Source of the DNA: Kosmotogaceae bacterium | GTDB taxonomy: Bacteria > Thermotogota > Thermotogae > Petrotogales > Kosmotogaceae | Assembly: GCA_016933635.1 (NCBI GenBank) | Contig: JAFGAP010000074.1 | Span: forward strand, 1 to 35,521 | Length of the DNA stretch: 35,521 bases | Reading direction: 5' to 3' | Shown here: positions 1 through 35,521 of the stretch, in pieces | Layout: each line of letters opens with the position of its first letter | How positions within the stretch are numbered: the first letter of the stretch is position 1 | Position numbers and translations under genes: made by a program | The notes under the pieces: model-generated | What the model was told of the DNA's origin: nothing | The model's input: the letters and a program-made list of their open reading frames with translations, nothing else | Databases searched by the model: none

Positions 1-393
1 GAGTTCAGCTGGATGGCAGTTCCAGGAACCGAGGGCTCCTTCATGGTAGTAACTGATACATTTGGCCTGCCGAAGGGCGCACCAAACAGAGAAAATGCTC
101 TTAAGTGGCTGGAAATAGTTGCCTCAGTTGAAGGTCAAGATGCATTCAACCCGATAAAGGGTTCGATTCCTGCAAGACTGGATGCAGACAAATCACTATA
201 TGATCCTTACCTGACTTGGTCTATGGAGGACTTCTCTACAAACGCCCTATGTCCTTCTATAGCTCATGGATCTGCCGCGCCTGAAGGCTTTATAACCGAG
301 CTGAACGATGCTGTAAACATCTTTATTACTACAAAAGATAGAGCAGCTTTCCTGAGTGCCATAGAAAACGCTGCCGAAGACTACATCTTTTAA
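1..393 (+). CDS. Sugar ABC transporter substrate-binding protein, C-terminal part (5' truncated by window)
   Basis: The reading frame is open from base 1, so the N-terminus, signal peptide and most of the ligand pocket lie outside the window; 130 residues remain. The visible part carries hallmarks of family 1 extracellular solute-binding proteins of the glucose/mannose (GtsA-like) group: a PGTEGSF stretch, TDTFGLPKGA, then a run ending EGQDAFNPIKGSIPAR. From family knowledge this is the extracytoplasmic sugar receptor of a CUT1 importer, and two matching permease genes follow directly. The sugar is inferred only from similarity to glucose/mannose binders; other hexoses or oligosaccharides remain possible. 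A strong hairpin begins 10 bases after the stop codon and could protect this message relative to the permease part. Confidence 0.88.
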   Translation, partial: EFSWMAVPGTEGSFMVVTDTFGLPKGAPNRENALKWLEIVASVEGQDAFNPIKGSIPARLDADKSLYDPYLTWSMEDFSTNALCPSIAHGSAAPEGFITELNDAVNIFITTKDRAAFLSAIENAAEDYIF

Positions 394-401
394 TCCTTGC
401 G

Positions 402-432
402 AAGTGGGGCCTGCTGATGCGGGCCCCACTCT
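402..432 (+). promoter_or_regulatory. Intercistronic hairpin with permease start codon in the loop
   Basis: Bases 403-411 (AGTGGGGCC) pair perfectly with 422-430 (GGCCCCACT), giving a 9-bp GC-rich stem with a 10-base loop. No T-run follows, so it is a poor intrinsic terminator. The loop holds the ATG at 417-419, and the 5' arm holds GTGGGG, the only Shine-Dalgarno-like sequence in front of that ATG. Likely roles, by inference, are an mRNA stability barrier that raises binding protein over permeases, or translational damping of the first permease. Confidence 0.6.
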
Positions 433-1376
433 TGGGGGTGTTCCATATTAAGAGGAAGACAAAACGAGGGATTATTTCCTTTTTCATACTTTCGCCAACT
501 TTTGCGGCGATAGGGGTTTTCGTTTATTTCTTTATTGGTTGGACGAGTAGAACTTCTCTTTCCAACTGGAATAGTTTTGCTAGACTCCTTAAAGGCGAAT
601 TCGAATTTGTCGGATTGAGGAATTATTTCAGGCTTTTCGAAGATCCGAGATTCCAGACCGATCTGTGGAACACACTGTATTTCACTCTCTTCTTCATTCT
701 CGGCTGTCTTCTGCTGGGAATTGTTTTGGCTGTACTGATTGATCGTAACCTAAAGGGATCTGGCGTTTTCAGAAATATATACCTTTTCCCCATGGCGCTT
801 TCATTTGTTGTGACAGGCGCAGTCTGGAGATGGATCTTCGCTCCGGGAATTCTACCGAGCAATCCTCAAGGTATGAACCTTCTATTCAATCTGGTGGGAC
901 TTGATCTGTTTCAGTGGAGGTGGTTCACCAGCACTAAGAGTATCCTCAATTTCAACATAGCACTTATTCCGGTGATAATCGCAGCCGTATGGCAGATGTC
1001 AGGCTATACAATGGCCATGTACCTTGCGGGTCTTCGTGGGATATCCCAGGATCTAGTGGAGGCTGCCGAAGTTGATGGAGCAACCGGCTGGCAGATCTTC
1101 TGGAAGATCAAGTTTCCGATTCTAAGACCGATAACTTTAAGTGCAATGATCATTCTAGGACACATCTCGCTGAAGATCTTTGATCTGGTTTACGCTATGA
1201 CCGGCAGTGGTCCAAACAATGTAACCGACGTTCCAGCAATCTACATGTTCGAGACTACTTTCAGAGCGAATAAATATGCTACCGGCTCAGCAATAGCGAT
1301 AATTATGCTCCTGATGGTCGCTGTAGTCATAATCCCTTACCTTACTTCTGCCTTCAGAAAGGAGAAGAGGATATGA
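417..1376 (+). CDS. Sugar ABC transporter permease, MalF/GtsB-like
   Basis: Integral membrane subunit of a CUT1 sugar importer, 319 residues. Several hydrophobic segments are visible, the first at about residues 19-41. The cytoplasmic EAA loop that docks the ATPase is clear: [20 protein letters not shown]. The extended extracytoplasmic region before it (LLFNLVGLD and following) resembles glucose/mannose permeases. The start is uncertain: ATG 417 has only a weak GTGGGG upstream and sits in a hairpin loop, while in-frame TTG 432 and GTG 438 have no better ribosome site. The N-terminal residues MRAPLLG look unlike a normal permease leader. The gene overlaps the next permease by ATGA. No ATPase gene is nearby, so a shared ATPase encoded elsewhere is likely. 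Confidence 0.9.
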
Positions 1377-2185
1377 TCAAGAAGATTCTAATCTATGTCC
1401 TTCTGACGGTTTTTGCATTATTCTTTCTGATGCCTATCTATGTGTTATTGGCAACAAGTCTTAAACCCCTTAAAGAAGTTGGTCTTGAGCAAATGTGGTT
1501 CCCTCCAAAAGAACTTTCCTTCGATGGTTTTGCCAAGGCCTTCAGTCGTCTTGCACCCAACTTAAGAAACTCGTTCCTGCTGGTCATCCCTGCGACGCTT
1601 CTATCGGCAATCGTTGGATCGATAAATGGATATGTTCTGTCTAAGCTGAAGTTCAGGGGCTCAGATCTTCTCTTCGCTCTCGTTCTTTTCGGAATGTTTA
1701 TTCCTTATCAGAGCGTTCTATTCCCTCTAATACGCTTTCTACAAGATATCGGGCTTTACGGCTCTATATGGGGATTGGTATTGGTTCACGTGGTCTACGG
1801 TCTGCCGATAACCACTTTGATTTTCAGGAACTACTACAGCGAAGTGCCTACAGAATTAATTGAAGCGGCCGGCATAGATGGGGCGGGTATATTCAAGACA
1901 TACCTGAAGGTTCTCTTTCCGATATCCCTCCCTGGTTTTGTAGTCGTAGTCATATGGCAGTTCACGAATATCTGGAATGAGTTTCTTTTCGCTGTGACCG
2001 TTACCAGTGATCCCACAAAACAGCCAATTACTGTTGCCCTTGTGAATCTAGCGGGGAGTCAGGTTGTCGAGTGGAATGTCCAGATGGCAGGTGCGCTGCT
2101 GGCCGCTCTACCGACATTGATAGTCTATATATTGCTCGGAAAGTACTTTCTGAAAGGGCTCCTTGCTGGTTCGGTCAAAGGTTGA
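1373..2185 (+). CDS. Sugar ABC transporter permease, MalG/GtsC-like
   Basis: Second membrane subunit of the importer, 270 residues, the usual length of the MalG group. It starts with a short cytoplasmic tip and a first membrane segment at about residues 5-27, followed by the periplasmic P1-type region ([12 protein letters not shown]). The EAA loop reads [20 protein letters not shown] and is followed by a [13 protein letters not shown] membrane segment typical of the family. The start is well supported: GGAGAAGAGG lies just upstream and the ATGA overlap couples it to the first permease. It is the last gene of the unit; no ATPase follows and no clear terminator is visible after it. Confidence 0.92.
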
Positions 2186-2543
2186 TGTAATTTCCAAACG
2201 ATCTTCTGCCTTAAACCATTACACAGACCCAAGTGATCACACAATTCTTATGCCAGATTGCCAAAGATCTCAATAAGCCTATTCTCAACTGTAATTCTGC
2301 TCTGATTTCTTGAGGCTATGAACGGAGAAAATCCTAACGGTTCTAGACCCGAGAACATGAGGCGTAGGATGTTAGTGAAAAGGAAATAAATAAGAGAAAA
2401 ATAGCGTAGAACGCTCGTTAATAATCTCCAATTTCGATTCATGCTTAGGCCAGAGACATCTCAAGTAGAAATGACAGGCAGTTAGATATTGAATCAAGAG
2501 TAATGTCGACCAGCGGAGTCATTCGAGCCATTTCTGCTGGAAG
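2186..2543. other. Gene-poor gap between convergent genes
   Basis: This 358-base stretch lies between the 3' ends of the permease and acetyltransferase genes. I see no convincing gene. A 64-codon minus-strand frame (2248-2442) has no ribosome site and no recognised domain. One imperfect stem-loop lies at 2510-2540. No insertion-sequence ends, tRNA or obvious promoter is visible. AT content and multiple stops suggest spacer DNA or decayed sequence. Confidence 0.6.
2510..2540 (-). terminator. Possible weak terminator after the GNAT gene
   Basis: CCAGCGGA at 2510-2517 pairs with TCTGCTGG at 2533-2540 (8 bp with one G-T wobble, 15-base loop). It sits 3 bases after the GNAT stop codon on the minus strand. 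No proper T-run follows, so it may only be a 3'-end stabilising stem. Confidence 0.3.
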
Positions 2544-3359
2544 TCAGATATTAAGAGCTGAGCTGTCCGCGTAATACAGGAAGACATCCTTTATTCTTTC
2601 GAAAGGTTTGAATCCATTGGACAGGAAAGGCTCCAAATCGAGGTTCTCCCTAACCATCGTATGGATCCGCCTAAACCCTTTCGACTGAGCGTAACACTTC
2701 AGGCCATGCACGAAGGACCTGGCTTTGCGTTCTTCCAAAATTGATATGTAATTGATGTCTATGCAGCTTTCAGATTTCGAATTCCTGGAAAGAACTGCCC
2801 AATTATTTCCATCGTGAATTTTGGCAGGCTGAATTAGGAAGCTCGCTTTGTCCGAAATCTCTTTAGGGAGAAAAGTCCAATCTTCGCTAACATGATCAAG
2901 AATTTCTGGAATGTCAGAATCCACATTAAAACTAAAGGAATAATCTAAAACATTCCCTACCTCACTTTCAAGGTTTGTGAAAACACCTATACGATTGAAA
3001 CCGAAAGCTTCATTCATTCTGATCGAGGCAGTATTGTCAAAATAAGTCGCAAAGTAAAGCCTTTCAAGTCCGATTCTCTTCGCAATGGCCAGGGTTTCTT
3101 TTCCGAGTTCCTTGCCAAATCCTCTGCCTTGAAAAACAGGATCTATTCTCATACCTTCCATCCAGCCCACTTTGTCGCTTAAGAGTCTGAGATTGTTTAT
3201 TCCTACCAATGTCCCATCTTTCCAGAGTCCCATGAAGCGGCAAGAAGGATCTTCAACCCATTTTTCGAAGATCTGAGGAATGTAGTCATCACCCTCCCAG
3301 ATTGTCTTTACCATCTCTCTTACTCTTTCTTCATCGCACTTCTGAAGGTGCCTTATCAT
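2544..3359 (-). CDS. GNAT-family N-acetyltransferase, apparently with a degenerate second GNAT half
   Basis: A 271-residue protein. Residues 71-85 hold the acetyl-CoA motif A (RIDPVFQGRGFGKEL, with QGRGFG as the pyrophosphate loop), followed by ATYFDNTASIRMNEAFGF, the usual motif B region. The C-terminal half (from about residue 150) ends in FLSNGFKPFERIKDVFLYY, which looks like the end of a second GNAT fold without a clear CoA loop. The start is taken at ATG 3359, which forms an ATGA overlap with the racemase stop; longer in-frame extensions read back through the upstream gene. The substrate is unknown. Coupling to an amino acid racemase suggests, by inference only, acetylation of an amino acid or amine. 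Confidence 0.82.
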   Translation of the reverse strand: MIRHLQKCDEERVREMVKTIWEGDDYIPQIFEKWVEDPSCRFMGLWKDGTLVGINNLRLLSDKVGWMEGMRIDPVFQGRGFGKELGKETLAIAKRIGLERLYFATYFDNTASIRMNEAFGFNRIGVFTNLESEVGNVLDYSFSFNVDSDIPEILDHVSEDWTFLPKEISDKASFLIQPAKIHDGNNWAVLSRNSKSESCIDINYISILEERKARSFVHGLKCYAQSKGFRRIHTMVRENLDLEPFLSNGFKPFERIKDVFLYYADSSALNI

Positions 3360-4417
3360 TCGTAAACCTTCCTTACATACGGTGAGGTCATAGCTCTCAG
3401 CAGTGCACCGTACGACATTCTGAACCCTATTGAATCCCCGACCGAAAAAGATTTTTCGCACTCGGTCACGTCAACAATCAGGTGATCACTGGAAGCGTGC
3501 AGCACTTCGCATCCCCCGATAAGTGGCGTCAATCCTGAGGGAAGAACATCCTGTTCTCCAAGATCCAGTATCGCCTTTATTCTCTTCCCTTTGTCTTCAA
3601 AATGAGGGATTCTTCCGAAGGCATCACGACCTATTTCGCCTATCGGTACGGATGGCTTTTCCGCTATTTCAATGACTTCCCCATACAGTGTAAACGTATC
3701 CTGAAGCGTTCCAGGAACCTCTCTGTTGTTCGTCACATCAGTCCCACAAAGAATCGACTCTCCCAATCTGAAATGGTTTATACCTTGCGGGAGTATCCCT
3801 TCTTCGAGTAGAGGAAGTGACGCCGTATTCCCGGCAGAGTACTTTTTCAGTGGATAGCCGGTCTTTCTTCTAAGGGACTCACCTAAAGAAAGGAGAATCT
3901 CGAATTTCTTTGGAGTTGCAATTACACCCCCAAAGCATCCAAGATTGGTTCCAATTCCTTCAAGGTTTTCACCGGCGATTTTGAATGCTTTCTCCAAGAT
4001 TGACTCTGCCTCGTAATAAATGATTCCTTCTCTAAGGTCTCCCGTATCTACCATGTATACAAAATTCAGTTCTTTCCCGGTTTCAGACGAGAGTTCATTA
4101 AGCTTTCTCAATGAATCAAGATCTCCAATAAGTACGGTGGTAACCTTCTCGACCACTTCTCTGAACTTTGATCTCTCGGGAAGCCTAAGCAAGAGAAAAC
4201 TTGAATTGATTCCAGCATTCATGATTCTGGAAATGTTTTCCAATCTGGATTCACCGATTTCCTTCACTCCACTATTCAATAGTATAGATGCTATATTCGG
4301 ATCTCCACATACAACCTTCGTAACTGCTGCGATTTCAACCCCATTAGCTTCGGCCTGTTCTCTAACTCTTTTCGCATTGGCAGCTATGCTCACGGTGTTA
4401 ACCACAACTTTAGCCAA
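3356..4417 (-). CDS. PLP-dependent amino acid racemase, ornithine/alanine racemase (Orr/YhfX-like) family
   Basis: A fold-type III PLP enzyme of 353 residues, the same length I recall for clostridial ornithine racemase. The Schiff-base lysine is K34 in AAVTKVV near the end of the first strand. Further family features are GVKEIGESRLENI, the VDTGDLREG segment, GTNLGCFGG, YSAGNTASLPLL and FRLGESILCGTD. The start is assigned to TTG 4417, because GAGGTG lies six bases before it; the upstream in-frame GTG 4426 overlaps that ribosome site. It probably interconverts L and D forms of a basic amino acid or alanine in the cytosol. The exact substrate cannot be read from the sequence. It is translationally coupled to the GNAT gene. 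Confidence 0.85.
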   Translation of the reverse strand: MAKVVVNTVSIAANAKRVREQAEANGVEIAAVTKVVCGDPNIASILLNSGVKEIGESRLENISRIMNAGINSSFLLLRLPERSKFREVVEKVTTVLIGDLDSLRKLNELSSETGKELNFVYMVDTGDLREGIIYYEAESILEKAFKIAGENLEGIGTNLGCFGGVIATPKKFEILLSLGESLRRKTGYPLKKYSAGNTASLPLLEEGILPQGINHFRLGESILCGTDVTNNREVPGTLQDTFTLYGEVIEIAEKPSVPIGEIGRDAFGRIPHFEDKGKRIKAILDLGEQDVLPSGLTPLIGGCEVLHASSDHLIVDVTECEKSFSVGDSIGFRMSYGALLRAMTSPYVRKVYE

Positions 4418-4434
4418 GGGAATCACCTCAACAA

Positions 4435-4440
4435 ATTATA
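4435..4440 (-). promoter_or_regulatory. Possible -10 box for the racemase-GNAT pair
   Basis: A perfect TATAAT faces the racemase gene, but no good -35 is visible. The predicted start point would fall almost on the GAGGTG ribosome site, leaving a very short leader. Confidence 0.35.
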
Positions 4441-4493
4441 CATTGTGAACCTTTTCATTTCAGAGCAAATGGTTTCTGACAGGATTGCTGTCG

Positions 4494-4499
4494 TATAAT
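4494..4499 (+). promoter_or_regulatory. -10 box (TATAAT) ahead of the eleven-gene plus-strand string
   Basis: A perfect TATAAT ends 9 bases before ATG 4509. A start point about 7 bases downstream would be near 4506, giving an essentially leaderless transcript. The -35 region is weak (TTTCTG at 4473-4478 with 15-base spacing). No Shine-Dalgarno sequence precedes ATG 4509, which fits the leaderless reading. Confidence 0.5.
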
Positions 4500-4508
4500 A
4501 TCTACATT

Positions 4509-4910
4509 ATGGATTACAATAAGGGTGATTACATTGTCTTGCTTTTTCTCAGCGAGCCGGCAGAGGTGTCTTCCAGCAAAAAGAAGTGGCATCTTGAGTC
4601 GGGACATTACCTATATGTCGGATCGGCAATGAACTCACTAACGGAAAGGGTTAAGAGACACCTCTTGGAAGAAAAGAAGAAGCACTGGCATATTGACTTC
4701 CTTAGAGAGAAGGCAGAAGTTCTTGCAGTTCTACTTCTTCCGGCAATGACAAGCAGAGAAGAGGAGCTTTCAGATTTGATCTCAAACTACTGTATTGCTG
4801 TTCCTGGTTTTGGCGCTTCGGACTGCAAAATAGATTCGAATCTATACTGGGTCAAGTCAAATTGTATCGAAAGAGTGTTTTCTTCAATCGTTGGCAAATG
4901 GAGGGATTAA
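4509..4910 (+). CDS. GIY-YIG-like DUF123 family protein
   Basis: A 133-residue protein of the DUF123 group, a GIY-YIG nuclease relative found alone or fused to endonuclease III-like proteins. Residues 32-40 (GHYLYVGSA) are the GIY-YIG core. R47 and H51 lie in the following helix (ERVKRH), and HWHIDFL at 59-65 and PGFGASDC near residue 100 are DUF123 hallmarks. The function of the family is not settled; a DNA-processing role is possible. ATG 4509 is preferred to TTG 4485 because the latter would lie upstream of the -10 box. The stop codon TAA lies one base before the start of the SAM hydrolase gene, so the two are surely co-transcribed. Confidence 0.85.
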   Translation: MDYNKGDYIVLLFLSEPAEVSSSKKKWHLESGHYLYVGSAMNSLTERVKRHLLEEKKKHWHIDFLREKAEVLAVLLLPAMTSREEELSDLISNYCIAVPGFGASDCKIDSNLYWVKSNCIERVFSSIVGKWRD

Positions 4911-4911
4911 C

Positions 4912-5694
4912 GTGATTGCTTTTCTTACTGACTGGGGATCAAACAGCTACTATGTCGGTGTAACCAAAGTCGTAATGAGAGAGATAAATAGAAAGGTGGA
5001 AATAATAGATATATGTCATGATATCAGACCTTACAGCATAAGACATGGTGCTTATGTCTTGCAAAGGGCAATAAAGGATCTTCCTGCAGATGCGGTCTTT
5101 CTCGCAGTTGTAGATCCGGGGGTAGGGACATCGAGAAAGCCAATAATGATGACTTTGAAGGACGGGAGACGCCTTGTTGGGCCGGACAATGGTTTGTTCA
5201 CACTTGTGGCGGAAGAGTACGGAATCCACGAAATACGAGAGCTGGAGAATAGAGAGTACCACAGAGGGAATTCCCGGAGCTTCCATGGAAGAGACATTTT
5301 CGCGCCCGTTGCCGCCCATGTAGATGTGGGCGTAGAACCAGCAAAACTCGGTTCTAGACTGATGAGCTTCGAATATCTTAAATACAAGAGACCTGTGCGA
5401 GAAGGAAATGTGCTCTTTGGAGAAGCTGCTTTCTATGATAATTTTGGTAACCTGGAGACAAATATCCCTGAGGCTCTCGCCAATGACCTTGAAGAAGGGG
5501 AAGTTCTTGAAATTGGAAAAGGCAGAAAACCTTTTAAGGCCACGTTCGGGAATACTTATTACGATGTGAATCCCGGAAACTTGCTTGCTCATTTCGATTC
5601 AAGCGGCTTCCTAGAAATCACCGTGAACAAGGGAAGTGCCCGGGAACTCCTCAGCATTGTAGAAGGGGAACCCATTACAATTGTTAAAACTTGA
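4912..5694 (+). CDS. S-adenosyl-L-methionine hydrolase (adenosine-forming), DUF62 family
   Basis: A 260-residue SAM hydroxide adenosyltransferase, which from family knowledge hydrolyses SAM to adenosine and L-methionine. Visible motifs are LTDWG (5-9), the SAM-contacting VDPGVG (67-72), GPDNG (90-94) and SFHGRDIFAP (123-132). The Asp-Arg-His set proposed to position water in the archaeal enzyme is present: D68, R75 and H125. The start is GTG 4912, six bases after GGAGGG; TTG 4891 in the same frame is less well placed. The gene is fused by overlap into the operon: its end runs 14 bases into the histidine kinase frame. SAM recycling or removal of damaged SAM are possible roles. Confidence 0.9.
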   Translation: MIAFLTDWGSNSYYVGVTKVVMREINRKVEIIDICHDIRPYSIRHGAYVLQRAIKDLPADAVFLAVVDPGVGTSRKPIMMTLKDGRRLVGPDNGLFTLVAEEYGIHEIRELENREYHRGNSRSFHGRDIFAPVAAHVDVGVEPAKLGSRLMSFEYLKYKRPVREGNVLFGEAAFYDNFGNLETNIPEALANDLEEGEVLEIGKGRKPFKATFGNTYYDVNPGNLLAHFDSSGFLEITVNKGSARELLSIVEGEPITIVKT

Positions 5695-6976
5695 CGGAGG
5701 CCTTTTCAAACCCGGCTACCATTACATTGTTGGCGGTATAGTGCTGGGAACGGGACTCATATATTCTCTCATTGAGGGGTTCAGTCTTGAGAGAATACTG
5801 CTAATTGCTCTTCTTTCTCTTGCAGCGATCGCATCCGTCTATTTCTCTCTGGTAAGGCAGTTGGAGAGGCTGGTTAGGTTAGTACAGACAGGCGAAAGGA
5901 AATCGATCGGAGAGCTTGAAGGGCAATTCAATCAGATTTACGGCTTCTACAGGAGTCTTTCAATACAGGTTGAAGAGGAGAGAAATTATTACGAAAGATT
6001 GTATAGGGATTATTCAGAGCTTCTGAACACCCTGGAGATTTCCGTCGCTTCAGTGGACGAGAACGGAAATTTCGATCTCGTCAATGACGCGTTCACTAAG
6101 AGCTTCTCTTACGGTAGCCAACAAGGAAGATATCTCCGGATAGATAGATTTACAAGAAGGACCGGTATAATCTTTCCGCTTCAAGAGGGGCAGTATGAAG
6201 TCTATAGCAAGAAACTTGGCAAGCGATACCTAGTGTCGGTTGTCCAGAAACAGAAAAGCGGTTATCTGCTAACTCTTACCGACAAGACCAGTCAATGGAA
6301 GACAAAACAGCTTCTGGAAAAAACGAGAAGATACGCTGTAGATGCACAGACAGTAGCCGATCTCGCTCATGGTCTCAAGCAGCCGCTGGCAAACGTTAGG
6401 CTTGCGCTTGATCTCTACAGGAGAACAGGGAAACCAGAATACATAGATACGCTTGAAAAGGAGCTAAATGCCTTTCAGAGCAGGGTAGGTGGAATCTTAC
6501 AGATTTTTAGGTATGGAGAGGAATTCGACATGGTCGATCTTTCTGAGCAGGTTATGAAAGTCGCAACCTTCATGTCCTCTATCTTTCACGAAAGAAAGAT
6601 TCAATTCAGGATCATCTCACTCGAAAAAGGGCTGGTCTTGGCGCAGCGCGGAAGGCTTGAGAATGTAATCAAGAACCTCTTCATGAATGCCGTCGAAGCC
6701 GGTCTGCCTTCAGAAACCTCAATTATCGCAAAAGTTCGAGCATCAAGAGAATACTTGACATTGATTGTTGCCGATACGGGAAAGGGAATCGACCCGACCA
6801 ATTTGCAGAAAGTATTCAAGCCTTTCTTTTCAACAAAGACCGAGGGATCGGGGCTTGGACTGTACCTAGTCCACAATTTCTGCGAGGAGAACGATGTAAG
6901 ATTGAAAATGAGAAGTGTAAGAGAAAAGGGAACAGTATTTGTATTGACCTTCAGGAGGCAATTAGATGAAGCGTAA
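5681..6976 (+). CDS. Membrane sensor histidine kinase, NtrB-like
   Basis: A 431-residue kinase. Two hydrophobic segments lie at about residues 14-30 and 38-57, leaving almost no extracytoplasmic loop, so sensing is probably in the membrane or cytosol. A PAS-like region spans about 115-200. The H-box is ADLAHGLKQPLANV with the phosphorylated H230; the HGLKQPL form resembles the HEIKNPL box of NtrB-type kinases. The ATPase domain has the N box (VIKNLFMNAVEAG), the G1 box (ADTGKGID), an F box (FKPFFSTK) and the G2 box (GSGLGLYLV). The start at TTG 5681 is the furthest upstream and only moderately supported. The gene overlaps the SAM hydrolase end and the regulator start, so it clearly pairs with the next gene. 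Confidence 0.9.
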   Translation: MLKLDGGLFKPGYHYIVGGIVLGTGLIYSLIEGFSLERILLIALLSLAAIASVYFSLVRQLERLVRLVQTGERKSIGELEGQFNQIYGFYRSLSIQVEEERNYYERLYRDYSELLNTLEISVASVDENGNFDLVNDAFTKSFSYGSQQGRYLRIDRFTRRTGIIFPLQEGQYEVYSKKLGKRYLVSVVQKQKSGYLLTLTDKTSQWKTKQLLEKTRRYAVDAQTVADLAHGLKQPLANVRLALDLYRRTGKPEYIDTLEKELNAFQSRVGGILQIFRYGEEFDMVDLSEQVMKVATFMSSIFHERKIQFRIISLEKGLVLAQRGRLENVIKNLFMNAVEAGLPSETSIIAKVRASREYLTLIVADTGKGIDPTNLQKVFKPFFSTKTEGSGLGLYLVHNFCEENDVRLKMRSVREKGTVFVLTFRRQLDEA

Positions 6977-8312
6977 AGTTCTTCTGGTTGACGATGATCT
7001 GGCCTTTAACGGTCTCCTGGGCGCTGCACTGGAAGAAGAGGGGTATGAAGTAATTCAAGTCTACAATCTCGAGCAGACGCTGAAGCAGATCTCTGAAGAG
7101 GTATTCGATTGTTTGATACTCGACGTGAGACTTCCCGATGGATCGGGGCTAGATGTAATTTCTGAAGCCGCACTCAATTCGCCAGTAATAGTTGTCTCAG
7201 CTCATGGAGATATAAACACGGCAATAGATGCAGTTAGAAAGGGTGCTTTCAATTTTCTGGAGAAGCCCTTCGATCTTAACCATGCGCTTCTCGAAGTCAA
7301 GAGGGCAATTGAGTTCTCGGAGGTTTCCAGAGAAAGGGATAGCCTGGCCAATTTGGTAACTACTGAACCCTCAGTAGAGATAATCGGAAAGAGCAAGAAT
7401 ATTCTTGAGCTGAAGCAAATGGTTGCAACAATTGCACCAAAGAAAGTCACGGTGCTTCTTGAAGGAGAAAGTGGAACGGGCAAGGAAGTGATCGCTAGAT
7501 CTATCCACCAAAAAAGCGGAAGAGGAAAGTTCGTTCCCATAAACTGCGGTGCAATACCGGAAAATCTTTTTGAAAGCGAGCTTTTCGGCTACGAAAAGGG
7601 TTCCTTTACAGGTGCAATGAATTCAAAACCGGGACTGATAGAAGAGTCCCATCGCGGAACACTCTTCCTTGACGAAATATCCGAAATGCCTCTTACTATG
7701 CAGGTAAAGCTTCTGAGGGTTCTTGAAACATCCTCTAGCCAGAGGCTTGGGGGCACCACATCCCGGAAGCTTGATCTACGAGTAATCGCAGCAACAAATA
7801 GAGATCTTGAGGCAGAAGTTTCGAAAGGTGATTTCAGGAACGATCTTTACTACAGATTGAATGTCGTGAAGATTAAGATAGATCCGTTAAGAGAAAAGCG
7901 TGAGGATATCCCGGTTCTAATCCATCACTTTTTACCGAGGCTATGTGAGGAGCTTGGAATGAAGAAGACGCCCACTATTCCAGAGGATTTCGTGAATAAG
8001 ATGAAAGACTATGATTGGCCCGGAAACATTCGCGAGCTGCGGAATAGACTTTTATCAATTCTTGCGGTCAATGGCAGTTTTGACTGTGTGTCGATCTCGG
8101 CTCTTCCTGAAGCGGAGCGAGCAAATGAGGATGATTTCAAATTTGGAGAGGTCTCCCTAGATGAATTGGAAAAACGATACATCAGCTGGTTGATAGATCG
8201 ACAGAACGGAAACAAAACAAAGGCGGCTTCTATACTCCAGATAAGTAAGAGTACGCTTTACGAGAAACTTAAGAGGTGGAGAATTTTTGAAGGTAATAAC
8301 GACACATCGTAA
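6966..8312 (+). CDS. NtrC-family sigma-54-dependent response regulator
   Basis: A 448-residue protein with the complete three-part NtrC layout. The receiver domain (about 1-120) has acidic DDD at 9-11, phosphoacceptor D53 and K100. The AAA+ domain has Walker A GESGTGKE (167-174), the sigma-54 contact loop as GSFTGA (212-217), Walker B GTLFLDEIS (231-239) and arginine-finger region FRNDLYYRLNV (290-300). A Fis-type helix-turn-helix ends the protein (about 415-436, NKTKAASILQISKSTLYEKLK). GSFTGA is a common variant of GAFTGA, so sigma-54 activation is plausible. The start overlaps the kinase end by 11 bases. Its targets are not visible in the window. Confidence 0.93.
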   Translation: MKRKVLLVDDDLAFNGLLGAALEEEGYEVIQVYNLEQTLKQISEEVFDCLILDVRLPDGSGLDVISEAALNSPVIVVSAHGDINTAIDAVRKGAFNFLEKPFDLNHALLEVKRAIEFSEVSRERDSLANLVTTEPSVEIIGKSKNILELKQMVATIAPKKVTVLLEGESGTGKEVIARSIHQKSGRGKFVPINCGAIPENLFESELFGYEKGSFTGAMNSKPGLIEESHRGTLFLDEISEMPLTMQVKLLRVLETSSSQRLGGTTSRKLDLRVIAATNRDLEAEVSKGDFRNDLYYRLNVVKIKIDPLREKREDIPVLIHHFLPRLCEELGMKKTPTIPEDFVNKMKDYDWPGNIRELRNRLLSILAVNGSFDCVSISALPEAERANEDDFKFGEVSLDELEKRYISWLIDRQNGNKTKAASILQISKSTLYEKLKRWRIFEGNNDTS

Positions 8313-10875
8313 TCCCGATTTCGATGCATTTGCATCCGCTGTGGCTGCGCAGAAGATATTTCCCGACCACATGATTGTGTTTGGTGGACAGCTTGTTCCA
8401 GCACTGAAGCGCTTTTTATCCTCTAAAAGCCTGTTGCTTTCATTCTATTATGTAAATGAATTACGGATTTCCAATCTCTCCTCTTTAATAATCGTCGATA
8501 CATCTGATATAAAGAGGATTCCCGCTTTGCTTAAACAATCTATCGAAAGAAGTACCGACGTGAAGTTTTACGACCATCACAAGACAAGCTTGAGTGAAGC
8601 GCAAAAGGGAATCTTCAAGGATCTTGGAGCATGCACCACTCTCATGTGCAATCAGTTGAGGAAAAAGAAGAAAGAAATATCTAGAAATGAGGCAACCCTA
8701 TTTGCGACAGCAATCTACAGGGAAACTGGAAATTTCACTCATGCCTCCACCAGAGCACAAGATCTTAGTACTGCCGCCTGGCTTATCGATCTAGGCGCAC
8801 GGCCGGACGATCTTGGAATCTACTCGGGTTACAAGCTTAGCGCTTCACAGCAGAGGCTAATAGAATCATTGATCTTGGGTCTGAGAAGGACATCGATCAG
8901 AGGTGTAGAGATCAACATCGCATCTGCAAAAAGAGAGTTTCTGCCGGGGGGGTTTAGCCTCGTAGTGGAAAAGCTCTGGTCCTTTCTCGGAGTAGAGAAT
9001 CTGGTGGTCCTTCTCGAAACCAACAATAGAGTATATTACACCCTAAGATCTAAATACATGAATCTCGACACTGCCGAGCTCGATAGTGTGCAGAGAAACA
9101 GTGGCGGATCATACACTCTTGGTTACTTTGAAAACTGCACATCAAAAGAAGCCGAAGAAAAAATCGTAAGAAACTTCGAAAACAATATTGAACGCCTCAT
9201 TAAGGTGAGAGATATTATGTCTTCACCTGTGAGAACCGCTCTTGCAGAAATGAAGGTTGAAGATGTCTTCAAGATCATGCAGAGAACTGGCCATCACACT
9301 CTGCCAGTGGTTGACCAGGAAAAGCTTGTAGGTATAGCAAAATACAGGAATACAGAAAAAGCTGTTAGACACGGCCTGGCAGCGAGAAGAATAATTGAAG
9401 TGATGGACCGTTTCTTTGTGACGGCATCTGCAGATGATTCAGTTCAGGCGGTAACCGATAAGATGGTGGAGAACGATACAACTGCAATCCTAATTCTCGA
9501 CGGCGGTATCCTGAGCGGAATAGTGACACGAACTGATCTCCTGAAGAGCACTTTTGGAAGAAGAAGGATAAGCGATCCCGGCGAAAAGAGCAGTGATCAG
9601 AACTATACGAAACTCCCCTTAGAAGATTTAATAGAGGAACGCGTAGAAAAACGCATAGTCACTATGCTCAGGTTTCTCGGGGCAGTTGGGAGCGAGCTCA
9701 GTATGCCAACTTATATCGTTGGAGGATTTGTGAGAGATCTCCTGTTGAAGAAAAAGAATCTAGATCTAGACATCGTGGTTGAAGGTAATGCCAATATCTT
9801 TGCAAAGACCTTCAAAAGGTATTTCAACATCAAGATCGTCGAACACAGGGAATTTCTCGCAAGTTCGATGTTCTTCAACGATGGTTTGCGGATTGACGTT
9901 GCGACGGCGAGAACTGAATACTACAAGAAACCGGCGATTCTTCCCGAGGTCGAAATGAGCACGATAAAGAAGGATCTTTACAGGAGAGATTTTTCCATAA
10001 ATGCTATGGCCATAAAACTGAATCAGGAGGATTTCGGAATTCTCATCGATTTCTTTGGATCGAGAAAAGACCTTTCAAAAGGGATTATAAGAGCACTCCA
10101 CCCTTTAAGCTTCATCGAGGACCCGACAAGAATCCTCAGAGCGGTAAGATTTGAACAGCGCTTTGGGTTCGAAATAGAAGTAAGAACCGCCGAGTTGCTA
10201 AAACAATGCGCAGCTGAAGGATATCTCGATAGAGTAACAGGTCAGAGACTGAGAGACGAATTGAGCAAAGCAATTGAAGAGCCGCTTCCACTTAAGGCCT
10301 TGAGAAGGCTTGCCAGCCTGGGAGTTATGGAGAAGCTTTTCCCCGATACGGAATTCGATAGAGATACAGACATCAAACTCCAGCGCTATTTCCTTCGAAG
10401 AGAGAGAAACGCTTTGCTAGTTGGAGAAGACAGGATCTTCTACACACTTCTAATGATAATCCTTAGAAAGAGTGACTCCAAATCCATTGAATGGTGCACA
10501 GCACGTTATGGTTTGCCAAAAAACTATCTCGACAGGCTTAATGATGCAGTACTCACTGCAGGTATAATAGTTAATGAGAAGCCCAAGACTCCTTCTCAAT
10601 TCTATAGATTTCTGAAGACGGACAAGCCTGAAACGCTTAACTTCGTCGACAGTCATCTTGATGAACAAGAGGATTTGCTGTTCCTGGCCTATATGAAGAA
10701 ACTGAATGACACGAAATTATCGATCAATGGAAATGTACTTAAGACCAGATACGGCATGAGGGAAGGCCCCGAGATAAGAAATGTTCTAGACGAACTATTC
10801 TGTGCAAGACTGGACGGTCTCGAAAAAGATAAGGAAGATGAATTTGTCAGGGAATACCTGAAAGGGAGGGGATAG
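8287..10875 (+). CDS. cca: CCA tRNA nucleotidyltransferase (class II) fused to DHH and tandem CBS domains
   Basis: An 862-residue fusion. Residues 1 to about 300 form a DHH phosphoesterase domain (THRNPDFDAFAS 6-17, VDTSD 70-74, YDHH 95-98). Two CBS domains follow (about 306-425), which usually bind adenine nucleotides. The C-terminal half is a class II nucleotidyltransferase: VGGFVRDLLL (478-487), catalytic D493 and D495 in DLDIVVEG, RRDFSINAMA (566-575) and DPTRILRAVRFEQRFGF. The length matches the CCA-adding enzyme I recall from Thermotoga maritima, so CCA addition is preferred, although some relatives of this architecture only add A. TTG 8287 is supported by GAGGTGGAG just upstream; it overlaps the regulator gene by 26 bases. 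Confidence 0.9.
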   Translation: MKVITTHRNPDFDAFASAVAAQKIFPDHMIVFGGQLVPALKRFLSSKSLLLSFYYVNELRISNLSSLIIVDTSDIKRIPALLKQSIERSTDVKFYDHHKTSLSEAQKGIFKDLGACTTLMCNQLRKKKKEISRNEATLFATAIYRETGNFTHASTRAQDLSTAAWLIDLGARPDDLGIYSGYKLSASQQRLIESLILGLRRTSIRGVEINIASAKREFLPGGFSLVVEKLWSFLGVENLVVLLETNNRVYYTLRSKYMNLDTAELDSVQRNSGGSYTLGYFENCTSKEAEEKIVRNFENNIERLIKVRDIMSSPVRTALAEMKVEDVFKIMQRTGHHTLPVVDQEKLVGIAKYRNTEKAVRHGLAARRIIEVMDRFFVTASADDSVQAVTDKMVENDTTAILILDGGILSGIVTRTDLLKSTFGRRRISDPGEKSSDQNYTKLPLEDLIEERVEKRIVTMLRFLGAVGSELSMPTYIVGGFVRDLLLKKKNLDLDIVVEGNANIFAKTFKRYFNIKIVEHREFLASSMFFNDGLRIDVATARTEYYKKPAILPEVEMSTIKKDLYRRDFSINAMAIKLNQEDFGILIDFFGSRKDLSKGIIRALHPLSFIEDPTRILRAVRFEQRFGFEIEVRTAELLKQCAAEGYLDRVTGQRLRDELSKAIEEPLPLKALRRLASLGVMEKLFPDTEFDRDTDIKLQRYFLRRERNALLVGEDRIFYTLLMIILRKSDSKSIEWCTARYGLPKNYLDRLNDAVLTAGIIVNEKPKTPSQFYRFLKTDKPETLNFVDSHLDEQEDLLFLAYMKKLNDTKLSINGNVLKTRYGMREGPEIRNVLDELFCARLDGLEKDKEDEFVREYLKGRG

Positions 10876-10877
10876 AA

Positions 10878-11948
10878 ATGAAAAGAACAAAGCTGTTCGT
10901 AATGCTGGGCGTGCTCGTTATAATTGTGTTTTCTTTGGCTTCGTGTTTTCGAATTCCTATATTGATTTTCTCAGTACAGGAGGCCAATAGAGAACCAGGT
11001 GAACCGATTATGGTTAAAGTAGAACCCTTGAATTTCACCCCAACTTCTAGTTACGTTTGGAAGCTCGAAAAGGACCAGGGGGGTTGGGTCAATATCACTT
11101 CTCAGAATCTGAAGCAGAAGGAAAACAATACAGCGATCGTATATTTACCTACAGTACCGGAAACTGGTGAAGTCAGGATAACGGTAAGGACAAATTTTGA
11201 AGGCGGATATGTCGAACAAACACGATACATAACTTACTCACCGAAGACACCCGTTCTCGTCGAGGTATTTGAAGAAATCGGTGCCTCATTCAGTCAGCCG
11301 TCAAGCTGGTTCAACAGCTATGACTTTTCGAACACCAGGATTCCCACTTTTGTAAGATACAGAGAAGGATTCCTGGAGGCGGCAGTTGGATTTGATCCCT
11401 TTGCACAAAGACTTCTATTTGGAATCGCTCCTGGCTCAAAGAGCGAAATATACAACGGCGGTGAGGTATTCTTCCAGGCCTGGACTAAACTACCAAGCAA
11501 CCTCTACACATCCAGCCAGATGAACACGATTTTGAACACTGAGCCTGTCGCTTCGGACTGGAAAATTAGGATCCAGCCGACAAACTTCATTGGATGGAGA
11601 GCATCGGCTTGGAAGGTAAGCGTTGAGAATATTGATCGTTTTACAGATGACCTTTGGCTGTTCAGAGCGCGACGGACTGACAATCTCGCAACTCATTTGG
11701 TAAGAATTAACAACTACTACACCGCTTCTTCTGATGAGTTCGAAGAAGAAGCCGTGGGAACTTTCGTAGACTTTTCGTTCAACGAGACGAGTATTGTTGG
11801 ACCTTCTAAACATCTGTGGGATGAAAACTATTATTTTGGCGTTATTGCTGTCGAGAAAACCGGCACCCTTTCTGAATATGGCGAGCAGGTATCTATTGTC
11901 GCTTTCAAAGGATCGGCCATGATTTTATACCCGGAAACAGCCTGGTAG
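10878..11948 (+). CDS. Predicted lipoprotein of unknown function
   Basis: A 356-residue protein with a type II signal peptide: basic MKRTK, a hydrophobic stretch and the lipobox LASC with the lipidated C23. Residues about 35-125 read as a beta-rich Ig/PKD-like domain (SSYVWKLEKDQGGWV, then a VRITVRTNFEGGYVEQTRYITYSP end). The rest is aromatic-rich and without a domain I recognise. The start is ATG 10878, six bases after GGGAGGGG and only two bases after the CCA gene stop. It is likely anchored on the outer face of the cytoplasmic membrane or in the toga/outer membrane space. The neighbours give no hint of function. Confidence 0.8.
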   Translation: MKRTKLFVMLGVLVIIVFSLASCFRIPILIFSVQEANREPGEPIMVKVEPLNFTPTSSYVWKLEKDQGGWVNITSQNLKQKENNTAIVYLPTVPETGEVRITVRTNFEGGYVEQTRYITYSPKTPVLVEVFEEIGASFSQPSSWFNSYDFSNTRIPTFVRYREGFLEAAVGFDPFAQRLLFGIAPGSKSEIYNGGEVFFQAWTKLPSNLYTSSQMNTILNTEPVASDWKIRIQPTNFIGWRASAWKVSVENIDRFTDDLWLFRARRTDNLATHLVRINNYYTASSDEFEEEAVGTFVDFSFNETSIVGPSKHLWDENYYFGVIAVEKTGTLSEYGEQVSIVAFKGSAMILYPETAW

Positions 11949-11965
11949 AAAGCAAGGAGAGAGAT

Positions 11966-12544
11966 TTGGAAGAAAGAGTTCTCGTAGTCGATGTTGAGTG
12001 TCTAGGAGAGCTGGCAACCCGCAACGGGTTGCTGGCTTTTCCTTTAGATGAGATAAAGATGCGAGTCGAGAGATTCGGAAGGTTTGTACGTCGCTCTGAA
12101 GCCGAAAACGATGAATCGATGAGGCAGATCATACCGTACGCGGTTTTCAGGAATCGAGACGAGTATCTTCTCATGAAGAGAACAAAAAAACAGGGAGAAG
12201 CTCGTCTTCATGAACTATATTCGATTGGAGTGGGTGGACACATAAATCCCGAGGATGGAAAGCTTCCATGGGAGGCCTTTGAGAACGGATTCCAGCGTGA
12301 AATCCGCGAAGAAGTATCCGTGAAAATCCACAGCATGGATTATTTAGGAATTCTGAATGATCTACATACTGCTGTAAGTAGGGTCCACATTGGTGTAGTA
12401 TATATAGCCGAAGTGGATTTCAACGGCTTGAATGAAAAGGAAAAATTTACTGGTGCAATGGCTGAAATGAAAATTCTTTCAGAATACAGGGAGAATATGG
12501 AAACATGGTCTCAAATAGTTCTGGACTATCTTCTGTTAAACTGA
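11966..12544 (+). CDS. Nudix hydrolase family protein
   Basis: A 192-residue protein with a Nudix domain in its central part. The Nudix box is recognisable from G90-G91-H-I through REIREEV (111-117), with a longer insert between the glycine and the catalytic helix than in the textbook pattern. Upstream are AVFRNRDEYLLMKRTKKQG, a typical first strand pair, and an N-terminal piece of about 55 residues (VLVVDVECLGEL) of unclear role. Substrate cannot be predicted; such proteins hydrolyse nucleoside diphosphate derivatives. The start is TTG 11966 behind AAGGAGAG. The 3' end overlaps ispE by 40 bases if the ispE start chosen here is right. Confidence 0.85.
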   Translation: MEERVLVVDVECLGELATRNGLLAFPLDEIKMRVERFGRFVRRSEAENDESMRQIIPYAVFRNRDEYLLMKRTKKQGEARLHELYSIGVGGHINPEDGKLPWEAFENGFQREIREEVSVKIHSMDYLGILNDLHTAVSRVHIGVVYIAEVDFNGLNEKEKFTGAMAEMKILSEYRENMETWSQIVLDYLLLN

Positions 12545-13374
12545 TGTGCCCGGCAAAAATTAACCTTTACCTTGCGGTAGGTAAGAGGAGAAGTGACGGA
12601 TTCCACGAGATCAACACTGTCTTCCAAACAATAAATTTGTACGATGAGTTGTTCATAAAACACGACACGAGCAAGTTCTACTTCAAATGCAATACGTCTC
12701 TCCGCTGGGATCAGGAGAACACTCTTCGTAAAGTCATTTCACAAATAGAGAGTGAGATAGGCCGGAGAATCGAGGTTGGTCTGGAATTGCGGAAGAGAAT
12801 CCCCTCAGGCGCGGGACTGGGTGGGGGAAGTTCGAATGCTGCAGCACTCCTGAAGTACTTTGCAGAGGTTTTCAAGATTGCTGGAAAGCGAGTCTCCAGA
12901 ATCGCCTCAGATGTTGGCAGCGACGTAACTTTCTTTCTCAGAGGAGGAACGGCGATAGCTACAGGAAGGGGAGAAATCTTGAGTTTCCCCGGTGACGTCT
13001 CGGGATACTCAGTTGAACTTGCCTTACCCGTAATTGGGGTCTCGACTCCCCTTGCTTACGGGTTTATAGATGAAGATAACCCTGATCTTCATCTCGATTT
13101 TGAAATACCCCAGAAATATTACCTTGCTCTAAAGTGTCATGACACTGAAGCTGTGAAGCGTATGTCTTACAATACGTTTGAAAAATCCGTGTTCGACCGC
13201 TTTCCCGAGATAAGAGATTGCCACTCAATGCTCGTTAATAAGAACCGCGGCGCTATTAAGACAATGATGACTGGTTCTGGCTCGGCCATCTTTTCTCTTT
13301 TTGAGGGTTACAAGGGAAGATACAGTTTTGTTAGTTCAGAGGAGCTGAATGAGAAATGGTGTTCGATGGACTGA
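12505..13374 (+). CDS. ispE: 4-diphosphocytidyl-2-C-methyl-D-erythritol kinase
   Basis: A GHMP kinase of 289 residues that phosphorylates CDP-methylerythritol in the non-mevalonate isoprenoid pathway. The conserved start CPAKINLYL contains the catalytic lysine (K18). The ATP loop is IPSGAGLGGGSSNAAA (99-114), and DVGSDVTFF carries the catalytic aspartate D140. The C-terminal GHMP motif MTGSGSAIFSLF is intact. Two starts compete: ATG 12505, with GGGAG at moderate distance, and ATG 12544, overlapping the Nudix stop as TGATG but without a ribosome site. The first is chosen because the second would leave only four residues before the lysine. Confidence 0.93.
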   Translation: MVSNSSGLSSVKLMCPAKINLYLAVGKRRSDGFHEINTVFQTINLYDELFIKHDTSKFYFKCNTSLRWDQENTLRKVISQIESEIGRRIEVGLELRKRIPSGAGLGGGSSNAAALLKYFAEVFKIAGKRVSRIASDVGSDVTFFLRGGTAIATGRGEILSFPGDVSGYSVELALPVIGVSTPLAYGFIDEDNPDLHLDFEIPQKYYLALKCHDTEAVKRMSYNTFEKSVFDRFPEIRDCHSMLVNKNRGAIKTMMTGSGSAIFSLFEGYKGRYSFVSSEELNEKWCSMD

Positions 13375-15044
13375 TTCTCCAGAGAGTCTTGGCAGAGATA
13401 TCAGATCTCCCCGGTCAACAACTGAGACAGATATATCAGATAGGTAGAAGCGAGTTCTTCTTCAAATTCTCGAAAAGGGGGATTGAAATCTCTATCGATC
13501 CATCATCGCCCTATATAATTGAGAACAATAGAAATCAGAATTCTCAATCGATTGAGACTCCATTCAGTCTCTTTTTGAGAAGACACATCAACGGCTTCTT
13601 TCTGACGGAAATCGTTCAAATAGATATGGATAGAATAACAAGATTGGATTTTGAAGGTAGAGATGCCTTTGGAGAAAGAAACAGATACTCAGTAATCGCA
13701 GAATTCATTGGACCAGGTTCTAACATCATGATACTTGACGAGGAGAATAGAATACTACAGGTATTCAGAGAGATGATCAGCTCAAAGAGAACTCTCGCCA
13801 GAAATCTGGAGTATTATCCGCCAGAATGTCCAGGGAAATCTCTTAGAGACATGTCTAAAGACAAGATTGTCTCAACGCTCCTTCAATCAACAGATATACT
13901 TTCAAAAGCAACAATGAAGTCGTTTACAGGCTTTTCGAGAGCAACCGCAGAAAATATCGTGGGCTTTTTGCAGACTGAAGATGTTGTTCCAGTCGGTCTA
14001 CGGGAAGAACGTCTTGATGAAGTTGCAGAATTCCTTATGAGCCTTTCTCGGTACACCGACGGAAAATCGCTTTTTGTGATTGAAGGAGCAAAGGGAGTTG
14101 AAATCTCACCCGTACCTCTCGATCATAAAGGCCGTTGCGAAAAGGTAGGAGCCTCGGAAGCTATTAGACGAGCAATACGATCTTCAGGTGCGGAGACAGA
14201 GGTTGAGAGGAGAAAACTGTCAATAGCAAGGAAGATTGACAAATCGTCCAAACGCCTTTTCAAGCTTATCGATAAGCTAGAGACGGAACTGTCGGAAGTC
14301 GAGAATTACAAGGAATTCAGAAAATATGGAGAGCTTATTACCGCAAATCTATACAAACTAAGAGAAAGAAAAGAAACGGTGGAACTTGAGGACTGGGAAA
14401 CAGGAAAAAAAGTCGAAATATCTCTGGACAGTAGGCTAACGCCATCGGAAAACGCCCAGCTTTTCTTCAAGTATTACAGCAAGTCCATGCGCAAGGAGAT
14501 ACAACTAAAGAGAAGGCTAAGAACTCTGCGTGACGAAAGCAACTACCTTGAACAGCTAAAGGAAATGGTTCTTCAGGCAGAATCACTGGAAGACATTCGG
14601 GAGTTCTCTTGTGAACTGGAAGAAGCCGGCATAAAAAGAAAGGACAAGATAGACAAGAAGAGAAAAAAGAGGTCACAGAAATCTGGCCCAAGGGTCTTCG
14701 AAAGAGACGGGTTTAGATTTCTCGTTGGAAGGAACAACATTGAAAACGATGAAATCACTAAGAAGGCCTCAAAGGATGATATCTGGTTTCATGCAAGAGG
14801 CATTCCCGGAGCACATGTTATACTTAAAAAAGCGGGAAGAGAGATCACTCCAGACGCTATTTTCTATGGCTCTCTCCTTGCAGCAAAGTATTCCAGGGGA
14901 AGGCAATCTGGAAAGGTAGATGTAACACATACTGAAGTGCGAAACGTAAAAAAACCAAAAGGAGCTAAACCAGGAATGGTTACATATAGAAAATCCGAAT
15001 CGATTACAGTTGATCTTACGAAAGAGATGGTGGGAAGGGATTGA
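13356..15044 (+). CDS. rqcH: RqcH/NFACT family ribosome quality control factor
   Basis: A 562-residue homologue of bacterial RqcH (Rqc2/NEMF family), also annotated as fibronectin-binding FbpA. Known members bind split 50S subunits with peptidyl-tRNA and drive C-terminal alanine tailing. The NFACT-N domain contains the conserved D92-R93 pair needed for tRNA recruitment (IDMDRITRLDF). A helix-hairpin-helix region lies at about 171-205, coiled-coil segments at about 285-325 and 378-425, with the hallmark PSENAQLFFKYYSK (363-376). The NFACT-R domain follows (IWFHARGIPGAHVIL, 476-490) and the lysine-rich KPKGAKPGMVTY near the end. ATG 13356 is preceded by GAGGAG and overlaps ispE by 19 bases. Confidence 0.94.
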   Translation: MVFDGLILQRVLAEISDLPGQQLRQIYQIGRSEFFFKFSKRGIEISIDPSSPYIIENNRNQNSQSIETPFSLFLRRHINGFFLTEIVQIDMDRITRLDFEGRDAFGERNRYSVIAEFIGPGSNIMILDEENRILQVFREMISSKRTLARNLEYYPPECPGKSLRDMSKDKIVSTLLQSTDILSKATMKSFTGFSRATAENIVGFLQTEDVVPVGLREERLDEVAEFLMSLSRYTDGKSLFVIEGAKGVEISPVPLDHKGRCEKVGASEAIRRAIRSSGAETEVERRKLSIARKIDKSSKRLFKLIDKLETELSEVENYKEFRKYGELITANLYKLRERKETVELEDWETGKKVEISLDSRLTPSENAQLFFKYYSKSMRKEIQLKRRLRTLRDESNYLEQLKEMVLQAESLEDIREFSCELEEAGIKRKDKIDKKRKKRSQKSGPRVFERDGFRFLVGRNNIENDEITKKASKDDIWFHARGIPGAHVILKKAGREITPDAIFYGSLLAAKYSRGRQSGKVDVTHTEVRNVKKPKGAKPGMVTYRKSESITVDLTKEMVGRD

Positions 15045-15961
15045 TAAGACTTCCACCTTATATTTTCTTTTTGGGCGGCTTTTTGACTTACGCCTCGATT
15101 TTTTTCTCGAGTGCTACGGTATCAATGACGATGTCGGTAGTTGGAATGACCATGAGTCTCTACATCTGGTATATTCTCGCATGGAACCGCGATCGTCATC
15201 TTGCCAACATGAAGAGAAAAGGTTACGTGAAACCTCAAAATTCTGCGGAGCAGAGAATCGCAAGCAATTCTCGAATCTGGGTAATTCTTTACTCGGCTTC
15301 ATACTTAACAATGAATTTTGCCGGTCTATACATCATTAAGGCAATTATTGAGAACATCGATATAAGTCTTGATAATATGAGCATGGAAGAGCTGATCACC
15401 TTGCTGGGTAGTGGGTATGTCCTCTCAAGCTGGTTGTTCTTCATAACAGGGATAGCGTCCATTCTTCTTTACGGGAAGCTGATAACAATGTTGTACAACG
15501 ATGAGATGAAGATTCAGTCACTCGAGAGTAAACAAAGAAATATACCTGTCTTGATACTCAAGCCACTTTCTGTAATTATAATGGTGGTCTTCACTCTTAT
15601 CACTTACGGTCTATTCAGCTGGTTCATGAGATATAGGTTGGCCGCAATACAGAGGTTCCATAATCAGATTGAGAAGAAGCTGGATGAGCTCGAAGAGTCA
15701 TTCAAAGAAAAAGCGAAGAATATTAAGAAGGAAAAGGAAGAACGACCATCAAAATCCAGAAGCGAAGAGATTCTTGAGAAGTACTCAAGCAGTCTAGCTT
15801 CTTCTGAAGAAAGCGATGAGAGAAAGGAGATTATCGCTTCTCTCTTCAAAGATCTTGGCAACTTGAAATCAGATCAGGCCAGATCACTTCTTGATGATCT
15901 TCTCTCAAAGCAATTGTTGACGGAGAATGAATTTAACAGACTAACAAGACTCTTAGTTTAG
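15041..15961 (+). CDS. Multi-pass membrane protein with SHOCT-like C-terminal tail
   Basis: A 306-residue protein I cannot name. There are about five hydrophobic segments: two near residues 6-48, one near 78-103, one near 124-146 and one at about 170-195. A charged, coiled-coil-prone cytosolic region follows (about 205-260). The last 25 residues (LLDDLLSKQLLTENEFNRLTRLL) look like a SHOCT-type short C-terminal domain, and a similar tail ends the next protein. The middle GLFSWFMRYRLAAIQRFHNQ recalls DUF4234-type proteins, with low confidence. The start is TTG 15041, overlapping the rqcH stop; the GGAAGGG before it is unusually close. Co-occurrence with rhomboid suggests a joint membrane role, by inference. 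Confidence 0.78.
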   Translation: MIRLPPYIFFLGGFLTYASIFFSSATVSMTMSVVGMTMSLYIWYILAWNRDRHLANMKRKGYVKPQNSAEQRIASNSRIWVILYSASYLTMNFAGLYIIKAIIENIDISLDNMSMEELITLLGSGYVLSSWLFFITGIASILLYGKLITMLYNDEMKIQSLESKQRNIPVLILKPLSVIIMVVFTLITYGLFSWFMRYRLAAIQRFHNQIEKKLDELEESFKEKAKNIKKEKEERPSKSRSEEILEKYSSSLASSEESDERKEIIASLFKDLGNLKSDQARSLLDDLLSKQLLTENEFNRLTRLLV

Positions 15962-15975
15962 CGGGAGGAAGAAAA

Positions 15976-16824
15976 TTGGTCCGATTTAGAAGTGCAACAA
16001 TAACTCTTATAATCATAAACGTAATCGTGTATCTTCTTGTCGCATTTATGGGGCTTTTCACGGGTCCGCAAGGAATAAGCTACCGTGATCTTATAACAGT
16101 CTATGGAGGCGTAAGCAGATTTGCTCTTTCAAACGGTCTGATATATACTCCTCTAACTGCCCTCTTTCTCCATGGCAATTTGATGCACATTCTTTTCAAT
16201 ATGTGGGCGCTTTTCCAGCTCGGACACGTAGTCGAAGGGGTTTATGGAACAAAGTGGTATCTTATATTCTATTTTGTTACTGGAATAGGTGGAAGTCTTA
16301 GCGCCGCAACCTTTTCTAACGCATTCACAATAGGCTCGAGCAGTGCGATTTTTGGTCTGGTTGGAATACTGTTCACTCTTGGGTTGAAAAAAGACACTCC
16401 TGTAATTCTTCGGTCTATTACTGGATACTCCTTGCTACCGATTATACTGATCAACCTCTTTCTAGGATTCAGCATTCCCGGAATAAGTAACGCAGCTCAC
16501 ATAGGAGGTCTTGTTGTCGGAGCTATAATAGGCTGGTTTGCCAAGCCGGCATACGCAAGGTTTGGTCGATCTAGAAGAGTCTACACAAGAGTGAAGGAAA
16601 AGACCCCGGAAGAAGCCTCGCGAGACATTCTAGTCAAGTATATACCGGTCCTTAGCGACATGAAAGGTAGTAGTTCTGAGGAGAGGACTATTAGAATTGC
16701 CCAGCTAAGAAGTGAATTAAGCAGTCTCAAGGACCAGGAGATAGCCTCCAAAGTTCTCTGGGAACTGTATAAAAGGGACCTTCTCTCTCAAGAGGAGTTC
16801 GAAAGACTGAGAAGGTTCCTGTAA
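15976..16824 (+). CDS. Rhomboid family intramembrane serine protease
   Basis: A 282-residue rhomboid. The catalytic serine is S122 in GSSSAIFG (GxSx motif) and its partner is H175 in ISNAAHIGGL. The conserved HxxxN-type motif lies in FLHGNLMHILFNMWAL (H66, H71, N75), which shapes the oxyanion site. About six membrane segments cover residues 8-190. From about residue 200 a cytosolic tail begins and ends in a SHOCT-like element (VLWELYKRDLLSQEEFERLRRFL), matching the tail of the preceding membrane protein. TTG 15976 follows GGGAGG at good distance. It is the last gene of the plus-strand string, with a strong terminator starting just after the stop. Substrates are unknown. Confidence 0.93.
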   Translation: MVRFRSATITLIIINVIVYLLVAFMGLFTGPQGISYRDLITVYGGVSRFALSNGLIYTPLTALFLHGNLMHILFNMWALFQLGHVVEGVYGTKWYLIFYFVTGIGGSLSAATFSNAFTIGSSSAIFGLVGILFTLGLKKDTPVILRSITGYSLLPIILINLFLGFSIPGISNAAHIGGLVVGAIIGWFAKPAYARFGRSRRVYTRVKEKTPEEASRDILVKYIPVLSDMKGSSSEERTIRIAQLRSELSSLKDQEIASKVLWELYKRDLLSQEEFERLRRFL

Positions 16825-16827
16825 ATT

Positions 16828-16856
16828 AAAAAGAGCCCCTATTCGGGGCTCTTTTT
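16828..16856. terminator. Strong bidirectional intrinsic terminator
   Basis: AAAAAGAGCCCC at 16828-16839 pairs perfectly with GGGGCTCTTTTT at 16845-16856 around a five-base loop (TATTC). T-runs exist on both strands, so it ends the plus-strand string after the rhomboid gene and the decarboxylase gene from the other side. The decarboxylase stop codon (TAA, 16857-16855) lies within its plus-strand T-run. Confidence 0.95.
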
Positions 16857-18018
16857 ATTCCATGAAGTCTCCTTCTATAGGCATTTCGGCATCTATGAAG
16901 TCTTCCACGAATAGTACTCTTGGAGCATCAATACCGTTGAAATTCGTTGCATACTCAGTTGTATAGGCGCCTGCATTAATGAAGTACAGTATGTCTCCGT
17001 AACCAATGTTCTTCGGTAGGTCTATATCGTGGTAAATCGTATCTACCGAATCACATGTGGGTCCCGCCAGATGAAAGGAAATCTTAGTATCATCGACTTT
17101 TCCTTCTGTAAGAACTTCATACCTGAAACCTTCTATTGTTTCCGTGAGGCCGTGAAAAACACCGGCGTCGATATACACCCAATCTTCACTGCCCTTCTTG
17201 CTGCGAAGGATCACCTGACTGACGAGAATTGCCGAATTTCCAACCATAGACCTGCCTGGTTCAATGAATAGCTCAAGATCAGGAACAAAAGACATGTACT
17301 TGTCCAAAGCTCTGTTTATAATATCGCCGTAAGACTTTACTGACTTGATTTCTCTTACATGCTTAACCGGCATGCCTCCGCCAAGATTAAGCATACGCAG
17401 GTTAATATTCTTGGCACGGAGAGTCTTGAAGACCTCCGAAGCATCCTTTATTGCTTCGTCCCAGCTATTCACGTTGTAGTTCTGAGAACCTACATGAAAG
17501 CTAACGCCATAAGCGTCTAGGCCGAGCTGATCAGCGTATTCCATAATAGAGATTACATGTCCAACATCCGTTCCAAACTTCCTTGAGAGGGGCCAGTCAC
17601 AATCGCCGCCACTGGTAGCGATTCTCCCGTAGACCCTACTTCCGGGAGCGTGAGCGGCAATTTTCTCCACTTCCATTTCCGAGTCGACAGCATAGTAGTC
17701 TATTCCAGCTGAATAGGCGTATGCAATATCCTCCACTTTCTTAATGGTGTTTCCAAAACTCATTCTTTCGGGGCTTATACCCAATGCCAGAAGCTTCTCA
17801 ATCTCACCGCGTGAAGCTACATCGAAATTGCTGCCGAGATCCCGAAGAGTCTCGATAATCCTGGGGTGTGAATTCGCTTTAACCGCGTAAAACACCTGGA
17901 CATTCCTAACATGGCTTACAATGTCGAAATAATTGTTTCTAACGTAATCCATATCCATTATCAAGAATGGTGTCTTTATTTCTCTTGCGGCCTTCCTAAC
18001 CTCAGGGGTAATGTGCAC
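16855..18018 (-). CDS. Ornithine/lysine decarboxylase-like PLP enzyme (fold type III)
   Basis: A 387-residue enzyme of the ornithine/diaminopimelate decarboxylase superfamily, short like the ODC and L/ODC branch rather than LysA. PLP lysine is K47 in FYAVKAN. HVGSQ (175-179), GGGMP (213-217) and EPGR (253-256) bind the cofactor phosphate. PTCDSVDT (320-327) supplies the second-subunit cysteine C322 and aspartate D323, and AGAYTTEYATNFNG follows. These point to decarboxylation of ornithine, and possibly lysine, giving putrescine or cadaverine for polyamines. The start is GTG 18018, nine bases after AGGAGG; an ATG within the leader runs into a stop after two codons. The gene stands alone with its own extended -10 promoter and a shared terminator. 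Confidence 0.9.
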   Translation of the reverse strand: MHITPEVRKAAREIKTPFLIMDMDYVRNNYFDIVSHVRNVQVFYAVKANSHPRIIETLRDLGSNFDVASRGEIEKLLALGISPERMSFGNTIKKVEDIAYAYSAGIDYYAVDSEMEVEKIAAHAPGSRVYGRIATSGGDCDWPLSRKFGTDVGHVISIMEYADQLGLDAYGVSFHVGSQNYNVNSWDEAIKDASEVFKTLRAKNINLRMLNLGGGMPVKHVREIKSVKSYGDIINRALDKYMSFVPDLELFIEPGRSMVGNSAILVSQVILRSKKGSEDWVYIDAGVFHGLTETIEGFRYEVLTEGKVDDTKISFHLAGPTCDSVDTIYHDIDLPKNIGYGDILYFINAGAYTTEYATNFNGIDAPRVLFVEDFIDAEMPIEGDFME

Positions 18019-18049
18019 TACGGCATCCCTCCTATAAAATAATCAAGTT

Positions 18050-18058
18050 ATTGTAGCA
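18050..18058 (-). promoter_or_regulatory. Extended -10 promoter of the decarboxylase gene
   Basis: On the minus strand the bases read TGCTACAAT, which fits the extended -10 form TGnTAtaAT. A -35-like TTGGCA lies too far upstream (20-base spacing), in keeping with an extended -10 promoter. The predicted start point, near 18043, leaves a leader of about 25 bases containing AGGAGGG. Confidence 0.55.
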
Positions 18059-18144
18059 TCGAAACTATGAAGGAATGCCAAAGATACAATGTCATTTATA
18101 GTTTAATAAAGTTACAATACTATACAGCCCAATATTAGCCATTT

Positions 18145-19095
18145 TCAGCCTGCGATCAGGAGTCCACATACTTTTTCGAGAAATTCCTCATCTAGGTGGT
18201 CGAAACTATTCTGAAAATGACTGTCAATATCCAGTTCACCTATCACCTTTCCATCAACTATTAAAGGTAGCACGATCTCAGCCTTCGTCTTCGCACTGCA
18301 TGAGAGATAGTTGTTCTCTTTTGACACATCAGGCACTAGGAAAACCTTTCTGGTTTCTGCGGCTTGTCCGCAAATTCCACTTCCAAAGGCTATTTTCACA
18401 TGTTCTGTGGGTTCTCCAACGTAAGGTCCTAAAGCAAGCGATCTATCTTCATTAACGAGATAAAAGCCAGTCCAGTTGTAGTAATCGACATACTTGTCCA
18501 GGAGACTCGAGATCATGCTCATCCTATCATTGAAAGAAAGACCTTTGATTTCTCTGCCGATCAAATCAAGTATCAGGTCAAATCTCTCGGATCGCTCTCC
18601 ACTGTCCATAGTATGACGCACATTAGCCCTCGAATAATCGACGAAATCCTTCAGGGCTGCCATCACGACACTTAAGAAATCCTTTATGCTCTCCTCTTTC
18701 CAGCAAAATAGGAGATCTATCATAACCACATTTCCTCTGGATGTTGGAACTATGAGATGTTGCTGTCTTCCAAGGGCGCCCAGGATATGGATCACAAAAT
18801 CCTCTCTTTCAAGATGGAGCTGAGAAGACATCTTGCCGAGTTCCTTCAGAACTCTGGATTTCTCAACAGGCCCCTGAATCTCCCAATATTGAGACAGTCT
18901 GTCAATCTCTCGCCTTTCGAGTTTGTCCAGTGAAAGAGCAAGTTCATCTTCGTCAAGATTATTCTTGAACATGTACTCTTCTAAGACTCTCGGGTGCTTC
19001 TCTCTGTAGCCTGACCAGAAGTCGAGCCATCTTTCCTTCGGATAGCTCAGCATGCCGAAGTAATCATAAGTGAAATCCCTGAAAATGCTTCTCAT
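18145..19095 (-). CDS. GAF-domain protein, free methionine-R-sulfoxide reductase-like, with unknown N-terminal half
   Basis: A 316-residue protein. The C-terminal ~140 residues match the free methionine-R-sulfoxide reductase (fRMsr) type of GAF domain: YNWTGFYLV, GSGICGQAAETRK, SCSAKTKAEIVLPL, IGELDIDS and FDHLDEEFLEKV. Two of the three classical redox cysteines are present as C242 and C266; the first, in the VACIRI region of the E. coli protein, is replaced (TEHVKI here). C266 aligns with the catalytic cysteine. The N-terminal ~175 residues are mostly helical, with FVIHILGALGRQQHLIVPTSRG in the middle, and I recognise no domain there. ATG 19095 follows GGAGGAAGG, and the start lies five bases after the LCP gene. 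Reductase activity or signal binding are both possible. Confidence 0.82.
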   Translation of the reverse strand: MRSIFRDFTYDYFGMLSYPKERWLDFWSGYREKHPRVLEEYMFKNNLDEDELALSLDKLERREIDRLSQYWEIQGPVEKSRVLKELGKMSSQLHLEREDFVIHILGALGRQQHLIVPTSRGNVVMIDLLFCWKEESIKDFLSVVMAALKDFVDYSRANVRHTMDSGERSERFDLILDLIGREIKGLSFNDRMSMISSLLDKYVDYYNWTGFYLVNEDRSLALGPYVGEPTEHVKIAFGSGICGQAAETRKVFLVPDVSKENNYLSCSAKTKAEIVLPLIVDGKVIGELDIDSHFQNSFDHLDEEFLEKVCGLLIAG

Positions 19096-19099
19096 CTAC

Positions 19100-20302
19100 T
19101 TACCTTCCTCCTACTCCAAGCAAAACATAAGCATCATACTTAGCCGGATAGAATCTATTCTCTGACAGGGAATCTATCAGCGCATAGTAATAATCAAGTC
19201 CTCCGAAGCTGGAAGTCAATATTACAAAGGGCCTGTGATAGATATGCGCCTTTGAGAAGAGCTCTCTAATTTCTGAGTCTTTCGAATTTATGAATAGATA
19301 TGTATCTCGATTTTCAATGCCGGATATATTTGGTACAAGACCCGTGGCATCTACTTTCACTCCTGCCTTAGCAAGCCACTGATTTTTTATTATTTCGGCG
19401 AAATCTCCAAATCTTTCCGCATAGTCGGGAATATTGTTTATCACTAGAATCTTCGGTGACTTGCTTTCTATTTCGACTGCTTCAGGTTCATCGCTGCCGG
19501 GACCGGTCGGAACTATCTGACCCTCATCATCGATGTAGTAATCTATCTGTGTAAAACTTACAGACTTCTTACCTGTAAAGAAACCAACTGCAAAGTCGGT
19601 GAGAGTCTTCTTGTCTACGCTGATATCTGTCTTTTCAAGCACGAAATCTATCATTTCTATTATCTTCGACGGCCCTGCACTAACAAGATTTCGGATTAGC
19701 TGTTCCAGCACTCGTTTCTGTCTATCGATCCGACCAAGGTCACCCGAATCTGAGCCTCTGTAGCGAAGAAATTTCAGCAGATCTTCACCTTCTAGAAAAT
19801 GAGTGCCAGCTTCGAAATGTATATGAAGGCCCTGTTGGAAATCATCGTGATGCATCGGAGAGGTAACTTCAACACGAATAGGACCGGTAAACGTCGTTAT
19901 TTCGGTCACAGTATTGAAATCAACAACAACGGAACCCGTTATCGTTCTACCGGTAAGCTTTTCCACTTCCTCGATAAGCGCCTCTATCCCGAAGGAGTTG
20001 TAGAGAGAATTGATCTTTCTCTTCTCCGATCTGTAAGTTACTACAGTGTCTCTGGGGATGCTCTTCAACAAGAGGCCCCCGGAAGTGCGAAAATATACAA
20101 TCGAGATATAATCTGTTCTTCCACCAACTGCGTCCCTTGAGTTTCCGCCGGAATCTATTCCTACGACCAGGAAACTCTCTGTAGCAAGATCTCTTTCCGA
20201 GAAAGAGTAATAAGCGTCCCTGAAAATCAGAAAAGCCAGAAAGAAAAAGAGAAACACTTGTAGCACAGTCAAAGCCACAAGTAAAAGATGAACAGACTTC
20301 AT
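19100..20302 (-). CDS. LytR-CpsA-Psr (LCP) family protein with LytR_C domain
   Basis: A 400-residue membrane-anchored protein: one N-terminal membrane segment (about 6-27), then an extracytoplasmic LCP domain. Its catalytic features are intact: GIDSGG (49-54), GRTD (61-64), SIPRDT (81-86) and the arginine-rich stretch from LRYRGSDSG to GRIDRQ (179-195). In Gram-positive bacteria such enzymes transfer lipid-linked glycopolymers to peptidoglycan. The C-terminal region (about 305-400, starting KILVINNIPDYAERFGDFA) fits the LytR_C domain. The start ATG 20302 overlaps the stop of the upstream gene by one base (TAATG), so the two are translationally coupled. The glycopolymer in this lineage is unknown. 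Confidence 0.9.
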   Translation of the reverse strand: MKSVHLLLVALTVLQVFLFFFLAFLIFRDAYYSFSERDLATESFLVVGIDSGGNSRDAVGGRTDYISIVYFRTSGGLLLKSIPRDTVVTYRSEKRKINSLYNSFGIEALIEEVEKLTGRTITGSVVVDFNTVTEITTFTGPIRVEVTSPMHHDDFQQGLHIHFEAGTHFLEGEDLLKFLRYRGSDSGDLGRIDRQKRVLEQLIRNLVSAGPSKIIEMIDFVLEKTDISVDKKTLTDFAVGFFTGKKSVSFTQIDYYIDDEGQIVPTGPGSDEPEAVEIESKSPKILVINNIPDYAERFGDFAEIIKNQWLAKAGVKVDATGLVPNISGIENRDTYLFINSKDSEIRELFSKAHIYHRPFVILTSSFGGLDYYYALIDSLSENRFYPAKYDAYVLLGVGGR

Positions 20303-21012
20303 TAGTCTGCCAGTGCCTTCTTTACTGTCTCCAGTGAATCAGGTTTGAGATACAGTCTTGAAACAGTTTCGCCTCCAACTCCCACTGAGATTTTCATCGG
20401 GAACTCAGTTAATGTTTCCAGCTTATAGGTCATCCTCGATGAATTCCCAAGACGTCTCAGTAGAACAGCGATTCCTTCAGACGTCAATATAGAGGCACTG
20501 TCGTACTTCTTAACGGTCTGAGTGAACCCATTGATCTTCCAGTAATCAAATAACTTAAACCCTCGCAAAGCCATAGCGTCAATGAGTTCAATAGGATTCG
20601 AAGCATCGACCCCTAGTTTCGAAGAAAGAGCATCGATCAAGTCGGGAGTGAAATTGACGTAGTAAGAGAAATCACCTGCAGTACCAAGCCAGCTCTGAAC
20701 CGCTCCAACGGCATCTGCTCCAAGTTGCGGATCTAGAACCTCTTTCGAGTTCTCAATTGTGGCAAAAACCGGGAATATCACCAGAGATGTTCTGCCCACA
20801 GTCGTAGTCCTTACATAGTAATAAAGAGGATCGTCCGCGGACTGCCAGTAGAAGAGATAATCTACATACTCTGCCTTCATCTCATCGCTGTTATTGACCC
20901 CATTCACTATAAAATACACATAACCTGCACCCGCTACAACGACGAGTACTATCACCAGAATTAGCCACAACAGCTTTGGACCACGTCGTCTCTTGGGCTT
21001 AATTAAAGACAT
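20302..21012 (-). CDS. Single-pass membrane protein, LCP-like fold without catalytic motif (inferred)
   Basis: A 236-residue protein with a basic start (SLIKPKRRRGPK), one membrane segment (about 14-36) and an extracytoplasmic domain. By eye it tracks the neighbouring LCP protein: YVRTTTVGRTSLVIFPVFATI here against YFRTSGGLLLKSIPRDTVV there, then a helix, then FSYYVNFTPDLIDALSSKLG against GSVVVDFNTVTEITTFTG, then LTSEGIAVLLRRL against LEGEDLLKFLRYR. The catalytic RD of IPRDT and the downstream arginines are not conserved. I infer a degenerate LCP relative, perhaps a partner of the true enzyme. The start is ATG 21012, six bases after GGAGGTG; a further upstream ATG reads through this site. It overlaps yqeK by 14 bases. 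Confidence 0.75.
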   Translation of the reverse strand: MSLIKPKRRRGPKLLWLILVIVLVVVAGAGYVYFIVNGVNNSDEMKAEYVDYLFYWQSADDPLYYYVRTTTVGRTSLVIFPVFATIENSKEVLDPQLGADAVGAVQSWLGTAGDFSYYVNFTPDLIDALSSKLGVDASNPIELIDAMALRGFKLFDYWKINGFTQTVKKYDSASILTSEGIAVLLRRLGNSSRMTYKLETLTEFPMKISVGVGGETVSRLYLKPDSLETVKKALAD

Positions 21013-21592
21013 GACTGGCACCTCCATGTAATTCATTCCATATCCACACAGTCTCGGGAAGCAAGAGACTGCCCGACTTAACGGCCCATGTTATTTTCAA
21101 TCTTATCACGTCAACAAATGTTTTTTCTAGATCTACTTCTGCAGTTTCGCGAATATGAAGGGCTTCGGAAAAGGCTCTTCCTTCTTCACCAATATCTGAA
21201 ATCATCAGAATCTTTCCTGTTGTACTCATACCTGGAATCCCGCTTATGTGCCAGTAAACTGCCTGAAAGACATCGCCCTCTACTCCGTATTCCTCTCTGA
21301 GATAAAGCGCAGCAACTTTTCCGTGGAGAAGGACAGGTGCAACCCTCTCTATTTCAGTCGTGTCAATCCCGAAGAAAATAGCTAGTCTCATCAGTTCGTC
21401 TTCTGCTTGGTCTCTAAACATATCATGTGAAACGGCAGCAAGAACAACTCCTGAAGAATCGATACCATGAAAACTGCTTATTCTCTTTGCGAGTCTTTCC
21501 ACTCCCAATATATGCTCGTATCTTTCCGGCGAGCACATTGACTTTGCCTTAATGCGAACTTCTCTAGTTACCGTATCGTACTCTGTAATCAA
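20999..21592 (-). CDS. yqeK: YqeK-type HD-domain Ap4A hydrolase
   Basis: A 197-residue HD-superfamily protein. Metal ligands and family motifs are in order: RYEH (24-27), SHD (55-57), LLHG (88-91), YWHISGIPGM (113-122) and ISDI with D133, followed by GRAF. YqeK proteins cleave diadenosine tetraphosphate symmetrically to two ADP. Usual neighbours are NadD and RsfS, which are absent here; the gene instead leads into the LCP pair. TTG 21592 is supported by GAGGT five bases upstream; an internal ATG at residue 19 is an alternative. It overlaps the upstream gene by 29 bases. Confidence 0.9.
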   Translation of the reverse strand: MITEYDTVTREVRIKAKSMCSPERYEHILGVERLAKRISSFHGIDSSGVVLAAVSHDMFRDQAEDELMRLAIFFGIDTTEIERVAPVLLHGKVAALYLREEYGVEGDVFQAVYWHISGIPGMSTTGKILMISDIGEEGRAFSEALHIRETAEVDLEKTFVDVIRLKITWAVKSGSLLLPETVWIWNELHGGASHVFN

Positions 21593-22787
21593 CTTCTACC
21601 TCTTCAATTTGATCGGGTCCAACCATTATAACTGCCGACCATTTTCCTTCAGTTTTTACGTATTCGAATTTTTCGTCATTTCCCACACTGATTTGGTCTA
21701 CATTCTGCCCAAGATAGTCCTCGATCTCTACAGCTGACGTTTCTTCGGACAGATTTCTCACGTAATATGTATTTCTAATGTATCTATATGTGCTATCAGT
21801 TTTCACTGTCTCCGAGATTTTCTTACCAGTAATCTCAATAGATTTCGCAATGCTTTCCAGTGCAATACTCTCTCCTTCTGCTACGTTTTCAATTCCTGCC
21901 GAGCCCAGGTAAACCGAATCGCTCCAGATATCTATGATACCAGATGGAAGATCTACCGGAACCTCTTTGATGCGAACATCAATATCAACACCCGTATAGC
22001 TGCTCATTTCCCAGTTAGCCCTGAACACCAACCTCTTTTCTCCTTGAACAACCCTCGATAGAAATGAAACATAATTGATTCCACGAGCCAGCGGGACTGA
22101 AATATCGTAAAGTCTTGTTTCTGCATCGGAGGTAGTTGGGGATATTGAGTAGGATGCATTAGCCATTTTGCTTGAACTCTCTCTGGCAGAGTAGCCAAAT
22201 CCAGGGGTTGAAGATACAAGTGTAATTGTTGAAGGTGGCTCAACACCCAAGTCAACAATCATTAGGCCAGTCATTGAAAAATCTTCCAGCGATAGAGAGT
22301 ACCTTGCTGTCCAGCTGTTATTAATCGTTTGATAGGCAAACTTCGCGTGCCCGTTGTAGTTTTCTTGAGTCTTGAGCAAAAATTGTCCTGTTGGAATGTA
22401 CTCACCAGTGAAAACAGGTGAGCCCTTTGGGTTGAAAAGTAGTTCTCCATATGAATTTCTGAATACGGGAAACTCAGAAACGACTTCAAGCATTTCCGAT
22501 CTTCCGTCATCAAAGAGGAATTTGATCCATTCTCCTATTTCTCTCTCATATAGGGACTTTAGGCTATCGGCAGGAAGATATCTTATCTCTGTTCTCTCAG
22601 GAGCACCGAAAACTGAAAGGCTTTCAGGTACAATATCCGTTCCATATGGTAATTCTATGATTGCGGCCCCATTCTCAAATACAACTTCTCCGGAATAGAT
22701 GGAAAACCCGTTGAAGATATACAAATGCTGAGAAAGAGAAATTGATGCAACAAACACAAGTAATAACGAGACTAGAATTTTTTTCAT
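21564..22787 (-). CDS. Exported beta-rich protein, DUF4139-like
   Basis: A 407-residue protein with a signal peptide (MKK, then a hydrophobic core ending near residue 19, SLSQ). The rest is beta-rich. The last 70 residues (YRYIRNTYYVRNLSEETSAVEIEDYLGQ, quoted in part: NTYYVRNLSEETSAVEI) resemble DUF4139, in which extracytoplasmic proteins carry a conserved strand set after a tyrosine-rich segment. No enzyme motif is seen. A cell-envelope location is likely; the function is unknown. ATG 22787 follows GGAGGTG and lies 16 bases after the DUF503 stop. The gene overlaps yqeK at its end, which ties it to the envelope genes downstream. Confidence 0.75.
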   Translation of the reverse strand: MKKILVSLLLVFVASISLSQHLYIFNGFSIYSGEVVFENGAAIIELPYGTDIVPESLSVFGAPERTEIRYLPADSLKSLYEREIGEWIKFLFDDGRSEMLEVVSEFPVFRNSYGELLFNPKGSPVFTGEYIPTGQFLLKTQENYNGHAKFAYQTINNSWTARYSLSLEDFSMTGLMIVDLGVEPPSTITLVSSTPGFGYSARESSSKMANASYSISPTTSDAETRLYDISVPLARGINYVSFLSRVVQGEKRLVFRANWEMSSYTGVDIDVRIKEVPVDLPSGIIDIWSDSVYLGSAGIENVAEGESIALESIAKSIEITGKKISETVKTDSTYRYIRNTYYVRNLSEETSAVEIEDYLGQNVDQISVGNDEKFEYVKTEGKWSAVIMVGPDQIEEVEVDYRVRYGN

Positions 22788-22803
22788 TCTTCACCTCCAT
22801 TTA

Positions 22804-23082
22804 TTACCAGATCTCTCCGTCCTCTCCTGAGACTTCGAGACCGTTCCAGATTATTCGCTGCCAAACCGATTGAAAGAGTGAATCAAGTTCACCTCTTTCG
22901 TTTGCCACAATGCAGACAGTGATTTCGCTCTCTTGTTTCGAATCATGTTTCCCGGTCTCAACGACTGAAGCATTGAATTTCCTACGAAGATCATTTAGGA
23001 CAGGCTTAATGATGGCTCTTTTCTCCTTTAAGGAACTTATTCCGTACAATCTCAAAAGATAAGTCATATAGCCCACGTGCAT
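22804..23082 (-). CDS. ylxP: DUF503 / YlxP-like small protein
   Basis: A 92-residue protein of the DUF503 family: MHVGYMTYLLRLYG, then SLKEKRAIIKPVLNDLRRKF, then a central NASVVETGKHD. In other bacteria ylxP sits between infB and rbfA and has been linked to ribosome biogenesis; here it heads a different gene string. The start is ATG 23082 with AGGAGGAG upstream; a longer in-frame start would cover that site. It is the first gene after a strong terminator, so it needs its own promoter. A TTGACC at 23131-23126 on the minus strand may be the -35, with no convincing -10. Confidence 0.88.
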   Translation of the reverse strand: MHVGYMTYLLRLYGISSLKEKRAIIKPVLNDLRRKFNASVVETGKHDSKQESEITVCIVANERGELDSLFQSVWQRIIWNGLEVSGEDGEIW

Positions 23083-23140
23083 TTTTTCTCGGCTCCTCCT
23101 AAGTCTCAATATTTTGACATCCACGGGTCAACTACCGTTC

Positions 23141-23166
23141 AAAGAAAAGCGGGGGAGATCCCCCGC
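23141..23166 (-). terminator. Strong intrinsic terminator after the EF-G paralogue
   Basis: GCGGGGG at 23149-23155 pairs with CCCCCGC at 23160-23166 around a four-base loop. On the minus strand it is followed by TTTTCTTT (23148-23141). It separates the tRNA-tilS-to-EF-G string from the DUF503 string. Confidence 0.92.
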
Positions 23167-23185
23167 CCAAGTACCATATTTAATC

Positions 23186-25258
23186 TTACTTCTGCTGCTC
23201 TTCCAGTTCTCTCTGCCTTTCAACAATGATCTTCTGCTGAACGTCAGGCGGCGTCTCCTGATAACCGCTGAATTTCATGGTAAAGTATCCGCGGCCACTC
23301 GTGATTGAGCTGAGCTTATTCGCAAAGTCTAGCATCTCTGCGAGAGGAACCTGGGCAACTACCTTTGAAGTACCCTTTCCCTGAGGCTCCATTCCCATTG
23401 GTCTACCTCTTCTAGAAGTTATTTCACCCATTATGTCTCCAGTAGACTCCTCAGGAACAAAGACCTCGACGTCCATCAAAGGTTCAAGAATCACAGGGTT
23501 TGCTTCTGCCATCCCATTCTTGAAAGCCTGTCTTGCAGCTATCTGGAATGACATATCCGAAGAATCAACGTCGTGGTATGATCCGTAGAAAAGGGTTACT
23601 TTTGCGTCGACAACGGGGTATGAAGCGAGAACACCTTTCTTCATAGCTTCCACAACTCCCTTCTCGACAGCTGGGATATAGTTCTTCGGAACGACACCTC
23701 CAACGATTTTGTCTATAAACTCAAAGCCTCCGCCGCGTTCATTCGGCTCAATTTTTATCTGAACGTGCCCATACTGGCCATGCCCACCGGTTTGTTTCTT
23801 ATGCTTGTATTCGGCCTCAATAGTCTTTCTTACTGTCTCTCTGTACGCGATCTTTGGCTTTCCAACTTCCACATCAACAGAGAATAGTTTCTTTAGCCTC
23901 TCGATCATAATATCTAGATGTACCGAACCAAGACCGCTGATAACTGTTTCATTCGTTTCAGGATCGTTTTCCCACTTAAATGTTGGATCGGATTCTGCCA
24001 GCCTGGCAAGACCTCCACTTATCTTATCTATGTCTCCCTTCGACTTCGGCTGGATAGACTTTGATATCATAGGTTCGGGCATAACCGGCAAGTCAAGCTT
24101 CAGCTGCCTATCCTTGTGGGCAACAGTATTGCCGGCGGCGCTCTTCTTGAGTTTGCTAAGCTTCACTATATCTCCGACCGTCGCCTCATCTACTTCAATT
24201 TCCTTTATACCCTCCGGAAGCATGACGTGTCCTACCTTTTCGGAGGAATCCTGATCAACAACATAGAAAGAATCTCCCTGCTTCAATGTTCCCGAAAGTA
24301 TTTTCATGAAAGTCAGCTTGCCAACAAAGGGATCGACAACAGATTTGAAAATATAGGCAACAAGAGGTTCTTCCTCAGTAGGAACTACATCAATCTTTTC
24401 TCCGGAGAGGAGTGTTGCCGCCTTTGGAGAAGCTTCTGAAGGCCTCTTTCCAACTTCACTCACAAAGTCCAGGAGCTGTGAAACGCCAATGTTCTTTCCA
24501 GCTGATCCAAGAAGCACCGGAATTACGTCATTCGCAAGGTAGGCTTTTCTAAGGGCGGAAATCAGTTCATCTGTCGAGAGCTCTTCTCCTTCCAGATACT
24601 TCATCATCAGTTCTTCGTCGTTCTGAACAATATCCTCGATCATTTTCGTTCTAGACTCTTCGGCCTTCGACTTCAGATCAGCAGGGATCTCCTCTTCCTT
24701 GAAAGAGCCTTCGTTATCGTAAACATAGGCCGTCATTCTCACCAAATCTACTAGCCCTCGAAAATCTGCTTCCGTTCCAATCGGAAGCTGCACAAGAACT
24801 GGGGTTCGCTCAAATGTATCTGCAAGATCTGAAAGCGTCTCTTCGTAGCCGGATCTTTCCTTATCAAGCATATTGAAAAATGCAATAATCCCCTTTTCGA
24901 GCTCCTTGGCAATCGAACCGAACCTTTCAGTCTGTATCTCAAGCCCAGCAGTCGAATTTATGACCGCAACAACATTCTCCGATGCGAAAATTCCATTTGC
25001 CGTCTCGGCAAAAAAATCCGACATACCTGGAGTATCGATCACATAGATTCTCTTATCATTATGGGTTAAACTGGTGACCCCCATTGAGAAACTTGCTTTC
25101 TTCTCTCTTTCGACTTCTTCAGAATCAGTCGCCAGGATGCCTATTCGATCAATAAGCTTTGCGTTAAAAAGCATCGCATCAACAATTTGAGTTTTACCAG
25201 ATCCGTGGTGCCCAATGAGTGCAATATCTCTTTTGGCATCGACCGGAATCTTGTCCAT
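23186..25258 (-). CDS. Elongation factor G paralogue (EF-G-2-like translational GTPase)
   Basis: A 690-residue protein with the five-domain EF-G plan. G1 is GHHGSGKT (16-23). The switch I RGITI sequence of true EF-G is absent. G3 is DTPGMSDF (75-82), with methionine where the catalytic histidine of DTPGHVDF sits. G4 is NMLDKE (129-134) instead of NKMDR. Domain IV has the usual KKQTGGHGQYGHV. Thus it is a divergent paralogue similar to the Thermus EF-G-2 group, not the canonical factor, which would normally lie with rpsL/rpsG. GTP turnover may be slow. ATG 25258 follows GGAGGTGG. It is the last gene of the minus-strand string and ends 20 bases before a strong terminator. Confidence 0.92.
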   Translation of the reverse strand: MDKIPVDAKRDIALIGHHGSGKTQIVDAMLFNAKLIDRIGILATDSEEVEREKKASFSMGVTSLTHNDKRIYVIDTPGMSDFFAETANGIFASENVVAVINSTAGLEIQTERFGSIAKELEKGIIAFFNMLDKERSGYEETLSDLADTFERTPVLVQLPIGTEADFRGLVDLVRMTAYVYDNEGSFKEEEIPADLKSKAEESRTKMIEDIVQNDEELMMKYLEGEELSTDELISALRKAYLANDVIPVLLGSAGKNIGVSQLLDFVSEVGKRPSEASPKAATLLSGEKIDVVPTEEEPLVAYIFKSVVDPFVGKLTFMKILSGTLKQGDSFYVVDQDSSEKVGHVMLPEGIKEIEVDEATVGDIVKLSKLKKSAAGNTVAHKDRQLKLDLPVMPEPMISKSIQPKSKGDIDKISGGLARLAESDPTFKWENDPETNETVISGLGSVHLDIMIERLKKLFSVDVEVGKPKIAYRETVRKTIEAEYKHKKQTGGHGQYGHVQIKIEPNERGGGFEFIDKIVGGVVPKNYIPAVEKGVVEAMKKGVLASYPVVDAKVTLFYGSYHDVDSSDMSFQIAARQAFKNGMAEANPVILEPLMDVEVFVPEESTGDIMGEITSRRGRPMGMEPQGKGTSKVVAQVPLAEMLDFANKLSSITSGRGYFTMKFSGYQETPPDVQQKIIVERQRELEEQQK

Positions 25259-25286
25259 ATCTGACCACCTCCAAATCTATTTCAGT

Positions 25287-26960
25287 CTATTTACGCGACC
25301 CGGTTATTATTACGGGAAGAGAGGGAACCCCTGAGGACGGAGAGTTGATTATTTCTCCATTCACAGACATCACCGATGACTTGCCACCATCAAGACACAT
25401 CAGAGATTCAAATCCCTTGTCTTTAAAGAATTCTATCATCTCTTTGAAAGTTAAGCCATAGCTACTATGCTGGTATCCATCGATTACTATGAATACTACT
25501 TCTCCAGTTTCTTTTATTCCAACAAGCGTCCTCGGCGCTCTGACATCCAACAGAGATGCCGAATAGTAGTTCTGCTCATAATCAGTGACTGGTCTCCCAT
25601 TATGAATTATCATAGGTCCACCCTCAACCGCTCCGGCGATTTTCACGCCATATGAATTCAAGAGCTCAAATGAGATTGGTCTTCCAATAAAATCAGTATC
25701 TCCGATTTTCTGCAATGATGATGGTGAAAGAACCAGCAAATCAGTATCCTTTTCCACCTTAGAAGAGAAGCCCTTCTTCACTATCCTTCCATCCTTTACT
25801 ACCAGATAAGTGAAGTCATCGAACTCTGGAATGCTGTTACGGTATTCATCGGTGTACAGCACCGCTTCACCCCTGTATGGAGAATTAACACCCGTAATCT
25901 GAACAAACCGATCATTGAATTTTGCGAGGTATAATATATCCATCCTCGCAACATATGTTTTTCCATCTTCAGTGAAATACACAGCCGGTCTTCCCAAGCT
26001 TGGAAGACCTAATACTTTCCCATTTCGAACAAGAAAACCAATGGGGAGGTTTTGATTCTGGTCGAAGTAACCACCGTTTATCATGATCTCTGAACCGCTT
26101 TCTCGCAGAAGATCAGTTGCCTTTTCAAGGCCACCAATACCATTGTTCGCAAGCTGAATCTCAAAAGAAAAGCTGGAGCCGATCATTTCAAGGTAAGACA
26201 TAGCGAATTTCTGACCACCCGCGTAGGATTCAAAAACATTCAAATTGAAATCCGCGCTCGTTTCCTGCTCTATCGTTCTCCCTATGCCACTTTTTCCCAT
26301 GAGAGTGAGGGTTCTTCCTGTAATCTCATATTCTACGTCTGACCAGGGTTTCTCTACTGATATCTTTACAAACCCCCTTCCCGTGGCCACTGTAATTCCT
26401 TCTGCATCCAGGAAAGGATCGATTCTAGCTGGCTTCAACGTCAAAACCAGTGAACCGCTTCCTGTCCACCAGACAGTGAAGAAATCCGGCAAAACATCTC
26501 TATCTAGAGTAACTGAAATAGATTCAGGCCTATTTACAATGCTTTTTATCGTTACGGGCTGAGCGTAAAGTATCAGCGCTTCAGTCTCGCTGAAGAAGGA
26601 TTTGTCGGTAATTGCGGCAAGCAGCTCGGCATTAATGTATACCATGCCATCCTTAAGGATCATCGAGTTGTCAAATTCACTTCCAAATTCCACGGTTGCT
26701 CTTTTTGTCTCGTGAGATAGAGAGACGATTATACCCGAAGGAAGAATCATTATTGTCTCTTCCTGACGAAGTGATTGAGAGACAACTACTCCTCTTATCA
26801 GCTCACCGATAATATCAAGCTTCACAAAATCCATAGATCTTTCAATCACAACCGAATTGGTAAAGACCCTCGTCTGCCCTCTTTCATCCAGATATATTAG
26901 ATTCTTTGCTGATAAGACCAGTGAAATGAGAAGAAAACAAATAAAGATAATGCGTTTCAT
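25287..26960 (-). CDS. Exported phosphodiester glycosidase family (NAGPA/DUF2233) protein
   Basis: A 557-residue protein with a signal peptide (MKRIIFICFLLISLVLSA). The N-terminal half (to about 260) is beta-rich and resembles AMIN or copper-amine-oxidase-like envelope modules, with low confidence. The C-terminal half is the NAGPA/DUF2233 domain: NGGYFDQNQNLPIGF, GRPAVYFTEDG, ITGVNSPYRGEAVLYT, VEGGPMIIHNG, RAPRTLVGI and CLDGGKSSVM. Relatives remove N-acetylglucosamine from phosphodiesters or act on envelope glycans. ATG 26960 is chosen, as AAGGAG lies eight bases ahead; GTG 26969 abuts that site. Its stop is 28 bases before the EF-G paralogue. The substrate is unknown. Confidence 0.87.
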   Translation of the reverse strand: MKRIIFICFLLISLVLSAKNLIYLDERGQTRVFTNSVVIERSMDFVKLDIIGELIRGVVVSQSLRQEETIMILPSGIIVSLSHETKRATVEFGSEFDNSMILKDGMVYINAELLAAITDKSFFSETEALILYAQPVTIKSIVNRPESISVTLDRDVLPDFFTVWWTGSGSLVLTLKPARIDPFLDAEGITVATGRGFVKISVEKPWSDVEYEITGRTLTLMGKSGIGRTIEQETSADFNLNVFESYAGGQKFAMSYLEMIGSSFSFEIQLANNGIGGLEKATDLLRESGSEIMINGGYFDQNQNLPIGFLVRNGKVLGLPSLGRPAVYFTEDGKTYVARMDILYLAKFNDRFVQITGVNSPYRGEAVLYTDEYRNSIPEFDDFTYLVVKDGRIVKKGFSSKVEKDTDLLVLSPSSLQKIGDTDFIGRPISFELLNSYGVKIAGAVEGGPMIIHNGRPVTDYEQNYYSASLLDVRAPRTLVGIKETGEVVFIVIDGYQHSSYGLTFKEMIEFFKDKGFESLMCLDGGKSSVMSVNGEIINSPSSGVPSLPVIITGSRK

Positions 26961-26972
26961 ATACTGCACTCC

Positions 26973-28274
26973 TTAGATAACTTCGTGGACTATTGGAGGA
27001 GGAGATGTCCTCTGCTTTGAAATAGCAAAGCTATCAACAAGCTTCCTAGCCTCATTATCGACACTTCTTCTGTCGTTTGCGTAAATAACTGCGATAACTT
27101 CATCTTTCTCGACCCTATCACCAATTCTTTTCAAGATTCTTACTCCTACCGATGGGTCAATAACGTCTTCCTTTCGTTCTCTTCCAGCTCCCAACCTCAT
27201 ACAAATCAGTCCAATCGATTCCGCATCAACTGACTGTACATATCCGCTTACACTCGCCCTGACTTCCTCAACAATTGCGGCCTCTTTGAAATGAGCTGCA
27301 TAACTTTCGGAAAATCCTTCTGGACCTCCTTGAGCGTAAACAAACTCATCGAATTTACTCAATGCTTCACCGGAGAGTATCAGTCTATCGACAGTCCTCA
27401 ATGCGTCTGCCTCATTTTTCATCCCACCGGCTACAAGCATCTGACCCGCGATTACTCGACACAGAGAGCTAAAATCCTTTGGACCGTGCCCCTTAAGGGT
27501 ATCGATTGCTTCAACAACTTCAAGCGAATTCCCCACTGAAACGCCCAATGGCTGGTTCATATCACTAATTACGGCCTTCGTGGTTCTTCCCCTCTTTCTT
27601 CCAATATCAATCATAGCTCTTGCGAGTGTCTTGGCACCATCCAAATCTTTCATAAAGGCTCCCGTACCAATCTTGACATCAAGGAGAATTCCATCCGAGT
27701 CTACTGCGAGTTTCTTGCTCATTATGCTTGAGGCAATTAGCGAAATCTCGTCAACAGTTGCTGTCAGATCTCGAAGAGCATAAAGCTTCTTGTCCGCAAC
27801 AGCCACTTGTGCAGTTTGCCCTGCGAGGGCTATGCCAATGCGCTCTGCTTGCCTTTTGAACTGTTCTATGTCCAGTGAAGTCTCAAAGCCCGGAATCGAT
27901 TCGAGTTTGTCGATTGTCCCACCTGTATGACCAAGCCCTCTTCCAGACAATTTGGCAAAAACCAGACCGGCAGCTGCCACAATAGGCCCAACAACTAGCG
28001 TGACCTTGTCGCCAACCCCTCCGGTAGAGTGTTTATCAATTTTTCGCCCCTTGATAGACGAAAGATCGATCCGATCCCCCGACTCTATCATAATTTCAGT
28101 GAGGTGGAACCTCTCTTCAGCATTTAGGTGATTGAAGTACACAGCCATTAACCATGCCGCCATTTGATAATCGGGCACATCTCCTTCAACGAAACCCATT
28201 ATCAGTGAATCCAGCTCTTTTCTGGTATTGGGATAACCATTTCTCTTCTTCATGATTATGTCGTAGATTCTCAT
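26973..28274 (-). CDS. pdp: Pyrimidine-nucleoside (thymidine) phosphorylase
   Basis: A 433-residue phosphorylase, the normal family length. It cleaves uridine, thymidine or deoxyuridine with phosphate to base and (deoxy)ribose-1-phosphate in nucleoside salvage. The family signature SGRGLGHTGGTIDKLES (110-126) is complete, and KHSTGGVGDKVTL (81-93) supplies the phosphate site. The C-terminal alpha/beta domain (SGYVQSVDAESIGLICMRLGAG) is present. Whether it is uridine-accepting PyNP or strict thymidine phosphorylase cannot be decided by eye. ATG 28274 overlaps the upstream kinase stop as ATGA, so this metabolic gene is coupled to a two-component system. Confidence 0.94.
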   Translation of the reverse strand: MRIYDIIMKKRNGYPNTRKELDSLIMGFVEGDVPDYQMAAWLMAVYFNHLNAEERFHLTEIMIESGDRIDLSSIKGRKIDKHSTGGVGDKVTLVVGPIVAAAGLVFAKLSGRGLGHTGGTIDKLESIPGFETSLDIEQFKRQAERIGIALAGQTAQVAVADKKLYALRDLTATVDEISLIASSIMSKKLAVDSDGILLDVKIGTGAFMKDLDGAKTLARAMIDIGRKRGRTTKAVISDMNQPLGVSVGNSLEVVEAIDTLKGHGPKDFSSLCRVIAGQMLVAGGMKNEADALRTVDRLILSGEALSKFDEFVYAQGGPEGFSESYAAHFKEAAIVEEVRASVSGYVQSVDAESIGLICMRLGAGRERKEDVIDPSVGVRILKRIGDRVEKDEVIAVIYANDRRSVDNEARKLVDSFAISKQRTSPPPIVHEVI

Positions 28275-29521
28275 TCAATCACCTTCTTCAGCGGCAGCTT
28301 CACTTTCAATATCGTTCCAGTACCGTACTCGCTCTCAAGGGAAATCGTGCCTCCATGCTTCTCAACAATGAACCTCGTAATCGCCAATCCGAGGCCGGTC
28401 CCACCCATTTTTCTCGAACGTGCTTTGTCTACTCTATAGAAGCGCTCGAAAATGTGTTTCAAAGAGTCTTCCGGTATGCCAACTCCAGTATCTTCTACTT
28501 CTATCATCGCGGAGTTATTCTGGGCATAGGCTCTGAGCCAGATTTCTCTTGGCCCATGTTCCTTGGCAAAGGTATATTTCACGGCGTTGTCTACAATGTT
28601 CAATAAAAGCTGCACAAGTCTGTCAAAGTCACCCTCCACGAAAATTCCTTCATCTACGTCCATATTTATGGAGACATTCTTCTCGCTGGCAAGAGGCTCA
28701 ACAATTCTCATGACGTAGCCCACTACCTCTCCTAGCTCTACATCCTCTTTGCTGAATGAAGCTTCGCCGGATTCAAGTTTTTCCAGATCGAGCAAGTCGT
28801 TGATTAATCTCGTCATTCTGGCAGATTCGTTTTCAATTATAGAAAGGAATCTGTAGACAGTCTCCTTATCCTCAAGATCGTCTTCGGCAAGTGTTTCTGC
28901 GTATCCGTGGATTGATGTTAGCGGTGTCCTAAGCTCGTGGGAGACATTTGCGACAAAGTCTCTTCTCATAGCCTCAACTTCCTTCTCCTTAGTGATATCA
29001 CGGAGAAGTATTAGATATCTGACTTCGCTCTTAAGAGATACTCTCATTATCTTGCAATTTCTTATCGATCTCCTGGGATAGTATATAGTTATCTCTGACT
29101 CTTGACTCTCCTGGGTTCTAACCGAGTCTTCAAAGAGATCGCCTATGTAGTAACTGTCTATCCCTTCACTGATTCTTCGACCTATGAGCTGCTTACTAGA
29201 AAGTTCTTGAGCAGCCTTGTTGGCGTATTCTATCTTTCCGTCCTCCGAAGCTATCAAGAAGGCGTCGCTCAAGTTGTCGAAGATCGTGACAAGATTCTCG
29301 ATCCTGGTATCTAGAAGAGCAATCTCTTCTTTCATACTTGAGATCAGCTGTTGAACCTTCTTATAGATGAAGATAAACTCGGCGCTTCTCGGAACTTCGA
29401 CGAGATCCGCAAAGCGCCTTTTAGCGGCTTCTAATCTCTCATTTTTTTGATTCTCATGTCTAAACAGAATCAAGAAGAGAAAAGCTATCACCGCAACAAC
29501 AGCGAGGACAGCATAGAGCAA
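28271..29521 (-). CDS. PhoR-like sensor histidine kinase
   Basis: A 416-residue kinase with one N-terminal membrane segment (about 2-20) and no extracytoplasmic loop. A PAS domain covers about 75-180 (FDNLSDAFLIASEDGKIEYANKAA region), and it is joined to the HisKA domain with H195 in FVANVSHELRTPL. The ATPase domain has the N box (LLNIVDNAVKYT), G1 (VEDTGVGIPE), F (FERFYRVD) and G2 (GGTGLGLAI). The layout is that of PhoR/WalK-like class I kinases. TTG 29521 follows a modest GGAAG; only four bases separate it from the regulator gene. Its partner is the adjacent regulator. What it senses is not shown; it might monitor envelope or phosphate state. Confidence 0.92.
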   Translation of the reverse strand: MLYAVLAVVAVIAFLFLILFRHENQKNERLEAAKRRFADLVEVPRSAEFIFIYKKVQQLISSMKEEIALLDTRIENLVTIFDNLSDAFLIASEDGKIEYANKAAQELSSKQLIGRRISEGIDSYYIGDLFEDSVRTQESQESEITIYYPRRSIRNCKIMRVSLKSEVRYLILLRDITKEKEVEAMRRDFVANVSHELRTPLTSIHGYAETLAEDDLEDKETVYRFLSIIENESARMTRLINDLLDLEKLESGEASFSKEDVELGEVVGYVMRIVEPLASEKNVSINMDVDEGIFVEGDFDRLVQLLLNIVDNAVKYTFAKEHGPREIWLRAYAQNNSAMIEVEDTGVGIPEDSLKHIFERFYRVDKARSRKMGGTGLGLAITRFIVEKHGGTISLESEYGTGTILKVKLPLKKVIE

Positions 29522-29525
29522 TTAA

Positions 29526-30245
29526 TCAATCTTCCTTTCCAGGATCCCTGAACTTGTAGCCTTTTCCTCTTACTGTGATTATATATTTCGGATTAGAGGC
29601 GTCTTCTTCGATTTTCGTTCTGAGTCTTCTTATATGCACGTCAACAGTTCTTGTGTCACCGTAGTAATCGTATCCCCAGAGTTTGTCGAGAAGGACGTCC
29701 CTGCTGAAAACCTTTCCTTCGTTCTCTGCAAGGAATCTCAGTAGTTCGAACTCAAGTGGGGTAAGGCTAACCATTCTGTTTCTCACTCTTACCTCATACT
29801 TTTCTGTATCGATTTCTAGGTCTCTCGCGAGTATCTTCTTTGGCCTTTCCTCTTTTGCCTGGGCGCTCTGCTGAATTCTTCTAAATACCGCTCTGATTCT
29901 AGCCAGCACTTCTCGCACACTAAACGGTTTGGTGATGTAGTCATCTGCACCAAGCTCTAACCCCAACACCTTGTCGAATTCTTCGCTCTTCGCACTCAGA
30001 AATATTACGGGTGTCTGTCTGAACTTCTCTGTCGCTCTAAGGTTTCTTACAAGTTCGAATCCATCCATTCCTGGAAGCATAATATCGACGATAAACATGT
30101 CTGTTTCGTTGTCTTCGGCAATCTTCAATGCTTCTTCTGCATCATAAGCTTTCAGGACTTCGTAGCCCTCCTTTTTCAAGTTGAAAGTAAGGAGTTCCAC
30201 GATCGAAGGTTCATCATCAACGACCAGAATACTCTTCTTTGCCAT
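29526..30245 (-). CDS. OmpR/PhoB-family response regulator
   Basis: A 239-residue regulator. The receiver has D10-D11, phosphoacceptor D54 in FIVDIMLPGMDG, and K106 in DDYITKPF. A winged-helix DNA-binding domain follows (about 140-235), with LTPLEFELLRFLAENEGKVFSR (quoted in part: TPLEFELLRFLAENEGK) and the recognition region TRTVDVHIRRLRTKI. ATG 30245 has GGAG ten bases upstream and starts 29 bases inside the end of the radical SAM gene. Its targets are unknown. Confidence 0.94.
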   Translation of the reverse strand: MAKKSILVVDDEPSIVELLTFNLKKEGYEVLKAYDAEEALKIAEDNETDMFIVDIMLPGMDGFELVRNLRATEKFRQTPVIFLSAKSEEFDKVLGLELGADDYITKPFSVREVLARIRAVFRRIQQSAQAKEERPKKILARDLEIDTEKYEVRVRNRMVSLTPLEFELLRFLAENEGKVFSRDVLLDKLWGYDYYGDTRTVDVHIRRLRTKIEEDASNPKYIITVRGKGYKFRDPGKED

Positions 30246-31695
30246 GCTTTTTCCACTCCTTCCGTTTCGAATTCACATCCTCTGCGTATTTGCTCAGAAT
30301 AGGTGTTGGATCAATTCCACGCTCGACAAGTTCTAGTAACTCTCTTCCTTTTTCTCTATCAATGCTGGCAAGGGCAAACTGCAACAGCGATTCTCTTAGA
30401 CTCTCAAAATCAAGTTTGACTCCTTCCATCATTAGTTCCGATCTTATTTCCCTCTCAAGCTTTCTAAGAACGCTGATCGACTCCATTGGCGTATTTTCAA
30501 AAGGCGTGCCTGGTTTCGGAATCAGCGGGTTCAAACTAAGAACTACACTCGAATAACCCATCTCTAGAGCCTGATGTGCCGTTTTCGATATTTCTATCCT
30601 GTCATCCCGAGTCTCAAAAACAGCCCCATATATGTAATACATCTTCACCCTACGAAAACCATTTTTTCTTCCTAACTCCAGTGCTTCAGTGATATCTTTT
30701 TCGCTTATCCCCTTTGCAAAGGCATTTCTTATCTTTTGGCTTCCCCCCTCCGGTGCAATTGTGAAAGAGCTTTGCCCGGAAAGCTTAAGAGACTTCATCA
30801 ACGTATCTGACAGAGAATCCAGCCTAAGAGATGAAACTGACAACTCATAACCCTTTTCAATACAGTGTTCTGCTATCTCATCGATGTAAGGATAATCTGT
30901 AACCGTTGCGGCAACGAGTCCAAATCTCTTTGTAAACCCCGCAACTGAATCCATCAAATCAATAGTATCTTTCAATCCTCTGAATCTTGGTCTTCCAAAT
31001 CTGTATCCCGCGACACAGAACTTACATTTCCGAAAGCACCCTCTGCCAATCTCTATGAGATACCTGTCTCCGAAGACCGAGTCCGGACTGATAAAAGCAC
31101 TCTCACCGAGGCAATCTGAAAAAATCGGTTCCTTATGTTCTGTCTCCAGAGTAGAAACCATTTCCTCTTTACTCATTCGATGATCAATGGCAGAAAGTTT
31201 TCCAAGGAATTTCTCACCAAGATCTCCCCTATAAACAACGTCTGCAATCTCAGATAAAAGAGAATCGTTAAAGTAGGTCAAAGCTCCACCAATAAGGATC
31301 AGCGGGTGAAATCTGTTACGCTTCTCTTTCCTAATGGGTATTGAGTACTTATTCAGTATTTCAAAGACGTTAAATAGATCTAGTTCAAAATGCACAGAAA
31401 AAGACCAAATCACAAATTCATCAAGCGGCGTTAATGAATCAAAAGAATAATGTTTCAAAAAACTCTCGTGTAAAAAGAATCTCTCCGCCCTTACGCTTCC
31501 CATTGCGTTGAACTTAGTCATCAATACATGAGTTGAAAGACTTGCGCTTCCTACTTCATATGAGTTTGGGTAGATAATTGCTACCTTCACATCTCCAAAA
31601 CTACGTATGTCTTTTACAAACCGCTCTTTTGATCTGAGTCTAGAGACTATCTCGTACTCGTCCCAGCTTTTTCTATCTCTCGGTCTACGCACCAA
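30217..31695 (-). CDS. Radical SAM protein of the B12-binding-like (TIGR03960-type) group
   Basis: About 492 residues. The iron-sulfur motif is CFRKCKFC (C220, C224, C227), set in the string IEIGRGCFRKCKFCVAGYRFG. An N-terminal Rossmann-like part (VKVAIIYPNSYEVG, IWSFSVHFELDLFNV) resembles the cobalamin-binding-type domain seen in this group, though no DxHxxG cobalamin motif is apparent. The C-terminal part contains KMYYIYGAVFE and LNPLIPKPGTPFE, as in the TIGR03960 family, whose function is unknown. The start is set at TTG 31695, five bases after AGGAG; GTG 31692 is nearly equal. A longer start at 31743 would overlap the upstream gene by 59 bases. No TIGR03936-type partner gene follows. Confidence 0.85.
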   Translation of the reverse strand: MVRRPRDRKSWDEYEIVSRLRSKERFVKDIRSFGDVKVAIIYPNSYEVGSASLSTHVLMTKFNAMGSVRAERFFLHESFLKHYSFDSLTPLDEFVIWSFSVHFELDLFNVFEILNKYSIPIRKEKRNRFHPLILIGGALTYFNDSLLSEIADVVYRGDLGEKFLGKLSAIDHRMSKEEMVSTLETEHKEPIFSDCLGESAFISPDSVFGDRYLIEIGRGCFRKCKFCVAGYRFGRPRFRGLKDTIDLMDSVAGFTKRFGLVAATVTDYPYIDEIAEHCIEKGYELSVSSLRLDSLSDTLMKSLKLSGQSSFTIAPEGGSQKIRNAFAKGISEKDITEALELGRKNGFRRVKMYYIYGAVFETRDDRIEISKTAHQALEMGYSSVVLSLNPLIPKPGTPFENTPMESISVLRKLEREIRSELMMEGVKLDFESLRESLLQFALASIDREKGRELLELVERGIDPTPILSKYAEDVNSKRKEWKKHGKEEYSGR

Positions 31696-32092
31696 AAGCT
31701 CTCCTGAAGAAGTCAACAGAGATAAACTTCCTAGAGAACTCAAAAGAGCCTGCTTCCGTTCCTAGCTGTACAACCGACCCGGAAAAGCGCACTTCCGCAC
31801 TATCTGAAACAGATACTATTCTTATGTGAATAACGAGTTCTTCTTCCATAAACAATGGAGAAAAGTGCCTTAAGAACGTTTCGGAAACTACAGAAACCAG
31901 CGCATCCGATTCGAAGTCAGATATCAGATTGTGGCCACAACTGTGGATAATCTTGATTAATCCGCTAGTGGAGAGGAGGTTTAGCAGTTCGAGATCGTAC
32001 CGTTCCGACCATCTTAAAGAAGCGTCTGTTGGGATAACAGTTTGAGTGAATTCGCTGTTTTCCAACGATCTTAACCGCTCTAAGTTCAACAT
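31685..32092 (-). CDS. Small hotdog-fold thioesterase-like protein
   Basis: A 135-residue protein. Residues about 60-128 read as a hotdog fold of the fluoroacetyl-CoA-thioesterase-like type: SDALVSVVSETFLRHFSPLF (helix), then ELVIHIRIVSVSDSAEVRF and a returning SFEFSRKFISVDFFRRAF strand. The usual catalytic residues cannot be identified. The N-terminal 55 residues, with IIHSCGHNLISD, are unassigned. ATG 32092 follows GAGGTGG and lies 13 bases after the ftsH stop. The end overlaps the radical SAM gene by 11 bases. The fold call is tentative; hypothetical protein would be the cautious name. Confidence 0.65.
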   Translation of the reverse strand: MLNLERLRSLENSEFTQTVIPTDASLRWSERYDLELLNLLSTSGLIKIIHSCGHNLISDFESDALVSVVSETFLRHFSPLFMEEELVIHIRIVSVSDSAEVRFSGSVVQLGTEAGSFEFSRKFISVDFFRRAFGA

Positions 32093-32105
32093 TTCCTAGC
32101 CACCT

Positions 32106-34007
32106 CTAATCCTTTGTCATGTCAGGCTCTTCAGCAGATGCTCCCGGAGCAATATCTATTGCCTCAAGGTCATCCTTGTAATAATTACCGGCTTCGAGTC
32201 CCAGAATATCGGCCAGTTCCTTCCCTGAAATAGTCTCTTTCTGAAGAAGATAGTCGGCCGCTTCATCAAGCTTTTTTCTGTGGTCTGAAAGCACTCTCTT
32301 GGCCTTCTCATAACAAGTGAGGACAATAGTCTTTACTTCAGAGTCAATTTCGCTAGCGATCTCCTCAGAATAGTTTTTCATTCTTGTGAGTTCTCTTCCC
32401 AGAAATACCTCTTCTTCCTCTTTGCCCCAGGCAATTGGTCCCAGTCTTTCACTCATTCCGAACTGCGTCACCATACTTCTCGCCATCGCGCTTGCTCTTT
32501 CTAGATCACTAGCTGCTCCAGTAGTTATTTCTCCAAAAACAAGATCTTCGGCCGCTCTTCCTCCAAGCGCCTGTGCCATATTATCGAGAAGCTCAGACCT
32601 GGTTATGAGATACCTGTCTTCGAGCGGAAGGCTTTCTGTAAATCCAAGCGTTGAAGTCCCGCGTGGAATTATCGTTACTTTGTGAACCGGAAATGCCTTT
32701 GGAAGGATTAGTCCAACAACTGCATGACCCAGCTCATGATATGCAAGTATCTTTTTCTCTCTATCGCTTATGATTCTCGATCTCTTTGCTGGACCTGCCA
32801 AAACTCTGTCAATGGCTTCCTCAAGTTCGGTCATTCCGATCATCTTTTTCTTTTTTCTGGCCGAGAGAATGGCCGCCTCATTTATCAAGTTCTCAAGATC
32901 TGCACCAACAAATCCAGGTGTCCTTCTTCCAAGGAGTTGAACATCGACTTCGGGATCTATTGGTTTTCCACGCATGTGAATTTTCAGAATCTCTGATCTT
33001 CCTTTCAAATCGGGGGGATCGACAGATATCTTCTTGTCGAATCTCCCAGGTCTCAACAAAGCTTTGTCGAGAATGTCGGGACGGTTTGTTGCAGCTATTA
33101 CTATGACACCGGTCTTGGCATCAAACCCATCCATCTCGACTAGAATCTGGTTCAAAGTCTGTTCTCGCTCATCATGTCCGCCACCAAGCCCGGCTCCTCT
33201 ATGTCTTCCAACTGCATCGATTTCATCAATGAAAAGAATCGCTGGCGCTGAAGACTTCGCCTGTGTAAACAGATCTCTCACTCTTGCTGCGCCGACCCCC
33301 ACGAAGAGCTCGACGAAGTCCGAACCACTGATGAAGAAAAACGGAACACCAGCTTCACCAGCCACAGCTCTCGCAAGCAATGTCTTTCCAGTTCCAGGAG
33401 GTCCCACAAGCAGAAGCCCCTTGGGCATTCTAGCGCCAGTATCTGCAAAAACGGACGGATCCTTGAGATAACTGACAATATCTGCCAGTTCTTGCTGCGC
33501 CTCATCAACTCCTGCTACGTCTTTGAAAGTTATCCTCTTATCGGTGTTAACGTACTTCTTCGCGGGACTTTTCGTAAAAGTGAAAGCTTGAGAATTCCTT
33601 CCGGACATTGATCTCATGAGGAAGAACCATATGAATATGATTACCCCAAGAGGGATCAAAGTGCCAAGGAGATTCACCCAGAATAGAGAATCACTTCCGC
33701 GTTCGAACGTTATGTTTACCCCTCTTTCAGCAAGTAAGTCAATATGATCCTGGAAGGTTTGTGTTACAAGAGTTTGAGATGGAAGGTAAGTCTCAAGAGA
33801 TCTTCTTGGATTGTCCCCCGTGATGTAGACAACTTTTCCGCTGTCGTAAACAACTATATCGATAATGTTATTGAAGTCATCCAAGAATTTCGTGTATGGA
33901 ACTATGACGCTTGTCTCAGACGGATACAGGCCCCTGAGAGCAATCAGCAGGAAAATGCCCAAAACAACGTAAAATAGAACCATTCCAATCCTGGGCTTTT
34001 GATCCAC
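32106..34007 (-). CDS. ftsH: ATP-dependent zinc metalloprotease FtsH
   Basis: A 633-residue membrane AAA+ protease, the usual length. Two membrane segments lie at about 8-26 and 110-131 with a small extracytoplasmic domain between. The ATPase domain has Walker A GPPGTGKT (202-209), pore loop FVG (235-237), Walker B ILFIDEID (257-264) and the second region of homology ATNRPDILDKALLRPGRFD. The zinc site is HELGH (424-428). It degrades unstable or misassembled membrane and cytosolic proteins. GTG 34007 is chosen, as AAAGGAGGT lies seven bases upstream; the TTG at 34025 is upstream of that site. The ribosome site lies within the last codons of tilS. Confidence 0.97.
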   Translation of the reverse strand: MDQKPRIGMVLFYVVLGIFLLIALRGLYPSETSVIVPYTKFLDDFNNIIDIVVYDSGKVVYITGDNPRRSLETYLPSQTLVTQTFQDHIDLLAERGVNITFERGSDSLFWVNLLGTLIPLGVIIFIWFFLMRSMSGRNSQAFTFTKSPAKKYVNTDKRITFKDVAGVDEAQQELADIVSYLKDPSVFADTGARMPKGLLLVGPPGTGKTLLARAVAGEAGVPFFFISGSDFVELFVGVGAARVRDLFTQAKSSAPAILFIDEIDAVGRHRGAGLGGGHDEREQTLNQILVEMDGFDAKTGVIVIAATNRPDILDKALLRPGRFDKKISVDPPDLKGRSEILKIHMRGKPIDPEVDVQLLGRRTPGFVGADLENLINEAAILSARKKKKMIGMTELEEAIDRVLAGPAKRSRIISDREKKILAYHELGHAVVGLILPKAFPVHKVTIIPRGTSTLGFTESLPLEDRYLITRSELLDNMAQALGGRAAEDLVFGEITTGAASDLERASAMARSMVTQFGMSERLGPIAWGKEEEEVFLGRELTRMKNYSEEIASEIDSEVKTIVLTCYEKAKRVLSDHRKKLDEAADYLLQKETISGKELADILGLEAGNYYKDDLEAIDIAPGASAEEPDMTKD

Positions 34008-34011
34008 AGAA

Positions 34012-35403
34012 TTACCTCCTTTCAAGGCAAAAAACTACATTATTACGACTGGAGGGGCCAACTCTACATAACTCGCTCGTGACAACACCCGGAATCCATA
34101 GGATCTCTCCAAAAGCGTTTTCAAGAACCATTATCTTACTCGAGAAGCCCTTCAAACCCTTGTCTGACAAAATCTCAACTACTCTCTTCTCTCTTTTCAT
34201 TCCAAAGGGAATAACCTTGTCCTTGTCATTCATCTTTCTAAAACTCAACGGAAATATGATTCGGGAAACCGAACACATGCTTTTAAAAGCACCATCAAGT
34301 TCTCCGAAATCCTCATTTGCCATCTCAGCCTTGGATTCGATTCTAATTCGCCAACCCTCTCCTTCGCAGGCAAAAGGCACAGACTCTATAAAGCTCTGGT
34401 CTTGACCACGAAACTCAAGGGTTCCCCTGTAAAAAAACACAAACCTGCCAATTTTGGAAGCCTTCACATCCTCTTTGAACTGTACAGTCCATCGCCCTTT
34501 GTCTTCGGATAAGAGATCAAAAAAGGCTAGAACTCGCTCGCGAGAAGGTGGGTAGTTGTCAAGGCTCATAGTTGACACAATCTTTCTTACCAACTCAAAA
34601 ATGAGAGGTCTCTCTATCTGCCGCATTTTTGAGACTTCAGCGAAATATATCCCATCTGCCTTCCCAAACCGGGACAATAGCAACTCAACCCTTGAATCGA
34701 TGAATGAGTATCCGTCATAGATGTTTTCAAAGAACCTCCAAATAGCTTTATTAAGTGCCGGGTTCATCTTTCTCAGTTCCGGTATGACCCTCAAACGAAG
34801 GAAATTGCGCTCAAAATCATCTTCAGCGTTGGTTTCATCCTCCATGAATGTAACCTTGTTAATTGTAACATAATCTATAATACGTTGCATATCGCTGAAC
34901 AGCAGTGGCCTTATCAAATCAACGTTCGACGGGCGCAATCCAATTAAGCCTTTCATGCCAGTTCCTTTCAATAATCTCAGTAAGGTATTCTCCACCAAAT
35001 CATCTCGATTGTGACCAAGAGCTATGCGGTCAGCTCCTACCGAAGCTTTTACATCTCTCAAGAAGCCATATCTTACTTCTCTTGCAGCAGACTCAACTGA
35101 TCTTCCCCGTTTCATTCTCATGTATTCCCTTACATCGCGCTTTTCATGGAAAAAACCTATAGATCGGTCTCTGCAGAAGGACTCTATCATTCTTGCCTCT
35201 TCCCGGGGGCCCTCTTCACGAAGCCCGTGGTTGAGATTCGCCGCTATAAGCTCTATCTTCAGTGTTGATTTCAAGTTGTTTAGAACATTCAATAGGGCCA
35301 TTGAATCCTTCCCCCCGGAAACAGCAACAAGAATTCTCTGTTCTTTACGTATAAGACCCCATTCTTCCACAAATCGAAGGACCTCCAGCTCGAAGCTATC
35401 CAT
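34012..35403 (-). CDS. tilS: tRNA(Ile)-lysidine synthase
   Basis: A 463-residue PP-loop ATPase that converts C34 of tRNA-Ile(CAU) to lysidine. The P-loop SGGKDS is at 29-34, NLNHGLR at 57-62 follows, and the HNRDDLVENTLLRLLKGTG stretch marks the TilS N-terminal domain. The C-terminal half is the tRNA-binding TilS-C region and is poorly conserved, ending with the typical short strand set. ATG 35403 is chosen, with GGTGG just upstream; the frame stays open into the tRNA gene, but those codons are tRNA sequence. A hairpin (35424-35444) separates it from the tRNA. The ftsH gene follows, a common pairing in bacteria. Confidence 0.95.
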   Translation of the reverse strand: MDSFELEVLRFVEEWGLIRKEQRILVAVSGGKDSMALLNVLNNLKSTLKIELIAANLNHGLREEGPREEARMIESFCRDRSIGFFHEKRDVREYMRMKRGRSVESAAREVRYGFLRDVKASVGADRIALGHNRDDLVENTLLRLLKGTGMKGLIGLRPSNVDLIRPLLFSDMQRIIDYVTINKVTFMEDETNAEDDFERNFLRLRVIPELRKMNPALNKAIWRFFENIYDGYSFIDSRVELLLSRFGKADGIYFAEVSKMRQIERPLIFELVRKIVSTMSLDNYPPSRERVLAFFDLLSEDKGRWTVQFKEDVKASKIGRFVFFYRGTLEFRGQDQSFIESVPFACEGEGWRIRIESKAEMANEDFGELDGAFKSMCSVSRIIFPLSFRKMNDKDKVIPFGMKREKRVVEILSDKGLKGFSSKIMVLENAFGEILWIPGVVTSELCRVGPSSRNNVVFCLERR

Positions 35404-35423
35404 CTTTTCCACCACCAATAGTA

Positions 35424-35444
35424 ATGCGCCCATAAAGGGCGCAT
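35424..35444 (-). promoter_or_regulatory. Hairpin between tRNA-Thr and tilS
   Basis: ATGCGCCC at 35424-35431 pairs perfectly with GGGCGCAT at 35437-35444 (8 bp, five-base loop). It begins one base after the tRNA CCA end. No T-run follows on the minus strand, so it is more likely an RNA-processing signal or a weak attenuator than a terminator. Confidence 0.55.
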
Positions 35445-35445
35445 C

Positions 35446-35521
35446 TGGAGCCAACGAAGGGACTTGAACCCCCAACCTGCTCATTACGAATGAGCCGCTC
35501 TACCGGTTGAGCTACGTTGGC
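35446..35521 (-). tRNA. tRNA-Thr, anticodon CGU
   Basis: A complete 76-base tRNA that ends exactly at the window edge. The acceptor stem pairs GCCAACG with CGTTGGC perfectly. The D-arm is GCTC-AACCGGTA-GAGC, the anticodon stem GCTCA/TGAGC carries the loop TTCGTAA with anticodon CGT (reads ACG), and the T-loop is TTCAAGT with two G-T wobbles in the T-stem. The discriminator is T and CCA is encoded. Its promoter lies outside the window. Confidence 0.96.

Follow-up and report, generated by a model that had tools for sequence, protein, structure and literature searches.

Most work on the LytR-CpsA-Psr (LCP) ligases has dealt with Gram-positive bacteria, and with these proteins as stand-alone enzymes or self-oligomers. 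In a Kosmotogaceae bacterium of the phylum Thermotogota the gene of such an enzyme directly follows that of a membrane protein of 236 amino acids, here called X, for which profile searches found no Pfam or NCBIfam family, the only matches being transmembrane noise. The question is whether X is a relative of the LCP proteins and, if so, what an LCP relative with most of the catalytic residues missing might do at the side of an intact enzyme.

The yqeK-X-LCP Locus

The window, by which we mean the whole stretch of 35,521 nucleotides that was analyzed (contig JAFGAP010000074.1 of assembly GCA_016933635.1), contains the genes yqeK, X and LCP in this order, all on the minus strand. The upstream neighbor of X, yqeK (20999-21592, minus), encodes a member of the HD-domain Ap4A hydrolase family (TIGR00488 above the cut-off) and overlaps with X (20302-21012, minus) by 14 bases. 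The stop codon of X and the start codon of LCP (19100-20302, minus) have one base in common, in the TAATG at 20300-20304 (minus). This overlap, noted in the original prediction, was confirmed, as were the coordinates, lengths (236 and 400 amino acids) and strand of the two genes. Judged by the overlap, the two genes may be expressed equally, as the prediction suggested.

X is predicted to be a single-pass membrane protein with a putatively LCP-like, catalytically degenerate ectodomain. The transmembrane segment (20905-20973, minus; residues about 14-36) is preceded by the basic stretch KPKRRRGPK; hydropathy has its maximum (2.83) at residues 14-32 and reaches nothing similar beyond residue 50. 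A transmembrane-like segment at the N-terminus was found by hydropathy in 66 of 67 X homologues. From the basic N-terminus, read by the positive-inside rule, we infer that the ectodomain (20305-20886, minus; residues 43-236), which is the part that aligns with the LCP core over 168 hhalign columns, is extracytoplasmic. With this orientation X would have the topology of the LCP proteins, namely one N-terminal transmembrane helix followed by an extracytoplasmic domain.

The Catalytic LCP Protein

LCP proteins of Thermotogae are already known (PMC2632651). The one encoded next to X is an LCP family glycopolymer transferase of 400 amino acids (PF03816, E = 2e-28; TIGR00350, E = 1.6e-25), whose relatives with solved structures in the PDB are TagV, MsrR, TagU and TagT. 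It is the sole PF03816 match in the source genome assembly, which is 80% complete. As in a catalytic member of the family, its PF03816 domain scores above the cut-off and the active-site set is complete: every position is intact in the catalytic domain (19685-20119, minus; residues 62-206). The PRD motif has its Arg and Asp in 61 of 61 LCP proteins, and D50 and D64, the predicted Mg-binding pair, are invariant in the Thermotogota.

The protein also has a C-terminal extension (19103-19450, minus; residues about 285-400) that is conserved in the phylum, has no match in Pfam and resembles LytR_C by eye only; it could be a further partner-binding module. Some genomes of family f10 (G050, G073-G076, G081 and G082; loci L103 and L105) contain a second, more Firmicutes-like LCP protein that is devoid of this extension, which fits a report of an F1b-type LCP protein in Fervidobacterium nodosum (PMC2632651).

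Probable Relationship of X to the LCP Proteins

The PF03816 profile matched neither X nor any of 44 X homologues, the LytR_C domain had no match in X, and a PDB profile search with X revealed no relative. Two family profiles were therefore compared with hhalign, one built from 67 X and the other from 62 Thermotogota LCP sequences, with the ectodomain of X alone and columns defined by the 50% rule. They aligned over the 168 colinear columns with a probability of 61.6-70.3% (P = 4-8e-5), which is below the usual standard of 90-95%. This value varies with the way in which the alignment is set up, dropping to 6-18% when columns are defined by the master sequence, and an early comparison of 44 X with 34 LCP sequences had given a probability of 4%.

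The score of 35.7 for X versus LCP compares with at most 15.6 for reversed profiles, at most 22.4 for 200 column shuffles and at most 26.6 for four decoy families; 25 unrelated-family controls scored far lower. Among 27 gene families clustered from these loci, no other family matched X nearly as well as LCP did, and apart from LCP itself none matched LCP nearly as well as X did. Plasmid records supplied 12 LCP proteins from outside the Thermotogota, belonging to Bacillota, Actinomycetota, Deinococcota and Pseudomonadota; aligned with these, X yielded an hhalign probability of 50% with a P of 1.6e-4, and the register was the one seen with the Thermotogota proteins. No X gene was found on plasmids.

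The original prediction had placed X ...RTSLVIFPVFATI over LCP ...LLLKSIPRDTVV, and hhalign independently recovered this register. The claimed similarity between the two proteins turned out to be specific and colinear at the profile level, with most catalytic positions missing in X. A lack of LCP matches in profile searches had been named in the prediction as a result that would speak against it; plain Pfam and PDB profile searches indeed produced no match, which refutes it in part, and the match came from profile-profile comparison only.

AlphaFold modeling of X with only two sequences yielded a pLDDT of 39.6, which says nothing against the alpha-beta-alpha fold of the LCP proteins because the true LCP protein, modeled with three sequences as a positive control, came out just as badly (34.3). 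Taken by its sequence, the case for a remote relationship of X to LCP at the profile level is good but not conclusive.

Active-Site Positions in X

In the LCP protein Cps2A the lipid phosphate is held by R267, R362 and R374, three arginines that are in turn stabilized by D371 and Q378; the Mg ligands are D234 and D246 (PMC7831098). In LcpA from A. oris the exchange R149A abolishes activity (PMC6381275). In our reading, which is based on spacing, the Cps2A positions correspond to those discussed here (for example, D234 and D246 to D50 and D64).

The active-site map of X was drawn from the columns aligned with the Thermotogota LCP proteins. At the site of the catalytic PRD, X has PVF (residues 81-83; 20764-20772, minus): the proline is found in 44 of 67 homologues, and the columns of Arg and Asp contain mixed residues, neither of the two being conserved. 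This confirms that X has lost the catalytic RD, as predicted. A PRD-like string in six X proteins had looked like an intact motif; it sits at another position and was rejected. Of the RxR...GDxGRxxRQ stretch X has kept only R182, the second Arg of RxR, as R150, and D188, the Asp of GDxGR, as D156 (R150 to D156; 20545-20565, minus). R150 is Arg in 51 and D156 is Asp in 54 of the 67 proteins, and they are the most conserved charged residues in the middle of X. Missing are the KIN asparagine, the first arginine in RxR and, in GRxxRQ, both arginines and the glutamine. The downstream arginines, all of which had been predicted to be lost, are gone together with the Gln except for the second RxR arginine, and the active-site Asp of DxGR is likewise retained.

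Some 25 LCP positions, including one strand and the substrate loop, are without counterpart in X. An Asp pair for Mg binding was not found: within residues 40-90 of X the share of homologues with Asp exceeds 36% in no column, and D50 and D64 of LCP fall just outside the part aligned by hhalign. Because most of the active-site positions are lost, X is very probably not a phosphotransferase, and pyrophosphatase activity is likewise predicted to be absent; it may have kept part of a ligand site.

Distribution and Gene Order in the Thermotogota

X homologues are present in nearly all Thermotogota genomes examined. Of 103 genomes 88 contain both X and LCP, 12 neither, two X only and one LCP only, the three discordant ones being draft assemblies in 150-390 contigs. 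Of the 12 genomes without X and LCP, ten belong to a single family-level clade, f5 (G040, G046, G052, G055, G057, G059 and G061-G064), and the joint absence therefore counts as about one evolutionary event rather than ten. A Fisher value computed from the counts takes no account of this and is disregarded.

The f5 genomes, which are MAGs, have retained yqeK. They have no full-length CsaB-type pyruvyltransferase, which nearly all other genomes have; such CsaB matches as they have are weak and confined to profile positions 91-276. The absence of LCP, X and full-length CsaB in the presence of yqeK and usually of an SLH-domain protein suggests that the envelope is anchored differently in f5. SLH-domain proteins, found in 99 of the 103 genomes, were considered as a marker for the LCP pathway and rejected, since they also occur in most of the clade that is without LCP.

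Wherever X and LCP are adjacent (families f1, f2, f4 and f6-f9), the distance between them is -35 to +21 bp. In several genera of f2 and f4 X lies beside LCP and yqeK elsewhere. In f3, f10 and f11 it is X and yqeK that are neighbors, with LCP elsewhere in the genome. The Thermotogales likewise contain X and have lost the adjacency, the LCP gene being located elsewhere in the genome. In four loci of the Thermotogales type from several families (L094, L099, L109 and L110) LCP has moved to the side of an endonuclease V-like gene and X has stayed at yqeK. Judged by co-occurrence and by the tight junction where the genes are adjacent, the pairing of X with LCP, which had been noticed in this one contig, is conserved across the phylum.

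A record of the clostridial Monoglobus has the gene order nadD-yqeK-LCP-rsfS without X. Because of this order it is reasonable to assume that X probably arose from a duplicate of the LCP gene inserted into an ancestral yqeK-LCP context.

Selection and Co-variation

X is under purifying selection: between close genomes its dN/dS is 0.06-0.17, within the range of LCP and yqeK. The distance matrices of X and LCP, given RpoB, correlate with 0.63 (reached in none of 2000 permutations), a value that is supportive only, the entries of such matrices not being independent data points. The corresponding correlations given RpoB are 0.41 for X and yqeK and 0.46 for LCP and yqeK. When the respective third gene is taken into account in addition to RpoB, the partial correlation is 0.55 for X and LCP and 0.17 for X and yqeK.

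Proposed Function of X

We propose, with a probability of roughly 60%, that X is an ancient, divergent and catalytically degenerate LCP-like protein of the Thermotogota and acts as a partner dedicated to the single catalytic LCP ligase. The features of the sequence that speak for this are the one N-terminal membrane anchor, the remote kinship with LCP at the profile level, the absence of most catalytic residues, the strong conservation, and the linkage and co-occurrence with LCP. In the inner membrane X and LCP would be immediate neighbors and associate into a hetero-oligomer, a contact that linkage, co-occurrence and distance correlation support indirectly. X itself would transfer no phosphate; it would stabilize, place or regulate the LCP enzyme at the nascent peptidoglycan or, alternatively, help to hold the polyprenyl-linked glycopolymer. 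The Mg-dependent transfer to peptidoglycan would be performed by LCP. This would yield a glycopolymer linked to the wall, plausibly a pyruvylated polymer bound by the SLH-domain proteins of the toga; a pyruvylated substrate is suggested by the joint absence of LCP/X and CsaB. The holding of the outer sheath in the Thermotogota is attributed to wall-located SLH-domain proteins (PMC3387000), and a link of X to the toga is conceivable on this basis.

In the Thermotogota the LCP enzyme may thus function as a unit of two proteins. Tentative, and by our estimate somewhat doubtful, is the farther-reaching proposal that the whole phylum runs its wall-glycopolymer ligase as an obligate pair of enzyme and pseudo-enzyme of the same fold, an undescribed type of partner, and needs it for the polymer that tethers the toga.

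X could instead be a membrane accessory that is likewise dedicated to the LCP ligase and has an unrelated fold, the similarity coming from the alternation of strands and helices and from composition. An unrelated fold would agree with the lack of a family-level match to Pfam and PDB profiles, with a profile probability of only 50-70% and with the strand and substrate loop for which X has no equivalent. We nevertheless regard it as unlikely, since the X-LCP score is reached neither with other families nor with reversed or column-shuffled profiles, the independent set of LCP proteins gives the same register, and the conserved R150 and D156 come to lie on the active-site residues R182 and D188. 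The conservation of just these two active-site residues would also suit an LCP-like protein that uses them as a ligand site and acts alone, without contact to LCP, for example by binding the polyprenyl-phosphate-linked glycan or the product undecaprenyl phosphate. The great distance between the two genes in the Thermotogales would agree with such independence. It is quite improbable in view of the fact that the presence of X tracks that of LCP and that the genes are tightly coupled outside the Thermotogales, although both facts would still allow X to act in the pathway of LCP without touching the enzyme.

Very improbable indeed is a functional tie of X to YqeK and hence to nucleotide metabolism, with LCP next to X merely by chance of gene order. 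The adjacency of yqeK and X does persist in the Thermotogales after LCP has moved off. Against such a tie, the f5 clade has yqeK and neither X nor LCP, X stays with LCP in several genera that have yqeK elsewhere, the topology of X, in the positive-inside reading, puts it outside the cytoplasm, and the partial correlation of X is 0.17 with yqeK as compared to 0.55 with LCP.

The dedicated LCP-like partner that we favor can be compared with three known types of protein. The LCP ligases (PF03816; TagT/TagU/TagV, MsrR, Cps2A and LcpA from A. oris) resemble X in topology, in the colinear match of the core profile, in the yqeK gene context (yqeK-LCP-rsfS in Clostridia) and in the active-site columns on which R150 and D156 fall. 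They differ in that X is without Arg and Asp of PRD, without RxxRQ, without the Asn of KIN, without a conserved Asp at the site of the Mg pair and without about 25 residues of the substrate loop and a strand, and is below detection by PF03816.

VirR (Rv0431), a membrane protein from Mycobacterium tuberculosis that has no catalytic domain, binds to canonical LCP ligases, for which it has been proposed to act as a scaffold (PMC11832169). X, too, appears to be membrane anchored and, by its sequence, non-catalytic, and it is by analogy that a role as partner is assigned to it: X may stabilize, place or regulate the LCP enzyme as VirR is proposed to do. VirR, however, is a protein of another phylum with a LytR_C domain and no LCP domain, whereas X resembles the LCP core and has no match to LytR_C. 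In actinobacterial LCP proteins such as LcpA from C. glutamicum, LytR_C is a non-catalytic module for which a supporting role in the oligomerization of LCP has been proposed (PMC7831098). There the module is fused to the enzyme, whereas X is encoded by a separate gene and the Thermotogota LCP protein has a C-terminal extension of its own.

In a literature search that covered mainly freely accessible papers, we found no paper on an inactive LCP homologue as partner. If a conserved inactive homologue does act in this way, it would be a second way of controlling polymer attachment, and this in a diderm phylum. The proposal would also give a function to a family that is present in almost every Thermotogota genome and lies outside all Pfam and NCBIfam models.

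Other Genes in the Window

Near the LCP operon a gene at 25287-26969 (minus) encodes an exported protein of 560 amino acids, the C-terminal end of which resembles by eye a phosphodiester glycosidase of the NAGPA type. A membrane protein (15041-15961, plus) and the adjoining rhomboid protease (15976-16824, plus) have similar C-terminal tails of about 60 residues, as if a single tail had been copied into both neighbors; the tail of the rhomboid protease has a weak match to SHOCT (E = 0.007).
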